From assembly GCF_014695585.1 (NCBI RefSeq), contig NZ_JACJON010000030.1, positions 1 to 64,000 of the forward strand: 64,000 nt of DNA. Direction: 5' to 3'. The stretch's first letter is position 1; every line of letters starts with the position of its first letter. This document shows positions 1 to 64,000 of this stretch, one piece after another. Position numbers and translations under genes: made by a program. Under the pieces are notes generated by a model. That model worked only from the letters and a program-made list of their open reading frames with translations, was not told where the DNA came from and did not search any database. The stretch comes from Microcoleus sp. FACHB-831. Lineage in GTDB: Bacteria > Cyanobacteriota > Cyanobacteriia > Cyanobacteriales > FACHB-T130.

Positions 1-1726
1 TAAAAGTTAACAGGTTTTCCTGATACAGAGTTTTCAAAAATTGGTTTACAAAAAAGGGGTTTCCCTGGGTTTTACGCACTACCAGTTCTGCCAATGGTTT
101 TACTGTGCTACTGTCGCTATGTAATGTCTCGGCAATTAGGTGGGTAATATGCTTAAGTTCCAACGGGACTAAGGTGATATCGTTGATAATGGCTCCTTGA
201 TTGCGGAGCGCGTTAAAGGTCATTACCAGTGGATGTGTGGGGTCAACTTCGTTATCTCGATACGCCCCAATCATAAATAAATAGCGCATATCCTCATCCG
301 TCATCATTACCTCTATCAACTTGAGGGTGGCAGAGTCAGCCCATTGCAAATCATCCAGGAAGATTACTAACGGATGCTCTGCTTGACAAAACACTCGGAT
401 GAAGTTTTGAAATACTAAATTAAAGCGGTTTTGAGACTCGGCTGGCCCTAGCTCTTGAACGGCAGGCTGAGACCCAATAATCAGTTCTACTTCGGGGACT
501 ACATCAATAATTATTTGCCCATTAAAGCCTAAAGCGCGTCGGAGTTTTTCTTTCCAGCTGTTGAGTTGAGCCTCACTTTCGGTTAAGAGCTGCCGGACTA
601 ATGATTGGAAGGTGCTAACTATAGCTGAGTAAGGAATATTTCGCTGAAATTGGTCAAATTTACCTGCTATAAAATAGCCCCTCTTCCAGGTAATTGGTTT
701 ATAAATTTCCTGTACTAGGGCTGATTTACCAATCCCGGAATAACCCGATACTAACATCATCTCTGTTGTGCCTTGGCTGATTCGCTCAAAGGCTGTTAGC
801 AAAGTTTCAACTTCTAGAGATCTGCCATATAATTTTTGCGGAATCTGAAATTTATCGGAAATATCTTGATGGCCAATAGAGAAGGATGAAATTTGACCAT
901 TCGTCTGTAATTGGGTCAAGCATGCTTCTAAATCTGCTTTAATTCCCCATGCGCTTTGATATCTCTCTTCAGCTGTTTTTGCTAACAACTTCATAACAAT
1001 TGCTGAAATAGGGTTGGGAATTTCACTATTAATAGCATGGGGTGAAGCTGGCTGTTTAGCGATATGGCAATGCACCAACTCCATTGCATCTGTGGTATCA
1101 AATGGCAATTGGTGAGTGAGCAGTTCATAAAGGGTGGCACCAAGCGAGTAAAAATCAGTGCGGTAATCCATCGCGCGGTTCATTCTACCTGTCTGTTCGG
1201 GAGACATATAGGCCAGTGTGCCTTCTAAGACGTTCGGATTTTTAATGGTAGGATTTTCACGGGATAAGACTGTGGAAATCCCAAAGTCTATGATTTTTAT
1301 CTGGGCAGTTTTTGGGTTAAGAACAATATTTGAGGGGTTAATATCCTTGTGGATGATATTTCGACGGTGAATTTCACCCAAACTTTTAGTAAGCGAAATT
1401 GCAATGTTTAAAACTTCTTCTAAAATAAAATTTTTATTGTTTTTTAATATACTTAAAGATTCTCCGCCAAAATCCTCCAAAATCATTACTAGACTGGTAT
1501 GGTATTTTTCCAAAGTGTATATTTTAACAACGCCATCCAAATTTAGATTGTGGGTAATTTCATATTCCTGCTTATATCTAATGAGGGATGCTGCGGTGGG
1601 ATAGTCTTGCTTTAGCATTTTGAGAATAACGGGTTGGTTATTCGCTTCTCGAACCCCGCGATAGACTAACGAATTGGCGCTTTCATAGATTTGGGTGAAA
1701 ATTTTGTAGCCAGTCAAAGTAATCAT
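1..1726 (-). CDS. Serine/threonine protein kinase with AAA ATPase domain (5' part)
   Basis: The reading frame is open from ATG at 1726 to the window edge, so only about 575 N-terminal residues are present. Residues 1 to about 270 form a Ser/Thr kinase domain: the catalytic loop reads HKDINPSN (HKD instead of HRD), followed by DFG and a GTLAYMSPEQ activation segment. A P-loop, GYSGIGKS, near residue 328 starts an AAA_16-type ATPase with a Walker B-like FLDDLQWAD. This order matches cyanobacterial multi-sensor signal-transduction kinases, which continue with GAF, PAS and histidine-kinase domains; that part is not visible here. It is probably a cytoplasmic signalling protein. The gene is monocistronic as far as can be seen and its input signal is unknown. 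Confidence 0.88.
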   Translation of the reverse strand, partial: MITLTGYKIFTQIYESANSLVYRGVREANNQPVILKMLKQDYPTAASLIRYKQEYEITHNLNLDGVVKIYTLEKYHTSLVMILEDFGGESLSILKNNKNFILEEVLNIAISLTKSLGEIHRRNIIHKDINPSNIVLNPKTAQIKIIDFGISTVLSRENPTIKNPNVLEGTLAYMSPEQTGRMNRAMDYRTDFYSLGATLYELLTHQLPFDTTDAMELVHCHIAKQPASPHAINSEIPNPISAIVMKLLAKTAEERYQSAWGIKADLEACLTQLQTNGQISSFSIGHQDISDKFQIPQKLYGRSLEVETLLTAFERISQGTTEMMLVSGYSGIGKSALVQEIYKPITWKRGYFIAGKFDQFQRNIPYSAIVSTFQSLVRQLLTESEAQLNSWKEKLRRALGFNGQIIIDVVPEVELIIGSQPAVQELGPAESQNRFNLVFQNFIRVFCQAEHPLVIFLDDLQWADSATLKLIEVMMTDEDMRYLFMIGAYRDNEVDPTHPLVMTFNALRNQGAIINDITLVPLELKHITHLIAETLHSDSSTVKPLAELVVRKTQGNPFFVNQFLKTLYQENLLTF

Positions 1727-2353
1727 TGTTAGAGCCTTTAAGAGTACGTGTATGTAGGATTTTGGCAAGAGAAATTAGGTTGTGAGTACAACCCTACCCT
1801 CGCTTTTTAAGGATGGAGCGATCGCGCAACCTATGCGGCAGCTCATTTGCTCCTTACACGGAAGTATTGAAATTGCCCCTTGCTAGGCTATTAATTATGC
1901 AGGCTGAAGAAGAGAAGTCGCTAGAACTGATTAGCTTCTATATTGAGAATGCCCACAATATCAAAAAAATCTTTAATGTTATATAAATCTCAATAATAAG
2001 CTACACAAATCTTTATTATTGGAGGTTGCTTGCTCTAGCTAGCACAGCACCGTCAATTCAGTGCTTGGATTGTGGTTTTAGTTTGGGTTTATTGCAAAAA
2101 ACGCGATCGCCCAACTAGAAGCGCTGTAGTTCTGCCTGGTAAGTAAATACGTTTTTTACTAGATGTTTACTAATAGTTATGTGAATTTTTATCTAGTTAC
2201 CAAGTAAATAAACACTACCTCTATGGCAACCAAATAGTATGGATTCGTAATCTGGGCACAAGGAATTACTCTAAGCATCCTAAAACGGCAATAAACCCAC
2301 AAATTTGGCATAAAAATACGCAAATACTATGGGTGTAGCGGCATTTAGCTACT
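1727..2353. other. AT-rich intergenic region
   Basis: No convincing gene is present between the kinase start and the ribosomal-protein terminator. A 29-codon ATG reading frame at 1897-1986 (+) has no clear ribosome binding site and is not supported. Direct repeats of AAGTAAATA occur near 2140 and 2202. The kinase promoter should lie in the first part of this stretch. Confidence 0.5.
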
Positions 2354-2378
2354 AAAAAAGGAGCCTTTACTAGGCTCC
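2354..2378 (-). terminator. Rho-independent terminator of the rplJ-rplL unit
   Basis: On the minus strand GGAGCC, a 7-nt loop TAGTAAA and GGCTCC are followed by TTTTTT. It lies 34 bp past the rplL stop. Confidence 0.85.
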
Positions 2379-2411
2379 CCTTCAAAAACTCAGGATGAAA
2401 TTTAGCAGACG

Positions 2412-2807
2412 TTACTTGATGCTGACCTTAGCGCCAGACTCTTCTAGCTGCTTCTTAGCATCTTCAGCGGCATCCTTAGCAACGGCTTCCTTAACTGGCT
2501 TGGGTGTGGATTCCACCAAGTCTTTTGCTTCTTTCAGACCTAAACCAGTCAGCGTCCGCACAACCTTCAGAACGGCAATCTTCTTATCAGCTGGGACTTC
2601 TTCGAGAATCACGTTAAACTCGGTTTGCTCTTCTACTGGTTCCGCAGCAGCAGCAGCACCACCAGCACCAGGCATCATCATCATGCCGCCAACGGGTGCA
2701 GCTGCACTCACGCCGAAGGTTGTTTCAATCTGCTTAACTAGGTCAGCAGCTTCCAGAAGAGTCAGAGATTTCAGTTGTTCGAGAATTTGGTCAGTTGTAG
2801 CAGACAT
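2412..2807 (-). CDS. rplL: 50S ribosomal protein L7/L12
   Basis: L7/L12 forms the mobile stalk of the large ribosomal subunit and recruits translation factors. The 131-residue protein has the N-terminal dimerisation domain ([20 protein letters not shown]), an Ala/Gly/Met-rich hinge near residues 35-58, and the factor-binding C-terminal domain with [12 protein letters not shown]. The length is normal for the family. It is the last gene of the cluster, 156 bp after rplJ and just before a strong terminator. The ATG at 2807 has a TGGAG ribosome binding site. Confidence 0.97.
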
Positions 2808-2963
2808 GGATAAACTCCAGTAAGATTAATTTTTTTGGTCGTCGGGAAAGGCAAAAGCAAAAAGGCAAAAGTAACTTTTTACTTTAGATCCTTGGCTTCG
2901 GCTGGAAAGCTTTGAGCTTTTTACTTCTAACCCCCAGCCTTTAAGCAGCGAGGCGCACAAACG

Positions 2964-3512
2964 CTATTCCGCTGCGGGCGGCGCATTGCCGTCTTCCTTC
3001 TCGGATACGGCTTTGAGGCTTCTACCCAGCGAAGCGGGAACTTCGTTGATAGCGACGGCAATCTTGGTTGCCACCCCATTGATAGCCCCAGCAATTTGCG
3101 CCATGAGTTGCTCTTTCGAGGGCAAGTCTCCAAGCGCTTTAATGTCTGCTTCGGTAAGAGCGCGACCTTCCATAACGCCGCCGCGAAGTTCTGTCTTCTT
3201 GGTAGCTTTTTGGAAGTCTTGGTAAGCCTTGATAGCACTACCAAAATCTTCTTTAACCAGCAGAAACGCAGAAGAACCATTGAGGAATTCGCTCATCGGT
3301 TGCCAGTTATCGCTACCGACGATTGCTTTTTCCATAAACGTGTTCTTCGTCACCTTGCAAACGGTGCCGCTAGGACGCAGCCGCCGCCGCAAATCCATAA
3401 TCTCAGCTACGGATAATCCCTGGTAGTTGATGACAATTGCTAGCTGGGATTGACTCAAGGTTTCCTTGAGGTCAGCAACAATCTCTTGTTTGTTTTCTAG
3501 CGTTCTACCCAT
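2964..3512 (-). CDS. rplJ: 50S ribosomal protein L10
   Basis: L10 anchors the L7/L12 dimers to 23S rRNA. The 182-residue protein starts at an ATG preceded by a strong AGGAGGTG. The N-terminal region (ENKQEIVADLKETL, INYQGLSVAEIMDLRRRL) is typical and the C-terminal helix binds L7/L12. The gene follows a leader with the conserved L10-binding fold and a terminator, so expression is probably autoregulated by free L10 or the L10-L12 complex. Confidence 0.97.
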   Translation of the reverse strand: MGRTLENKQEIVADLKETLSQSQLAIVINYQGLSVAEIMDLRRRLRPSGTVCKVTKNTFMEKAIVGSDNWQPMSEFLNGSSAFLLVKEDFGSAIKAYQDFQKATKKTELRGGVMEGRALTEADIKALGDLPSKEQLMAQIAGAINGVATKIAVAINEVPASLGRSLKAVSEKEDGNAPPAAE

Positions 3513-3581
3513 CTGGTTTTCACCTCCTTGAATGTATCAAAATCTCAAATTTGCGTACTCTTTCGCCGACAAAGCCAGATT

Positions 3582-3725
3582 AAAAAACCCCAGCTATTGA
3601 GCCGGGGTTTGTCAGTCATGCGATTCATGCCACTTCACGAGTAATAACACTGGGAATTTAGGCACTTGGCGCGTCAACCTCGGCAGGAAATTAAGCTATT
3701 AAGCTCCTGCTGTCTCCGGCGAAAG
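3582..3725 (-). promoter_or_regulatory. L10 leader (autoregulatory mRNA element) with terminator
   Basis: Between rplA and rplJ the minus strand carries the L10-leader signature: GGAGACAGCAGG, then an AT-rich loop, then CCTGCCGAGGTT (about 3675-3722). Downstream, at 3582-3610, an 11-bp stem (AAACCCCGGCT / AGCTGGGGTTT, one G-U pair, loop CAAT) ends in TTTTTT, a rho-independent terminator. In other bacteria binding of L10 to this leader lowers expression of rplJ-rplL; the same is inferred here. Confidence 0.82.
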
Positions 3726-3776
3726 CTTATTCAGTTTTGAGTTTTGAGTTTTAAATTGATTCCTCAATTTTTAGTT

Positions 3777-4493
3777 TTAGGCTGCGTCGTTGAGCTTCAT
3801 ATCGCGCAAGAGGTTAATATCCACTTCGATTGACGGCCCCATTGTTGCCGATACATACATCGTGCGCCAGTAGCGACCTTTGGCTCCAGAAGGGCGGTTG
3901 CGGTCAATTGTTTCCTGCAAAGCTTTCAGGTTCACCAACAAATCTTCAGCGTTGAAGGATGCCTTACCAAACAGAACGTGGACGATGCCAGTACGGTCAG
4001 CCCGAAACTCTAGTTTACCAGCTTTGAACTCAGCGATCGCACCTGTTAGATCCATTGTCACCGTCCCACCCTTGGGGTTAGGCATCAAACCACGAGGTCC
4101 TAACAAACGGCCCAATCTTGCTACCTGCGGCATCATATCTGGCGTCGCCAGCAGCAGGTCAAAGTCCATTCTGCCGCCTTGGATTTCGTTAATCAACTCT
4201 TCCGAACCAACTACATCCGCACCAGCACTGCTAGCTTCTTGTACCTTCTCTCCCCTAGCAATTACAGCCACCCGGATGGTCTGACCAGTCCCCTTCGGCA
4301 GCGCTACTGTCGTCCGGAGCTGTTGGTCAGTATACTTTGGATCGATTCCCAACCGGATATGGGCTTCCACTGATTCCGCAAACTTGGCTGTAGCTGTTTC
4401 TTTTAGCAGGTTAATCGCTTCTAACGGCTCGTAGGCTCGCTCTTCAACCTTCTTTTGCAGTTCTTGGACACGACGCGATACTTTTCTGGCCAT
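3777..4493 (-). CDS. rplA: 50S ribosomal protein L1
   Basis: L1 forms the mobile stalk at the tRNA exit site. The protein has 238 residues from MARKVSRR. The frame continues upstream to 4514, but AGGAGAG lies 5 nt before the ATG at 4493 and the family length fits, so the shorter start is chosen. The signature [14 protein letters not shown] is present. It lies downstream of rplK and upstream of the L10 leader. Confidence 0.96.
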
Positions 4494-4617
4494 TTTTCTC
4501 TCCTGGGGTAACAAACGAGGTCACACCTCTCCCCCTATCAATTTTGGATTTTTGACTTTAGATTTTAGAGAATTCAGAAGCTTTCATTCTGCATCTCTGT
4601 TTGGGAAATATCCTTCC

Positions 4618-5043
4618 CTAATCGCGCACGGTAACGCCCATATTTCGAGCGGTTCCTTCCACAATCTTCATTGCGGCCTCAATATCGTTAGCATTGAGGT
4701 CAGGCAATTTTGTTTGAGCAATTTCCCTCAGCTGAGCCGTGGTAATTGACCCAACTTTCTTTTTGTTGGGTTCGTTAGAACCGCGCTGAATATTTGCTGC
4801 TTTTGTAATCAAAACCGACGCTGGTGGCGTTTTGAGAACAAAGGAAAAACTGCGATCTTCATAGACTGAAATTTCTGCTGGCACCACCATTCCAGCTTGG
4901 TCGGATGTTCTAGCGTTGTACTCTTTGCAAAACGCCATGATATTGACGCCGTGCTGACCTAGCGCCGGACCAACCGGAGGAGCGGGGTTGGCTTTCCCTG
5001 CTGGAAGAGCCAATTTAATAACCGCAACAACTTTTTTTGCCAT
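4618..5043 (-). CDS. rplK: 50S ribosomal protein L11
   Basis: L11 binds the GTPase-associated centre of 23S rRNA. The 141-residue protein has the proline-rich N-terminal domain ([19 protein letters not shown]) and the rRNA-binding C-terminal domain ending in [10 protein letters not shown]. Length and sequence are canonical. It starts 9 bp after the nusG stop, so the two genes are almost certainly co-transcribed. Confidence 0.97.
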
Positions 5044-5052
5044 CTCTACTCT

Positions 5053-5679
5053 TTAGCCCTGTTTCTGAACCTGATTAAATTCCAATTCTACTGGCGTATC
5101 GCGTCCAAAAATTGAAAGTAACGCCTTTAACTTGCTCCGCTCTGGGCTGACTTCAATGACTTCGCCTTCAAAATCTTTAAACGGCCCGGACAGTACCATA
5201 ATTTTGTCCCCGGCAGACACATGGGTCTTGACAACCGGCTCCTGTTCGCGGGTTTGTTTAAAGATGCGTTCGACTTCAGAAAAGCTCAGCGGCAGGGGTT
5301 TTACGTGTCCGCGCCCCCGTCCGTAGCGGCGTTTTTGTTCTGCCCCCACAAAATTAATCACGTTTGGGGTGTTTTTGACAACCTGCCATGCATCGTCATC
5401 CATCAGCATCCGCACTAGCACATAGCCTGGAAAGACTTTTTCTTCCAGTTGCTGTCGAGTGCCATCTTTTCGCATTTTTACGATGGGGGTTTGAGGAATC
5501 TCCACTTGGAGAATTCTGTCACCAACATCCAACGTTTGAATGCGTTGTTCTAGGTTTGTCTTGACCCGCTTTTCGCAACCAGAGGCTACCTGAACTGCAT
5601 ACCAACGCGCATCTGTGGGGTTTTCTGACGTTTCTTCCAACTGTGCTGAATCGTATGGTTCTTCGCTCGCAAAAGTCAT
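5053..5679 (-). CDS. nusG: Transcription termination/antitermination protein NusG
   Basis: NusG binds RNA polymerase and links elongation with termination and translation. The NGN domain begins at ARWYAVQVASGCEKRV and contains VFPGYVLVRM; the KOW motif follows (VSAGDKIMVLSGPFKDFEGEV). The chosen ATG at 5679 overlaps the secE stop as ATGA, which implies translational coupling, and AGGAAAGG lies upstream. The frame continues to 5706, but that start would lie inside secE. The protein has 208 residues. Confidence 0.95.
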   Translation of the reverse strand: MTFASEEPYDSAQLEETSENPTDARWYAVQVASGCEKRVKTNLEQRIQTLDVGDRILQVEIPQTPIVKMRKDGTRQQLEEKVFPGYVLVRMLMDDDAWQVVKNTPNVINFVGAEQKRRYGRGRGHVKPLPLSFSEVERIFKQTREQEPVVKTHVSAGDKIMVLSGPFKDFEGEVIEVSPERSKLKALLSIFGRDTPVELEFNQVQKQG

Positions 5680-5909
5680 AATGGGAACACCTTTCCTGAT
5701 AACCAACTGAAGAAGTTATCCACAAGATAAATTAGTGTTGCAGAGAGCGTTACCATCAAAATTACGGCAGCTGATTCGCTAATCAATTGCTGCCGAGAAG
5801 GCCAAACAACTTTATTGAGTTCTTCTTTGCTTTCCTGAAAAAAGTTTTTCAGATCAAACCCAGCTGTTTTTTCTTTTTCTTGAATCTCAGATGCGTCTTT
5901 TTTGGCCAC
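5676..5909 (-). CDS. secE: Preprotein translocase subunit SecE
   Basis: SecE is the small essential subunit that stabilises SecY in the translocon. A GTG at 5909 with GGGGGAGAG eight nt upstream gives a 77-residue protein starting VAKKDASE; the longer frame to 5948 has no such site. The conserved amphipathic helix (FFQESKEELNKVVWPSRQQL) precedes a single transmembrane segment (AVILMVTLSATLIYLVDNFF), the one-helix form usual in cyanobacteria. Its stop overlaps the nusG start. Confidence 0.93.
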   Translation of the reverse strand: MAKKDASEIQEKEKTAGFDLKNFFQESKEELNKVVWPSRQQLISESAAVILMVTLSATLIYLVDNFFSWLSGKVFPL

Positions 5910-6102
5910 GATAATCTCTCCCCCTTGAATCCTGCCGCAAGCGTCCACCGTGCGACGTTCTTAAATACTCACACAACAAGTCTACCCGAAACTAAGCTGG
6001 TTTATAGGGGCATTGCCCCTTTACCCCCGCCTTACCTCTATTAGCCTGGTTATCCAGTGCCAGAGATACTTTCGGGCAGGATTTATGTTGTTGTGTTGTT
6101 CA

Positions 6103-6175
6103 CGCGCCCTGGAGGACTTGAACCCCCGACATCAGGTTTTGGAGACCTGCGTTCTACCAACTGAACTAAGAGCGC
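6103..6175 (-). tRNA. trnW: tRNA-Trp(CCA)
   Basis: A 73-nt cloverleaf reads 5' GCGCTCT at 6175 and pairs with AGGGCGC at the 3' end, discriminator G. The anticodon arm CAGGT-CTCCAAA-ACCTG gives anticodon CCA. The T arm contains GGTTCAAGTCC. No CCA is encoded. The position just upstream of secE is the widely conserved trnW-secE-nusG arrangement. Confidence 0.96.
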
Positions 6176-6268
6176 ACAGGTTAAATTGAAGTCACAACCT
6201 GAACTTCTCTATTCTTTAGTTTAACGCAAATCGCCGTCAAATGGAAGACCCCACAGGCATAATTGCAA

Positions 6269-6631
6269 TTACAGTTCTCTATCAAAGCGTTGTTTGACTC
6301 TCGTGGCCTTACCAACGCGATCGCGCAGATAATAAAGTTTAGCGCGGCGCACCTTACCGCGTCTCAGTATTTTGATGTTGTCAATTCTGGGAGAATGGAT
6401 CAGGAATACCCGCTCCACGCCTACTCCCTGGAAAATACGTCTCACAGTGATGGTTTCGTTAATCCCACCATTGCGCTTTCCAATGACAGTACCTTCGTAG
6501 GGTTGTACCCTTTCCTTATTTCCTTCTCGAATTTTCACGCCAACCTTTACAGTGTCACCCACATGGATGATGGGGAGGTCGGTTTTCAATTGCTCGCTCT
6601 CAATCGAGCGAATAATCTCCTCAGCTTTCAT
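6269..6631 (-). CDS. rplS: 50S ribosomal protein L19
   Basis: L19 sits at the subunit interface of the ribosome. The 120-residue form begins MKAEEIIRS and has the typical [20 protein letters not shown] and [18 protein letters not shown]. The frame extends to an ATG at 6661, but a TATAAT box overlaps that codon, so the downstream ATG at 6631 is chosen; its ribosome binding site is weak. It is the first gene of the translation cluster, 93 bp before trnW. Confidence 0.93.
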
Positions 6632-6659
6632 CGTTTCACAAAAAAACTCACAGCCTCCC

Positions 6660-6688
6660 ATTATAGATCGATAGCGTCTGCCAGTCTA
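6660..6688 (-). promoter_or_regulatory. Predicted sigma70-type promoter of rplS
   Basis: On the minus strand TAGACT and a perfect TATAAT are separated by 17 bp. Transcription would begin about 22 nt before the chosen rplS start, which argues against the upstream ATG at 6661. Confidence 0.65.
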
Positions 6689-6748
6689 TAGGGGAGTGTA
6701 AGTCAAAAGTCCGGAGTCTGGGAGAAGGGGAGAATTAGCGTCAGGCCT

Positions 6749-6775
6749 AGTAAGGTGGGCGATGCCCACCTTACT
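6749..6775. repeat. Perfect 12-bp inverted repeat downstream of pstS
   Basis: AGTAAGGTGGGC, loop GAT, then GCCCACCTTACT form a perfect hairpin. There is no T-run on the minus strand, so it is more like a dispersed cyanobacterial palindrome than a classical terminator, although it could still end the pstS transcript. A related core (GATGCCCACC) occurs near 38370. Confidence 0.6.
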
Positions 6776-6784
6776 CTCGAAGTA

Positions 6785-7927
6785 CTACGGCTTAATAGAA
6801 TCGACAGCAGCTTGGACTTTAGTCACGACTTCTGGGGGTAATGGCACGTATCCCAGCTCAGTGCTGTATTTTTGTCCATCAGTTAAGCCCCACTTGAGGA
6901 CATCCTTTAAAGCTTTTGCCTTAGTAGGATTTTCATAGGTCTTATAGGCCAAAATCCAGGTGTAAGTAACTATTGGGTAAGAGTCGGGTCCTTCTGGGTC
7001 TTCAATGAAAGCTCGCAAATTTTCGGGCAGTTTGACTGCGGCAAGCGTCTTGGCAGCAGACTCGCTAGTAGGCTCAACATACTTACCTGCTTTATTTTCC
7101 AGGGCTGCCATAGTCATATTTTGCTGCTTGGCGTACCCATACTCTACATAGCCGATGCTACCTTCGTTTTGCTTAATCTGAGCAGTAACGCCATCGTTGC
7201 CCTTAGCGCCGATACCACCTGGCCAGTTGACGCTTTTGCCTTGCCCTGGGCCACTTTTCCATGCTGGGCTGATAGTACTCAGGTGTTGGGTAAAGACTGC
7301 CGTAGTGCCGCTACCATCTGAACGGTAGACAGGAGTAATATCCTTGTCTGGCAAAGTTAAGCCTGGGTTTAGCTTAACGATTTGCGGATCGTTCCACTTT
7401 TTTATTTTCCCTAAGAAAATATCGGTGTAAACCCCGCGCGATAGCTTCAGACCTTGTACACCAGGCACGTTGTAGGCAAGGACGATGCTACCAGCTGTCA
7501 TAGGTAATAACACTGCACCTTTAGCTACCTTAGCGATTTCCTCGTCTTTCATGGCGACATCGCTAGCAGCAAAGTCCACCGTTCCCTGAGTGAACTGTTC
7601 CACCCCAGCACCGCTGCCCACTGGTTGATAGCTGACTTGTACGTTAGGGTTTACTTTGTTGTACTCAGCAAACCATCTCTGATACAAAGGAGCAGGAAAA
7701 GTAGCACCTTGGCCTTGCAAGGAGGCACTGGCACCGCTGCCTGCTGCGGTAGTTGTAGCAGGCGTGGTAGGGGCTGTAGCCGCAGGACTACCAGCTCCTG
7801 TGTTATTTGGGGCAGAACTTGCGGTCGGAGTTGGTGGGGTGGATGGCCCACATGAAGCGATACTCATTGAAAGGGCGATCGCGGGGAAAAGCCAATTTTG
7901 TCGCTTTGATGGAATTAGAGAAAACAT
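6785..7927 (-). CDS. pstS: Phosphate ABC transporter substrate-binding lipoprotein PstS
   Basis: PstS captures phosphate in the periplasm for the PstCAB importer. The 380-residue precursor has a lipoprotein signal peptide with lipobox SIASC, then a Thr/Ala/Pro-rich linker to about residue 68. The binding domain starts at LQGQGATFPAPLYQRWF and includes VSYQPVGSGAGVEQF and YRSDGSGTTAVFTQHL, the phosphate-contacting loops of the family. No pstCAB genes are adjacent. The gene sits with phoU and sphS/sphR, so phosphate starvation control is likely; no clear tandem Pho box was found upstream. Confidence 0.93.
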   Translation of the reverse strand: MFSLIPSKRQNWLFPAIALSMSIASCGPSTPPTPTASSAPNNTGAGSPAATAPTTPATTTAAGSGASASLQGQGATFPAPLYQRWFAEYNKVNPNVQVSYQPVGSGAGVEQFTQGTVDFAASDVAMKDEEIAKVAKGAVLLPMTAGSIVLAYNVPGVQGLKLSRGVYTDIFLGKIKKWNDPQIVKLNPGLTLPDKDITPVYRSDGSGTTAVFTQHLSTISPAWKSGPGQGKSVNWPGGIGAKGNDGVTAQIKQNEGSIGYVEYGYAKQQNMTMAALENKAGKYVEPTSESAAKTLAAVKLPENLRAFIEDPEGPDSYPIVTYTWILAYKTYENPTKAKALKDVLKWGLTDGQKYSTELGYVPLPPEVVTKVQAAVDSIKP

Positions 7928-8034
7928 ATTTGTCCTTTAAATCTTCCAAGGCGCAGAATCGCCCATTGTAAGAAATTGTCAAGATTTCAACACCATCGTA
8001 TGTTTGCCTGGTTAGGCAAAAGTAAAGCTTTGGT

Positions 8035-8067
8035 AATGTCAAGGTTATGGTTATTAACCTTGACATT
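8035..8067. repeat. 13-bp perfect inverted repeat upstream of pstS
   Basis: AATGTCAAGGTTA and TAACCTTGACATT are separated by 7 bp, about 110 bp upstream of the pstS start. Each arm contains AAGGTTA/TAACCTT, half-matching the TTAACC-type units of cyanobacterial Pho boxes, but the units are inverted rather than tandem. There is no T-run on either side, so an operator is as likely as a terminator. Confidence 0.55.
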
Positions 8068-8167
8068 GATACGAGCTGTTGTAGGTTTGGAAGGAATCCA
8101 GTTGCACAAACGGCGATTGCAGAGTGGCAAGGCCATGAAAATAAAAATGCTGCCAAAAATGCCAAAG

Positions 8168-8200
8168 GCGAGAGGCAAGATTTTTTTCCTCTTGCCTCGC
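8168..8200 (-). terminator. Likely terminator of the porin transcript
   Basis: On the minus strand GCGAGGCAAGA and TCTTGCCTCTCGC form a stem with one bulge around an A-rich loop. It lies 40 bp after the porin stop. The following T content is weak. Confidence 0.55.
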
Positions 8201-8240
8201 AGCTATAACACCCTTGGGAATTGCCTTTTTTTAGTAGGAA

Positions 8241-10193
8241 CTAGAACTTAAAGGTAGTCCGCAGCACTCCTACATACTGCGTGTCGTTGTTGTCGTTGTG
8301 GTTTGGATTAAGAATCACAAACACACCAGGCGTGATGTCAACATTGTTGGTCAGGCGGTAGCGATAAAATCCTTCCAAATGGTAGGAGGTGTCGCGATCT
8401 TGACGCTGCTTGCCAGCGCCAAAGTCATTGCTAGTAACTTTAGGTGGCATCCCGAACACGAAACCGAGCAGGTTGCCTTTTTTGCCTAAGTCTGGGAAAG
8501 CCAAAGTTACGGCATAGTTGAAAATAGTTGCGCTATCTCCTGTGTTGACAAGTGGCAAATTCTTGCCGCTTTCAGCGATCGCGGTTGTGTAACCTGCCCA
8601 ACCTCCAACGTTAAAACGAGGGCTGATCCGGAAATTTGCTTCCAGTCCATAATGGTTGGATGAAGTAGCTGTGGTACCAAAAGGTTGGTTAGCAAAGGTG
8701 CTGCCAGTACCCGAAGAAACAGCAATACCGCTTTCTTGGTTTTGGTAGGAGCGTATGTAGGTCAGACCTACGTTCAGTGCATCAGTGGGTTTGAAAGTTA
8801 ATTGCGCCAAAGCTGAATAACCGCCCTCAAAAAGTCCAAAACCTTCAGCGGGGTTAGACGCTACGTTACCTTGAATGCTTGTTCCGGCCACTGAGTTTCT
8901 AGGAACCATGTAGCCTACAGCCAGACCCAGGCGGTTGCTAATGTTGTGGTTTAAAGTAATGCCCGAACCTTCAGCACTTTGGCGATAGATGGGGTTGAAG
9001 CGCCCGAACCGCGATATGGAGCCATCGCCACTGCTTGCAATCTGGCCTGTAAAGGTTTCCACGTATTCATTGTACTCACCCCCAGTTGCAGCAATATTAA
9101 CGGTTGTCCTGGGTCCAAGAGGGAATCGATAATCCAACCGACTTAGAACGACATCGTTATCTTCAGTTCCGTCAAAGCTCAACCGAGTCATGTTGGTTCC
9201 CGTGAGGGGTATGGTTCGCGGGGGATTTCCCGGGAGATTTAGATTTGGGCTGAACGGAGTGGTGTTACGGGCTTGAAGACGAGTTCGCAGGCGGTCTTTG
9301 CCTGTAAAGCTGGTATCCAAGTTGAGACGGACGCGATTGCTCAATATGGTGTTAACATCCAACTCTCTTGATGAGCGTGGTATGCGATTGCCAGCAGCGT
9401 CCACAGAATTCTCAGCGAAGCGATCGCCGAACACATCAGACGCAGCAATAATGACTTCTGCATTCAGCTTGGTGGTTGTCGAAAACTGATGCGCTTCCAA
9501 AAACCCAACGCGACCTTCCAGCCTGTCTACCCGTCCTCGCAGCGTAGCTAGTTCCGGCCCAAACTGTGCAACCAACTGATTCAGCTTGTCTAAATCTGCT
9601 CTGGTAGCCCCGTCTCCGCCGCCGCCTGCAATCAATTTTTCAATCTGACGCAGACAAGAATTCAGACCTGCGGCAAATTCGTAACGGGTCATCGCCCGGG
9701 TGCCGCGAAAAGTACCATCGGGATATCCTGCAATACAGTTATACCGTTCAACCAAATCTCGCAGTGCTTGATATGCCCAATCTGTAGGGCGCACATCTCG
9801 CAGCTGGGAAACGTTGTTCACCTGATCCATCCCATTATCTTCAGGCGTGTTTGGGCTGCTGTAGGGATTAATTTCTTCCAAACCGCTGTCGGTAGTTTCG
9901 GCAGGTGCGGCTTGAGCTACCTGTGTCTGTTCTACTGGGCTGCTTGCTGCAACCGGGTTTGGGCTAACCTTGAAGTTAGAAGACGCCACCTCAACGGGTG
10001 TTTGTGGGGCGCGGTCTGGTTGCCTTGTTGTTTCTTGGACAAGCGTTTTGTCGGCAGCATTTTCCGCGATTTGTTGGGGAAGCACCTCCGAAGCAGGCGT
10101 CTGGGCTGCAAGGCTGTTGCTAGAAATTAAAAAAGATGCACCAAGGACGGCTGGCCCTACTTTTACAATGTTCCACAGAAAATTCGTAGACAT
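8241..10193 (-). CDS. SLH-domain outer-membrane porin (OprB/iron-uptake-porin family)
   Basis: This is a cyanobacterial outer-membrane porin of 650 residues. A signal peptide (VLGASFLISSNSLAA) is followed by a Pro/Gln-rich spacer, an SLH domain near residues 128-190 (DVRPTDWAYQALRDLVERY, MTRYEFAAGL) that ties the protein to peptidoglycan, and a short coiled coil (LRGRVDRLEGRVGFLEAH). The rest is a beta-barrel rich in alternating aromatic and glycine residues, ending with the typical terminal Phe (TTFKF). It lies between pstS and phoU, which suggests but does not prove a role in phosphate uptake. The ribosome binding region matches a Yfr1 target. Confidence 0.9.
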   Translation of the reverse strand: MSTNFLWNIVKVGPAVLGASFLISSNSLAAQTPASEVLPQQIAENAADKTLVQETTRQPDRAPQTPVEVASSNFKVSPNPVAASSPVEQTQVAQAAPAETTDSGLEEINPYSSPNTPEDNGMDQVNNVSQLRDVRPTDWAYQALRDLVERYNCIAGYPDGTFRGTRAMTRYEFAAGLNSCLRQIEKLIAGGGGDGATRADLDKLNQLVAQFGPELATLRGRVDRLEGRVGFLEAHQFSTTTKLNAEVIIAASDVFGDRFAENSVDAAGNRIPRSSRELDVNTILSNRVRLNLDTSFTGKDRLRTRLQARNTTPFSPNLNLPGNPPRTIPLTGTNMTRLSFDGTEDNDVVLSRLDYRFPLGPRTTVNIAATGGEYNEYVETFTGQIASSGDGSISRFGRFNPIYRQSAEGSGITLNHNISNRLGLAVGYMVPRNSVAGTSIQGNVASNPAEGFGLFEGGYSALAQLTFKPTDALNVGLTYIRSYQNQESGIAVSSGTGSTFANQPFGTTATSSNHYGLEANFRISPRFNVGGWAGYTTAIAESGKNLPLVNTGDSATIFNYAVTLAFPDLGKKGNLLGFVFGMPPKVTSNDFGAGKQRQDRDTSYHLEGFYRYRLTNNVDITPGVFVILNPNHNDNNDTQYVGVLRTTFKF

Positions 10194-10196
10194 TTA

Positions 10197-10208
10197 ACTC
10201 CTCACACC
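10197..10208 (-). promoter_or_regulatory. Predicted Yfr1 sRNA target site over the porin ribosome binding site
   Basis: The porin mRNA leader reads GGTGTGAGGAGT, ending 3 nt before the ATG. This is the exact reverse complement of ACTCCTCACACC, the ultraconserved single-stranded motif of the cyanobacterial small RNA Yfr1, which is known to pair with porin mRNAs in Prochlorococcus. The AGGAG of the ribosome binding site lies inside the duplex, so pairing should block translation. The plus strand here lacks the two stem-loops of Yfr1, so this is a target and not the sRNA gene. Confidence 0.65.
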
Positions 10209-10394
10209 TGACAGAACACACCACGAACATTGTGGAATCGGCATTATGCCGTCGCACAGCGTTCTAGAAAATTATTTACATCATTTTACACATATAGCCA
10301 AACGCTTCCAAATTTTGTAGTTGCGATCGCCTCTTTCCCTCTGGATGCCTGGATAAAACGCCGCCTACAATCAAAAATTAAATCTAAAATTACC

Positions 10395-10471
10395 CGACCC
10401 TCCTATATTGGAGGTCGAGTAGAGTGCATTTAAACATTAATCCTAATCTTACTTGTGCAAGATTAGGATTA
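10395..10471. terminator. Two hairpins downstream of phoU
   Basis: A bulged stem CGACCCTCC / GGAGGTCG (10395-10419) is followed by a perfect 13-bp stem TAATCCTAATCTT / AAGATTAGGATTA with an 8-nt loop (10438-10471). They lie between the convergent signals of the phoU 3' end and the porin promoter. They may terminate phoU transcription, although there is no long U-run. Nothing else was recognised in 10209-10648. Confidence 0.45.
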
Positions 10472-10648
10472 GCTAATTATTTGGTGATATTCAGGTTAAG
10501 GCGAGGAGCCGTAATTGGCTTCCCAGAAGGAATTAAGGGCAAGTTGGTACAGCGAGAACCAAGGATAATTACCACAAATTAGCCATTACCTATTTCCCCT
10601 TCTTAATCCTGAAATTAAAAATCAAACATCATAAAACAAATATACTAT

Positions 10649-11317
10649 TCAAGACCGTTGGCCAGTAACAATGTATGCAACCCTCTGACCAATATTGGTC
10701 GCATGATCTGCCATTCGCTCCAAGTGACGAATCACCAAAGTTAGCAGCAAAATAGGCTCAACAACCCCGGGAACATCGCACTGGAAAGCTAAGATTTGAT
10801 AGATTTTTTCATACGCATTATCTACAGCATCGTCCAACTGCTTAATACTTCGTCCAGCGTGGGCATCCAATTCCACTAGAGACACCAAACTCACCGCCAA
10901 CATTGCTTGAGCGTGATGAGACATTACCTCAATTTCCGATATACAAGTATGAGGCGTGTAAGGAAAGAGTTTAATCGCAATTTCTCCTAAATCCTTGGCA
11001 TAATCGCCAATTCGCTCCAAGTCTCGCACCATCTGCATAAAAGCACTCAGCAAGCGCAAATCCTGTGCTACTGGGGCTTGCAGCGTCATCAAAGTTGCAC
11101 AATCTAGCTCTATTTGGCGGTAATATCGGTCAATTTCTTTATCAAGTACGGGAATTTGTTTAGCAGCAGCCAGATTACGGAAAAATAAAGCTTGGTGGCT
11201 CAGGCGGAAGGAATTTTCCACCAATGCTCCCATTCGCAACACATCTTGTTCTAAGCGTCTGGTTCTTCGCTTGAACTGGCTTCGTTCAGAATTTGTTTGT
11301 GAGATTGAAAGAGTCAC
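10649..11317 (-). CDS. phoU: Phosphate signalling complex protein PhoU
   Basis: PhoU links the Pst transporter to the phosphate sensor kinase and damps the Pho response. The 222-residue all-helical protein has two PhoU repeats, each with the metal-binding motif: RDLERIGDYAKDLGE in the first and RHLERMADHATNIGQ in the second. Length is typical. It is followed by the porin and pstS and preceded by sphS/sphR on the same strand, which fits a phosphate regulatory locus. Confidence 0.94.
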   Translation of the reverse strand: MTLSISQTNSERSQFKRRTRRLEQDVLRMGALVENSFRLSHQALFFRNLAAAKQIPVLDKEIDRYYRQIELDCATLMTLQAPVAQDLRLLSAFMQMVRDLERIGDYAKDLGEIAIKLFPYTPHTCISEIEVMSHHAQAMLAVSLVSLVELDAHAGRSIKQLDDAVDNAYEKIYQILAFQCDVPGVVEPILLLTLVIRHLERMADHATNIGQRVAYIVTGQRS

Positions 11318-11669
11318 TCTAATATGTGGTTTAAAAAGAAACTACTCTAATACCTAGATTGACCTATTATTTTTATTTGTGCCGTATGCACAAATACAAT
11401 GCATGATAACTATCCTGAGATATACGCCTTTAGGAAGATATATTTTATTCGCGCAAGGTTAAGGCAATTCTTGTTTGAATAAAATACAAAGTTAGTTTAT
11501 AGCACCTTTCATATAAAGCTTAACGTTTAGGGAAGCTTAGGGGTCGAATAGACGCTTGGTATTAAGAGGGTGATATTTACCGATATTGGCTCATTGGGCT
11601 GTATTGATCTCGGAGCAGGGATTAAATTACTCTCAATCATGGGGCTGGCTGGAGCTATATAAATGGGTG
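11318..11669. other. Intergenic region upstream of phoU
   Basis: This 352-bp stretch separates phoU from the sphS 3' end. One CTTAACCT unit (minus strand, 11457-11464) matches a single Pho-box repeat, but the tandem copies needed for a box are missing. A plus-strand frame at 11586 is mostly the shadow of sphS. Confidence 0.4.
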
Positions 11670-13016
11670 TTAGGGATTGACATATTCAGAGGGCAATTTT
11701 ATCTCCAAACAAGCTCCCCCGGTTTCCGGATGGTTGCTAGCTTTGACCAGTCCACCATGAGCATGAATAATTTGCTTGACGATGGCGAGTCCAAGTCCGC
11801 TACCACTGCTGATAGGCGAGTCTCCTTCAGAGACGCTAGGCGATCGCAGATCTTCTCCCACATCAGAAGACTTTGGCGGTTGCGCTCTTGATGGATCGCC
11901 TCGATACAGTCTTTCAAACACATGGGGTAGATCCCCGCTGGCAAAACCTGGCCCTGAATCAATGATATTAATTTCCACCCCTTCTCGCACAGGCGAGAGG
12001 CTTGTGTCTTCACCGCTTAATAGAGTGACCTCGACGCGGATACTGGATTTTAGGGGGCTGTACTTAATACTGTTATGAAATAAATTTACAAACACTTGCG
12101 TAAGGCGCGATTCGTCTGCTTTCAACCACAGTGAATCAGCGCCACAATAAGTAAGACTTAACTCCTTTTGTCGAGCCAGCGGTTCTAGTGTCTGCCAAAC
12201 ACGCTGAATTAAACTATGGAGTTCTACGGGTTTAGGGGTGAGATGTTTGTGGGGATCTGTCTCCAACTGACTCAGTTCCAGCCAGTCTTGTACAAGGTTA
12301 CTTAGTCGGTTAGTTTCTTGCAGCATTTGTTCAACCCACCTACTCATAGGAGGCTGCAACCGATCCACTAAGGTTTCAGCCACTAAACGGATAGAGGTGA
12401 GAGGAGTTCTAAGTTCGTGGGCTAAGTCAGAAACAAAAGCATCGCGGGATTGATGCAACTGCACTAGCGGTTGCCTGTTTTCTAGGAAGACGCTCACTTG
12501 CCCTTCGAGTAAGGGGTAGCAGTAAGCTCGTAAGGTGAGACTACGCACTTCCCCCATAGAAGCAGCATCGGCGCACGCCGGGTGAAACACCCACTCTTGC
12601 TGGCTTGGCTGCTGCTGGTGACGAGTTTGCTCAATTAATTGGTCAAGTTCGTAAGAGCGCACTAATTCAAGCAACAAGCGCGTCTTTGCAGGCTCCCAGC
12701 GGTGAATTTGCAACATCTGCCGCGCTGGCTCGTTGCACCATACGAGTTGGTTTTCTTCATCCACCTGCAAATACCCAATAGGTGCGACCTCAAGCAGCTT
12801 TTCCTTGAATTCCAACTCAGCCTCAAGCTCTTGCTGATACTGATTTAATTGAGCAATGCCCCGCCGCAGTTGAGAAACCAGAGGCAAAGAAATTTCAGCT
12901 GCATCTCTTGGCAACAATCCCAAAACTTGCCGCAGTTGCCGATAGAGTCGATGCTGCCGCCAGAGTGAAAACGCAATTGCTATAGCTAGCCCCAGGCAAA
13001 ATGCAGCGATAGTCAT
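11670..13016 (-). CDS. sphS: Phosphate-sensing histidine kinase SphS
   Basis: This 448-residue membrane-attached histidine kinase is the PhoR counterpart of cyanobacteria. An N-terminal membrane helix (IAAFCLGLAIAIAF) is followed by a coiled region, a PAS domain (about 70-180), the dimerisation/H box with phospho-accepting His200 (DLAHELRTPL), and the HATPase domain (NLFHNSIKYS, DSGPGF, GSGLGLAIV). About 28 extra residues (roughly 376-404) sit in the ATP-lid between GDPSRA and GSGLGL; their DNA looks like a short dispersed repeat with a HIP1 site. Its partner sphR lies just upstream. Confidence 0.9.
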   Translation of the reverse strand: MTIAAFCLGLAIAIAFSLWRQHRLYRQLRQVLGLLPRDAAEISLPLVSQLRRGIAQLNQYQQELEAELEFKEKLLEVAPIGYLQVDEENQLVWCNEPARQMLQIHRWEPAKTRLLLELVRSYELDQLIEQTRHQQQPSQQEWVFHPACADAASMGEVRSLTLRAYCYPLLEGQVSVFLENRQPLVQLHQSRDAFVSDLAHELRTPLTSIRLVAETLVDRLQPPMSRWVEQMLQETNRLSNLVQDWLELSQLETDPHKHLTPKPVELHSLIQRVWQTLEPLARQKELSLTYCGADSLWLKADESRLTQVFVNLFHNSIKYSPLKSSIRVEVTLLSGEDTSLSPVREGVEINIIDSGPGFASGDLPHVFERLYRGDPSRAQPPKSSDVGEDLRSPSVSEGDSPISSGSGLGLAIVKQIIHAHGGLVKASNHPETGGACLEIKLPSEYVNP

Positions 13017-13122
13017 GTTAGTTGATAGTTGTTAGTTGTTGGTTGGCCGTTGCTAGTTGATATGACTATCAGTCTCAACTCTACTAACTACTATCTACTA
13101 ATGATTAAGCGCCAACCAACAA

Positions 13123-13875
13123 CTATCCAAATCGGTAGCCAAATCCCCGAACTGTGATGATGTACTCTGGCTGGCTGGGATCGCGTTCTAATTTTTCACG
13201 CAACCAGCGAATGTGTACATCTACTGTTTTACTATCTCCGACAAAATCTGAACCCCATACCTGATCGATGAGTTGCTCCCGCGACCAAACTCGGCGGGTA
13301 TAACTCATAAATAATTCTAAAAGGCGGAACTCCTTTGGCGAAAGGTTTACCTCCTCTCCCCGCACGATTACCCGGCATTCTTGGGGGTAAAGGATAACTT
13401 CCTTGAATTGTAGGGTGGGGGGTGGAGGCGACACGGCTAGTCTCTGTCGTCGCAATAAGGCGCGACAGCGGGCAATTAACTCCCGCATACTGAAAGGCTT
13501 GGTAAGGTAGTCATCGGCTCCCACTTCCAAGCCTAAAACGCGGTCGGTTTCAGTTGCCTTAGCGCTGAGAATTAAAATTGGTACTTGGTTTCCTTGATAG
13601 CGCAACAAGCGACATAGATCCAAGCCGTTGACTTGGGGTAGCATCAAATCGAGAATAACTAAGTCAAAAGAGAATTGCTCGGTACTAAAGTTGTCACCCT
13701 GAAAAAAGTTCAATGCGGTACGCCCATCTGTTGCAGTGACGACCTTGTAGCCTTCTTCTTCTAGAGCCAAAACTAACATTTCCCGGATAAGTGCTTCATC
13801 TTCAACCACCAGGATGTGGCTGTTTCGTCCTAGTTGCGGACTAGAAGGACTCTTCGGGATGTCGAGAGAAAGCAT
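13123..13875 (-). CDS. sphR: Phosphate response regulator SphR (PhoB-like)
   Basis: This OmpR/PhoB-type regulator activates Pho genes when phosphorylated by SphS. The receiver domain starts after a 20-residue Ser/Pro-rich tail (HILVVEDEALIREM), with acceptor Asp76 in VILDLMLP and the conserved Lys in YLTKPFSMREL. The winged-helix domain ends in YIITVRGFGYRFG. The stop lies 107 bp from the sphS start on the same strand, so they are probably co-transcribed. Assignment to SphR over other PhoB-like regulators rests on sphS, phoU and pstS nearby. Confidence 0.9.
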   Translation of the reverse strand: MLSLDIPKSPSSPQLGRNSHILVVEDEALIREMLVLALEEEGYKVVTATDGRTALNFFQGDNFSTEQFSFDLVILDLMLPQVNGLDLCRLLRYQGNQVPILILSAKATETDRVLGLEVGADDYLTKPFSMRELIARCRALLRRQRLAVSPPPPTLQFKEVILYPQECRVIVRGEEVNLSPKEFRLLELFMSYTRRVWSREQLIDQVWGSDFVGDSKTVDVHIRWLREKLERDPSQPEYIITVRGFGYRFG

Positions 13876-14004
13876 AAGTAGTGAAATTTAGCTTACAATA
13901 CTAACCAATTCATACTACAAAACGGTAGCAGGAATTCCTCTTTCTTTGGTAGACGATCGCGCAAGACAGTTACGATGGAGTCGAAGCTTGTCTTGGATTT
14001 GTGT

Positions 14005-14751
14005 ATGCTGCTGCATTTGTCTACCTGGCCTGAAGTAGAAGTTTATTTGGAGAAATCCAAGGGTATTATTCTCCCAATAGGTTCAACTGAGCAACATGGG
14101 CCTACTGGTTTAATTGGTACTGATGCGATTTGTGCTGAAGCGATCGCTCGTGGTGTCGGTGAAGGGATTAACGCTATGGTTTGCCCCACTATAAACGTGG
14201 GGATGGCTCTGCACCACACGGCTTTTCCTGGTAGCATCAGCCTGCGACCCAGCACGATGATTATGGTGATTCGAGATTACATCACCTGTTTGGCAAAGGC
14301 TGGATTTACTAAGTATTTCTTTATTAACGGTCACGGTGGCAATATTGCTACCATGAAGGCTGCTTTTTCGGAAACTTATCAGCATTTAGCAGATTTAAAT
14401 ATTCCCAATGCAGAACAGGTGCAGTGTACGGTGGGGAATTGGTTTATGTGCGGTTCTGTTTGGAAGTTAGCTAAGGAGTTATACGGGGATCAAGAAGGTT
14501 CGCATGCGACGCCTAGCGAGGTGGCTGTAACTCAATATGTTTATCCAGAATCGATTAAGCAAGCGCCTTTGTCTCCTGATGTTGGTGCAGGACACTCAAT
14601 ATATGGTGCTGCTGACTTTAGACGCCGTTATCCTGATGGGCGCATGGGGTCTAATCCTGCTTTGGCAACGCCTGAACATGGAAAGCAATTTTATGATTTG
14701 GCGGTGAAGGAACTTAGTAATAACTATTTGGAGTTTTTGGCTGCGGAGTGA
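14005..14751 (+). CDS. Creatininase-family amidohydrolase
   Basis: The creatininase family comprises metal-dependent hydrolases of cyclic or C-terminal amides, including mycofactocin-maturation and formamide-hydrolase types. The metal ligands are visible in PIGSTEQHGPTGLIGTDA (Glu, His, Asp), in INGHGGN (His) and in EGSHATPSE (Glu). The frame is open from 13975, but MLLHLSTWPEVE is the usual N-terminus, so the ATG at 14005 is chosen (248 residues); neither start has a clear ribosome binding site. It stands alone and divergent to sphR. The substrate cannot be told from sequence. Confidence 0.85.
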   Translation: MLLHLSTWPEVEVYLEKSKGIILPIGSTEQHGPTGLIGTDAICAEAIARGVGEGINAMVCPTINVGMALHHTAFPGSISLRPSTMIMVIRDYITCLAKAGFTKYFFINGHGGNIATMKAAFSETYQHLADLNIPNAEQVQCTVGNWFMCGSVWKLAKELYGDQEGSHATPSEVAVTQYVYPESIKQAPLSPDVGAGHSIYGAADFRRRYPDGRMGSNPALATPEHGKQFYDLAVKELSNNYLEFLAAE

Positions 14752-14894
14752 GAGATTGAAAGTCGAACCGCAGAGAAGCAGAGGAACCAGAGGAAGAAAG
14801 GGGAGATAGGAGCGTAACACCAGTTTAAGAGAGGGGTAATGCGCTCTGTTTCATTTATAAAAATCACAATTTATTGAATGAAGGAGTTGTGTAT

Positions 14895-15602
14895 ATGTCT
14901 TCACCTTTGCGCGTTAAAAACCATAAGAAAAAGAGCGATCGCGCTGCTAAATTGCCATCTTTAGAGAATGGCGATCGCTTGACTCGCTATGAATTCGAGC
15001 GGCGTTACAATGCGATGCCCGATATTAAAAAAGCGGAATTGATTGAAGGAGTAGTGTATATAGCCTCGCCAGTTCGTGCAGCAAATCATGGTAGACCTCA
15101 TGCTTTAATTATCACTTGGTTGGGTGTATACCGTGCAACGACACCAGGCGTTGATTTAATTGATAATGCGACTACTCGCCTAGATTTGGACAATGAACCA
15201 CAGCCAGATGCACTGTTGCGAATAGAGATAGGTGGTCAATCAACTATTAGTGAAGATGACTATGTGGAAGGCGCACCAGAATTTATTGCAGAAGTAGCGG
15301 GAAGTAGTGCTTCTTATGATTTGGGAGACAAACTTAATGTCTATCGTCGTAATGGGGTACAGGAATATTTGGTGTGGCAGGTTTACGATAATAGAATTGA
15401 TTGGTTTAGGCTGAGGGAAGGTGAATATGTTGCTCTAGAGCCGGATGCTGATGGTGTTGTGCGTAGCGAAGTATTTCCGGGTTTGTGGTTAGCAGTAGGG
15501 GCTATGCTAGATGGAAATTTATCTGATGTTTTGTCGGTAGTGCAGGCAGGCTTGACGACAGCAGAACACGCGACGTTTGTTGAAAGTTTAGGTAATAATT
15601 AG
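14895..15602 (+). CDS. Uma2-family (DUF820) PD-(D/E)XK-fold protein
   Basis: Uma2 proteins are numerous in cyanobacteria and share a restriction-endonuclease-like fold; their role is unsettled and they often behave like mobile genes. The core motifs are QPDALLRI (Asp), EFIAEV (Glu) and YDLGDKLNVYRRNGVQEYLVW (Asp/Lys). The ATG at 14895 has AAGGAG eight nt upstream; a TTG frame opens at 14874. The first residues are odd: GVVYMSSPLRVKNH nearly repeats the internal GVVYIASPVRAANH at about residue 55, as if the start was built from a duplicated internal segment. Confidence 0.83.
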   Translation: MSSPLRVKNHKKKSDRAAKLPSLENGDRLTRYEFERRYNAMPDIKKAELIEGVVYIASPVRAANHGRPHALIITWLGVYRATTPGVDLIDNATTRLDLDNEPQPDALLRIEIGGQSTISEDDYVEGAPEFIAEVAGSSASYDLGDKLNVYRRNGVQEYLVWQVYDNRIDWFRLREGEYVALEPDADGVVRSEVFPGLWLAVGAMLDGNLSDVLSVVQAGLTTAEHATFVESLGNN

Positions 15603-15693
15603 TGAAGCGATCGCATTTCTAATTTAACCCACTTTATAGGCAAGATATTTGAGTTTAAAATATCCAATAAAAAAATAAAATAGGGAAAAACAC

Positions 15694-16764
15694 ATGAGCA
15701 ATTTAGAAACTCAACCTGATGATTATGAAGTTTGGTATAACAGAGGTCTTAATCTATATAATAAAAAGTGCTATAAAGAGGCTGTTGACTGCTATAATAA
15801 AGCACTAGAAATTCAGCCTAAAGATCGAGAAATATGGAATAATCTAGCCTGTGCATTAGATGCTTTAGGGCGTTATGAAGAAGCGCTCGCTAGTTATGAC
15901 AAAGCTTTAGAGATTAAACCTGATTATTATAAAGCTTGGTTCAACAGAGGTCTGATCCTGCGTAACTTAGAACGCTATGAAGAAGCGCTCGCTAGTTATG
16001 ACAAAGCCTTAGAAATTAAACCTGATTCTTACCAATCTTGGTTGGACAGAGGTTGGAGCCTGCATAACTTAGAACGCTATGAAGAAGCGATCGCTAGTTA
16101 TGACAAAGCCTTAGAAATTAAACCTGATTACTACCAAGCTTGGGACAGTCGCGGTGATGCATTGCGTTATCTAAAATGCTACGTGGATGCGATCGCTAAC
16201 TATGACAAGGCTATCGAAATTAAGCCCGATTACTCCTATGCTTGGTTTGGCCGAGGTATTGCCCTTGATGCTTTACGTCGCTATGAAGAAGCGATCGCTA
16301 GTTACGATAAATGTTTAGAGTTAAACCCTGATTTAGATTCAGCTAAAAATGTAAAAATAATAACTTTAATACAAACAGGGAAGATATTTAATCATCTGTT
16401 GAATTCCAACAAAAGGAAAATACTGATTACGCAAAACATCGATGTATTCTTAGTGGTAAAAGTATTTTTTGATACGTTCAAATACCTGATATTATTTTAT
16501 GGCGCTTTTATATTTATTGTAAAATATGGCCATAAATTGGTCTGGGATGAAATGTTAAGAAACCTCGCTTACATAGGTTTTTATGTAGGGTTTATACTAT
16601 TAATTAGCAACCGACTGTGGAGAAATAAGAAAAAACTAGGCTGGGCGGTGAATATTTATTTTAGGAGTGGTATACTAGCTTATTTTAGAGCGTTAGTAAT
16701 AGTTATTACAACAATAACTATTGGAACAGTCATATATATGTATGTTCCGAACTTTATGAGATAG
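15694..16764 (+). CDS. TPR-repeat protein with C-terminal membrane segments
   Basis: The protein has 356 residues. The first 225 hold six tetratricopeptide repeats of 34 residues (pattern YEEALASYDKALEIKPD...AWFNRG), a scaffold for protein binding. Five DNA units are 102 bp long and nearly identical, and three carry an in-frame GCGATCGC. The C-terminal part has three hydrophobic stretches (YLILFYGAFIFIV, LAYIGFYVGFILLI, ALVIVITTITIGTVIYM), so the TPR domain is probably membrane-tethered. The partner is unknown; a CPBP protease gene follows closely. Confidence 0.8.
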   Translation: MSNLETQPDDYEVWYNRGLNLYNKKCYKEAVDCYNKALEIQPKDREIWNNLACALDALGRYEEALASYDKALEIKPDYYKAWFNRGLILRNLERYEEALASYDKALEIKPDSYQSWLDRGWSLHNLERYEEAIASYDKALEIKPDYYQAWDSRGDALRYLKCYVDAIANYDKAIEIKPDYSYAWFGRGIALDALRRYEEAIASYDKCLELNPDLDSAKNVKIITLIQTGKIFNHLLNSNKRKILITQNIDVFLVVKVFFDTFKYLILFYGAFIFIVKYGHKLVWDEMLRNLAYIGFYVGFILLISNRLWRNKKKLGWAVNIYFRSGILAYFRALVIVITTITIGTVIYMYVPNFMR

Positions 16765-16815
16765 GGATGGAGCAATTTAGTTTTTGGTAACTCAGGCAAT
16801 GTCATATTACAGCCA

Positions 16816-17340
16816 TTGATTGCCATCCAAGAACTTAATCAAAAAGTTAACGCTTCCCCAGACAATAGCGCCGATTGGAAATTGCTTGAGAACTCAGAGC
16901 CTCTATTTATACACCCGTTGATTGAGAACAAAGAAATTAGTCCACGAGTTAGTCCAGTTCAAGGAAACGGCTTTTATTTAAAATGGATAATTGGAATTCC
17001 CATATGGATGGTATTTATTCTTTCAGTTCCTTTTTGGGCTGAGGCAGAAGAAAAATGGTTTCGGAAGGGTGTTCGCAGTTGGAAGGGAATGACAATCAAT
17101 TCCCTCAAGTTTGGGTTGATGCATTTGACGGCTGGGATTCCTTTGTGTTGGGCTTTAAGTTTATCGGTTCCAGGATTTTTATTTGCCTGCCGTTATAAAT
17201 ATGTTTACGACAGGCATTTGCGGAAATTCAATGATGAGAACCAGGCGGTTGCTGCTGGAGTAGAAGCAAGTACAGCTGACCATGCTATCTACAATGCTAT
17301 TTTGATTACTTTTTTGGCTGTGACAATGTTACTAGGCTAA
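16816..17340 (+). CDS. CPBP-family intramembrane metalloprotease-like protein
   Basis: The three CPBP (Rce1/Abi) motifs are present: EEKWFR at residues 78-83 (EExxxR), FGLMH at 99-103 (FxxxH) and HAIYN at 156-160 (HxxxN). They lie within hydrophobic segments starting at about residues 55, 99 and 155. Members cleave prenylated or peptide substrates in the membrane. The start is uncertain: the first codon is TTG without a ribosome binding site and the frame is open back to 16765, so the N-terminus may be truncated or lie upstream. It follows the TPR gene on the same strand. Confidence 0.65.
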   Translation: MIAIQELNQKVNASPDNSADWKLLENSEPLFIHPLIENKEISPRVSPVQGNGFYLKWIIGIPIWMVFILSVPFWAEAEEKWFRKGVRSWKGMTINSLKFGLMHLTAGIPLCWALSLSVPGFLFACRYKYVYDRHLRKFNDENQAVAAGVEASTADHAIYNAILITFLAVTMLLG

Positions 17341-17412
17341 TAAGCGGAATAGAGAATTGCTGGGGGAAATAAAGCGATCGCGTAGTATTTTTGGTTCATT
17401 GCTAAAGTTACT

Positions 17413-18804
17413 TTACTGCGATACCTTGGACGACACAACCGGATGTAGCCGCCACAACCAAACGGAGGTTAACCCAGCTAATAGTGCCCCTGTCCCAAAA
17501 CAGACGCTATACCCAAAGGTAGCGGACAAATAACCGCTTCCCAAGCTGCCCAAAGCGCCTGCTGCCCCGATTATTGCGTTGTAAAATCCAATTGCAGAGC
17601 CTTCCTTATCTTTGCCAGCTAGTAGACCAACTGTTGTGCTGCTAGATACGCTAATTGCTGCCCAAGTAACACCAGTTAAGATATGAGTTAGTCCAATAAA
17701 CACCAGATTAATTGGTGCAGGTGGCATGAGAGCAAGGAACGCAAAAATTCCAAAAATACCGCACCTAAGAGCGATCGCTTGGGCTAAAAGTTTTATACCA
17801 GGGTTTTGATTAACCCGATGGCCAACAGGAACGTACAACCAAGACTCTATTGCCGACTTAACTAAAGCAATCAAGAAGACTTGGGCATTTGTAGCCTTCA
17901 ATGTGTCTGTAAGAAAAATTGGGAAGGACACAAAAACCACACTAAAAGCAAAGAAAAGCAGTATAGAACACAAATAGTAGCGCCCCAAGGGGCTTCCTAG
18001 CGGCTGAAACACCTGCTTGAAAGAATTGCGGTTAAATACAAAGTATAGGACGCGGGCTGGATAAAATATTGTCCGCCTTTCAATCACGCCTACTGTAAGT
18101 TGTCCGATTAGTTTAGGGCTAAATTTTCGGTGTCTGCGAACAATTTTCGGTTCTGGTATCCAGAGCAGGCAGAGAATCAAACTTAGTGAAGAAACAACCC
18201 CTGCAAATAACAACAATCCCCGCATGATAGCAACAGTGCTAAACCATTTGGATGCAAAAGTGAGCCAACTCATCCCGAACAAGAGGCTGCCTACAAAACT
18301 CCAACCAGTTATCTGATAAAAGCGACCGAAGAACTTAGACCATTGCTTTTCAGGAAAGCTATCTAGTACCAGCGCCGACCCCACTGGTGTGACAGCAGCC
18401 ATAAAAAATCCCCCCAAGGCGGTTAACAATAACACTTGTGAGATGTTGTTCCCAAAACTGAGCATTGATGTACATATGGCGAATCCCAGAAACCCCATAA
18501 GTAAGAAAATACGACGGTAGCCAGTCCAGTCTGATAGGTTGCCCCATACAATGAAACCGAGCATACCTACTAATGATGTTAGGGCGTTTATTTTAGCGAA
18601 ATCTGCTACATTTCCCCCTACTACTTGAACAATAAATAGGGGTAATAGCATAATTAGTAAACTCTCGCCCACTTTGTAGGGGACAAAGGCGAAGAACCAC
18701 AACGGAACGGAATTTCCTGGTTTGCGAAAAATGTTTTTGATGGTGATGCTCATTGCTGAAAAAGTCCGTAGTCTGTTGGCGGAGTTGGCTAGTAATGGAT
18801 GCAT
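17413..18804 (-). CDS. Major facilitator superfamily transporter
   Basis: The 463-residue polytopic protein has about 12 hydrophobic helices. The MFS loop 2-3 signature is seen as GNLSDWTGYRRIFLLMG, and the two six-helix halves are joined by a basic cytoplasmic loop (KIVRRHRKFSPK). The substrate is not evident. Translation may begin at the ATG at 18804 or at 18753 (MSITIKNIFRKPG); neither has a good ribosome binding site. It is monocistronic. Confidence 0.82.
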   Translation of the reverse strand: MHPLLANSANRLRTFSAMSITIKNIFRKPGNSVPLWFFAFVPYKVGESLLIMLLPLFIVQVVGGNVADFAKINALTSLVGMLGFIVWGNLSDWTGYRRIFLLMGFLGFAICTSMLSFGNNISQVLLLTALGGFFMAAVTPVGSALVLDSFPEKQWSKFFGRFYQITGWSFVGSLLFGMSWLTFASKWFSTVAIMRGLLLFAGVVSSLSLILCLLWIPEPKIVRRHRKFSPKLIGQLTVGVIERRTIFYPARVLYFVFNRNSFKQVFQPLGSPLGRYYLCSILLFFAFSVVFVSFPIFLTDTLKATNAQVFLIALVKSAIESWLYVPVGHRVNQNPGIKLLAQAIALRCGIFGIFAFLALMPPAPINLVFIGLTHILTGVTWAAISVSSSTTVGLLAGKDKEGSAIGFYNAIIGAAGALGSLGSGYLSATFGYSVCFGTGALLAGLTSVWLWRLHPVVSSKVSQ

Positions 18805-19147
18805 CCCATTTATGTAAAATTACTTAAAACTTCACTCACCCCCCTGTCAATGGGAGGATTTTAATTTGCCACCCCTGGGGTAATCAAAAGAATAGGGTTT
18901 GTTCATTTTAAAGAGGGTGGGATTGCAAGTGATGTTTTTACAAAAATGGGATACATCTACACAGCACCTCCGTAAAAGATTTACGAGCGTTACTCAGCAA
19001 AAACAGGAGCAATCATCTGGTACTAAGGAGTATTTTTAGCAAATCCCTTTTTATGTAAAAAAACATAAACGCTTGTATGGTGTTAACCCCATACTTTTTG
19101 GATAAGGCAACCCTATCCCCTTCCCTACAAGGAATGGAGAGACAAAT
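18805..19147. other. Intergenic region upstream of the MFS gene
   Basis: About 340 bp without a supported gene. It should hold the MFS promoter on the minus strand; no specific operator was recognised. Confidence 0.4.
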
Positions 19148-19177
19148 GAAAAGCTCCTCCAACAAGAGGAGCTTTTC
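19148..19177 (-). terminator. Terminator of radA
   Basis: A perfect 12-bp stem GAAAAGCTCCTC / GAGGAGCTTTTC with a 6-nt loop. The symmetric A and T tracts could act on both strands; only radA reads into it at short distance. Confidence 0.75.
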
Positions 19178-19298
19178 AAGACAGCGTTAAAGAGAGGTTA
19201 ACCGAGAAGTATGCTTTTACCTCTTTGTTACTCTTTCAAAAAGTTTTGTTCTTGTATATTCGGTTGTTTATGCCAGCCGAATTATATATCGAAGGCGA

Positions 19299-20882
19299 TT
19301 AATCATCTAAAATTGCCGCCTCGATTTCATCATAGGGGGAAAATTCATCCTCGTCTTCACGCGGTTGAGCAGGGATAGCCGCAACGATGGCGTCTATAAC
19401 TTTAGAGACTTGGATAATTTCTAAATCCAGTTCGGGGAACTTTTGCCCTTTGGGAACGATAGCTCTTTTAAAGCCTAATTTAGCAGCTTCTTTTAGCCGG
19501 AGTTCCATCTGGGAAACGGCTCGAACTTGTCCGCCTAAACCAACTTCACCAATGAGTACAGTACCGGGATCTACAATGCGATCGCGGAAACTAGCGACAA
19601 CTGCGATCGCTATTCCCAAATCTACTGCTGGTTCTGCTACGTTCAATCCCCCAGCCGAAGCAACATAAGCATCTAATTTCGATAAAGGAATCCCTACTCT
19701 TTTTTCTAAGACTGCTAGAATTTGCTGCAATCTGTTGTAGTCAACACCTGTAGTAGAACGGCGGGGCGAAGGGTAACTCGTAGGACTCACTAAGGCTTGC
19801 AATTCTACTACAATTGGCCTCGTGCCTTCGCAAGCTACTACCATTGCAGTACCGGGAGCCGCTTCATCGCGATTTCCCATGAATAACTCAGAGGGGTTAG
19901 GGACTTCCCTAAGTCCCTGGTGAATCATTTCAAAAATGCCGATTTCGTGAGTTGCACCAAAGCGATTTTTTACCGAACGCAGCAAGCGGTGAGAAGCAAA
20001 GCGATCGCCCTCAAAATAAAGCACAGTATCTACTAAATGTTCTAATACCTTGGGGCCAGCGATCGCGCCTTCCTTCGTAACGTGCCCCACAATCAACAAA
20101 GTTATATCCGCTCCCTTCGCCACCTTCATCAGCGCCGAAGTGCATTCCCTCACCTGAGCCACAGATCCCGCCGCCGAAGTCAAATTAGGAAAATACACCG
20201 TCTGGATACTGTCAATCACCGCCAAATTAGGTTTGAGCGATTCCAGTTCCTTCAAAATTTCTTCGAGATCTGTCTCTGCAAGGACATACAGGTTAGCGCC
20301 ATCAACAGGTGGACGCCTTGGAGCTTTTTCATTCTCTTCCTCTGTTGGGTTCGTAGTGGGGGATTTTGTCTCATCTGCTTCTCCCTCTAACAGGGGGAGT
20401 TCGGAGTTTACATCCTGAGTAATCCCCACACCCAGACGCGAAGCCCGCAGCTTCACCTGTTTGCCTGACTCTTCTCCACAGACATAGAGAACGCGATAAT
20501 TCTGCGACATCTGATTCGCCACCTGAAGCAGAAGCGTTGACTTCCCAATCCCCGGATCGCCCCCAATCAGCACCAAAGAGCCAGGAACAACCCCGCCGCC
20601 CAGCACGCGATCCAGTTCCCCATAGCCAGAGAACCATCGCTCCTCCTGCCCGTCAATAATTTGCGGGAACGTCAGAGAAGCTCTCGGCTGCGGTGCTTTC
20701 CCTGCTGACTTGCCATTGCCCCGGTGACTAGATTGCAAACCCCTACTCGGAAGAGCCGCTGAATGGGTAACTAACTGTTCTTCCAGGCTGTTCCAGCTTT
20801 TGCACGATGGACACTGACCGTACCATTGTGAGGATTCGCCCCCACATTCGTTACAAACATAAGTTGTTCGAGGCTTTGCCAT
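19299..20882 (-). CDS. radA: DNA repair protein RadA (Sms)
   Basis: RadA is a RecA-like ATPase that drives branch migration in recombinational repair. The N-terminal C4 zinc finger (CNECGG ... CPSCKSW) is followed by the ATPase with Walker A GGDPGIGKST and the RadA-specific KNRFG motif, then a Lon-like C-terminal domain (SAGGLNVAEPAVDL). An acidic insert of about 35 residues (near 165-200, Glu/Pro/Thr-rich) lies between the ATPase strands. The protein has 527 residues, long mainly because of this insert and an acidic tail. Confidence 0.94.
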   Translation of the reverse strand: MAKPRTTYVCNECGGESSQWYGQCPSCKSWNSLEEQLVTHSAALPSRGLQSSHRGNGKSAGKAPQPRASLTFPQIIDGQEERWFSGYGELDRVLGGGVVPGSLVLIGGDPGIGKSTLLLQVANQMSQNYRVLYVCGEESGKQVKLRASRLGVGITQDVNSELPLLEGEADETKSPTTNPTEEENEKAPRRPPVDGANLYVLAETDLEEILKELESLKPNLAVIDSIQTVYFPNLTSAAGSVAQVRECTSALMKVAKGADITLLIVGHVTKEGAIAGPKVLEHLVDTVLYFEGDRFASHRLLRSVKNRFGATHEIGIFEMIHQGLREVPNPSELFMGNRDEAAPGTAMVVACEGTRPIVVELQALVSPTSYPSPRRSTTGVDYNRLQQILAVLEKRVGIPLSKLDAYVASAGGLNVAEPAVDLGIAIAVVASFRDRIVDPGTVLIGEVGLGGQVRAVSQMELRLKEAAKLGFKRAIVPKGQKFPELDLEIIQVSKVIDAIVAAIPAQPREDEDEFSPYDEIEAAILDD

Positions 20883-21052
20883 TTTTAAATTGTGAAATAA
20901 TCTAACGTCTGCACCTAATCTTAAAAAAGGCTGAAATCCTTTAATTATGAGTATTTTGGCGTTTTTATTCTGACTTAATTGAGTGATATCTTAATGATAA
21001 GGTACTAAAACTTAATGAAAAGAAAGATCCGTGATTAGGAGGGTTTAAGAGA

Positions 21053-21781
21053 TTGGAAAGCCATAAAGAAAAAATTTTGGTGGTAGACGACGAAGCAAGC
21101 ATTCGGCGGATTTTGGAAACTCGTCTTTCCATGATTGGCTACGATGTAGTTACAGCCGCCGATGGTGAAGAAGCCTTAGAAACATTTCGCAGCGACTGTC
21201 CTGACCTAGTGGTTTTGGATGTGATGATGCCGAAGCTCGATGGCTACGGAGTTTGTCAGGAGTTGCGAAAAGAATCTGATGTGCCCATCATTATGCTAAC
21301 AGCGCTGGGGGATGTGGCCGACCGCATCACTGGTCTGGAACTGGGGGCTGATGATTATGTCGTCAAGCCTTTTTCACCCAAAGAGTTAGAAGCTCGCATC
21401 CGTTCAGTCCTGCGGCGGGTGGATAAAACTGGTGCAACTGGTATTCCTAGTTCTGGAGTTATCCATGTTGGGAATATCAAAATCGACACGAACAAGCGCC
21501 AAGTCTACAAAGGCGATGAACGCATTCGGTTGACTGGAATGGAGTTTAGTCTCCTCGAATTGTTAGTTAGCCGTTCTGGAGAACCTTTTTCCCGTTCTGA
21601 GATTTTGCAGGAAGTTTGGGGTTATACCCCAGAACGCCACGTAGACACTCGCGTGGTTGATGTCCACATTTCTCGTTTAAGAGCAAAGTTGGAAGATGAC
21701 CCCAGCAATCCAGAACTTATTCTCACAGCACGAGGGACGGGCTATCTCTTCCAGCGGATTATTGAGCCAGATGAAGTCTAA
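21053..21781 (+). CDS. rpaB: OmpR-type response regulator RpaB
   Basis: RpaB (ycf27) is the essential cyanobacterial regulator of photosystem and high-light genes, normally paired with the kinase NblS/Hik33. Receiver domain: KILVVDDEAS, acceptor Asp56 in VVLDVMMPKLDG, YVVKPFSPKEL. DNA-binding domain: EVWGYTPERHVDTRVVDVHI and TARGTGYLFQRI. The start is TTG at 21053, set by AGGAGGG nine nt upstream. The sequence is close to the canonical RpaB. A second, diverged copy follows 88 bp later. Confidence 0.9.
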   Translation: MESHKEKILVVDDEASIRRILETRLSMIGYDVVTAADGEEALETFRSDCPDLVVLDVMMPKLDGYGVCQELRKESDVPIIMLTALGDVADRITGLELGADDYVVKPFSPKELEARIRSVLRRVDKTGATGIPSSGVIHVGNIKIDTNKRQVYKGDERIRLTGMEFSLLELLVSRSGEPFSRSEILQEVWGYTPERHVDTRVVDVHISRLRAKLEDDPSNPELILTARGTGYLFQRIIEPDEV

Positions 21782-21856
21782 GAATAATTTATGAGTGTTG
21801 AGTGTTGAGTAAAAAATCAAACTAACCTTTCTACTCAAAACTCAAAACTATTTTGG
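21781..21856. repeat. GAGTGTTGAGT...CTCAAAACTCAAAACT intergenic repeat, copy 1
   Basis: An imperfect inverted repeat lies between the two rpaB-like genes; related copies are at 22602-22700 and 22701-22797. Short TGAGTTTTGAGTTTT runs also occur near 3733. Confidence 0.5.
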
Positions 21857-21869
21857 AGCATCGAGGAAT

Positions 21870-22604
21870 TTGGAAAGTCGTAAAGAAAAAATCCTGGTAG
21901 TTGACGACGAAGCTAGCATCCGTCGGATCTTAGAAACTCGTCTTGCAATGATAGGCTACGATGTCGTCACTGCCGCCGATGGAGAAGAGGCGCTGGATAC
22001 CTTTCGCGGTGACGATCCCGATCTGGTGGTTTTAGATGTGATGATGCCAAAGCTTGATGGCTACGGTGTCTGTCAGGAATTGCGGAAGCAATCGGATGTC
22101 CCCATCATCATGCTGACTGCGCTGGGGGATGCTGCTGACCGCATCACTGGCTTAGAGTTGGGAGCCGATGACTACATTGTAAAACCCTTCTCGCCAAGGG
22201 AACTGGAAGCGCGTATCCGCTGCGTTTTGCGGCGGACGGAGAAAACCAGCACTTCTGCAATTCCCACTTCTGGCGTCATCTATGTGGGAAGTATAAAAAT
22301 CGATACCAATAAACAGCAAGTCTACAAAGGCTCGGAGCGGCTTCGGCTCACGGGGATGGAGTTCAACCTGCTAGAGTTATTGGTCAGTCGCTCTGAAAAA
22401 GCTTTTTCTCGTGCTGAGATTTTGCAGAAGGTTTGGGGTTATACCGCAGAACGCTACGCAGACACTCGCGTGGTTGATGTGCATATCTCGCGGCTTAGGG
22501 CAAAATTGGGAGACGATCCGAGCAATCCAGAGTTAATTCTCACGGAACGAAATATTGGTTATAAGTTCCAGCGGATTGTTGAGCAAGATGAAGTTGGAGA
22601 ATAA
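21870..22604 (+). CDS. RpaB-like response regulator, tandem paralogue
   Basis: The 244-residue protein aligns end to end with the preceding RpaB, with clear but fewer identities. The receiver is intact (VVDDEAS, Asp56 in VVLDVMMPKLDG, YIVKPFSPREL). Changes cluster near the DNA-binding domain: KVWGYTAERYADTRVVDVHI, and the wing reads TERNIGYKFQRI where RpaB has TARGTGYLFQRI. It starts at TTG 21870 with GGAGC ten nt upstream. A tandem duplication with divergence of promoter recognition is likely; it may be co-transcribed with rpaB. Confidence 0.85.
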   Translation: MESRKEKILVVDDEASIRRILETRLAMIGYDVVTAADGEEALDTFRGDDPDLVVLDVMMPKLDGYGVCQELRKQSDVPIIMLTALGDAADRITGLELGADDYIVKPFSPRELEARIRCVLRRTEKTSTSAIPTSGVIYVGSIKIDTNKQQVYKGSERLRLTGMEFNLLELLVSRSEKAFSRAEILQKVWGYTAERYADTRVVDVHISRLRAKLGDDPSNPELILTERNIGYKFQRIVEQDEVGE

Positions 22605-22797
22605 TTATGAGTGTGAGTGTTGAGTGAAAAAACAACACTCTCTCTTCACTTCAAAACTGGAGGCGGAGCAACTCCTGCTCCGCTCAAAACTCAAAACTAT
22701 GAATAATTATGAGGGTTGAGTTTTGAGTTAAGAAACACGGCTTTTTCTTCAATTCAAAACCGGAGGTAGAGCAGCTCCTGCTCTTCTCAAAACTATT
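22602..22797. repeat. GAGTGTTGAGT...CTCAAAACTAT repeat, copies 2 and 3
   Basis: Two further tandem copies of the unit seen at 21781, each with TATGAG(T/G)GTTGAGT at one end and CTCAAAACTAT at the other and a central AACTCCTGCTCCGCTC-like core. They fill the gap between the second regulator and the next gene. Confidence 0.5.
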
Positions 22798-22804
22798 CTG
22801 AAGC

Positions 22805-23473
22805 ATGGCTAAACCAGATAGAAATCGAGTCTTGCGCCTCTTGCCAATTGTAGTTGGCGGGTTGGCTGGTTTTTTGTTACTAATTAATCGCTTGCTGACT
22901 CCCCAGCTTACCGATTCCCAAGCGCGTTCTGATGCGTTGGGGGTAATTATAAGTGCGGTTCTGATTTTGACTGGGTTGCTGTGGCAGCAAGTGCAGCCGC
23001 GATCGCCCGACGCTGTGGATCTCATCGGCGAAGAAGGTTTTGAACTAAAACCAGATTTGCCGCAAGATGTCAAGACAGAATTAGCTTGGGCATCGCATTT
23101 GTTGCTTACTAATACAGTGACGCGATCGCTTGTAGTTTACTATCAAGGCAAAGTTTTATTGCGCCGGGGCATTTTGGGCGTTAACCCAGAAGTGAAACCG
23201 GGGCCAATTTTGCAACGGGTGCTGGAAAAACAAAAGCCAGTTTATTTAGTTGATTTGAAGGCTTATCCAGGAAAAATTGAGTTTGTTTATTTGCCTGAAA
23301 ATACCCAAGGGGTAATTTGTCAGCCCCTTGGTAATAAAGGCGCGATAATATTAGGAGCAAATACGCCTCGCAGTTATACCAAGCAAGATGAAACCTGGAT
23401 CGAGGGAATTGCTGAAAAAATAGAAAATACGCTAAGTAATTGTTTAGATAATGTCGCTCCCGCTGAGATCTAA
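22805..23473 (+). CDS. Cofactor assembly of complex C subunit B (CCB2/CCB4-like, DUF2930)
   Basis: This cyanobacterial and plastid family helps attach the covalent haem c(n) to cytochrome b6. The 222-residue protein has two N-terminal membrane helices (LPIVVGGLAGFLLLI and ALGVIISAVLILTGLLW) around the conserved loop LTPQLTDSQARSDALG, then a soluble domain beginning VDLIGEEGFELKPDLP. Family recognition is by sequence pattern. It is followed after 6 bp by a DUF456 gene, suggesting co-transcription. Confidence 0.78.
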   Translation: MAKPDRNRVLRLLPIVVGGLAGFLLLINRLLTPQLTDSQARSDALGVIISAVLILTGLLWQQVQPRSPDAVDLIGEEGFELKPDLPQDVKTELAWASHLLLTNTVTRSLVVYYQGKVLLRRGILGVNPEVKPGPILQRVLEKQKPVYLVDLKAYPGKIEFVYLPENTQGVICQPLGNKGAIILGANTPRSYTKQDETWIEGIAEKIENTLSNCLDNVAPAEI

Positions 23474-23479
23474 AAAACT

Positions 23480-24013
23480 ATGGTGATTCTGTACTGGCTC
23501 CTACTTTTCCTGATGCTTGTTGGCATTGTCGGTGCTGTGGTTCCTGGAATTCCGGGATCGAGCTTAATTTTGATCGCTATTGTAGTCTGGGGTGCGGTTA
23601 CAGGTTTCAGTTCTCTCGGCGTGCCGTTAGGCGTGGCGATACTGGTTTTGCTGCTGAGTATTGGCATAGATTTTTTAGCTACTTACTGGGGAGCCAAACA
23701 AGCAGGCGCTAGTAAGTGGGGGCAAATAGGAGCGATCGCGGGCTTATTTATAGGAATTTTTGGTTTGCTGCCAGCTTTGCCCATTGGTGGGCCGCTGTTG
23801 GGGATTATAGCAGGGCCATTAGTGGGGGCGATTATTGGCGAATTTCTCTATCGACGCGAGTTGGAATTCGAGCCTAGAGCTAAGTTAGCACTTAAAGCTG
23901 GTTTGGGGATTGTGTTAGGTTCGCTGATTGGAAATTTGATTCAGGGAGTGTTAGCGATCGCCACTGTTGTGGTCTTTGTGTTCGCAACTTGGCCCCCAAC
24001 AGCAGGATTGTAA
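23480..24013 (+). CDS. DUF456 membrane protein
   Basis: The 177-residue, very hydrophobic protein shows the DUF456 pattern: LVGIVGAVVPGIPGSSLIL, GIDFLATYWGAKQAGASKWG, and Gly-rich helices GAIAGLFIGIFGLLPALPIGG and GPLVGAIIGEFL. About five membrane helices are predicted. Its function is unknown. It directly follows the CCB-type gene. Confidence 0.8.
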   Translation: MVILYWLLLFLMLVGIVGAVVPGIPGSSLILIAIVVWGAVTGFSSLGVPLGVAILVLLLSIGIDFLATYWGAKQAGASKWGQIGAIAGLFIGIFGLLPALPIGGPLLGIIAGPLVGAIIGEFLYRRELEFEPRAKLALKAGLGIVLGSLIGNLIQGVLAIATVVVFVFATWPPTAGL

Positions 24014-24147
24014 TTGCCCTATTCCTTATAGCGTATTTCTTTTTGCATACCATCTCATAGTGTGTTAACCTTTGCCTAGCCTTAGCAAGAGCTGAAAGTC
24101 CGGCAATATCATGTTTTTGTCCGGATTTAGGGCTATTCAGGCGTAGT

Positions 24148-25839
24148 ATGAGAAAGACTTTGGGTGGTGTGAGGAAAACTACTGTGGGTCGTCCAGACCT
24201 TTTAGCCCTAGCAAAACAGGGCGACGAGAGCGCGATCGCTACTCTAATTAATATTGCTTCGCAGAAACACGGTTTAACCGCCACAGTCAGCCGAAACGGT
24301 AGCTGCTTGCATGTGGTGCTGGTGTCTGCTCAAGTGCCAGAACAATACCCATGCATCCGCTTGATTTATGATGGGATGCAACGGCTGGGCAGCCCATATA
24401 TAGACTGCGTGCGCGTTTACGGGCGACAAAGCGATCGATATTGGCATAACTGGACAATTAAGTTAAACCTACGCGAACCTCTTTCTTCGCATTTATCTCC
24501 AACCGAGACTTTAATCGCAGCCACGACTGCAAGCCCAGAATCGATACAAATTGAGATGCAGCCCTCGGCTGTAACGAGCGATCGCAAACCAAAAGTTATA
24601 CAAACAAAGTACCGAAAAAAGCAGCAGCAAAAACAATTATTGCGGTTATTAGGCTGCATCGGCTGGGTGCTGATAGCGACGGGAGGTTATCTCGTCGGCG
24701 CTCAACTCAATTCCCAAGAAGCCAGGAATTCTAAAAAACCTTCGCGGAATACGCCATCTAGTTTAGTGGCAAAAAAGCCACCAGCAAGCAAGAAGCCTAA
24801 AGTTAAAGAACTCCGCAAATCTGCGGAAAGTTTAGAAGGTTTTTCTGCATTAGAACCAATATCTAGAAACCCCGATACAGCTATTACCATAAAAGCCGTA
24901 GGAGACATGGTTCCTGGTACAAAGCTTTCTCGCAAACGGACACAAAACATTGGCAATGACATCATATTTAAAGGCGTCAAACCCTATTTGCAAGGCGCTG
25001 ATATTTTATTTGGCAATTTTGAAAGTACATTAACCAACTATACCAAAAGCCCCAAAGATACCAAGCGTGAAAGGGTTCATGCCTTCCGCACGCCGCCAGA
25101 ATATGCAAAGCTGTTGAAAGACACGGGTTTTGATGTTTTAAGTGTTGCTAACAATCATTCATTAGATTATTCTTTAGTAGGTTTTGCCGACACTATAAAA
25201 AATATAGAGAAGGCAGGAATGAAATATGTTGGCAAGAAAAATCAAATACTATATTTAAATGTTAAAAATATTACCGTCGCTTTTATTGGTTTCAGCCATT
25301 CGGATTTTCACAATTCCATAAACGATCTACCTGCGGCAAAAGCTTTAGTAGAAGAAGCCAAGAAAACTGCCGAAATTGTCGTGATATCAGTTCATGGTGG
25401 TGCTGAGGGAATCGACGCAGCTAGAGTTAAGAATAAGCAGGAAATATTTTATGGAGAGAATCGAGGAAACATGGTTCTCTTTGCCAGGAGCATGGTAGAT
25501 TACGGAGCAGATTTGATTTTAGGACATGGCCCCCACGTTGTCAGATCTGTAGAAGTTTATAAAGGAAAATTGATTGCATATTCTTTGGGCAATTTTGTAG
25601 GAGACGGAGCGTTATCTACTAAAGGAGTGCTGAGTAATTCGCTAATTTTAAACGTGCAATTAAGCAAAGAAGGAAATTTTGTTGCTGGAAACATTATTCC
25701 TGTTTATTTAAATAGCCAAGGAATCCCCCAACCAGATAATAAGCTTCGCAGCGTAGAAATGCTTCGCAGTTTAACTAAAAAAGATTTTCCAAATACGCCA
25801 ATTACTATAAATGAAAAAGGGGAAATTTCAAAAGAATAG
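24148..25839 (+). CDS. CapA-family protein (poly-gamma-glutamate synthesis-like metallophosphatase fold)
   Basis: The 563-residue protein has a cytoplasmic N-terminal part (1-165), one membrane helix (LLGCIGWVLIATGGYLVGA), a Lys/Ser-rich linker and a CapA/PGA_cap domain from about 245. Motifs of the calcineurin-like fold are KAVGDMVPG, NFESTL, SVANNHSLDY, SVHGGAEG, GHGPHVV and YSLGNFV. Such proteins act outside the membrane in capsule or polymer metabolism; no cap genes are near, so the exact role is open. The N-terminal domain (LASQKHG..., QVPEQYPCIRLIYDGM) resembles regions fused to cyanobacterial membrane proteins of unknown function. Confidence 0.82.
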   Translation: MRKTLGGVRKTTVGRPDLLALAKQGDESAIATLINIASQKHGLTATVSRNGSCLHVVLVSAQVPEQYPCIRLIYDGMQRLGSPYIDCVRVYGRQSDRYWHNWTIKLNLREPLSSHLSPTETLIAATTASPESIQIEMQPSAVTSDRKPKVIQTKYRKKQQQKQLLRLLGCIGWVLIATGGYLVGAQLNSQEARNSKKPSRNTPSSLVAKKPPASKKPKVKELRKSAESLEGFSALEPISRNPDTAITIKAVGDMVPGTKLSRKRTQNIGNDIIFKGVKPYLQGADILFGNFESTLTNYTKSPKDTKRERVHAFRTPPEYAKLLKDTGFDVLSVANNHSLDYSLVGFADTIKNIEKAGMKYVGKKNQILYLNVKNITVAFIGFSHSDFHNSINDLPAAKALVEEAKKTAEIVVISVHGGAEGIDAARVKNKQEIFYGENRGNMVLFARSMVDYGADLILGHGPHVVRSVEVYKGKLIAYSLGNFVGDGALSTKGVLSNSLILNVQLSKEGNFVAGNIIPVYLNSQGIPQPDNKLRSVEMLRSLTKKDFPNTPITINEKGEISKE

Positions 25840-26023
25840 TAAGAGCGATCGCGTTATAATCTTCCCCAACCCATCTATTGCAAAGAGAGGGGCTAAGATT
25901 TATTGCCCCTTTGCTGCAAGGTAAAAGGGTTTGCGTGTTAGGTTTACCTTGAAGTATTAAAGCGCATTTTTGATTTAATATCAAATATATTTAACTATAA
26001 AAAATGAATTAAACAACTTCATA

Positions 26024-26098
26024 GCGTAGGTTGGCTTGAGGCACGCAACTCAAAATTGGCAAAAGGTTTATGGGTTTCGCTTGCAATCTACCCATCCT
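26024..26098. repeat. Dispersed hairpin repeat next to the insertion
   Basis: GTAGGTTGG...GGGTTTCGCTTGC...CTACCCATCCTA is an imperfect long hairpin of a kind common in cyanobacterial intergenic DNA. The transposon-like element begins immediately after it. Confidence 0.45.
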
Positions 26099-26103
26099 AA
26101 AAT

Positions 26104-26279
26104 AACCTGAGTTCGGGTTAAGCAGAAGGGAGAAAAAAGGCATCGATATTGAGAGAAGGCTTCTTAGGACGAAGGCAATAGGCAATCAATTAAACTAATC
26201 AGGGGACGAGCGTGTAAAGCTTTGGTGTAATGACTTTTAGCTTACTTGCTTGTCCCTTTCTTATCCCGAACTCACGTTA
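26104..26279. repeat. MITE-like left end of the element
   Basis: This piece has its own two related ends: TAACCTGAGTTCGGGTTAAG at 26103 and CTTATCCCGAACTCACGTTA at 26260-26279, 18 of 20 bases matching when inverted. It looks like a deletion derivative of an insertion sequence keeping both ends but no gene. Its inner end supplies the stop codon of the oxidoreductase. Confidence 0.65.
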
Positions 26280-27041
26280 CATATAAATCGCACGGCTCAG
26301 ACGAACCCCGAAATCGGCATCCGGATTTGTCGTGGCGTCACCAAGCCGCTCTTGCATCACTGCAACTGCTAAGTCCCGGCGCTTTGGCGATCGTGATGCG
26401 TCGGCAGATGCCAGCGCTGCCGCCATCTGTTCGCGCGTGAGATCGGTGCAGTAGCAGGGCGTGCCTGGTTGCTGACGCCACGAATCGGCGAGCGTGCCGG
26501 CGTCGAAAGCATCAAGCCCGGTGTCTTCGACGAGCGCCATCGCCACGGAGCGATCGTTCTCGCGGTCAGCAGCCACAGGGAGGGCAATACGGTCAGGACT
26601 TCCAGCAGGCTTGCCCTTAGTGGCGAAGGAGCCGGACCCGATCGCGTTCCACGCCTTGGCGATTGGCCGGCCTAGCTGTTGGGCTACCCAAAGGCTCTCA
26701 ACCTGCCCGGCCTTGATGGCATCGATCTTGTCGTCGCGGTGGGGATAGTAATTGGACGTGTCGATGACGACTGTCTCGGCTGGTAGGTTAGCGATTAGCG
26801 GCGCGATTGTGGGAATGCGGTTGAGAGGGATCGAGAGGATCACCGCGTCAACGTCCTCCACCGCTTGGGCCGTCGAGACCGCGCGTGCGCCATAAGCCAG
26901 CACATCGGCCTCGATCGTCTCTGGGCCGCGAGAGTTGGCCACCTTCACGTCGTGTCCGGCCTCAGCCAGTTTGCGTGCCAAAGTCTTCCCGATATGACCA
27001 GTACCCAAGATCCCGATGTTCATTTTCTTCGTGTTACTCAT
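26277..27041 (-). CDS. NADP oxidoreductase, F420-dependent-reductase-like
   Basis: The 254-residue protein begins MSNTKKMNIGILGTGHIGK, a Rossmann nucleotide-binding Gly motif, followed by VKVANSRGPE (NADP-type second strand), VILSIPLNRIPTI and VIDTSNYYPHRDDKI. This is the pattern of the NADPH-dependent F420 reductase family, which in bacteria lacking F420 are general NADP oxidoreductases. The ATG at 27041 has GGAGG seven nt upstream; the frame extends far upstream but overlaps the nitroreductase. The stop TAA lies in the terminal repeat, so the original C-terminus was probably replaced. It is the last gene of the cassette. Confidence 0.82.
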   Translation of the reverse strand: MSNTKKMNIGILGTGHIGKTLARKLAEAGHDVKVANSRGPETIEADVLAYGARAVSTAQAVEDVDAVILSIPLNRIPTIAPLIANLPAETVVIDTSNYYPHRDDKIDAIKAGQVESLWVAQQLGRPIAKAWNAIGSGSFATKGKPAGSPDRIALPVAADRENDRSVAMALVEDTGLDAFDAGTLADSWRQQPGTPCYCTDLTREQMAAALASADASRSPKRRDLAVAVMQERLGDATTNPDADFGVRLSRAIYM

Positions 27042-27100
27042 GGTAAATCCTCCGTGTAAATCTTCCGTTTTGAATGTGAATGTCTGATAGTGAATGTCTG

Positions 27101-27829
27101 TTAATTGTGGAAAGTCACGCTTTCTTCGATAGGGGCCTTGTCGATCCGGTAGCGATTGGCGGTGGCCGCCTTGTCGGGATAGCCGAACGAGATACCGAAC
27201 AGCATCTTCAGGGACGGATCGATGCCCAACAGCTCGCGGATCGTGTCGGCGTAGAAGCCGAGCATCGTCTGCGGTATGCCGCCAAGTCCGTGCGCCGTCA
27301 GCGACAGCAACAACGTCTGAGCGTACATTCCGATGTCGCCAGCCACTCGCACATCGTCGCCAAAGGAAGGCATGAAGAGCAACGCGGCGTGCGGCGCACC
27401 AAAAAATTCCAGATTGTATCGCGATGCGAGCCGGCGATCTTCGGTCGCCTCGCGCGGGACGCCAATCGCCTGATAGTAGGCCGCCCCTTGCGCCTTTGAG
27501 CGCTCGCTGTAGACGCCGCAAAAATCGGCGGTGGAGAAGCTGAAGTCCGGTGTCATCCGACCAGCCTCGTCGTCCGCAAGGAGAGCCTTGCTGAGCGCGT
27601 CGCGTGTCGCGCCGGAGACGATGTGAACCTGCCAGGGCTGGGTGTTGCAGTTCGAGGGTGTGCGTTGTGCGTCTTCCAGAACCGAGCGGAGCACAGCGTC
27701 GGGGACAGGGGTTGGCAGGAAACTCCGGACAGAATGACGCTCACGCACAGTCTCTTTAAAAGACAATGTTTGCGACGGCCCGTTTGCTAATTCGATGGTG
27801 CTGCTTGTTACAGGTGTTGTATTTGACAT
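27101..27829 (-). CDS. Nitroreductase-family FMN oxidoreductase
   Basis: Nitroreductases use FMN and NAD(P)H to reduce nitro compounds, quinones or enones. The 242-residue protein shows the FMN-binding Arg/Ser motif ERHSVRSFLPTPV, the AQRTPSNCNTQPWQVHIV segment and the C-terminal GISFGYPDKAATANRYR. The ATG at 27829 gives MSNTTPVTSST; a longer frame from 27853 overlaps the marR stop as ATGA, so translational coupling from 27853 is also possible. High G+C codons mark it as foreign, proteobacterial-like. It is flanked by its likely regulator and an NADP oxidoreductase. Confidence 0.87.
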   Translation of the reverse strand: MSNTTPVTSSTIELANGPSQTLSFKETVRERHSVRSFLPTPVPDAVLRSVLEDAQRTPSNCNTQPWQVHIVSGATRDALSKALLADDEAGRMTPDFSFSTADFCGVYSERSKAQGAAYYQAIGVPREATEDRRLASRYNLEFFGAPHAALLFMPSFGDDVRVAGDIGMYAQTLLLSLTAHGLGGIPQTMLGFYADTIRELLGIDPSLKMLFGISFGYPDKAATANRYRIDKAPIEESVTFHN

Positions 27830-27849
27830 GGTGAATCCCAAAAAGGTGG

Positions 27850-28320
27850 TCATTCGGTAATCCAGTCGGGGGCGTTGGCTGAACGGGGATGACCTAGCCC
27901 GTTCAAGGTGTCGCGAAGCTCGGCAACGTCTTCATCGGAGAGACGGCAGGCCGTCTCGATCTTTTCAGGGATCGAGCACGCTGCCTCGCGAAGTGCCTCG
28001 CCCGCTTCTGTCAGATCGATAAGAACGCGGCGTTCGTCCAGCAGGTCACGAGTGCGCGTCACCAACCCCGCGCTCTCAAGGCGCTTTAAGAGGGGCGTCA
28101 AGGTTCCGTTATCCATACCGAGTTCTTGCCCTACTTCCCCAACAGTGCGCGGGGTGCCCTCGTAGAGAGCGAGCATGACCAGAAACTGAGGATAGGTCAG
28201 GCCCAAAGGCTCAAGAAAGGGCCGATGAAGCCGAATGACGCGGTTCGACGCACTATAGAGGGCAAACGAAAGCTGCCTCCCCACCTGTCGCCGTTGGTTG
28301 ATGTTCGAGTTGTTATCCAT
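27850..28320 (-). CDS. MarR-family regulator, OhrR-like without the sensing cysteine
   Basis: The 156-residue winged-helix protein matches OhrR-type MarR regulators: GRQLSFALYSASNRVIR, LGLTYPQFLVMLAL, the recognition helix DNGTLTPLLKRLESAGLV and the wing DERRVLIDLT. In OhrR the redox cysteine lies in QLCFALY; here Ser18 replaces it, and the only cysteines are Cys115 and Cys125. It therefore probably senses something other than peroxide through that Cys. It is first in the cassette and likely represses its own operon from the promoter at 28343-28370. Confidence 0.86.
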   Translation of the reverse strand: MDNNSNINQRRQVGRQLSFALYSASNRVIRLHRPFLEPLGLTYPQFLVMLALYEGTPRTVGEVGQELGMDNGTLTPLLKRLESAGLVTRTRDLLDERRVLIDLTEAGEALREAACSIPEKIETACRLSDEDVAELRDTLNGLGHPRSANAPDWITE

Positions 28321-28342
28321 TTAAAAATCCAGTCATCAACTA

Positions 28343-28370
28343 TTATATTGTGTACTGTATAATCGTGCAA
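28343..28370 (-). promoter_or_regulatory. Predicted promoter and operator of the cassette
   Basis: Minus strand: TTGCAC, 16 bp, TATAAT, 23 bp before the marR-type start. TATTG and CAATA arms (28346-28372) bracket the promoter in inverted order, a plausible site for autorepression. The stretch is AT-rich within otherwise GC-rich cargo. Confidence 0.5.
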
Positions 28371-28469
28371 TACCTATAATTCACTTTTTTTCTGGGTTTT
28401 CTACGGTGAACCCTATAAGCGCGTGTTTCATCGGGCGTGAAATTGGCGTTTCGCCGGCTTTGGCTTGGC

Positions 28470-28592
28470 TCACCGCTTGAGCATGAGGCGGATCGTGGAC
28501 ACGTATACGAAGGTGCTGCCGCTAGGCGGCAGCGCCTCATAATTTTTGCTCAGACGCCGATTGTGACCCAGTGGGGCGAAAGTGCGTTCATC
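28470..28592 (-). pseudogene. IS5-family transposase remnant (C-terminal end)
   Basis: The frame reads ERTFAPLGHNRRLSKNYEAL ... FVYVSTIRLMLKR then stop. This matches the conserved C-terminus of IS5-type DDE transposases (ERTFAWLG.RRLSKDYE ... IRLMLRRL). It is cut off at its upstream side exactly where the right 70-bp repeat begins. The G+C-rich sequence suggests it arrived together with the cargo from another bacterium. Confidence 0.72.
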
Positions 28593-28656
28593 CTAAAAAG
28601 CCTTCTCTCAATATCGATGCCTTTTTTCTCCCTTCTGCTTAACCCGAACTCAGGTT
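28587..28656. repeat. Right terminal inverted repeat of the element
   Basis: Inverted copy of 26104-26173 with two mismatches; followed by the direct repeat AAAAT. Confidence 0.85.
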
Positions 28657-28759
28657 AAAATAACAGACCGTTTATATAAAGAGAAAATCCGGCTTAAATT
28701 TAATCAGCCGGATGTTGGGCGTAATACAACTAAATTGCTAAAGCTAATCCCTGCTTTTC

Positions 28760-30256
28760 TCACTGAGAAGAATTAGAATTGGCACTGTTCAAAGTTCTAA
28801 CAGTAAAAACTTGCGGCGGCGTAGAATCTGGAGGATAAATAAAGTCTACCTGCACCGACCTGCGGCTTGCAGGTGGTATCACGAGCGACACTAATGGTTC
28901 CAAAACCTGACCAGTTTTGTGCCACAAATGCACGTAGCGAGTCTTTTCCGCACCTTGGTCATCTTTGTAACGCAGGCGGACGCTACCTCGGAAATAAGGA
29001 AAATCGAGCGCTGGTTTGCGGAAACGCAACCCTTGTTTAGTTAACTTGTCTTCCTTTAAAGGTGTTTCCAGGGTTAAAGCAACAGTCTGGCTTTGTTTCG
29101 TAGGATTGTAGAGGGGCAAGCTGAGGTTGTACTCTACAGCATAGTTACCGTGAGATTCGTAGGCTGTATCGGGATAGCGCACTAGCATCTTTGCCGTTTG
29201 CACTTGAGCAGTGCCCAACTGTCCGCCTCGGAGGGTACTGATGCCGTAGGAAACTGCTTTGCCTTGCTGAGGAATAGTGAAATCCTTTGCAGCAGGACGG
29301 TCGGTTAACTGCGCCTTCCATAGAGAACCGTCGGCGACTCCAGCAACGCGACCGTAAATTAGTTGACCGGATGCTCCAGGAACGGTAGGGGCTTTATCAC
29401 GCGGGCCTGATAAACTGCCTGTATCTAGTAAAGCTTGCCATTCTTCGAGGGTGGGCGGTCGGTCATTACCAGCAGCATTTTTCTTAGCAAACATGGTCAT
29501 ACTAGCTGCATAAATTTTGCCGCTACTACGCACCCGAATTAAGGCAGAGCGACCATTCTGGGGTTTTTCTAGATTTCTGACTGGTGTGGGAAGATTCATC
29601 AACATCCGGCTTTTACCTGGGGGAATCACCAGTTTTGCCGGAAAATCAGCTTGTCTTTTTCCTTTAAGTACGTCATGGACGGCGCGATCGCCTGGGCCAG
29701 CATAACTGGTATTTTCTGGATTTTCTACATAAGGGGGCAATTTTATATAAGGTGCATCAGCAGTTAAATAAGTCGCTGCTTGCAACACATCTACCGTAAC
29801 TGGTTGTTTGCTGGGATTGTGCAGAATTACCCCCAGATAGAAGGTTTGCAAATCCTTGGGATTGATTGTTTGGTGGTGAATAAATAAGTCAAATCGCCCC
29901 TGAAAAGGAAAATTTAGGTGAGCTGTTGGGACTTTTTTCCCAGTTGGGGGAAAGGTAGAGAGCAAAATTCCCTCTGTTTTCACCCATTCTGGACTATTGC
30001 TGTTGAACATAGGCACGCTGTCCAGCTTGCCAGGTAAAGGTCGCACTTCCTGGGATTGAAAAATTTCCTGGGGTGCTGGTAAAGGAACCGCTTGAGCAAT
30101 AACTGCTGAATCTCGTTCGCGATCGCGGCTTTCTCCACGAAATGCGTTTTCTGTGTAACCTCCTGGAAAAGGCCCACATCCAGCAATGCTACTTGCTAAT
30201 CCAATTAGGATGGCAAGAGGGGCAACCAATTTATGTTTAAGCTGAACAGTTGGCAT
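28760..30256 (-). CDS. DUF3370 lipoprotein
   Basis: The 498-residue protein begins with a lipoprotein signal (IGLASSIAGC, lipobox IAGC). The mature part has the pattern of the cyanobacterial DUF3370 family: IFQSQEVRPLPGKLDSVPMF, FQGRFDLFIHHQTINPKDL, TFYLGVILHNPSKQPVTVDV, and a C-terminal LEPLVSLVIPPASRRSVQVD. It is probably an exported, membrane-anchored beta-rich protein of unknown function. It stands alone next to the transposon-like element. Confidence 0.82.
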   Translation of the reverse strand: MPTVQLKHKLVAPLAILIGLASSIAGCGPFPGGYTENAFRGESRDRERDSAVIAQAVPLPAPQEIFQSQEVRPLPGKLDSVPMFNSNSPEWVKTEGILLSTFPPTGKKVPTAHLNFPFQGRFDLFIHHQTINPKDLQTFYLGVILHNPSKQPVTVDVLQAATYLTADAPYIKLPPYVENPENTSYAGPGDRAVHDVLKGKRQADFPAKLVIPPGKSRMLMNLPTPVRNLEKPQNGRSALIRVRSSGKIYAASMTMFAKKNAAGNDRPPTLEEWQALLDTGSLSGPRDKAPTVPGASGQLIYGRVAGVADGSLWKAQLTDRPAAKDFTIPQQGKAVSYGISTLRGGQLGTAQVQTAKMLVRYPDTAYESHGNYAVEYNLSLPLYNPTKQSQTVALTLETPLKEDKLTKQGLRFRKPALDFPYFRGSVRLRYKDDQGAEKTRYVHLWHKTGQVLEPLVSLVIPPASRRSVQVDFIYPPDSTPPQVFTVRTLNSANSNSSQ

Positions 30257-30440
30257 GATGGTTTAACTTCAGCAAAGGGCGATTCGCTAACGCTTCACGC
30301 GCTGTATTTAATCCTCTCCCGGTTTGACTTGATGCGCCATCGCCTTATCGGGTGAGCGATTATGGGTGAATCAGACGCTTTCAAGGAAACCTGACCAGTT
30401 GTTTTAACTACAAGTTCCTTGGCTTCCTAGTTACAGAAAA

Positions 30441-30512
30441 GCGCGATCGCGAAGCGCTGCTGCGTCAGCGAAGCGAAGTGCTTCAGCACGTTAGCGCAGA
30501 TCGCTATTTGCT
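30441..30512. repeat. Short dispersed repeat cluster with HIP1
   Basis: The stretch contains GCGATCGC, then GCTGCGTCAGCGAAGCGAAG and TGCTTCAGCACGTTAGCGC. A related block occurs inside the repeat at 41476-41503. No gene is present in 30257-30547. Confidence 0.5.
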
Positions 30513-30547
30513 CCCGACTAATGCCAAATTTATGTCGAGGAGAGTTA

Positions 30548-31147
30548 TTAATCGGGTAAAAGACCAAACTTATAATTATCGAGAATTGCGCCAAGTTTTT
30601 TAGCATACGCAGCACTGGACAAGTTGGCTACTATAACAGACTGCAAAGCATTGCCAGCGCGATCGTAAATAGCTGCGGCAAACCTTGAAGGGTCATGTCG
30701 CGCCCGATAATAAATACCATCAGGTGAGTCGGGATGTTGCCACAGCGCTAGTGCCCATCGTCGCGCAACATCATGGGGTACTTCTGTAGTTAGTCGTGCA
30801 TCAGCACCAAGGTGAGCAAGTCCCGCTCCTGTTAAATCTACAAATTTGAGCGATCGCATTGATTCTATTCGCGAAATGCAGACTTTGTTGAGTGCGCTGG
30901 CTGTAATTGTATTAATGCCAGTAGATTGACCGAATGTTTCAATAAAACAGCATTCTTCGTCATCTCCCATATATAAAACGCCGTATTCTTTATCTGGAGC
31001 AGTGAAGCGATTTTCCCCTGTAAATCCGAAGTAAAGGGGACTGTATTTGGTTTGATGAATGCGAAACCAAGGCTTGCTCAGAGTTACAATTGGCAGCGAT
31101 CGCTTTCCTAGATCCGCTGGTGGTTCGGGATGATGTTCCGGGTTCAC
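30548..31147 (-). CDS. RES-domain toxin (NAD+-degrading type II toxin)
   Basis: RES toxins deplete NAD+ in growth-arrested cells. The 199-residue protein has the family's conserved Arg (WFRIHQTKYSPLYF), Glu (CCFIETFGQ) and Ser/Arg region (GIYYRARHDPSRFAAAIYDR). Its start ATG overlaps the stop of the upstream antitoxin gene (ATGA), a coupling typical for type II toxin-antitoxin pairs. The length fits the longer RES subfamily. Confidence 0.87.
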   Translation of the reverse strand: MNPEHHPEPPADLGKRSLPIVTLSKPWFRIHQTKYSPLYFGFTGENRFTAPDKEYGVLYMGDDEECCFIETFGQSTGINTITASALNKVCISRIESMRSLKFVDLTGAGLAHLGADARLTTEVPHDVARRWALALWQHPDSPDGIYYRARHDPSRFAAAIYDRAGNALQSVIVANLSSAAYAKKLGAILDNYKFGLLPD

Positions 31148-31797
31148 GCCGCACCGTGCTTCCCGTACTCGCGTGCAGCTTCAATTACTGCTTCTACATC
31201 ACCGCGCAGCAGCAGCGTTAATGGTGATTCGCCATTTAAGCGCGTATTGCCATTTAACATAAAGGCTGTTTGCATCCAGGGATCTTGGTCGTGCAATTCG
31301 GCTAGTACAGACTCAAGTCCTGCAAGCGTACCCCCCTGTGCAAATTGCCAGACGGGATAAACATAGCCGCGCCTTCCCATAGACAAACCAATGAGTTGCC
31401 CTTTTTTACGCCGTTTATCGATAGCCTGACGCGAGATGTTTAATATTTCTGCTGCTTCTTGGCTGGATAAAACTCCACCATTAGCATTGAGCAGTTGTTC
31501 TCTAGCTCTTAGTCCGCGCACTCTTGCAGCAGCTAGCGGATCGCTCTCGATCAACATTTCGCCAAATTCTGGCATTTCCAGTAAACGCAACAGCACTTCA
31601 CTGTCAGAGGAAGCCTTTGCCGCCAGTTCTGGGGAAGTTCGCTCTAAAAGACTGGCTAAACCGTTGAGTGCCCTACTGACGAGGATACGCTTAAGCGAGG
31701 AGTTTTTGCCGTTTAGATTCGCTGTTGCGTCTCCTTCGTCATTTGGCGACATATCTTGGATAGCTTCTTCAAAGAGCATCCGCGTTTCAGCTAGCAT
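31144..31797 (-). CDS. Xre/ParS-type antitoxin of the RES module
   Basis: The 217-residue protein carries a helix-turn-helix (LSSQEAAEILNISRQAIDKRRK) followed by a C-terminal segment (NGESPLTLLLRGDVEAVIEAAREYG) like the MbcA/ParS toxin-binding domain (DUF2384). The N-terminal 100 residues are helical and unrecognised, making it longer than many RES antitoxins. It overlaps the toxin gene by 4 nt and is expressed first, and presumably represses the operon. The promoter lies in the HIP1-rich region upstream. Confidence 0.83.
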   Translation of the reverse strand: MLAETRMLFEEAIQDMSPNDEGDATANLNGKNSSLKRILVSRALNGLASLLERTSPELAAKASSDSEVLLRLLEMPEFGEMLIESDPLAAARVRGLRAREQLLNANGGVLSSQEAAEILNISRQAIDKRRKKGQLIGLSMGRRGYVYPVWQFAQGGTLAGLESVLAELHDQDPWMQTAFMLNGNTRLNGESPLTLLLRGDVEAVIEAAREYGKHGAA

Positions 31798-32271
31798 AGT
31801 CTTTACTCTTGGTTGACTAAGTATAGTCTAGCAATCTTAAAAATACTTTGTAAACTTAGGTAGCGATCGCTTGATATTCCTATTGCAAGCTAAATGAGAA
31901 GAAATAGGCGATCGCTCTTTTGCATCCTCAACGCGATCGCTGCTTTTATGCGTATTAATTAAGGAGCGATTGTTCCTATTGAGACGCAAACCGATGACTT
32001 AAGGTATAGAAACACTGGCAAGCTGCCTATTTACGTCAAGAAGCGATTTGCTAGGAGCAACAACGCTATTAGCAAATACCGCGATCGCTCCCTAAGCGAG
32101 TGGCGATAATAGTGAACAAAAACAGTATTAATAGCTATGCTAAAGTTTAACTCTGTCTGCTTCGCGTCTACACCCAATAGTCGCGAAGCGACTCAGCTGG
32201 GCTAAAAACCAGTCTCAATCGCAAACACAAGACTCTTAGACCCCAGCTTGCAATCTGCGAAGATCGCGCCT
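31798..32271. other. HIP1-rich divergent intergenic region
   Basis: The region separates the antitoxin (minus) and antiporter (plus) genes. It contains four GCGATCGC octamers within about 230 bp (near 31863, 31910, 31932 and 32081). Otherwise no gene or RNA was recognised. Confidence 0.5.
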
Positions 32272-34215
32272 ATGGAAGCATCTTTTGAACTAACCTTGCA
32301 GATGGTCATGGCCGTCATCGCAGGCATAACTGCCCAAGTGTTGGCCGAATTCCTCAAAGTGCCCAGCATCGTCTTTCTGCTGCTGTTTGGCATCCTGCTT
32401 GGTTCAGATGGCATTCGCCTGCTACACCCCCATATGTTGGGGAGCGGTCTCGAAGTCATTGTGGCGCTGACAGTGGCAGTAATCTTATTCGAGGGTGGAC
32501 TAAACCTAGAACTGCGAGACTTGGGTCGCGTATCCGGTAGCCTCCGCAACCTCGTCACGCTTGGCACCCTCATCACCCTGATTGGCGGCGGGATGGCAGC
32601 GCACTGGTTGGGCGAATTTCCTTGGCCCATTGCCTTTCTCTACGCTTCCCTAGTAGTTGTAACGGGGCCAACAGTCATCAGCCCCCTGCTGAAGCAGGTA
32701 AAAGTAGATAGGCAAGTCGCCACCCTATTAGAAGGCGAAGGTGTCTTAATCGACCCAGTGGGCGCTATCCTAGCCGTTGTCGTGCTAGACACCATTTTGA
32801 ACGTGGATACCGACCCGATAGAAGCTTTTATTGGTCTTATCTTGCGTCTCGGCATTGGCGGCGGTATCGGTGCTTTTGGTGGCTGGTTGCTGGGATGGAT
32901 TCTCAAAGAGGCCAAATTTCTATCAGAAGACCTGAAAAACTTGGTAGTTCTAGCAGGTTTGTGGGGGATGTTTGGTTTGGCGCAAACTATCCGCAGCGAG
33001 GCGGGGTTGATGTCAACCGTCGTCGCCGGAATTGTGATGAAAGCCTCCTCGGTTCCCGATGAGCGATTATTGCGTCGCTTTAAGGGACAATTAACAATTC
33101 TAGGCGTGTCGGTCTTGTTCGTGCTGCTAGCTGCCGACTTGTCGATGGCCAGCGTTGTTGCTTTGGGGTGGGGCAGCTTTTATACGGTACTAGCGCTAAT
33201 GTTTATCGTGCGCCCGATTAACATCTGGCTGTGTACTTTAAATAGCGGGATGAACTGGCGGCAAAAGTTATTTTTATGCTGGATTGCTCCTAGAGGGATA
33301 GTCTCGGCCTCTGTTGCTTCCTTGTTTGCCATTTTGCTGACCCAAAGGGGAATCAACGGCGGCGACTCTATCAAGGCTTTGGTCTTCCTCACCATAATGA
33401 TGACAGTGTTTTTGCAAGGGCTGACGGCGCGCTGGGTGGCTAGCTGGCTGCAAATCACTTCTCATGAAGCAACTGGCGCAGTAATTATCGGTTGCAATCC
33501 CCTCAGCCTTCTGATTGCTCGTTTGATTCAGGAAAAGGGCGAATCCGTAGTGCTGATCGATACAGACCCGGAGGCTTGCCGCAAAGCTGAAGAGGAAAAT
33601 CTGCGCGTGTTTTTAAGTAGCGGTTTGGATACTGAAGTTCTGGAAGAAGCTGGACTCGACTCGATGGGGACTTTCCTGGCGATGACGAGTAATGGTGAGG
33701 TGAATGTAGTTCTGGCGCAACGAGCAGCAGAGGAGTTTCGCCCGCCTCGCGTTTTGGCAGTATTTCCACGCGATCCACAGGCTAGTACGCTGCCTACCAA
33801 TTCTAAGGTTAATCAAGCTTTTATTCCTGACTTGCCGATTAAGACTTGGAACCAGTATCTCAGCGAAGGGCAGGTGAAGTTGGGAAAAACGGCGCTGAGA
33901 GAGGATGGTTTTGCTTTTCAACAGGCTCATCTGCAAGCATTAATTCGTTCTGGTGAGTTAGTACCACTTTTGGTGGAACGGGATGAACGGCTTCAGGTGA
34001 TGCCAGCGACAGAGGAGTGGCTAGTGGGCGATCGCATTATTTATGTGTTGCACGATCCTCGACCGAATCTGCTGAAGCGTTTGTCGGGTGCGAGTCCCTC
34101 TTCTCCTCTGACGCTGGAAAAGTTGCCCGAAGTTGAGGAAGTACCAATTTCTTTTGTAGCTGTAGCGAACCACCAAGAATTAAAGGAACCTCAAGCGGAA
34201 GCTACAGAAGCCTGA
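32272..34215 (+). CDS. Na+/H+ antiporter (CPA1, NhaP-type) with TrkA-N domain
   Basis: The 647-residue protein has about 12 membrane helices (for example MAVIAGITAQVLAEFLKVPS, VVVTGPTVISPLLKQVK, LWGMFGLAQTIRSEAGLMST), the CPA transport fold, and a C-terminal TrkA-N/RCK nucleotide-binding domain (AVIIGCNPLSLLIARLIQ, VVLIDTDPEACRKAEEENL). It probably exchanges Na+ or K+ for H+ under NAD(H) or nucleotide control. The ATG at 32272 (MEASFELT) is chosen; a TTG frame opens at 32248 without support. Confidence 0.88.
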   Translation: MEASFELTLQMVMAVIAGITAQVLAEFLKVPSIVFLLLFGILLGSDGIRLLHPHMLGSGLEVIVALTVAVILFEGGLNLELRDLGRVSGSLRNLVTLGTLITLIGGGMAAHWLGEFPWPIAFLYASLVVVTGPTVISPLLKQVKVDRQVATLLEGEGVLIDPVGAILAVVVLDTILNVDTDPIEAFIGLILRLGIGGGIGAFGGWLLGWILKEAKFLSEDLKNLVVLAGLWGMFGLAQTIRSEAGLMSTVVAGIVMKASSVPDERLLRRFKGQLTILGVSVLFVLLAADLSMASVVALGWGSFYTVLALMFIVRPINIWLCTLNSGMNWRQKLFLCWIAPRGIVSASVASLFAILLTQRGINGGDSIKALVFLTIMMTVFLQGLTARWVASWLQITSHEATGAVIIGCNPLSLLIARLIQEKGESVVLIDTDPEACRKAEEENLRVFLSSGLDTEVLEEAGLDSMGTFLAMTSNGEVNVVLAQRAAEEFRPPRVLAVFPRDPQASTLPTNSKVNQAFIPDLPIKTWNQYLSEGQVKLGKTALREDGFAFQQAHLQALIRSGELVPLLVERDERLQVMPATEEWLVGDRIIYVLHDPRPNLLKRLSGASPSSPLTLEKLPEVEEVPISFVAVANHQELKEPQAEATEA

Positions 34216-34218
34216 CAA

Positions 34219-34304
34219 AATAAGGCAAAAGGCAAAAGAAAAAAGGCAAAAGAAAGAACAAATTTGCTGCTGCTTAAAATACCTTTTTTACTTTCTACCT
34301 TATT
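34219..34304. terminator. Possible bidirectional terminator with GGCAAAAG repeats
   Basis: AAATAAGG and CCTTATTT pair across the gap between the convergent antiporter and cytochrome genes. The interval holds three GGCAAAAG units and T-rich tracts. Confidence 0.4.
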
Positions 34305-34995
34305 TCTTGGAAGTGCCGCCAGTTAAGCTTAATGGTGTAGGCTCTAACGGAGTTTCTCCATTTTCGGATTCTGTTACTAAGCTATTGGCCTCTAATTTCA
34401 TTTGAAGGCGCTTTTGCTCTATTTCTTGTAAAATTATCGCTGCCAAATGGATAATAGCGATCGCGATCGCTCCTATTGATAGCACGTAGCTGTGTATGGT
34501 GTAAAAGTGTTCGACTGTCTCTGTACCAATTGCACCGCCGCCTGTCAGGATAGCTCGCAGTTGCGGGCCAATGAAAGGAATCGCCTCGATGGTTTGCAAC
34601 TCAATACTAAGACGCCAGTAACCCAACTGACTCCAGTCTAAAATCATGGCTGTCCAACCTAGCGCGATCGCACTAAGCGTTAACAATATCCCGCTAATCC
34701 ATGCAGTCAACCAGCTAGGCTGATACTTCCTACCCAAAAACATCACTACAATTTCTATTAGCGAAACTCCAATTAGTCCATTCCCAGCTAAATTGTGTAC
34801 GGTGTGAATTAACCAGCCATTGGAAACTTCTGTGTCTATTGTTTGTAGCGAGTCATAAGCACCGCCAGCTGATGGTTCGTAGTAGTAAGCCAGCAAAATA
34901 CCAGTGACCGCCGCTGTCAGACTCAACGTTACAATAGCTGTGGCTAAAATCGTAGCCAAACGTCGGAAGATGAATTCATATTTCTCGCTTTTCAT
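34300..34995 (-). CDS. Divergent cytochrome b6-like protein
   Basis: The 231-residue protein has the four-helix cytochrome b N-terminal fold and aligns along its length with PetB: NGWLIHTVHNLAGNG against GWLIRSVHRW, LDWSQLGYW against LPWDQIGYW, EHFYTIHSYVL against TRFYSLHTFVL. Three of the four haem ligands are kept (His67, His168, His183), but the position of the fourth (14 residues after His67) is Glu81. No counterpart to the haem c(n) Cys is seen. The role may be an electron carrier with one normal b haem; it is not the photosynthetic PetB. It stands alone. Confidence 0.78.
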   Translation of the reverse strand: MKSEKYEFIFRRLATILATAIVTLSLTAAVTGILLAYYYEPSAGGAYDSLQTIDTEVSNGWLIHTVHNLAGNGLIGVSLIEIVVMFLGRKYQPSWLTAWISGILLTLSAIALGWTAMILDWSQLGYWRLSIELQTIEAIPFIGPQLRAILTGGGAIGTETVEHFYTIHSYVLSIGAIAIAIIHLAAIILQEIEQKRLQMKLEANSLVTESENGETPLEPTPLSLTGGTSKK

Positions 34996-35272
34996 GGCTT
35001 GATTTTACTTTTCTTAACTAAAAGCTTTACATTTGTTAATATGCTAGCGAGACTCTGAAGGGAAGTTATTGCTCTAAGAGCATATTCCTGAAGAGAGAAG
35101 TAAAAAAAATATTATGAATTAGCGTTTTCTAGGTGCAAAGCGATAAAAGCTAGCGCTTGATTTAACACAAAAAAATAAAATTAAAATGCTGCTGAAGTCT
35201 GAAGGTAAAGCGCGATCGCGTTTTACATCCAGTTGCTTCCGCAGCACCATACGTTTATTATTTTTGTGTTAA

Positions 35273-36046
35273 TTAAGCAACTGCTAATGCTTCCTGTCCG
35301 TGTTTCCGCATCAGATCCATAAGTTCGTCGCGATAGTCGTGGAATTTAGAGTGACGTTTAACCGTTTGGGTGCGTTCGGGTAGCTTAATTGTTATTTCTT
35401 TTCGCACAGTACCAGGACGCGCACCCAGAGCATAAATTCGGTTAGAAAGGAAGACGGCTTCTTCTACATCGTGGGTAATCATAAAGACTGTGATCTTAGT
35501 GCGTTGCCACAGGTCTAACATAAATTCGTGCATCGACTCTTTGGTGTGAACGTCCAATGCACCGAAGGGTTCATCCATCAGCAAAACTTTAGGTTCTGAG
35601 ACAAGGGCACGCGCGATCGCCACCCGTTGCTTCATCCCACCCGATAGCTCCTTCGGCAATGCCTTGGCAAAGTTAGCCAACCCTACGACGCTAAGGTAAT
35701 AGCTAGCTTGTTCGCGTCTTATCTTCTTCGGTACGCCCTGAAGCTTGAGTCCAAACTCGGTATTTTCTTGCACGCTCATCCAGGGGAAAAGCGTATAGTG
35801 CTGAAACACCATACCTCGGTCTGGCCCCGGTGCAGTGACGCACACTCCATCAACTCTGACTTCCCCAGAGGTGGGCTTATCAAGTCCGGCAATTTGTCGC
35901 AGCAGGGTAGATTTGCCCGACCCCGATGCTCCCACAGCGCAGATAAATTCCCCCTGTTTAATGGTCATGTTAATGTCTTTGAGGACAACTAATTTTCCAT
36001 TTTTTGTCTCAAATTGCTTGTGCAGGTTGTTGATTTGCAGATACAT
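35273..36046 (-). CDS. ABC transporter ATP-binding protein (guanidine operon)
   Basis: The 257-residue ATPase of the nitrate/sulfonate/taurine class has Walker A GASGSGKST, signature ELSGGMKQR, Walker B VLLMDEPFGALD and the H-loop ITHDVEEA. It energises import with the permease just upstream. It is the last gene of the gdmH-hypA-hypB-transporter set, an order known from Synechocystis sll1077-sll1082. The substrate is inferred to be guanidine or a related compound. Confidence 0.9.
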   Translation of the reverse strand: MYLQINNLHKQFETKNGKLVVLKDINMTIKQGEFICAVGASGSGKSTLLRQIAGLDKPTSGEVRVDGVCVTAPGPDRGMVFQHYTLFPWMSVQENTEFGLKLQGVPKKIRREQASYYLSVVGLANFAKALPKELSGGMKQRVAIARALVSEPKVLLMDEPFGALDVHTKESMHEFMLDLWQRTKITVFMITHDVEEAVFLSNRIYALGARPGTVRKEITIKLPERTQTVKRHSKFHDYRDELMDLMRKHGQEALAVA

Positions 36047-36169
36047 AAATTAAGCCTCTTAAACACAAATTAGATTTCGCAATTAATAAAATAAACAAAT
36101 AACGATATATTTTTAATTTTAATTGCCTCGCGAGCGTTTATTCTCTCCATAAGCGACGTTGGCAAATAA

Positions 36170-37015
36170 CTATCGTTGTTGACTTGCCCATTTGCACGAA
36201 ACACGTAGGAAATATTGAAATATTAGATCGAATGCCAGCCCAATTACACCAATTACAATTAATCCAACAAAAATCTCATCAGTCCTTAAAAACCTACCTG
36301 CTATGCTAATTCTGCGGCCTAAACCTTCATTTGCAGCAATCAATTCTGAAACAATTACTAATTGCCATGCTGCTGCTAAGTTGATACGGCAAGCATCAAG
36401 AATTCCAGGCAAAACGTGGGGAAAAATAACCTGTAGTAGCGCTTGGTTGCGATCGCCTCCTAAAATGTAGGTTGCTTCAATCAAGTCTTTTGATACGAAT
36501 TTCACCGTATCCATCACCATCAGGGAGTTAAAGAAAAATACCCCGATGAAGATGAGGGTAATTTTGGGTTCCTCTCCTATGCCCAAATATAAAATTAACA
36601 AAGGAATGAATGCAGGCGCAGGCATATAGCGCATTAACCCAAAAAGCGGTTCTAGCAAGGCGCGGATGCTAGCAAAACTGCCCATCAAAACCCCAACTGG
36701 GATAGAAAAAGCTGCTGCAAATATAAACCCTACGCCAACGCGCCACAAACTTGCGACGGTATCTTTGAGGAGTTCGCGAGTACTCCACAACCTGCCAAAT
36801 GCCTCAAGTACTTTACCCGGTGAAGGCAAAAACTGAGGGTCTATGTTTCCAAATGTTGTCGCCAACCACCATAACAGCACTGGAAGGGCAATAGATGTAG
36901 CCATTAATACTGTGCTGAGGGGTTTGGGAATGTCTTCAGCAAGTCGCCAAAAAACCGTTGAATTAAGTTTTTTATGCTGGATGTAATCTCGAATCGAATC
37001 AGGGTTTTGACTCAT
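36170..37015 (-). CDS. ABC transporter permease (guanidine operon)
   Basis: The 281-residue inner-membrane protein has about six helices and the EAA-like cytoplasmic loop (AAWQLVIVSELIAANEGLG) of binding-protein-dependent permeases of the SsuC/TauC/NrtB type. It lies between the substrate-binding protein (46 bp upstream) and the ATPase, forming a complete importer. Confidence 0.9.
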   Translation of the reverse strand: MSQNPDSIRDYIQHKKLNSTVFWRLAEDIPKPLSTVLMATSIALPVLLWWLATTFGNIDPQFLPSPGKVLEAFGRLWSTRELLKDTVASLWRVGVGFIFAAAFSIPVGVLMGSFASIRALLEPLFGLMRYMPAPAFIPLLILYLGIGEEPKITLIFIGVFFFNSLMVMDTVKFVSKDLIEATYILGGDRNQALLQVIFPHVLPGILDACRINLAAAWQLVIVSELIAANEGLGRRISIAGRFLRTDEIFVGLIVIGVIGLAFDLIFQYFLRVSCKWASQQR

Positions 37016-37061
37016 AATGGTTTTGGATTTTAATATATTTATTGGCAGCTATTATCATTCC

Positions 37062-38126
37062 TTACGGGCTAATCGGTGATGATGTTTTAATCTTTTCTGC
37101 GTAGGCTTTGACAAAGCGATCGTCAAATAATTTGCTAATGTCAGATTGACTTTTTGCTAGACCCACTTCTGTAAGAAACTTGTTCATTTCCTGAGCTGCA
37201 AATTGTAGCGAACCCAAATCGTTACCTACTTGGAAAGCTTTTAGGTTTTCCTCTACCGTGAAAATCTTAGTGCCATCAGCATAATCTTTGTATTCACTAA
37301 CAGGAACCCCTGCTCGTTTAGCCATAATTTCATAGGCTTTGTTTAGATTTGCCTTCATGTAGTCCAAAGTGACAAACCAGGAATCAACTAATGCCTGCAC
37401 GCGGTCGGGATGTTCCTGCACAAATTTGCGCGTGAATACTAGATGATCGGAAATTGCTCCGGGAAAGTCTTTGGAACTGAATAATTCTTTACTACCTTGA
37501 CGCTTCAATGCCTGAGTGGTGAAGGGGGCAAATACCGCCGTCGCATCGACTTGTCCTGCTACAAATGCTGCGGCGGATTTGCCTGTTTCTAAAGGTATAA
37601 ATTTTATATCTTGCCTCTGTAAACCTGCTTTCTTCAGTCCTAGCAGTAGCAGAAAATGATCTACCGTGCCTTCCTCTGCGGCTACTTTTTTGCCTTTTAG
37701 GTCAGCGATTGAGTTAATACCCTCCCGGACGATAACTTTATCGTTACCAGTGGAGTTGTCATTTACCAGTACAATGACTTGATCTGCGCCACCCGATAGG
37801 GAGCTAACTGTATCTCCCAGCGTTTGACTGTTGGCATCTATTTGTCCCGCAGTTAGGGTGCTGATAGATTCGAGGTATCCGTCGAACCACTTGAGGTCTA
37901 CGGGGACTTTATTTGCCTGAAAAATTCCTTGTTCTTGCGCTACTTGCCAAGGAAACCAACCGGGCCACGCGCTGAATCCTAGACGGACTGAACTAGCAGT
38001 TACTTTGGTATTGGACTCGATTTCAGTCGTTGTTTTGATATACGTTGCAGGATTAACGCAACCTACAACAAAAATTAATCCAGCTAGAAAAAGGATGCAG
38101 AAGGATAGGGGCGATCGCACTTTCAT
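37062..38126 (-). CDS. ABC transporter substrate-binding lipoprotein (guanidine operon)
   Basis: The 354-residue protein has a lipoprotein signal (LAGLIFVVGC) and an NMT1/SsuA-like binding domain (SVRLGFSAWPGWFPWQVAQE, GYLESISTLTAGQIDANSQT, GKKVAAEEGTVDHFLLLLGL). Related proteins bind small nitrogen or sulfur compounds. Its place downstream of gdmH, hypA and hypB suggests guanidine. A 357-bp gap separates it from hypB, so it may also have its own promoter. Confidence 0.87.
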   Translation of the reverse strand: MKVRSPLSFCILFLAGLIFVVGCVNPATYIKTTTEIESNTKVTASSVRLGFSAWPGWFPWQVAQEQGIFQANKVPVDLKWFDGYLESISTLTAGQIDANSQTLGDTVSSLSGGADQVIVLVNDNSTGNDKVIVREGINSIADLKGKKVAAEEGTVDHFLLLLGLKKAGLQRQDIKFIPLETGKSAAAFVAGQVDATAVFAPFTTQALKRQGSKELFSSKDFPGAISDHLVFTRKFVQEHPDRVQALVDSWFVTLDYMKANLNKAYEIMAKRAGVPVSEYKDYADGTKIFTVEENLKAFQVGNDLGSLQFAAQEMNKFLTEVGLAKSQSDISKLFDDRFVKAYAEKIKTSSPISP

Positions 38127-38483
38127 ACTATCTCCTTAGACAGAGATTTTTAGCGAGTTGCCAGATGTTTGTTTTTGGCGATTGGGAATGATGATTTTTT
38201 AGAGCGGTTGCTTATGTGTAGCAAATAATGTACCCACCGCTTTGTTATTTCTGTTACAAAATCCTGCTGTTGGGTTAAATAATGCAAAACCCAATATTTT
38301 TACAGCTTTTGCTCCTCAATTTCTTTGAGTATTGCAATAATGCCCATGGTAAATTCCTGGGCGGACAAGATGCCCACCCTGCAAGACTAAACTAAGGAAC
38401 CGCGAAGACGCAAAGAGCGCGAAGAAAAGAGCGGAAGAGAGAGTTCACGAATGATTTAGGATTGCTATAAACTTGTTATATTT
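38127..38483. other. Gap between hypB and the binding-protein gene, with a dispersed repeat
   Basis: No gene is visible. A dispersed repeat occupies 38394-38469 (AAGGAACCGCGAAGACGCA ... GATTTAGGATTGCTAT), shared with 41457-41560. GTA-N10-TAC at 38218-38233 resembles an NtcA site but has the wrong spacing. Confidence 0.5.
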
Positions 38484-39191
38484 TCAATGAACAGTGGATA
38501 GTTGATGTTGAGCAGTGGGCGACTGATTAATCTGAGAGCGTAACCAATCAAACCAAGCATCTAACCCTTCTCCTGTCTTGGTAGATACAGGAATAATGGC
38601 TACGTGAGGATTCATCTGTCGGACGTTTTCCACAATTTGATTCACGTCAACATCCAGATGGGGTGCTAAATCCATCTTGGTAATCAACAAGCAATCCGCT
38701 TCTTGAAACATTACCGGATATTTCAAGGGCTTGTCTTCGCCCTCTGTCAAACTCAACAAGGCAACTTTAGCGTGTTCGCCCACTTCAAATTCAGCCGGAC
38801 AAACTAGATTGCCAACGTTTTCTACAAGTACAAAATCAAATTCCGCAGGGTTGTATTCATGGGCTAAGCGATGAATCCCACCCGCAACCATTTTGGAGTC
38901 CAAATGGCAAGAACGACCTGTATTAATCGCAATCACCGGAACGTTGTATTTGCGGAGGCGATCCGCATCCAGTTCCGTAGTCATGTCGCCCTCAATTACT
39001 GCAATTTTGTATTCGTTTGTGAGGACGGCTAGGGTTCTTTCTAGCAATGCAGTTTTACCTGCACCGGGGCTGCTCATAACGTTGAAGCAAGTGATGCCCC
39101 ATCGATCAAAATGGGCGCGGTTGTGGTCTGCTCCTTCCTGATTAGCATGGAGCAAGTTAATTCCTAAAGCAGCGTCAAACGTTTGATGCAT
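38484..39191 (-). CDS. hypB: Nickel-insertion GTPase HypB (accessory copy)
   Basis: HypB is a GTPase that delivers nickel to target enzymes, classically hydrogenase. The 235-residue protein begins [14 protein letters not shown] and has P-loop SSPGAGKT, switch-region [13 protein letters not shown], the metal-binding CH pair in [10 protein letters not shown], and [13 protein letters not shown]. The ATG at 39191 overlaps the 3' end of hypA; the longer TTG frame is rejected. No hydrogenase genes are present; the neighbouring guanidine hydrolase is nickel-dependent and is the likely client. Confidence 0.93.
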
Positions 39192-39555
39192 ATGTTTCGG
39201 CAGAGTCAGAACAATATTCAATTCGGTCAATTTTTAGCTCTCGCCCAGAGCGAATATCTTCCATTGGCGCTCGACAGCTTGGACAAGCGTATTGAATGCC
39301 AATTTCAGGACGATATTCTTGCTGACAAGGATGGCAAAAAGCAATTAAAGGAATTTCCCTAATTACTAAGGTTGCTCCTTCTAAGAAAGTGTTGCGGGTC
39401 TGGACTTCAAAGGCGAATTGTAAACTCACAGGTTCGACACAGGTGAACTGGCCGACTATGAGATGAATGTGGGAAATTTTGGGTTGCTCTGGTTGCGCTT
39501 CCCACCAATTTCGCACAGTCACAATTAACGCCTTTGTCATGTCGGTTTCGTGCAT
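39175..39555 (-). CDS. hypA: Nickel chaperone HypA (accessory copy)
   Basis: HypA binds nickel at the N-terminal MHE motif and passes it on together with HypB. Here the protein begins [11 protein letters not shown] zinc site is formed by CHPCQQE and CPSCRAP. Length is 126 residues, slightly long at the C-terminus, where it overlaps hypB. It follows gdmH by 119 bp. Confidence 0.92.
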
Positions 39556-39596
39556 AGCCGATTTTTGATTTTGGATTTTCGATTTTGGATGGGTTG

Positions 39597-39648
39597 ATTT
39601 TCGTTCCCAGGTTCAAGCTGGGAACGAAATCCGGGAGGTTCTACCTCC
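39597..39648. repeat. Two hairpins between gdmH and hypA
   Basis: TTCGTTCCCAG / CTGGGAACGAA with a 7-nt loop is followed by GGAGGT TCT ACCTCC. Such tandem palindromes are common dispersed repeats in cyanobacteria; they could also affect mRNA stability within the operon. Confidence 0.5.
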
Positions 39649-39674
39649 TTTATCCTCGTTACCTCCTGCCTTCT

Positions 39675-40880
39675 TTACGTCCAGTCCACGAGTTCAGGTT
39701 CTGACTCTGGGAAAATGTAGGGGGCTTTCTGCTTACGTGGCAACTGACCCGACACTACTAAATGCGCCATGGTGTCGCAGATTACTCTAGTTGCCATTAG
39801 TGAGGTCATATCGCTAATGTCGTAGGGGGGAGAAACTTCCACTACTTCTAGGCCGCATACGGGTGCTTTCTGCACAATTTTGGCTAGCAAACTCAGGGCT
39901 TCGCGAGGCAGCAAGCCACCGGGTTCCGGCCAACCAGTACCGGGTACAAATCCAGCGTCGAGGCAGTCGATGTCAAAGCTGATCCACACGCAATCTGTAC
40001 CATCGAGGGCGCGTTCTAAGGCGAAGTCTGCGGCTGCATCAATTCCCTTTTCTACGATGTCAGTAACGGTGAGGATGTTGGTGGCGCGATCGCGACAAAC
40101 TTTTACCCCATCGCGAGGCACTTGCCAGCCACCAATGCCCAGTTGTACCAAGTTCTTGGCGGGAGCATTCTTGATGTTGGTGGCGTGGAACCAAGGACAG
40201 GTGTGCATCCTTTCGTCCAAGTCTGTTTCTTGGGTATCTACGTGGCGATCGAAGTGGATAATACCCACTTTTTTATCACCCAAGTGCCGACAAATACCGC
40301 GCACGGTAGGGAAACCAATAGAGTGGTCGCCACCCAGAATAATCGGGAAAGCACCAGAGTTGAAGATGTGGGCAATGCCCTTAGAAATTTGGTCAAATGA
40401 TTTTTCGTTGTTGGCGGGAATAGTGAAGATATCGCCGACATCGCAAAGGGTGATTTGTTCGCGCAGGTCAACCCCTAATTCAAAGTTGTAGGGGGTGTAG
40501 AGTGCAGAGATGCGCCGAATTCCTTGCGGCCCAAAACGGGTTCCGGGACGATAGGTGGTTCCGGAGTCGTGAGGAACGCCGACGATGGCTACATCGTATT
40601 CTCCAACTCTGCGAACGTCTTCGAGGTAAGGTGCTTTGAGGAAAGTGTTGATGCCTGCGTAGTGGGGTAGTTCGCCACGAGAGAAGGTAGGAATCCGGCG
40701 ATCGCGTATACTCTCTGCTGCTTCTAATCCGTATTCCAGCCCTTTCGATACTTCCTGTTGCCACCCCGACATTGGCAGCCTGGTTTCCAAATCTAAGGCA
40801 CGTTGCGCTTGGCTTGGGAAGTCCCCATTATTTGTAGCTGGGCTTTGAAATATGGGGTTTTCAGGAGAATTTTCAGTCAT
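39675..40880 (-). CDS. gdmH: Nickel-dependent guanidine hydrolase GdmH
   Basis: GdmH splits guanidine into urea and ammonia. The 401-residue ureohydrolase-fold protein has the metal site segments GGDHSIGFP, HFDRHVDTQETD and SFDIDCLDAGFVPGTGWPEP; the last, with an extended N-terminal region (about 80 residues before the core), sets GdmH apart from agmatinase. Gene order with hypA, hypB and an ABC importer, plus a guanidine-I riboswitch, matches the Synechocystis locus. ATG 40880 is chosen (MTENSPENP; AGGGTG just upstream) over TTG 40904. Confidence 0.93.
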   Translation of the reverse strand: MTENSPENPIFQSPATNNGDFPSQAQRALDLETRLPMSGWQQEVSKGLEYGLEAAESIRDRRIPTFSRGELPHYAGINTFLKAPYLEDVRRVGEYDVAIVGVPHDSGTTYRPGTRFGPQGIRRISALYTPYNFELGVDLREQITLCDVGDIFTIPANNEKSFDQISKGIAHIFNSGAFPIILGGDHSIGFPTVRGICRHLGDKKVGIIHFDRHVDTQETDLDERMHTCPWFHATNIKNAPAKNLVQLGIGGWQVPRDGVKVCRDRATNILTVTDIVEKGIDAAADFALERALDGTDCVWISFDIDCLDAGFVPGTGWPEPGGLLPREALSLLAKIVQKAPVCGLEVVEVSPPYDISDMTSLMATRVICDTMAHLVVSGQLPRKQKAPYIFPESEPELVDWT

Positions 40881-40950
40881 TTGGCACCCTAGCGCGATTT
40901 TCAAAACAACATTTTTGGAGCAGATTCACTTGCTTGCCTCCTGAATGCCA

Positions 40951-41011
40951 ACGAAGAAAGCCCAGGAGAACAAGTTCAGCCTTATAGACTGATATGTTCC
41001 TCCCGGGCTTT
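40951..41011 (-). terminator. Riboswitch expression platform: conditional terminator
   Basis: AAAGCCCGGGAGGAACA, the 3' part of the aptamer, can pair with TGTTCTCCTGGGCTTT 22 nt later, followed by a short U-rich stretch (CTTTCTTCGTT). Guanidine-bound aptamer would hold its 3' strand and prevent this stem, allowing read-through into gdmH. Confidence 0.68.
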
Positions 41012-41145
41012 TCTCCCGCCGTGTGGCTAGCTAATCCTTCAAAAAACTATAAATTCTGAAGCGGCCAGCTGCTTCTCTTGGACCAGCATTTAGAGCGATG
41101 CAATTTTATTTATTGCTCTGTCTAAACCGGAACCCTAGAAGCTAT
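40997..41145 (-). promoter_or_regulatory. Guanidine-I (ykkC) riboswitch
   Basis: On the minus strand three conserved blocks occur in order: CTAGGGTTCCG (41138-41128), GCTGGTCCAAGAGAA (about 41085) and CACACGGCGGGA with AAAGCCCGGGAG (about 41023-40997). These match the guanidine-I class. It lies in the gdmH leader, about 120 nt before the start codon, and should switch the operon on when guanidine is present. Confidence 0.93.
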
Positions 41146-41268
41146 AAAATTCTTAGTTTCTACTGGCTCTGTAAATTGCCCTAAAACAGTTTAAGCTTTG
41201 ACGGTACAAACTACAGAACAGAGATACTTGGAACTTTATTGAGAACTTATTCTAGATATTACTTGCTT

Positions 41269-41310
41269 AAATTACCAGTGAGTTAAGCCCTAAAATGTAT
41301 TTAAAGTTAC
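41269..41310 (-). promoter_or_regulatory. NtcA-activated promoter of the guanidine operon
   Basis: GTATTTAAAGTTAC (41297-41310) is a perfect GTAN8TAC. On the minus strand 22 nt separate it from TAATTT (41274-41269), a TAN3T -10 box. This is the full class II NtcA promoter layout, so transcription should rise under nitrogen limitation. The predicted leader of about 380 nt contains the riboswitch. Confidence 0.75.
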
Positions 41311-41456
41311 TAAATTTCACGCCAATACTCTATTTTACGTTCAATATAAAGTTATCTAACAAATAAACTCGCTTTTGCGGCTATATGCAGAATGTGGATT
41401 GCCATGTCCAGCATTCGGGTTAAAAATGTCAGCTGATTTGTAAGAGAAGTTGTTTT

Positions 41457-41560
41457 AAGGAACCGCGAAGACGCACCAGCGGAGCGAAGCGCGTCAGCGC
41501 GTTAGAGCGCGAAGGAAAGAGTAGAAGAGAGAGTTCACAACTAATTTAGGATTGCTATTA
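41457..41560. repeat. Dispersed repeat, second copy, with a nested insertion
   Basis: Same orientation and sequence as 38394-38469 (AAGGAACCGCGAAGACGCA ... GAGAGTTCAC ... GATTTAGGATTGCTAT) but with about 28 extra bp (41476-41503, GCGGAGCGAAGCGCGTCAGC core). The two copies lie inside and upstream of the guanidine operon. Confidence 0.6.
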
Positions 41561-41624
41561 AAACCTACCCTTGAGGGTTCTTTCTCCCCCTTCCGGATTA
41601 CAGGAAGAGGGTGGGGTTAGCCGC

Positions 41625-42326
41625 TTAAGCCAAATAGGACGCCCAAGATTGTATAACTTCAGGCGAACCATACCAAATGCCAGGAGTTCTAGGCGAATGC
41701 TTGACACCTTCTATGACAAGATTGGTTGCTCCCTCCAGATGAGCAGCTTCAATAGGAGTAATGCCGTCTCCCCAAGTTTCACCATTTCCGCAAGTTAATT
41801 TATAACTGCTATGGGCTAGCCACTGTCCCGGGCGCCTAGCACCGAAAATAGACTTACCAGCAACACAGACATAGCGCACCTTGGGGTAAAAAGCTCCTGG
41901 ATAGTTCATCTTGACAAAATCTAGATTCTTGCGAGTCCAGCGTTCGCCACTGATATGGGGAGTTCCCAGCGTAACTAGAGTAGAGACATAAGGGTGAGCG
42001 TGCCATAAGCCAGCGTCATCTGTGACATCGCCGTGAATTGAATAAGGCAGTTCTCCCATATAGATGCGGGAAATCCAACCGCCTGCTGAGTGACCGATCA
42101 AATTAATTGCAGAAGCGTTGTATTGCTGCAATGCTTGTTTTACAGTCATGTCGAGGAGGCGCAAAATGGGTATCATCGACCGTCCTCCTACGGTGGGCAC
42201 CCAGTCGCGGAAGCGGATTGGTACTGTTAGGGTAGGGAAGCCCAACTGTTCTAAGGATTGTTGTAGGGGTAGGTAGGCGATCGCGCCTTCCAAATAACCG
42301 GGTAAAATTACAGTCGGCAATGGCAT
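41625..42326 (-). CDS. Alpha/beta-hydrolase, lipase-like
   Basis: The 233-residue protein has the nucleophile elbow GHSAGG (Ser about 89), an N-terminal strand LPTVILPGYLEGA, and VTLGTPH typical of lipase-class hydrolases. A catalytic His is probably in EGVKHSPRTPG near the C-terminus. The substrate is unknown. It is divergent from cobI with almost no gap, so their promoters must overlap or lie inside the genes. Confidence 0.83.
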   Translation of the reverse strand: MPLPTVILPGYLEGAIAYLPLQQSLEQLGFPTLTVPIRFRDWVPTVGGRSMIPILRLLDMTVKQALQQYNASAINLIGHSAGGWISRIYMGELPYSIHGDVTDDAGLWHAHPYVSTLVTLGTPHISGERWTRKNLDFVKMNYPGAFYPKVRYVCVAGKSIFGARRPGQWLAHSSYKLTCGNGETWGDGITPIEAAHLEGATNLVIEGVKHSPRTPGIWYGSPEVIQSWASYLA

Positions 42327-42354
42327 TTTGAATTTAGGATTTTTAGATTCTATT

Positions 42355-43065
42355 GTGCAAGTGGGAACTCTTTACGGTATAGGCGTTGGCCCAGGCGACC
42401 CAGAATTGATTACGCTCAAGGGACTGCGCTTGCTCAAAAGTGTACCCGTTGTAGCTTTCCCTGCTGGCGTTAATGGCAAACCAGGGATTGCCCAGCAAAT
42501 TGTCGCCCAATGGTTACAGCCAGAACAAGTGCAGCTAGCTTTGACTTTCCCTTACGTGCAGGATGAGGCCGTACTAACCCAAGCCTGGCAGCTAGCAGCA
42601 GAAAAAGTTTGGCAATATCTCAAGCTAGGAGAAGAGGTAGCTTTTGTAACCGAAGGGGATAGCAGCTTCTACAGTACCTTTACTTATTTGGCTCAAACGT
42701 TGCAACATCTGCATCCTGAAGTTTTAGTGCAGACAGTGCCGGGAATTTGCTCTCCTCTAGCGGCGGCAGGTGTGTTGGGAATTCCTTTGACGATTCGTTC
42801 CCAGCGATTGGCAGTCTTACCAGCAGTGTATTCGATGGGAGAATTGGAAGCTGCGCTAGACTGGGCAGATGTGCTGGTGCTGATGAAGGTGAGTTCTGTG
42901 TATGAGGAGGTTTGGGAGGTGTTGCAGCGGCGGGGGTTGCTGGAACGCAGCTTTGTTGTGGAACGGGCGACACTACCAGAGATGGTAATTTATGAGGGTT
43001 TGAGCGATCGCCCCAACCTTAAACTACCTTACTTTTCTTTGTTAATTGTCCAAGTCAGCGCATAA
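42355..43065 (+). CDS. cobI: Precorrin-2 C20-methyltransferase
   Basis: CobI/CbiL adds the C20 methyl in cobalamin synthesis using SAM. The tetrapyrrole methylase fold is shown by LYGIGVGPGDPELITLKGLR, VAFVTEGDSSFYSTFTYL and VPGICSPLAAAGVLGIPL. The frame opens with TTG at 42328, but GTG at 42355 or 42361 is more plausible because the core begins at VGTLYGIG. About 236 residues. No other cob genes are adjacent. Confidence 0.9.
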   Translation: MQVGTLYGIGVGPGDPELITLKGLRLLKSVPVVAFPAGVNGKPGIAQQIVAQWLQPEQVQLALTFPYVQDEAVLTQAWQLAAEKVWQYLKLGEEVAFVTEGDSSFYSTFTYLAQTLQHLHPEVLVQTVPGICSPLAAAGVLGIPLTIRSQRLAVLPAVYSMGELEAALDWADVLVLMKVSSVYEEVWEVLQRRGLLERSFVVERATLPEMVIYEGLSDRPNLKLPYFSLLIVQVSA

Positions 43066-43318
43066 GTTAATTTACTAATTTGTCTGTATAAATGGCAACC
43101 TTTAGCTCTTGTGTGCCGTCATTGAGATCTGGCCAGACAAGCTAAAAAGTGTCTACAAGGTCAATTTGCTCTTAAAATTCTGAAATTAATATTTATATTT
43201 GGAAACTAACATTAGATTGGGATGTTTATATTGATGGCGATCGCGTTGTTGTAATGCGGCGCTCGCTCCAACAGATTCCCAACCTGCCACGAAGCCTTTG
43301 GAGTTTACTGTCCCTGTT

Positions 43319-44845
43319 ATGTCTCAGCTCTTATTGATTAAGAACCTGCCTTTCATTCTGCGTCAGCCGACTCTAGTTGCAACTGTTGGCTCGTTGGGCA
43401 TCCACGCGCTAGTGGCGATCGCCCTGCCAAGTTTATCCGCCTCCTCCAAAACAGCACAGCAGGATGAGAAAGGGCAGGTGCAAGTAGTGGAGTTAACACC
43501 AGCCGAGATGAGCCGCCTGCCGCAACTAGCAACGCAGCCGCTACCGCCTAGTGCAATCCAAAACCAGCCGTTGTCGGAGTTGCCGTCGCCGCCGTTGCCA
43601 CCGCCGCCGCCCCCTGACTCTAGCCTCTCAACGGTGCCCGTGCCACCGACAAGAACCTCGGAATCATCGCCACGTATAAGTTTACGGCTGCCTGCTGACG
43701 ACTCGGTTAGGGAAACAACGCCTAATAGAGTCAGGGAAGAAAGCAGAACCGAGACTTCTTCAAGGTATCAAGTGTATGGCGATCGCGTCTTTAAGGGACG
43801 GAGGTTTGCTTTTAGCCCACCCAAGACAACAAGCGATCGCCAGCCACAAGGATTTAATAACAGTAACCCCAGGGAACCTCGCCCCAGCAGAAGGGTAGCT
43901 GCTTCTAGCAATCCCCCAGCGGAAAGCAAGACGCGAGTGTATGACAAGCCGATTTTTAAAGAACGGCAGTTTTCCCCTCTCGACCAACAACAGGCGCAAA
44001 GCGATCGCCTCAACGAACAAGTTGATAACAATCCTCGCCAGCCGCTTAGAAGATATGGCAAAATCCCTGGAGGGGTAGAGCCTGACACTGATTTGCCGCC
44101 TACAATTGAGCCAAGTCCCACTGAGATGGCGGCGGCACCAGAACCAAAAGCTAGCGACAAACCTACGCCAGCGCCAAACCCTACTGAGATGGCGACACCA
44201 GAACCAAAAGCTAGCGACAAGCCCACACCGCAGCCACTTCCTAGCGAAACGCCGACACCAGAACCAAAAGCTAGCGACAGGCCAACACCAACGCCAAGCC
44301 CAACCCAAACGCCTACTTCCCAACAACGTTCGCCTGAAAAAATTGCCCTCCAGACATTAGACGATCAGCGGATGGCGAGACTTAGGGCGGATATAGAGCA
44401 GCAACGAGAAGCTTTAAAGCGTAAGGATGCTAACACCATTTACAATGAAACGCAGCGAAATATCGGCGCTTCGTTGGCAAAAGTGGCTAACGAACAAGAC
44501 AAAGAAACCCAGCAGAGTTTTGTCGATTTGTTGGATAAAGCGCGTAACGGGAAAGGGGAGACAATTACCATTATTGGTAGCTATCCGAGAGACGCTTGCC
44601 TGAAGAAGCTGGATGGTACTGCTAAAGTTTCTACAATAGCGGATGCTAATGGGAAGGTAATCGATGAGCCTATGATGATTGCTTCCGATTACAAAATCTT
44701 TGAGTCAGAAGCACTCTCGGCTGTTAAGAAACACACCTTTGACAAAACTGGTAAGAAAAAGCCCTACCTGGTCGAAGTTAAGTTTGAATACAAGAAGGAA
44801 ATTTGTCCGCAGTTGAGCCTTCCAGAAGCCCCACCTGCGGGTTAA
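43319..44845 (+). CDS. TonB-like energy-transducer protein
   Basis: The protein has 508 residues from MSQLLLIKNL. One membrane helix (VATVGSLGIHALVAIAL) is followed by a long Pro-rich periplasmic stalk with poly-Pro and three repeats of the type TPEPKASDKPTP (near 276-345). The C-terminal 130 residues resemble a TonB end domain (CLKKLDGTAKVSTIADANG, ALSAVKKHTF, YLVEVKFEY). This suggests energy transfer to outer-membrane receptors, but no exbBD or receptor lies nearby. Start chosen over an upstream TTG. Confidence 0.72.
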   Translation: MSQLLLIKNLPFILRQPTLVATVGSLGIHALVAIALPSLSASSKTAQQDEKGQVQVVELTPAEMSRLPQLATQPLPPSAIQNQPLSELPSPPLPPPPPPDSSLSTVPVPPTRTSESSPRISLRLPADDSVRETTPNRVREESRTETSSRYQVYGDRVFKGRRFAFSPPKTTSDRQPQGFNNSNPREPRPSRRVAASSNPPAESKTRVYDKPIFKERQFSPLDQQQAQSDRLNEQVDNNPRQPLRRYGKIPGGVEPDTDLPPTIEPSPTEMAAAPEPKASDKPTPAPNPTEMATPEPKASDKPTPQPLPSETPTPEPKASDRPTPTPSPTQTPTSQQRSPEKIALQTLDDQRMARLRADIEQQREALKRKDANTIYNETQRNIGASLAKVANEQDKETQQSFVDLLDKARNGKGETITIIGSYPRDACLKKLDGTAKVSTIADANGKVIDEPMMIASDYKIFESEALSAVKKHTFDKTGKKKPYLVEVKFEYKKEICPQLSLPEAPPAG

Positions 44846-44961
44846 GGATGGGTTCCAGAAGTGCGATCGCGCTTCTAGAACTCATCCTTATTTCTCTGAA
44901 CTCCGGACTATTACAACGGCTTGCAGGATAATAGAGCGTTGGACTGTTGTTACCATCCTCT

Positions 44962-45990
44962 ATGGCTTTAGATGCAACATTTGCGGATCGGCTGCGAACT
45001 TCAGCCGATCGATTATTCCAAATCTTGGACAAATGCGCCCAGGTACGGGTGCTGGTGGTTGGCGATTTAACCCTGGATGAGTTTCTCACGGGTCAGGTGG
45101 AGCGGATTTCCAGGGAAGCTCCTGTTTTGATTATTCGCCACGAAAATACCCGGCAAGTGCCTGGGGGTGGCGCTAATGCTGTTTATAACTTGGCGAAGCT
45201 GGGAGCGCAGGTGCGGTGCGCGGGGTTTGTGGGTAAGGATGACCAAGGGCAAGCGCTGTGCCGCATTTTTGAAGAAGCTGGTATTGATACTGGCGGTATT
45301 TTGCTAGATCCAGACCGCCCAACGGTGACTAAAACCCGCATTTCTGGTCATGCGCGGCAGTCTGTAACTCAGCAGATTGTGCGGGTTGACCGTAAATCGG
45401 ATGAGTTGCCAGACTTGGAGTTGCAGTTGCAGCTTGCCAGTTATATTCGGTCGCAGATTGATGCCGTCGATGCCGTTGTTTGCTCGGATTATGGCGATGG
45501 GGTGTTTACTAACCCTGCGATCGCTGCTGTCTTGTCTCACTCGCATGTAATTGTCGATGCCCAAGTTGGTCTAGAAAGATACCGAGGGGCGACGCTGTTT
45601 ACTCCTAATTTGCCAGAAGCAGAGCAGGCGGTGGGTTATGCGATCGCTACTCCTCAATCGCTTGCTAAAGCTGGGCGCGATCTCTTGGAGATGACGCAGG
45701 CAGAGCAAATTTTGATTACGCGGGGTGATGAGGGAATGAGTTTGTTTGACCGCGCTGGAGAGCAACAGCATATTCCCGCTTTTAACCGTACCGATGTATT
45801 TGATGTTACTGGTGCAGGAGATACTGTAGTGGCGGCGCTGACGTTAGCTTTGTGTGCGGGGGCGTCGTTTTGGGAAGCGGCGGTGTTGGGCAATTTGGCT
45901 GCTAGTATTGTGGTGCGTCAATTTGGGACGGCGACGACAAGCCCTGATGAGATGAAGGCGGCTTTGTTGACGTTGTTGGAGGGAGAATAA
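44962..45990 (+). CDS. D-glycero-beta-D-manno-heptose-7-phosphate kinase domain protein (RfaE1/HldE-N)
   Basis: The 342-residue PfkB-family kinase shows the RfaE1 motifs VVGDLTLDEFLTGQVERISREAPV and VPGGGANAVYNLAKLGA, with the catalytic DVTGAGDTVVAAL. It phosphorylates heptose-7-phosphate for LPS or S-layer/exopolysaccharide precursor synthesis. The nucleotidyltransferase half of HldE is absent. ATG 44962 is chosen over TTG 44947. rfbB follows 24 bp later, so a sugar-nucleotide operon is likely. Confidence 0.88.
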   Translation: MALDATFADRLRTSADRLFQILDKCAQVRVLVVGDLTLDEFLTGQVERISREAPVLIIRHENTRQVPGGGANAVYNLAKLGAQVRCAGFVGKDDQGQALCRIFEEAGIDTGGILLDPDRPTVTKTRISGHARQSVTQQIVRVDRKSDELPDLELQLQLASYIRSQIDAVDAVVCSDYGDGVFTNPAIAAVLSHSHVIVDAQVGLERYRGATLFTPNLPEAEQAVGYAIATPQSLAKAGRDLLEMTQAEQILITRGDEGMSLFDRAGEQQHIPAFNRTDVFDVTGAGDTVVAALTLALCAGASFWEAAVLGNLAASIVVRQFGTATTSPDEMKAALLTLLEGE

Positions 45991-46014
45991 ACGAAACGCA
46001 GAGGAAAGGGAAAG

Positions 46015-47076
46015 ATGAGAGAGTGTCGTCGGTTGTTGGTGACTGGTGGCGCGGGGTTTATTGGCTCAAATTTTGTGCATTATTGGTGCGATCGCTACCC
46101 AGGCGATCGCGTGGTAGTTTTGGATGCGCTTACTTATGCTGGTAATCGAGACAATTTAGCAAGTTTGGAGGGTGGAGAAAACTTTCGCTTTGTGAAAGGG
46201 GATATATGCGATCGCGCTTTAGTCGATAGTCTGCTAACAGAAGAAAACATCGACACAATTGCTCATTTTGCCGCTGAATCCCACGTTGACAGGTCTATTT
46301 TAGGCCCAGCAGCGTTTGTTCAAACTAATATTGTTGGCACTTTTACGCTGTTAGAAGCTTTCCGCCAGCACTCGCAATCCAAAATCGATTTGCTCTTTCT
46401 CCACGTTTCCACCGATGAAGTTTACGGCAGTCTCTCTCCTAACGCCCCAGCTTTCACAGAAATAACGCCTTATTCTCCTAATAGTCCCTATTCTGCCTCA
46501 AAAGCTGGAAGCGATCACTTAGTTCGGGCTTATTACCACACCTACGGCTTACCTACAGTTATCACAAATTGCTCTAACAATTACGGCGCTTATCAGTTTC
46601 CCGAAAAGCTAATCCCCCTGATGTGCATCAACATTTTAATGGGTAAAGATTTGCCTGTTTATGGAGATGGGCAAAACGTGCGCGATTGGCTTTTTGTGGG
46701 CGATCATTGTCGCGCCTTGGATATGGTAATTCATCAAGGTAAGCCGGGTGAAACTTATAATATTGGTGGTGATAATCAAGTCAAAAATCTCGATTTAGTT
46801 AATATGCTATGTCACTTAATGGATGAATTAGCGCCCGATTTGCCCGTGCGTCCTTCAAGTAAATTAATTACATTTGTCAAGGATCGCCCAGGGCACGATA
46901 GCCGCTATGCTATTGATGCTAGTAAAATTAAAAATAAGCTGGGGTGGAATCAGTCAGTGACGATTGATCGGGGATTGCGTCAGACAGTTGAATGGTATCT
47001 TACGCATCAAAATTGGTGGCGATCGCTGCTGTCAGAGGAGTATCAAGCTTATTACCGACAGGTTTATATTTCTTAG
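46015..47076 (+). CDS. rfbB: dTDP-glucose 4,6-dehydratase
   Basis: RfbB makes dTDP-4-keto-6-deoxyglucose, the entry point to rhamnose and other deoxysugars. The 353-residue SDR-fold protein has NAD-binding [12 protein letters not shown], active-site STDEVYGSL, the YSASKAG Tyr/Lys pair, [18 protein letters not shown] and GHDSRYAID. All catalytic motifs are intact. It follows the heptose kinase gene. Confidence 0.94.
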
Positions 47077-47570
47077 GCTGACTGTTCTATCCTGGGGTTT
47101 TAGATTTTGCTCGTTCTTAATACGGCTGGTTGGGAATGGGATTAACATTTGCTATAAAATAAATCCACAATTTAAAATTATAACTGCGCTGTTGCTGGCA
47201 ACAAGCTTAATAAGTCTAGACAATTACGCAATTAGCTACAAAAACTTACATAAAGCAGACGCAAGCGAAAATACATAGTCAACCATTAAAAACTTTTGAT
47301 AATCTGGTTTTTTTCAGCCTAATTCCCACAATAAAAAGTTGGTTTAGTATTGAGCGATCGCCCTTTTACTCCTCAGCAAATTATATTATTGTTACCATAA
47401 ATGCAATTAGCAAGTGGTAGAGCGATCGCTTATTCTTTGTAAATAATATATGTGCATATAGGGCAAAGTTTATTTAAATTTTGTAACGCTGGCAACAATA
47501 AAATTTAACCCAAATTCATTCTTGAGACTGACGAGTTTGGTTCTCTAAATTAATAAACTAACTCTAAATT
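47077..47570. other. AT-rich intergenic region
   Basis: A hydrophobic frame to 47278 overlaps rfbB in another frame and has no good start, so no gene is called. Two HIP1-like sites lie near 47356 and 47422. Nothing else was recognised. Confidence 0.4.
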
Positions 47571-47948
47571 ATGGGAAAACCCACCATGAAAAAAATTTTA
47601 ATAATTGAAGATGACGAGGCTTTTCGCTCAACGCTTAGCGATTTTCTCACCTTATTCGATTTTCAGGTTATCGATGCTGAAGATGGTTTAATCGGCTTAA
47701 AACTTGCTACAGAACATCACCCAGATCTGATAATTTGTGATGTTAATATGCCTGGTATCAATGGATATGAAGTTTTAAAAGAATTACGCAGCAATCCGGA
47801 TACAGCAAAGACCCCTTTCCTGTTTCTCACATCTGAAGCAGACGCCGAAAAAAGAGCTTGTGCATTAAAATTGGGCGCTAATGCTTATTTAAATAAATCA
47901 GTTCAATTAAATGATCTATTAATGGCAATTGAAACTGAATATAATTAA
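47571..47948 (+). CDS. Single-domain response regulator (CheY-like)
   Basis: The 125-residue protein is a receiver domain alone: ILIIEDDEAFRSTLSDFL, acceptor Asp in LIICDVNMPGINGYEVL, and switch Thr/Lys in FLTSEA and ANAYLNKSV. Without an output domain it probably works by protein contact. Translation could begin at 47571 or at MKKILII (47586). No kinase lies nearby. Confidence 0.87.
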   Translation: MGKPTMKKILIIEDDEAFRSTLSDFLTLFDFQVIDAEDGLIGLKLATEHHPDLIICDVNMPGINGYEVLKELRSNPDTAKTPFLFLTSEADAEKRACALKLGANAYLNKSVQLNDLLMAIETEYN

Positions 47949-48586
47949 GTTATGAGTTAGAGGATAGTGTATCTATTAATATTAGAAGTTAATTTTCTGT
48001 AGTAGTTACTATTTCCTGTTGTGATAGCAGCTAACACAGAAGGAGTTGTATTATAGCTAAGTTCGAGATTTATTGAAATTGTATAATGCATTTGATAGGA
48101 AAATACAAGATTATATATTATAAGGTGGATATCGATATTAAAGTAAAAGTCTAATAAATAAAAACCATATTAAAAGGCTAGGTTGAAAAGCTAGAAACCT
48201 CCGCTGGTATTGTAGGCAATGTGAAATTGGAAATGGTCAACCAGAAAGAAACATGAAGTGGCTTTTATCTCGCCTTGAACAATACATATGGGCAATATTC
48301 TTTTGTTAGTTAAGTAATAATGCGATCGCTTACCTCATGCTGCGAGTATTATCGGCTTAAAACTTACTTTATACATCTTTTGTTATTCCAGCTGAGATTA
48401 GGGGTGACAAGCATCGCTCTTAACAGTACACTTGTACTAATACATCAAGGATCGAGAAGGCGATCGCTGCGATCGCGTGTAAGCTGGGGTACAATCGCGG
48501 TTTAATAGTGACTCATCGCCCCTGTCGCTCACTATCGCTTCTCCCAGACCAGTAAATATCAGCAGAGAAAATAAAAGATTATAACC
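47949..48586. other. Long intergenic region
   Basis: This 638-bp stretch holds no supported gene. HIP1 octamers occur near 48322 and 48461-48475. The promoter of the next gene should lie here. Confidence 0.4.
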
Positions 48587-49456
48587 ATGAAAGCATCTGC
48601 GAATTTCGACTTCGACGACGAAAAATACAGCGCACCGCCATCTCAGGTACTCCCCTGGTGTCAGATGATCAATCCTCGCGTTAGCCAAACTGAGATGCAG
48701 TCGCACGGTTTGGCGATTTCGCTAGAAAATGCCAATGCGGTCAATTTCATTCCAGATGACACTTGGGAGCGGGTGGAGCATGAGTTTAGCGATAATGAAG
48801 TCAAAACGCTCTTTATCACGCCCACCCCGCGTTTAGTTATAGTACGTCGCGGGCCATTATCTGTTAAAGACCGCGAAACAGGCAAGAAACTAGGTACTTT
48901 TAAAGAATACGAACAAGCTTTCTTAGCAGACAAATTGAAGTTTAAAACCTTCACCCGTCACCTAATTTTCTTAGTGGGTAAAAACAGAAAATTTTTGCAT
49001 GAATCGCCGCTGCAAATCTCGCTAAGCGGTGCAGCAAGCGCTAGTTTTAATAAAGCTTACTCCAATCGTACCAACGGCGTAGCTGGTGGATTTATAGCTG
49101 AACTAGAGAAAGCTTATGCCCAATATCGCCAGCAACCCCTGGCACCAAAAGGCCCTCTATTCCACGCTCACGGTATCTTTTGTCCTATTATTGAAGTCGA
49201 GGAAAGGGGCACTGGATTAAATACAGCTCTGGTATCTACCACGATCGACTACGGGCATCCGACAGCTGATAATTTGACAAAATTTATGATAGCTTCCGAT
49301 TCGTTAGAGTCTGCTACCATATCCAAGATTTTTGAGGAATACAAGGACTTTGGTAAGGAACCAGTAAAACCAGAAATGCCTAAGATGGAATTGGCTGGCG
49401 TTTCTAGTTCTTACGACTACCCTGATGAATTTGAATATGGCGAACCTCCTTATTAA
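48587..49456 (+). CDS. DUF5895-like conserved cyanobacterial protein
   Basis: The 289-residue soluble protein begins MKASANFDFDDEKYSAPPS and has LPWCQMINPRVSQTE, LFITPTPRLVIVRRGPLSV, IFLVGKNRKFLHESPLQI and an acidic, Tyr-rich tail. I associate this pattern with DUF5895, a cyanobacterial family of unknown function, but cannot check it. No enzymatic motif is evident. A strong terminator follows directly. Confidence 0.68.
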   Translation: MKASANFDFDDEKYSAPPSQVLPWCQMINPRVSQTEMQSHGLAISLENANAVNFIPDDTWERVEHEFSDNEVKTLFITPTPRLVIVRRGPLSVKDRETGKKLGTFKEYEQAFLADKLKFKTFTRHLIFLVGKNRKFLHESPLQISLSGAASASFNKAYSNRTNGVAGGFIAELEKAYAQYRQQPLAPKGPLFHAHGIFCPIIEVEERGTGLNTALVSTTIDYGHPTADNLTKFMIASDSLESATISKIFEEYKDFGKEPVKPEMPKMELAGVSSSYDYPDEFEYGEPPY

Positions 49457-49471
49457 AACAAGGCAAAAATG

Positions 49472-49521
49472 AAAAGTAAAAGGGCAAAAGCAAGAAGTTT
49501 TTCTTTTGCCCTTTTACTTTT
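49472..49521. terminator. Bidirectional terminator between convergent genes
   Basis: A perfect 19-bp stem, AAAAGTAAAAGGGCAAAAG and its complement, flanks a 12-nt loop. A and T tracts at the stem ends serve both the DUF5895-like gene and mltA. Confidence 0.85.
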
Positions 49522-49536
49522 TATTTTGAAAAGAGA

Positions 49537-50721
49537 TTACTGTTTTAGTAGCAAATAATAGAGTTGTCCGGCTCCGCCTGTAACGCCAGCGCGATCGCCC
49601 GCCACTTTGCCAACACCCATGAAATAATCCACTCTACCTGGCCCTTTGATGGCGCTGCCTGCATCTTGGTCTAGCACATATCTGCTCACCAAACGCTGCT
49701 GTATCTGGCCTTGATCTGTAGCGTAGGGAAGTCGCGTATGCACCAAAGCTAATGCGCCGGGGGGCATCAGGGATTTATCTGTAGCGATCGACCGTTCCGG
49801 CGTTACTGGCACGTTGATGCTACCCATTGCTGGGGCACCGTTAGTTTCCCTAAAAAAGATAAAGCCTTGGTTTCGCGGTAGGTAGGTACTCAACTCGGTT
49901 GGATTTTCCTTGAAAAACTTGATCATGCCTGGTAGCGTCAGACCTGCCCCAGATATTTTGCCATCTTTGGCCATTTCTCGCCCAATACTGGTGTAGGGGT
50001 AATCGGTTCGGCCTCCGAACCCGACCGTCATTACAGTGCCATCAGTAAGCGTAAGCCTTGCAGAACCTTGAATTTGCACTAGGAAAGCTTCAAAGCGATC
50101 GCGCAGCCAAACCAGTTCCAATCCCCGTAGCGGACTCTTCTCTCCAGGTATTCCATCCACCCCTTCTAGCTGGGCGCGTGTGGGATGTGGCTTTTTCCAA
50201 GAAGCGAGGTTGGCAGGTCTTCGATATAAAGGATAGCGATACTCTGCCGTCCGGACGCGGCTTCCCTGATAAATTGGCTCGTAGTAGCCAGTGAAGGTGA
50301 CTGTTCCCTTATCGTCTTTACCTACAGACTGGTAAAAGATAAATTCTTGGCGTACAGCGGCTTGTAGTTCCTCCGCTGACTTAGAATTAACCACTAGCTG
50401 CCGAAAGCGCGTGAGAGAACGTACCACGCGATCGCGTGTAATCCCAGTTACCTGATACTGCCGATAAGCTTTCGCTGCATCGTTGGTCTGTAAATAACGC
50501 AGACTATTATCAATAGACTGCAACAGCGCTTGACGATCCCCCGCTTTACTGACATCACCCCAAAGCTGCTCATCGAGTCCCAGCACTTCTTCCTGAGAAT
50601 AGGCCATTTTCTGCTTGGCCTGATTATCACGATTCAGTGGAGTGCTGGCAAGGCTTTGCCAACTGGAAATTCCCAGCGCCAAACCCAAACTGACCGACAG
50701 CAGCGAAATTGTTTTTCTCAT
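49537..50721 (-). CDS. mltA: Membrane-bound lytic murein transglycosylase A
   Basis: MltA cleaves peptidoglycan glycan strands and forms anhydromuramyl ends. The 394-residue precursor (from MRKTISLL) has a signal peptide, the MltA domain (FTGYYEPIYQGSRVRTAEYRYPLYRRP, VQIQGSARLTL) and the 3D domain with three Asp (DQDAGSAIKGPGRVDYFMG). The lipobox common in E. coli is not clear, so it may be secreted. The frame starts 9 bp earlier at 50730. Confidence 0.92.
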   Translation of the reverse strand: MRKTISLLSVSLGLALGISSWQSLASTPLNRDNQAKQKMAYSQEEVLGLDEQLWGDVSKAGDRQALLQSIDNSLRYLQTNDAAKAYRQYQVTGITRDRVVRSLTRFRQLVVNSKSAEELQAAVRQEFIFYQSVGKDDKGTVTFTGYYEPIYQGSRVRTAEYRYPLYRRPANLASWKKPHPTRAQLEGVDGIPGEKSPLRGLELVWLRDRFEAFLVQIQGSARLTLTDGTVMTVGFGGRTDYPYTSIGREMAKDGKISGAGLTLPGMIKFFKENPTELSTYLPRNQGFIFFRETNGAPAMGSINVPVTPERSIATDKSLMPPGALALVHTRLPYATDQGQIQQRLVSRYVLDQDAGSAIKGPGRVDYFMGVGKVAGDRAGVTGGAGQLYYLLLKQ

Positions 50722-50757
50722 AACTCCCAAAACGAAATTAATAGCTCTAGTTAATCC

Positions 50758-51000
50758 CTATCGACACAAGAAGCGAATACAGGTTCCACGCTGGTGCATA
50801 TAATACTGACCGAGCATACAACCATCTACTCGCCTAGAAGATTTTTAATCGTCACACTTATCAAGTAGTACAGCGCGTACTTGTACATCAGTCCACGCTG
50901 TACTACTTGTAAAACTCTTGAATGGTTGTAAAACGCAGTTATTGCCTGCATCCACCTTCCATCAACAGGTGTACGACATACTCATCCGGAGTTTTTGATA
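50758..51000 (-). pseudogene. Decayed tandem copy of the 86-residue protein at 51197
   Basis: Read on the minus strand, KTPDEYVVHLLMEGG, RFTTIQEFYK and SVEPVFASCVDR match, in order, TPDEYAVHLMIEGG, RFATIQEFQK and RVEPVFGSSVDR of the intact gene. The copy has stop codons after the first and second blocks and at least one frame change, so it is inactive. The two lie about 200 bp apart in the same direction. Confidence 0.82.
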
Positions 51001-51196
51001 ACAGCTCCTAACTCTAGAACCTTTGCTAGCAGTATTGTCAGTGGTCGGTTTGTTTAGATTGCCTCCTTTTCGCTTTTAATTTTGCCCTACTAGGTTTTAC
51101 AAGCAGAGATATTGCAAAAAGAGACACAACAAACGCTGACAAATTTTTGCCTCTATCTCGATTATTGGGAATATGCTGCCCAGCACAAAGCTATTG

Positions 51197-51457
51197 CTAT
51201 TCGTCTGCGTATCTATCTACGCTGGAGCCGAATACAGGTTCCACGCGGATGGCTCTAATGCTGACGGGACGCACAACCATGTACTCGCCTGGGACATTTT
51301 TTATCGGCACGCTGATAAAGTCAGGAGACTGAGCCTTGGGCATCAGTTCACCGCTGTACCACTTCTGAAACTCTTGAATAGTCGCAAAACGCACTATTTC
51401 CCGGTGGCCACCTTCGATCATCAGGTGTACCGCATATTCATCGGGAGTCCTGGGCAT
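51197..51457 (-). CDS. Small conserved hypothetical protein
   Basis: The 86-residue soluble protein is MPRTPDEYAVHLMIEGG..., with a helix containing ATIQEFQKWY and a C-terminal part VVRPVSIRAIRVEPVFG. No family was recognised. That a tandem degenerate copy keeps the same reading frame blocks supports it as a real gene. Function unknown. Confidence 0.65.
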   Translation of the reverse strand: MPRTPDEYAVHLMIEGGHREIVRFATIQEFQKWYSGELMPKAQSPDFISVPIKNVPGEYMVVRPVSIRAIRVEPVFGSSVDRYADE

Positions 51458-51706
51458 AGGGTCGAATAATCCTTAATCCATCCTGATTATTATGGGGTAA
51501 CGGTTGTCGAAAATCACGCTACATTTCCAGCAAAATTCTCTCCTTACCCTTTTCTTGCACAAGTGCATGGAAAACTCTGGTTTTGGGAATCATGAAACCC
51601 CAGAGCGATTATAGACAATGAGGATTGAGAATGCATCCTCAAAAATTGATTCCATTTATCAGGTTAAATTATCACCATAAGTAGATGAGAGCGGACTAAA
51701 GCAAAA

Positions 51707-52477
51707 TCAGGAAAACAAATTAAACCGCTGTAGCAACGTTTCGATCACCGTAGGCAGCATTTTATCAAGTTCCGCTGCATTTTTGAAGAATAACTGTTGA
51801 TGGTTGGGCAAGTCAAAAGTCAACTGCCCTGATAAGTCTGTTCGCTCCATCTGTACGAGCAAAATTTGTTCAGTCTTCTTACTCTGGAGCGCGTAACCCA
51901 TTTCTACACATACATTGGGGCTGGGAATTAGTTTCGGCGTTTTCTCCCCAGAAATGCTAGTAATAGGCGTACCATCGGCAATAAACAGCAGACTCTTACG
52001 AATTCTTCTGATCGCTGTGCTGTTAAGCCGGATTGGGGCGTCGGCGGGGCGTTGGGCTTCTACCAAATTTAGGGCTACCCGCGATCGCTCATTCAGGGTA
52101 TCTAATGTTTGAGTGAGGGCTTCGCGCAAGGCTTCACTCGATGCAGCATACTCCCTTTGAGGGCAGAAAAACAGCGTTGGCTCTAAGCCAGCCATCGCAT
52201 CTTGCTTTGTAAAGTAAATCTCGTGGCTGATCAAGTCAATGTTGGAAATTGTGTAGCTGCCACTGCCTTCAATGTAAAACTCGACGGTTTCTCCTTCCAG
52301 GTAGCGCTTAAACCAAACCGAGCTTTTCACTTCCTGGCTGTCTTCTAAAAAGTCTGCTCGTAAACCTGACTTGAGCAAGCTATTTTTACTCAGTCTGATA
52401 TCGTGAGCGCGTTTCTCCAATTCTTCAATTGGCTCATACTCTTGGAGATACCAAGCTCTCAGAGCAATGATTGCCAT
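51707..52477 (-). CDS. Conserved protein with a possible TIR-like nucleotide-binding domain
   Basis: The 256-residue protein has an unrecognised N-terminal half. The C-terminal half shows SLLFIADGTPI, then PSPNVCVEMGYAL (186-197) and LTFDLPNHQQLFF. The order N-x3-E-x-GYA followed by FDL is like that of TIR/TIR-like NAD-cleaving domains, in which the Glu (here Glu192) is catalytic. This is a pattern match only. It sits next to a Mo-nitrogenase C-terminal-domain gene without a clear functional link. Confidence 0.55.
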   Translation of the reverse strand: MAIIALRAWYLQEYEPIEELEKRAHDIRLSKNSLLKSGLRADFLEDSQEVKSSVWFKRYLEGETVEFYIEGSGSYTISNIDLISHEIYFTKQDAMAGLEPTLFFCPQREYAASSEALREALTQTLDTLNERSRVALNLVEAQRPADAPIRLNSTAIRRIRKSLLFIADGTPITSISGEKTPKLIPSPNVCVEMGYALQSKKTEQILLVQMERTDLSGQLTFDLPNHQQLFFKNAAELDKMLPTVIETLLQRFNLFS

Positions 52478-52545
52478 GACATCCTTCTATATCAACGTTA
52501 TCCCCAAGACCTGCTTGCAGCAGACGCCTGACTGGGATATTAATC

Positions 52546-52923
52546 TTAGCAGTATGCTGTGATGTCTTCACCACATTCATCTGCCAGATAGCAGAGTGCC
52601 CGGAATCGCAGACCAACTACTTCTTCGTAGAGCGGATTCAGCTTGCACATTGGGGGGATGTGAAACAGGGTGCGACCAAATAATTTAACGTCGCGCTCAA
52701 AGGGGCACTGGGAGGGAATCATTTTGCACAGCTGGTGAGCTAGGTCGCGATCGCGAACTTGTAGCCCATCCATCCACTGGCGTAACGGTTGCAACAAATC
52801 AAACTTTTTCTTCACAGCAGTTGGGCTGAACTTGGTTGATGCGTTGTTGGGTGTCTCTTCTTGGGGCATCCATACCCAACTTGCCAAGTTTATATTCCGT
52901 GTTGTATATTGAGATACATTCAT
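52546..52923 (-). CDS. Mo-dependent nitrogenase C-terminal domain protein
   Basis: The 125-residue protein (from MNVSQYTT, with AGAGGAC upstream) matches the family named for a C-terminal extension of nitrogenase-like proteins: LLQPLRQWMDGLQVRDRDLAHQ, MIPSQCPFERDVKLFG, IPPMCKLNPLYEEVVGLRF and CYLADECGEDITAYC. It is rich in Cys. Stand-alone members are common in cyanobacteria, also in non-fixers, and their role is unclear. No nif genes are in the window. Confidence 0.83.
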   Translation of the reverse strand: MNVSQYTTRNINLASWVWMPQEETPNNASTKFSPTAVKKKFDLLQPLRQWMDGLQVRDRDLAHQLCKMIPSQCPFERDVKLFGRTLFHIPPMCKLNPLYEEVVGLRFRALCYLADECGEDITAYC

Positions 52924-53265
52924 AAGTCCTCTTCTGTGCTTTCCAAATTCCAACCAGACTGACTACACTGTTCCTACAAGTCTCTTTCTGTTTTTACCGG
53001 AACTATCTGTGGGATTTTACCAGGATGATGAGGGGCAAACACCCAATATTGGTTCCGGAATCAAGCTGCGTTTATCTGTCCTACTTTAATAACTTTATTG
53101 GGCTAGTGCGGTGCTGGGTTGCACCTGATGTAAAAGCTACATCGCTCCCATGCAGTTAATCCTTACTCTTATATCCTGCCCAAGATACAAAGCTTCATGC
53201 GTGAGCAGTATCACTGAACTTTTGTGAGCCTTTGTAGTAATTTGCGTGATTCCACGCAGATGCAA
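52924..53265. other. Intergenic region
   Basis: About 340 bp between the upstream end of the Mo-nitrogenase-domain gene and the rnj terminator. No gene recognised. Confidence 0.4.
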
Positions 53266-53306
53266 AAAGGCGATAGGCAAGGGAAACCCCCTCGCCTATC
53301 GCCTTT
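53266..53306 (-). terminator. Terminator downstream of rnj
   Basis: A 13-bp perfect stem AAAGGCGATAGGC / GCCTATCGCCTTT with a 15-nt loop is followed by TTTTT on the minus strand. A second small palindrome (GGGCTAGCGATGCCAGCCC) lies at 53342-53360. Confidence 0.8.
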
Positions 53307-53371
53307 CGTCCATTGTCTGTCCTTCAGTTTGGAAGTCAACAGGGCTAGCGATGCCAGCCCTACTTTCTCAC

Positions 53372-55144
53372 TTAAGAAGCCACCTTGGCAGATGGGCGGC
53401 GGCGCCGTCCGCCTACAGCCGATGATTTAACCGCTGCTGATTCCTCTGAAGGAGTTTGCAGCAAGAAAACTAATAGCGGACGACCTTGTAGTTCGCGACG
53501 GATTAGGCGCTGCAAATCGCGTTCAAGTTGCACCTGCAAGCCAGCCCAGTCAATATCTATCTCCGAGGTTTCAAAGGTACGGGCAAACTCCGACCAGCGT
53601 TCTGTAAGCAGATTTTCAATCGTCTTTTGAACTAATGACTGGAGGAGACTGCGTTCTACCGTTGTTACAACCCCGCGCAGATGTACTTCTGGATTCGCCA
53701 TCAGCTTACCATCGCTGGTCACTGCTGCCGCCACCGTCACCACACCATCTTCAGCTAACTGCTGCCGTTCCTTCAACACATTGTCATGCAGCACACCAGC
53801 ATTATCGACCAGAGCGATCCCCGAAGGAACTTTCCCACTGACACGAATCGCCTCCTCAGAGACTTCCACGACATCCCCATTATCAATAATCACCATATTT
53901 TCAGCAGGGATGCCCATGCTCTGGGCAGTCTTGGAGTGCTGGACTAGCATCCGATGTTCGCCGTGAACTGGCAAGAAGAACTTCGGGCGAGTTAAAGCAA
54001 TCATCAGCTTTTGGTCTTCTTGGCAGGCGTGACCGGAAACGTGGATTGCCTTTTCACGTCCGTAAACCACATTTGCTCCCAGCATCATCAGCTTATCGAT
54101 GGTATTAACTACAGCGATAGTATTGCCGGGAATCGGGTTAGCCGAGAACACTACAGTATCGCCCTTGCGGATTTGTATTTGCCTGTGTTCGCCGTTGGCA
54201 ATGTGAGTTAGCGCCGCCATAGGTTCACCCTGAGAACCTGTGGTTAGAATCAAAACCTGTTCGTCAGGTAACTGGCGAATCGCCTGCATAGGCAAGAACA
54301 AATCGTCTCGGCACTTGATATAACCCAAGTTGCGTGCGTGAGCAATCACGTTCAACATCGAGCGACCCACCACACTCACTTTCCGATTATGCTTTTGCGC
54401 CAGTTCCAGAACCATATTGACCCTGTGAACTGAGGAGGCGAAAGTTGTCAGCAGCACGCGCCCCTGTGCCTGGGAAATGATGCGATCGAGATTTGGATAT
54501 ACCGAACGCTCTGAGGGAGTAAATCCAGGTACTTCCGAGTTTGTGGAGTCGCTAATCAGGCATAGAACGCCCTTTTCGCCATGCTCGGCCAACCTTTGCA
54601 AATCAAAAACTTCACCATCTACTGGGGTGTGGTCGATCTTAAAGTCACCCGTATGGATAACGACACCGATTGGGGTATGGATAGCTACGGTGAAGCTATC
54701 GGAGATAGAGTGGGTGTTGCGAATAAATTCTGCAAAAAACGTGGAGCCAATGCGGACGATATCGCGGGGTCGCACAGTTCTCAGCTCTGTGCGGTTTCTA
54801 ACGCCAGCTTCTTCTAGTTTGCCTTCCAGTAAAGCCATAGCCAAACGGGGGCCATAAATGACTGGGATATCAAACTGTTTGAGGTGATAAGCAATTCCGC
54901 CAATGTGGTCTTCGTGACCGTGGGTGACGATCATGCCCTTGATTTTGTGGCTATTTTCTCGCAGATACGTTACGTCCGGCAGAACTATATTGACGCCGTG
55001 CATTCCGTCTGAGGGGAATGCTAAACCTGCATCTAATAGCACGATTTCATCATTCATCTCGAATACGCAAGTATTCTTGCCGATTTCGTGCAGTCCGCCG
55101 AGGGGAATAATTTTTAATGAGGGTGCAGTTCCGTTTTTAGTCAT
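53372..55144 (-). CDS. rnj: Ribonuclease J
   Basis: RNase J is a 5'-exonuclease and endonuclease of the beta-CASP metallo-lactamase family, central in cyanobacterial RNA turnover. The zinc motif is THGHEDHIGG, with HTGDFKID and the beta-CASP motifs STNSEVPGFTPSE, TGSQGEPMAAL and VSGHACQEDQ. The 590-residue form begins MTKNGTAPSL (AAGGA upstream). A Lys/Arg/Ser-rich tail (GGRRRRPSAK) extends the C-terminus. It follows dapA. Confidence 0.94.
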   Translation of the reverse strand: MTKNGTAPSLKIIPLGGLHEIGKNTCVFEMNDEIVLLDAGLAFPSDGMHGVNIVLPDVTYLRENSHKIKGMIVTHGHEDHIGGIAYHLKQFDIPVIYGPRLAMALLEGKLEEAGVRNRTELRTVRPRDIVRIGSTFFAEFIRNTHSISDSFTVAIHTPIGVVIHTGDFKIDHTPVDGEVFDLQRLAEHGEKGVLCLISDSTNSEVPGFTPSERSVYPNLDRIISQAQGRVLLTTFASSVHRVNMVLELAQKHNRKVSVVGRSMLNVIAHARNLGYIKCRDDLFLPMQAIRQLPDEQVLILTTGSQGEPMAALTHIANGEHRQIQIRKGDTVVFSANPIPGNTIAVVNTIDKLMMLGANVVYGREKAIHVSGHACQEDQKLMIALTRPKFFLPVHGEHRMLVQHSKTAQSMGIPAENMVIIDNGDVVEVSEEAIRVSGKVPSGIALVDNAGVLHDNVLKERQQLAEDGVVTVAAAVTSDGKLMANPEVHLRGVVTTVERSLLQSLVQKTIENLLTERWSEFARTFETSEIDIDWAGLQVQLERDLQRLIRRELQGRPLLVFLLQTPSEESAAVKSSAVGGRRRRPSAKVAS

Positions 55145-55186
55145 TTGAGTCCTTTTATCTGTTGAAAGTGTGTTGTTTGTAATCAA

Positions 55187-55564
55187 AACAAGGTTGTCCA
55201 GTCATTAGACACCACGTTAAACTTTTTATTTGCTGTCCTCGATCAACCGACAGTTATCCTGGCGTTGCTTATTTTTGAGAAATGCGCCGAGCTTTCAATT
55301 TGGTGCGATCGCTTCTTGGACAGCAACAAGGCGTCAACAAGCTTTTTGGATAGGTAGGTGCTTAACGAGTTTTGTACAGACGCGGATTTATCGAGTGTAG
55401 AGACGCAGATTAGCTCGCGTATTGAATTAATACAAGTTGCAATCAATTGGGTTAAAGGTTTTAACTCATAACTCTTAAAGGTTATAGATAAGCGGATTGT
55501 TTAATGTCTAACTCCCTTACCCCTAACTATCTTCTCGCTTCTTGTGTATGCAAAAACTTATTCC
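55187..55564. other. Gap between dapA and rnj
   Basis: 378 bp without a supported gene; a small minus-strand frame (55243-55446) has no ribosome binding site. It may contain an rnj promoter. Confidence 0.4.
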
Positions 55565-56473
55565 TCAAATCAAAGAAAGATCTTTGAGTACGCTCTCTAA
55601 GGTTTTTATTAAGTCCTCTGGGATGTCGCACATTGGTGGACGACACCCGCCAACATCCCAGCCTTGCAGTTTTAGAGCTGCTTTGACCGGAATCGGGTTG
55701 GTGGTACAAAACAAAGCTTTAAATAGTGGGAAGAGTTTTTGGTGAATCTGGGCTGCTACCCCGGTTTGACCAGTTTCAAACGCTTGGATCATCTGTTGCA
55801 TCTGAGTGCCTACAAGATGACTAGCCACGCTAACGACTCCTGCACCCCCAATAGCCAATAATGGTAGAGTCAGGGAATCATCTCCAGAGTAGATTTTAAA
55901 TTCTGGCGGCGTCAGGCATCGTATTTGACTTGCCTGATCGAGGTTGCCTGTGGCTTCTTTAATCGCTACAACGTTCGGTATTTCCGCAAGGCGGGCCACC
56001 GTTTCTGGCTGGAGGTTTTGACCTGTGCGGCCTGGTATGTTGTATAGCATCAGGGGCAGGTCGGGTACTGCTTTGGCGATCGCCAGGAAGTGGCTATAAA
56101 GCCCCGACTGCGGTGGTTTGTTGTAGTAGGGAACTACTTGTAAAGATCCATCTAACCCTAGTTTAGCGGCTTTTTCGGTTGCTGCGATCGCTTCGTTGGT
56201 CGAATTTGAACCAGTTCCGGCAATTACCTTTGCTTTCCCTGCTACAGCTTTTTGCACTACCTGAAATAATTCGTACTCTTCTTCCCAGGTTAGTGTCGGA
56301 GATTCGCCAGTTGTGCCGCATACTACTATCGCATCCGTGCCACTCTCCGCCAAATGAGCCGCCAGTTGTTCTGTCACAGCGTAATTTACACTGCCATCTT
56401 CCTTAAATGGCGTCACCATCGCGGTGATCACGCGCCCAAAATTTACCACACTCTTCTCACTTTCATCGTTCAT
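55565..56473 (-). CDS. dapA: 4-hydroxy-tetrahydrodipicolinate synthase
   Basis: DapA condenses pyruvate and aspartate semialdehyde, the first step to lysine and diaminopimelate. The 302-residue TIM-barrel protein has [11 protein letters not shown], the Tyr motif [11 protein letters not shown], Schiff-base Lys in [12 protein letters not shown] and [16 protein letters not shown]. It lies 78 bp downstream of asd, which makes its substrate, so the two are probably co-transcribed. Confidence 0.95.
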
Positions 56474-56551
56474 TGTTCATCGTTTATTGTGCCTCGTCCC
56501 TTGTTCGCCGTTCACTGTTTACAGTCAAGAGCCAACAATCTACTAGAACAA

Positions 56552-57595
56552 TCAACTAGCAAGTACTGGCTTAGAGCGTTTCATCAAATTCTTTGTCGCC
56601 AACAATTCTGCAATTTGTACTGCATTCAAAGCAGCACCCTTACGAATCTGGTCTCCGCTCAACCATAGTTCCAAACCATTTGGGTTAGAAATATCTTGAC
56701 GAATTCTACCCACTAAAACTTCATCGCGACCACTAGCTTCAATTGGCATGGGGAAATAATTCGCTTGCCAGTCTTCCACCAGTTGAACTCCGGCTGCCTT
56801 TGCTAATATTTCCCTCGCTTTCTCTACAGGAAATGGTTCGCTAAACTCTATATTAAGGGCTTCTGAGTGTGCCCTGAGTACAGGAACCCGTATACAGGTA
56901 GCAGTAATTCTCAACTCAGGCGCTCCAAAGATTTTGCGCGTCTCCTTAACCATTTTCATTTCTTCTTCACAATACCCCAGTTCAGTCATGGGGGAGTTGT
57001 GGGGGAACAAATTAAACGCCAACGGGTAGGGAAAAACCTCTGGTTTTGGTGTTTCGCCTTGCAAAATAGCCATGGACTGCACCTTCACTTCTTCCATTGC
57101 CCTTGCTCCAGCACCGCTAGCAGATTGGTAGGTTGCTGCAACAATTCTTTGAACTGGCTGTACCTGATGCAGCGGCCACACGGCTACTGCCATCAAAATT
57201 GTCGTACAGTTGGGGTTGGCAATAATTCCACGATGCGTTGCGGCTGCTTCTGGGTTGACTTCGGGGACAACTAGAGGCACGTCGGCTTGCATCCGAAAGG
57301 CACTGGAGTTATCAATTACCACTGCTCCAGCTTCTACAGCTTTTGGTGCCCACAGCTTTGAAGTAGAGCCACCAGCAGAGGCCAATACCAAGTCTATATT
57401 ATCGAAGGAGCGATCGCTCACTGGCTCAACGGGCAGTTCTTCTCCCCTAAAAGACATTTTACGGCCAGCCGAGCGGGGTGAAGCTAGTAGCTTCAAATCC
57501 GCCAAGGGGAATTGGCGACTTTCGAGCAGTTCCAGCAACTCCGTGCCTACCGCACCTGTCGCCCCCAAGATAGCTACGCGATATGAATCAGACAA
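56552..57595 (-). CDS. asd: Aspartate-semialdehyde dehydrogenase
   Basis: Asd reduces aspartyl phosphate to the semialdehyde. The 347-residue protein has NADP-binding AILGATGAVGTELLELL, catalytic Cys in IANPNCTTI and the Gln/Arg region YQSASGAGARAMEEV. It heads the asd-dapA set, divergent from the trigger-factor gene across a 585-bp gap. Confidence 0.95.
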   Translation of the reverse strand: MSDSYRVAILGATGAVGTELLELLESRQFPLADLKLLASPRSAGRKMSFRGEELPVEPVSDRSFDNIDLVLASAGGSTSKLWAPKAVEAGAVVIDNSSAFRMQADVPLVVPEVNPEAAATHRGIIANPNCTTILMAVAVWPLHQVQPVQRIVAATYQSASGAGARAMEEVKVQSMAILQGETPKPEVFPYPLAFNLFPHNSPMTELGYCEEEMKMVKETRKIFGAPELRITATCIRVPVLRAHSEALNIEFSEPFPVEKAREILAKAAGVQLVEDWQANYFPMPIEASGRDEVLVGRIRQDISNPNGLELWLSGDQIRKGAALNAVQIAELLATKNLMKRSKPVLAS

Positions 57596-58180
57596 TTAGG
57601 CTCCCTCCAGTTGATATAGGATAATTTCTCGTTCTTATCATAAAATTTACCAATATTTGGCGCTTACTGGCCTTTAACTAGCTTTTTGCTAAATTTTCTG
57701 GTTCTTGCAATAAATTTTGTATTTTTGGGTTTTCTATAACAATATCTTTGAAAACTTATTATACATGGCTGGCAGAATCATGCTCTGGTGCAGGGAGGCA
57801 TAAAAACAGCCAACTAAGGTTGATGCAATGCGATCGCTATCAATGTTTTCAATCCCTATTAGGGATTTTTAAGCAGCGCTTTACTCGACCCTGCACAAAT
57901 TATACAAAAAAATTACCAATTTGCGGATATGTCTGTTGAAGGTGTAAAATTGAGTGTTGCTTAGCAAAAAGTAAGATACGCAGCAAGCGTCATCTGCTCT
58001 GGATTAAACCCACAAAAGTTGCTAGACACCCCCGAGGGCGATCGCAAGCACTAGGATGTCAGGAGGGGTGTTAGGTCAGCCTCGCATAACTGTAAGACGC
58101 GAAAAAAACGCTCGCCGTCAATCAGAATTGACCTTTCTAAAATTAAAGAAGTAAAAAAGTTGTCTGTAACCAAAACGTCG
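57596..58180. other. Divergent promoter region of asd and tig, with an isolated CRISPR-repeat-like hairpin
   Basis: No gene is supported. At 57845-57877 GTTTTCAATCCCTATTAGGGATTTTT... resembles the half-palindromic repeats of some cyanobacterial CRISPR arrays, but only one copy exists and there are no spacers or cas genes. It can also fold as a small terminator (AATCCC / GGGATT plus T-run). Confidence 0.45.
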
Positions 58181-59656
58181 ATGAAAGTTACCCAGGAAAA
58201 ACTTCCCGCTAGCAAAATTAGTCTGGAAATTGAAATTCCAGCGGAAATGTCGCAAAAGACTTACGAAAAAGTCGTTCAAGAACTCTCCCGCTCTGTCAAT
58301 ATTCCTGGATTCCGTAAAGGCAAGGTTCCACGCCCCATTCTTCTACAACGGCTGGGGCAAACTCGCATAAAAGCTAGCGCCTTAGAAGAACTGGTGCAAA
58401 ATTCTCTAGAGCAAGCCTTGCAACAAGAAGGAATTAAAGCTCTTGGTAACTTTCAACTAATCTCTTCTTTTGATGAGTTGGTTAACCAGTTTAAACCAGG
58501 CCAACCCCTGACATTTTCAGCATCTGTCGATGTACCGCCAGAAGTGAAATTGGGTGAGTACGCGAACTTGACGATCAAAGCTGAGGAAGTTAGCTACGAT
58601 CCTAGCCAGGTAGACAAGTTCTTGGAAGAGCGTCGTGTCGAGCAAGCCACTTTAATCCCAGTCGAAGGACGTTCGGCACAAATGGGAGATGTGGCAATAG
58701 TTGACTTCACAGGTCGATATGCTCAGGGCGAACAAGAGGGGGAGGAACCTAAAGAAATCCAAGGCGCTCAGGCAACAGACTTTCAAATGGAGCTGGCAGA
58801 AGGGCGGTTTATTGAGGATCTTATTAACGGAATTGTGGGCATGAATGCGGGAGAAACCAAAGAAATACCCGTAGAATTTCCGCAAGACTACGGACGCGAA
58901 GATTTGGCCGGACAGCCTGCTATTTTCAGCGTTAATCTCAAAGAACTTAAGGAAAAAGAGTTACCGACTTTAGATGATGACTTTGCCCAAGAAGTCAGCG
59001 AAATGGAAACGCTGAACGACTTGCGGGAATCTTTAGAAACCAGATTTCGCGGGAATGCTGAACGAGAAACAGCTACGAACAAAGAGCAAGCAATACTTGC
59101 AGAACTTGTAAAGCACGTAGAAGTTGACCTTCCAGAGACGATGATTGAGCAGGAGGTCGAAACTATGTTGCGCCAAAGCATCATGCAGATGCAGCAGATG
59201 GGCATGGATGTCAACAAGATGTTGACTGAAGATATGGTGCGGCAACTACAGGCGAGAACCCGCCCTGATGCCATTGAGCGCCTAAAACAGTCGCTAGCCC
59301 TTGAAGAGATAGCTAAGCGGGAATCTTTAGAGGTGGAGCCGGAAGCCTTAGCCGCAAAAATTCAAGAGGTAAGCGAGCAACTCAAGGGTCAAAAGATCAA
59401 CCACGAACGGCTGCGAGAAGTGGTGTCATCTGATTTGCTCAAGGAAAAAGCCACGAAATGGCTAGAAGAACACGCCGCAATTGAACTTGTACCCGCAGGC
59501 TCTCTAAAGACGGAAGAGGGACAGCTTGAAGAAGACGATGAAGCTACATTAGAGGCGATCGCAGGCGGTGATGAGGGAACATCAACCCAAACCCTGGAAG
59601 CTGAAGTAGAAGTTATCGCTGAAGGTAGTGAAGCATCGACGCCGACAGCTGAATAA
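58181..59656 (+). CDS. tig: Trigger factor
   Basis: Trigger factor is the ribosome-bound chaperone and peptidyl-prolyl isomerase. The 491-residue form begins MKVTQEKLPASKI (ATG 58181; an upstream TTG at 58160 is rejected). The ribosome-binding signature is GFRKGKVPR. The FKBP-like domain starts near VEGRSAQMGDVAIVDFTGRY, followed by the helical C-terminal arms, and the tail is unusually acidic (EDDEATLEAIAGGDEG). It starts the tig-clpP-clpX series. Confidence 0.94.
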   Translation: MKVTQEKLPASKISLEIEIPAEMSQKTYEKVVQELSRSVNIPGFRKGKVPRPILLQRLGQTRIKASALEELVQNSLEQALQQEGIKALGNFQLISSFDELVNQFKPGQPLTFSASVDVPPEVKLGEYANLTIKAEEVSYDPSQVDKFLEERRVEQATLIPVEGRSAQMGDVAIVDFTGRYAQGEQEGEEPKEIQGAQATDFQMELAEGRFIEDLINGIVGMNAGETKEIPVEFPQDYGREDLAGQPAIFSVNLKELKEKELPTLDDDFAQEVSEMETLNDLRESLETRFRGNAERETATNKEQAILAELVKHVEVDLPETMIEQEVETMLRQSIMQMQQMGMDVNKMLTEDMVRQLQARTRPDAIERLKQSLALEEIAKRESLEVEPEALAAKIQEVSEQLKGQKINHERLREVVSSDLLKEKATKWLEEHAAIELVPAGSLKTEEGQLEEDDEATLEAIAGGDEGTSTQTLEAEVEVIAEGSEASTPTAE

Positions 59657-59706
59657 GTACCAGCAAGTAAAGCTACTGCATAAACAGTAAGCTTTTGACT
59701 CTTTTG

Positions 59707-59742
59707 TGACTCCGGAGTCCGGACTCCGGACTCCGGACTCTC
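59707..59742. repeat. Heptanucleotide tandem repeat (ACTCCGG)n
   Basis: ACTCCGG, AGTCCGG, ACTCCGG, ACTCCGG run in tandem between tig and clpP. Short tandemly repeated heptamers of this kind are known from cyanobacterial intergenic DNA. Confidence 0.65.
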
Positions 59743-59866
59743 CCACTTCCCCTTTCCGAAGATCGCCTGCTGCGGCATTGATGGTCAAAGAAGGCGTATT
59801 CGGATATAACGGAAGTATGGCGATCGCCATTACTGGCAAGGCCAGACAGCAGTACAGCCGTAGTAT

Positions 59867-60571
59867 GTGACTAAGTTTATGTTTGTATCGCAGTCCGCCA
59901 AAGACCCAATAACCAGCCACAACAACTGGGATGTATCCTCCCTCGGTGTCAGCAATGTCATACCGATGGTGGTTGAACAGTCGGGCATGGGGGAAAGAGC
60001 CTTTGACATATACTCCCGGCTGCTAAGGGAGCGCATAATTTTTTTAGGAACGCCGATTGATGATGTAGTAGCTGACTCGATTATGGCTCAACTGCTGTTT
60101 CTAGATGCAGAAGATCCAGAAAAAGACATTCAGATATACATCAACTCACCAGGCGGCTCGGTAACATCTGGCATGGCAATTTATGACACAATACAACAAA
60201 TTCGCCCCAATGTTGTTACCATATGCTTTGGATTAGCAGCGAGTATGGGCGCTTTTCTGCTAGCCGCCGGAACAGCTGGCAAGCGCATGGCGCTGCCAAG
60301 TTCTCGGATAATGATTCACCAGCCCCTTGGCGGCGCACAGGGACAGGCTGTTGACATTGAGATTCAAGCAAAGGAAATTCTTTACCATAAGGATAAGCTG
60401 AACGAATTACTGGCCCATCATACGGGTCAGTCATTAGAAAGAATCGCAGCTGATACCGAGCGAGATTTCTTTATGTCATCGGCTGAGGCCAAAGACTACG
60501 GTCTCATCGATCAGGTTATAACCAGGCAGAACCTTCCCAACAAGTCCGCTTCTGTCACTCAACCGAAGTAA
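59867..60571 (+). CDS. clpP: ATP-dependent Clp protease proteolytic subunit
   Basis: ClpP forms the tetradecameric serine-protease chamber. The 234-residue protein has [17 protein letters not shown], catalytic Ser in [11 protein letters not shown], His in IMIHQPLGG and the Asp further on. The start is GTG at 59867 without a strong ribosome binding site; [14 protein letters not shown] shows the usual processed N-terminus lies later. clpX follows after 9 bp, marking this as the ClpXP peptidase. Confidence 0.94.
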
Positions 60572-60580
60572 GAGGCAAGT

Positions 60581-61921
60581 ATGTCTAAGTACGACTCCCA
60601 TCTAAAATGTTCGTTTTGCGGGAAGTCTCAGGAGCAGGTACGCAAATTAATCGCAGGGCCGGGAGTCTATATCTGTGATGAATGCGTTGACCTGTGTAAT
60701 GAAATTTTAGATGAGGAGCTGCTGGACTCTAGCGCCCCAGCCCCCCAACCCGTGCCCCGCACGGAACCACCCCAGAAGCGCCGCGTCCGCTCTGCAAGTC
60801 TGTCTTTGAGTCAGATTCCTAAACCCAGAGAGCTGAAAAAGTATCTCGACGAACATGTAATTGGTCAAGACGAAGCCAAAAAAGTTCTCTCGGTTGCGGT
60901 ATATAACCACTACAAGCGCCTGAGTTTTATCCAGTCCAAAAATAGTGGTAAAGCAGGGGCGGAAGAAGCAGTCGAACTGCAAAAGTCTAATATTCTCCTG
61001 ATTGGCCCGACTGGATGCGGGAAAACCCTCCTGGCTCAAACCCTGGCAAGCATCTTGGATGTGCCGTTTGCTGTAGCGGATGCAACGACGCTAACGGAAG
61101 CAGGGTACGTGGGCGAGGATGTGGAAAATATCTTGCTGCGGCTGCTACAAGTGGCAGACCTGGATGTGGAAGAGGCGCAGCGTGGCATTATCTATATTGA
61201 TGAAATTGACAAGATTGCCCGTAAGAGCGAAAACCCCTCAATTACGCGCGATGTTTCAGGTGAAGGCGTACAGCAAGCTTTGCTGAAGATGTTGGAAGGG
61301 ACGATTGCCAACGTGCCACCCCAAGGCGGACGCAAGCATCCCTACCAAGACTGCATCCAGATTGACACCAGCAACATCATGTTTATCTGCGGTGGCGCGT
61401 TTGTCGGTCTGGAAAAAGTAGTTGAGCAAAGAATTGGTAAGAAGTCAATAGGCTTTGTACAACCCGGTGAGGGCCTGCCGAGAGAAAAGCGGACGGCGGA
61501 TATTCTGCAACAAATGGAGCCGGATGACTTGGTGAAGTTTGGTATGATTCCGGAGTTCATCGGTCGTGTTCCAGTCGTGGCTGTGGTTGATCCGCTGGAT
61601 GAAGAAGCGTTGATGGCGATTTTGACGGAACCCCGGAATGCTTTAGTGAAGCAGTATCAGAAGCTGCTGAAGATGGATAACGTACAGCTAGACTTTAAGC
61701 CTGATGCAATTCGCGCGATCGCTCAAGAAGCCTACCGTCGCAAGACTGGTGCGCGGGCGTTGCGCGGTATTGTAGAAGAACTTATGCTGGATGTGATGTA
61801 CGAGTTGCCGTCTCGCAAAGATGTCACCCGCTGTATGATTACGCGGGAGATGGTAGAGAAGCGATCTACAGCAGAACTAATAGTTCATCCTTCCTCTATA
61901 CCAAAGCCTGAATCAGCCTAG
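60581..61921 (+). CDS. clpX: ATP-dependent Clp protease ATP-binding subunit ClpX
   Basis: ClpX unfolds substrates for ClpP. The 446-residue protein has the C4 zinc-binding domain ([10 protein letters not shown] ... CDECVDLC), Walker A GPTGCGKT, Walker [11 protein letters not shown], the pore loop with GYVGEDVEN nearby, and the ClpP-contact IGF-like loop in [10 protein letters not shown]. An Ala/Pro linker joins the zinc domain to the AAA+ core. It is translated just after clpP. Confidence 0.96.
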
Positions 61922-62086
61922 TTGATTTTAGATTTGAGATTTTAGATTGTGGGTATCGGGAGGGTTGAACCCCAAGCGATCGCCCACATTTTTTTTACCC
62001 ACAGATGCATCCAGGTAAACCCAGATTGCGGTAATCTGTGACAATCCTTTAACTAAAATCCCAAATCTAAAATCCAAAATTGAGAA

Positions 62087-62938
62087 ATGCCTGAAATTGA
62101 AGTTCGCGGCGTAACGCATTACTACGAGTGGATTAAAACTGGTGCTGGTGAAAATAAGCCAGTTATGGTGTTCGTACACGGTTGGGGAGGTTCGGGTCGC
62201 TACTGGGAAAGTACAGCACGTGCCTTTTCAGATACCTTTGACTGCCTGTTATACGATATGCGGGGATTTGGGAGATCGAAGTTACCCCAGCAGCCTCCAG
62301 AACTAGCATACGAAATGGAAGACTATGCCGACGACTTAGCAGTTTTATTAGATACTTTGCAGCTAAGTCGAGTGTATATCAATGCCCATTCGGTGGGAGC
62401 GTCTGTAGCAACAATGTTTCTAAACCGCTACAGCGATCGCGTAGAACGGGCAATTTTGACCTGTAGCGGCATTTTTGAATACGAAGAAAAATCATTTAAA
62501 GCCTTTCATCAATTTGGCGGCTACGTTGTCAAGTTCCGTCCCCGCTGGTTGGGGTGGATTCCCTTCGTTGACAAGATGTTCATGGCGCGGTTCTTGCATC
62601 GCCCGCTACCCCGTGCCGTCAGTCGTGCTTTCTTAGACGATTTTCTAGTGGCTGATTATGCAGCGGCTTTAGGGACTATGCTTACCTCAGTTAGCGAGAA
62701 AGCAGCCCAAGTGATGCCTTCTGAGTTCGCCAAGCTTACCGTGCCAACATTGTTGGTTGCTGGAGAACGCGATATCATCATCCCCGCCGCAATGGGACGG
62801 ATGGCAGCTTCACTAAGCGACAAAGTTGAGTATGTCGAAATTGCTAATACGGCGCACTTCCCGATGCTGGAAGATCCGGTAACTTACCTGCGCTTAGTGC
62901 GGGAGTTTTTAGGACTCCCAGCTAAAGCCAACGCATAA
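62087..62938 (+). CDS. Alpha/beta hydrolase
   Basis: The 283-residue protein has oxyanion-hole FVHGWGGSGRYW, nucleophile elbow NAHSVGASV, acid Asp in VAGERDIIIP and catalytic His in NTAHFPMLEDP, so the triad is complete. The substrate is not apparent. It follows clpX by 165 bp on the same strand, but is probably a separate unit. Confidence 0.88.
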   Translation: MPEIEVRGVTHYYEWIKTGAGENKPVMVFVHGWGGSGRYWESTARAFSDTFDCLLYDMRGFGRSKLPQQPPELAYEMEDYADDLAVLLDTLQLSRVYINAHSVGASVATMFLNRYSDRVERAILTCSGIFEYEEKSFKAFHQFGGYVVKFRPRWLGWIPFVDKMFMARFLHRPLPRAVSRAFLDDFLVADYAAALGTMLTSVSEKAAQVMPSEFAKLTVPTLLVAGERDIIIPAAMGRMAASLSDKVEYVEIANTAHFPMLEDPVTYLRLVREFLGLPAKANA

Positions 62939-63348
62939 GCGATCGCCGCCTCCCACTCTCGTCCCAGTTTTTCGGCTGAGACGAGGACACTTCATGCCTG
63001 CTTTTACAAATTTTTTTAACCAAATTATAAAGATTACTTAAAGTTGTCAGTAATCACCGGATTAATTGCCAGCTCTATTGTTAAAAATACTGACGCACTC
63101 ATTCACAAGAGTAGCTCGTTAACTTAGCTATACCGAAGACCTGATATCTCCGGAATATTGCAGCAAATTAACTTTGCTTTTCAGCTAACGAGCGTAAATA
63201 TACTAAAGCTCCCCAGTATATCCATGGACTTGTGTTTAAGCTGCATCAAGATACAGCAAATATTCCTAAAGTTAAGATGAGCTTTTGTCTACAGTGGATA
63301 TACTTAACATACTGGACTCACAAGAATTCAGCGAATGTAAAGAGGGTT
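62939..63348. other. Intergenic region
   Basis: No strong feature. The reading frame of the next small gene is open from 63232, but the segment before 63349 does not look coding. Confidence 0.4.
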
Positions 63349-63597
63349 ATGGGTACTAGCCTCCGACTCACAAGTACAGCAATTTTGCTGATTGCTTTGC
63401 AAGCGTTCAACCTTGAAAAAGCATCCGCCACATCTCAGCCCAGTATAGTTACTGAGAGTTCGGCTCACCAACGGGCCTTCGGGGCTGAGGCGGGTGGCTT
63501 GCATCCAAACAGGATCGTTGCCGCATCCAGTACGGGCGACTACGAACCGCCACCGAACGGCGGGCCAGGTACTAGCGGTGGTGCTGGAACGCGCTAA
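63349..63597 (+). CDS. Small secreted protein with Gly-rich C-terminus
   Basis: From ATG 63349 (MGTSLRLTSTAILLIALQAF) there is a signal peptide with a likely cleavage after ASA, giving a mature peptide of about 55 residues that ends GDYEPPPNGGPGTSGGAGTR. Similar PP-x-NGGP-x-GGxGTR tails occur in exported cyanobacterial proteins. The 82-residue length and an AGAGGG only 2 nt before the ATG leave the start uncertain. Function unknown. Confidence 0.6.
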   Translation: MGTSLRLTSTAILLIALQAFNLEKASATSQPSIVTESSAHQRAFGAEAGGLHPNRIVAASSTGDYEPPPNGGPGTSGGAGTR

Positions 63598-63604
63598 AAA
63601 AGGC

Positions 63605-63664
63605 AAAAGTAAAGAAGTAAAAGCAAAATAAACAGTTTTTTGTGTTGTTTTACTTTTTACTTTT
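63605..63664. terminator. Possible bidirectional terminator
   Basis: AAAAGTAAAGAAGTAAAAG pairs with CTTTTTACTTTT-rich sequence after a 25-nt loop. It lies between the convergent small secreted-protein gene and nadB and overlaps the nadB stop codon. Confidence 0.5.
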
Positions 63665-64000
63665 CCAGCAGCGGGGATTTGTACCAATGCTCTTTCTTTA
63701 CAACTGTATGGGCTTGCCAGGTGGGGTCTGGCTGAGGATAGTCTAGTCGATAGTGTCCCCCCCGGCTTTCTGTGCGAAAAGCAGCACTTTTGAGAATCAA
63801 ATAGGCCACATCTAGTAGATTGTGAACTTCTCCCCAATTCCGCAATTCTTGGTTGGCATCGGGTAAGTCAAAATCGATAGCAATACCTGGCTTTAAATTA
63901 ATCAGGTATTGGCTTAAGGGGAGTGCAGCAAATTCCTCGCGCCAGGTTTTAACTGTAGCGATCGCATCGTCCAAACTTTTCTGCTCCCGACAAATGCCCG
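63657..64000 (-). CDS. nadB: L-aspartate oxidase, C-terminal part
   Basis: NadB oxidises aspartate to iminoaspartate for NAD synthesis. Only the C-terminal 114 residues lie in the window; the frame is open through 64000. The helical domain motif NLLDVAYLILKSAAFRTESRGGHYRLDYP is diagnostic, with the conserved Arg-rich RTESRGGHYR. The segment ends with WQAHTVV and a short tail. Confidence 0.88.
   Translation of the reverse strand, partial: GICREQKSLDDAIATVKTWREEFAALPLSQYLINLKPGIAIDFDLPDANQELRNWGEVHNLLDVAYLILKSAAFRTESRGGHYRLDYPQPDPTWQAHTVVKKEHWYKSPLLEK

Follow-up and report, generated by a model that had tools for sequence, protein, structure and literature searches.

Between inverted arms at 26103–26177 and 28583–28657 of the window (the whole stretch of 64,000 nucleotides from Microcoleus sp. 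FACHB-831 analyzed here) lies what is very probably a nonautonomous IS982-family cassette, which moved as one unit between two left ends of the insertion sequence (IS) and whose cargo was remodeled later. An earlier note, made from the sequence alone, had proposed that foreign cargo inserted here as a unit between MITE-like ends and without a transposase of its own. That much stands, but its further proposal, that the enzyme is supplied from the same genome, is not supported.

When the window is compared with itself, the top inverted match (123 bits) is a pair of arms of 75 nt, 96% complementary, the left on the plus strand and the right on the minus strand. The next match scores 77 bits (two palindromes), and three first-order Markov random sequences used as a control reached at most 39.2 bits. 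A 20-nt end pattern (three mismatches or fewer) was located three times in the window, vs. 0.01 expected: at each outer end and at an inner end (26259–26278). The inverted repeats first described as 70 bp long are therefore real, with the arms corrected to 75 nt at 96%. The same comparison also revealed long imperfect palindromes at 35162–35272 (77% self-complementary over 114 aligned positions), 49466–49527 (87% over 62), and 44843–44890 (87% over 48).

Read with the AC terminus that is standard for IS982 (ACCTGAG...CTCAGGT), the unit is flanked by the same 7-mer, TAAAATA, at 26098–26104 and 28656–28662. The AAAAT originally noted on both sides lies inside this 7-bp duplication. By the same rule, the corresponding unit in a relative (genome G024) is flanked by TAATTA, and clean duplications were found at two of five solo IS copies checked, TAATCTA (genome G003, locus L026) and TATTTA (G024, L030), and were absent at the other three (L025 and two in L029). 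Because all four duplications have TA at the start and at the end, their length and phase are formally ambiguous (the duplication may be shorter and the end correspondingly longer). In locus L025 (G024:C9), a lone IS982 right end (7626–7713) and a near-full-length IS copy lie ~5.5 kb apart and enclose two similar gene pairs, possibly forming another IS982-bounded segment.

The two sides of the unit are unlike. The arms are inverted copies, as noted earlier, but the left side is a whole 177-bp MITE (26103–26279, plus strand) with an inner right end, consisting of the left 88 bp and the right 89 bp of an IS of ~975 bp whose middle is gone. Its outer end, ACCTGAG, starts at 26105, and its inner end, ...CTCACGT, runs up to 26277. 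The search for an insertion sequence with the same ends succeeded: the MITE matches both ends of ~975-bp IS copies in the relatives G024 (G024:C17:217973-218947, 98% and 94%) and G003 (G003:C13:42706-43676, 89% and 88%). The G003 copy has a 292-aa transposase ORF matching NF033520 (IS982) at E 7.5e-76 (254.9 bits vs. a cut-off of 130). Passages of a family review (PMC7335449) give AC as the conserved terminus of IS982 and describe its duplications as variable. With a 5'-AC terminus and a match to a transposase-encoding copy, the MITE-like ends are derived from the IS982 family.

The right side is a lone left end (28583–28657, minus strand), of which only 75–79 bp are present in the window and in genomes G024, G406, and G407. 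In all four it is joined to a degenerate scrap of an IS5-family transposase C terminus (~28410–28590, minus strand, recognized from its translation). The G407 and G024 versions of this scrap match the NF033580 IS5 transposase at 8e-5 and 1e-4, with 22 bits vs. a cut-off of 110. With a complete MITE on the left and nothing but a left end on the right, both outer boundaries of the unit are left ends. It is not a classical composite transposon with a complete IS at each end, as its right side is a partial left end. We also considered that a change at the inner end (CACGTTA vs. CAGGTTA in G024) inactivated the MITE, so that only the outer pair of ends could be used. This idea was dropped, as G406 has the change too, and it is further undercut by another IS982 copy in G024 (L029) with the same ACGT termini. 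A second miniature type of the same IS982 lineage, an internal-deletion derivative of ~362 bp, occurs in G406 (L165 669-1031; G406:C12:187169-187531).

All three cargo genes named in the earlier note were confirmed, each on the minus strand: an NADP oxidoreductase with an F420_oxidored domain (26277–27041, 254 aa; PF03807, E 5.1e-21), whose stop codon overlaps the inner IS982 end; a nitroreductase (27101–27853, 250 aa; PF00881, E 3.1e-28), whose nearest solved relative is NfnB (2wzv, E 2.5e-57); and an OhrR-like MarR-family regulator (27850–28320; PF01047). Upstream of the regulator gene is a promoter/operator-like dyad (28338–28370, minus strand; −10 TATAAT, weak −35 TTGCAC), judged by eye from the upstream sequences of 11 loci placed side by side. 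Eight cyanobacterial copies (the window, G024, G406, G407, L051, L053, L054, and L055) have forms of the dyad close to ACTATTATGTAGTNCNCTATATAATAGT, and in the better ones it overlaps a promoter-like TTGAAC-17-TATAAT, again a visual reading. In the window copy both the left half of the dyad and the −35 are altered, and its promoter-like site was not among the matches of a simple consensus promoter scan. Based on the protein families and the promoter dyad, the cargo probably forms a small detoxification operon that regulates itself.

It is rather unlikely that the operon is instead an organic-peroxide response module like OhrR-Ohr and does not serve nitro-compound or quinone detoxification. The nearest solved structures of the regulator are those of OhrR (2pex and 2pfb, E 5.4e-36 and 4.1e-35), and OhrR is also its best NCBIfam match, under the cut-off (131.6 of 200 bits). 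However, ohr is absent among the three genes of the unit, and alignment to 2pex/2pfb places a Ser where OhrR has its N-terminal reactive cysteine. This cysteine is presumably the sensing residue, and the usual sensing chemistry is therefore missing. Elsewhere in the window, a gene for a RES-domain protein (30548–31147, minus strand; PF08808, 1e-13) overlaps a gene with weak Xre/MbcA/ParS-antitoxin similarity (31144–31797, minus strand; 25.2 bits vs. a cut-off of 27.8), and the two are a probable RES/Xre-type toxin-antitoxin pair.

A 265-nt probe over the junction of IS5 scrap and lone end matched eight of 388 genomes of the order. The whole junction was matched in four (the window's own genome, G024, G406, and G407), and in the other four only the IS end. 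The three relatives belong to one genus of the same order as the window genome, with G024 placed in another family than the latter; we refer to this genus as the Microcoleus group, a label that rests solely on the title of G407 (MAG Microcoleus vaginatus WJT46-NPBG5). Over the cassette, locus L052 is the same sequence as G407. The four carriers have the unit at three different sites, and the flanks of the window unit match no G024, G406, or G407 locus. In G024 the order is a full-length IS (in the place of the MITE, with a broken transposase frame), a 3' fragment of the oxidoreductase gene, an NmrA-like gene, the oxidoreductase, nitroreductase, and MarR genes, the IS5-transposase scrap, and the lone end. 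G406 and G407 have the unit at one shared site, where the IS is reduced to its right 88 bp and the outer left end is lost; no target duplication was found at these copies. Both G024 and G406 have the oxidoreductase fragment plus a full copy, and both the window and G407 lack the NmrA-like gene and have one full oxidoreductase gene directly after the IS end. On the simplest reading of these sequences, the latter form would derive from the former by a deletion through recombination between the two oxidoreductase copies.

The proposed check for empty sites, run on relatives, found counterparts for both sites in the Microcoleus group. The G024 site is empty in G406 and G407, in which the joined flanks match at 88% and 86% over ~700 joined bases with no insert. 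At the G406/G407 site, the joined flanks match in G024, where 124 bases of different sequence, and no cassette, lie between them. The unit is thus both present and absent at two sites within one genus. Together with the target duplications in the window and G024, these two empty counterparts bear out insertion as one unit. At the site in the window, the right flank was matched in five relatives, drawn from other genera, at 65% to 72% identity; the left flank was not matched in the DUF3370 gene regions of those five, and no empty counterpart of this insertion was found. The PGA_cap neighbor of the unit had a good match only in G002 (57%) among six genomes of the family, its own included. A phylum-wide DNA search matched one of 386 genomes, the window's own; the three Microcoleus-group carriers were outside the draw or missed, so the result is not evidence of absence.

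The cluster might instead have arrived by another vector, with two pieces of IS982 inserted on either side later, such that the unit never transposed. In keeping with this, BLASTN at E 1e-3 detected no IS982 end in seven loci that hold all or part of the cluster: L051 (Nodosilinea), L053 (Nostoc foliaceum), L054 (Nostoc XA010), L055 (Gloeocapsa), L056 (Chthoniobacteraceae), L193 (in G466), and L194 (in G413). It should be noted that L055 and L195 are the same DNA on one contig and are counted once, and that the L054 stretch extends only ~490 bases beyond the cassette and would not reveal a more distant end. Gene content varies among these loci, and the nitroreductase was not detected in L055/L195, L193, or L194. 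In the Gloeocapsa locus, a gene of 362 aa (L055 5419-6507), quinone-oxidoreductase-like by eye, is found at the place of the nitroreductase. A MarR gene at E 1e-40 or better was found in eight of 388 genomes of the order, the window's own included. Because cassette loci without detected IS982 ends exist, the cluster also travels by other means. However, separate insertions on either side would be expected to leave each piece with its own duplication, whereas in the window and G024 it is the outer ends that have the duplications. The same junction of lone end and IS5 scrap recurs at three different sites, and for both sites in the other genus an empty counterpart exists. We therefore regard separate insertion as improbable. 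The observation that the earlier note had named as fatal to its reading, orthologous loci with the genes and without the repeats, has a partial counterpart in these seven loci. None of them matches the window flanks (BLASTN or TBLASTX, 1e-5), and so none is the orthologous site.

The cargo is foreign. Its GC content is 57.8% vs. 45.8% outside, as the earlier note had suggested from its GC-rich interior, and the maximum among 568 other (overlapping) 2303-nt windows is 52.0%. Its third-position GC is also unlike that of its neighbors. The absence of GCGATCGC from the cargo, also reported previously, is correct, but is weak evidence taken alone because only 3.06 occurrences are expected at the rate of the window. 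Although the GC and third-position GC of the unit differ from those of its neighbors and the reported contamination of the genome is 3.77%, an assembly or binning artefact, in which a contaminant piece was joined into a cyanobacterial contig, is highly implausible given that the same unit occurs in three other assemblies, in flanks common to congeners, and that the window and G024 have matching duplications.

Searches of plasmid records and of the genome collection identified no donor of the cargo. Among 306 plasmid records matching the oxidoreductase at the protein level, the best (Paracoccus) reached 77%, with 24 at 60%–80% and 282 below. Plasmid DNA matched part of the 2303-nt cargo in 53 records (one at 80%–90%, 52 at 60%–80%), none of which covered 80% of it. 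Among the best 80 of 162 MarR matches in the genome collection (exact peptide patterns), the closest are in other cyanobacteria (88%–95%, L051–L055), followed by those of Chthoniobacteraceae, Capsulimonas, and Paludisphaera (74%–83%), and the remainder are at 66% or less and mostly from proteobacteria.

Within the cargo, informative sites before 27020 are like G407 (Microcoleus) in 224 cases and like L053 (Nostoc foliaceum) in 17. Between 27060 and 27880 the counts are 6 vs. 290, and after 27900 they are 55 vs. 4. The nitroreductase gene and the edges of both its neighbors were replaced as one tract by a Nostoc-like allele (~27004–27900, edges approximate; Nostoc foliaceum-like, with Microcoleus-like flanks). 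Purifying selection is seen for the oxidoreductase compared with G407 (dN/dS 0.17) and for MarR compared with L053 (0.13) and L056 (0.14). The MarR values are 0.39–0.63 vs. the three Microcoleus-group copies, 0.48 vs. L051, and 0.69 vs. L054, and the nitroreductase value is 0.34 vs. L053. Given these MarR and nitroreductase values, recent constraint is not strong; those for MarR are raised because the 3' end of the gene is inside the recombined tract.

In the history that we prefer, a foreign cluster of MarR, nitroreductase, and oxidoreductase genes would first have received an IS982 element at the stop codon of its oxidoreductase gene. On the other side there would have been a second IS982 left end, cut at approximately base 79 and fused to the IS5 transposase scrap. 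An IS982 transposase would then have moved everything between the two outward-facing left ends as one unit, leaving target duplications of 6–7 bp, as observed at two sites. In the lineage of the window, the flanking IS would have lost its middle to become the 177-bp MITE, before or after the insertion. Homologous recombination would account both for the deletion between the oxidoreductase copies (G024/G406 vs. the G407/window form) and for the replacement of the nitroreductase gene, which the informative sites show. Since a sister copy keeps a full-length, broken IS at the place of the MITE, the unit looks like an eroded IS982 composite, which fits better than the capture of cargo by pre-existing MITE-like ends proposed earlier. 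More tentatively, a cassette with two IS982 left ends could act as a shuttle, in which transposition would spread the shell across sites and genera, and homologous recombination inside the shell would swap single genes, here the nitroreductase gene, between lineages, so that cyanobacteria would trade and reshuffle a redox operon.

As for the enzyme, the window unit has no transposase gene (ORFs of at least 60 aa and a family scan of the three genes) and contains only the IS5 C-terminal scrap, in agreement with the earlier note. The draft assembly of the same genome (85 contigs, 99.44% complete) yielded only fragments of IS982 transposase, the best at 55.6 bits vs. a cut-off of 130, so neither the unit nor the assembly presents the intact transposase of an autonomous IS982, and supply from elsewhere in the genome finds no support. 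In G024, which has further copies, the five IS982 copies read (L024, L025, two in L029, and L030) have broken frames, and the G003 copy (L026) is intact. With no intact IS982 transposase detected, the unit is probably stranded in its present genome; the arrival of such an enzyme, or a gene overlooked in the draft, would change this.

The analysis provides a worked case, with empty sites, of IS982 ends moving passengers in cyanobacteria, from a form with a full-length IS (G024) to a MITE form (the window). Given gene-by-gene replacement inside the cassette, the diversification of small accessory operons during their spread becomes testable. In searches of the open literature (titles and opening abstracts, with few subscription journals), no IS982 passenger cassette in cyanobacteria was named; a general survey (PMC9208149) contains the words IS982, cyanobacteria, and MITE. 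In the passages compared, the unit resembles IS982-family elements such as ISNsp1 of Nostoc in its AC termini, ~1-kb parent, and variable duplications (6 bp in ISNsp1) (PMC7335449), and an IS982-derived MITE is already known, from ISCca4 of Cardinium (PMC9769881). Genes between IS982 ends are not described in those passages of the two papers, and the main text of the former lacks the words “MITE” and “passenger,” and that of the latter “composite” and “cargo.”

Other systems place miniature elements around other DNA. According to the passages compared, the composite-like TIME-COMP of Pseudomonas (PMC4133298), which the unit resembles in its way of working, is bounded on each side by an entire miniature element with Tn3-family ends, and the MITE-bounded integrons and MITE-297 region of Acinetobacter (PMC6382973) have two copies of one MITE, whereas here the ends are IS982 and consist of one MITE and one partial end. 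The features compared here fit the mobile insertion cassette, defined in passages of PMC3913671 by passengers between inverted IS-type ends, no transposase gene, a target duplication, and mobilization in trans. The window unit has passenger genes between two inverted repeats, no transposase gene inside, and the TAAAATA duplication, as do MIC231 of Bacillus cereus and mic-qnrD in their corresponding features; by analogy, it too may have been mobilized in trans. Unlike MIC231, which has IS231A ends (cited in PMC3913671), it has IS982-family ends and is found in cyanobacteria, and unlike both MIC231 and mic-qnrD as described there, it has a complete MITE on one side and a lone left end on the other. 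The kind of element is thus already known, and what is new is a mobile insertion cassette with IS982 ends and unlike sides.
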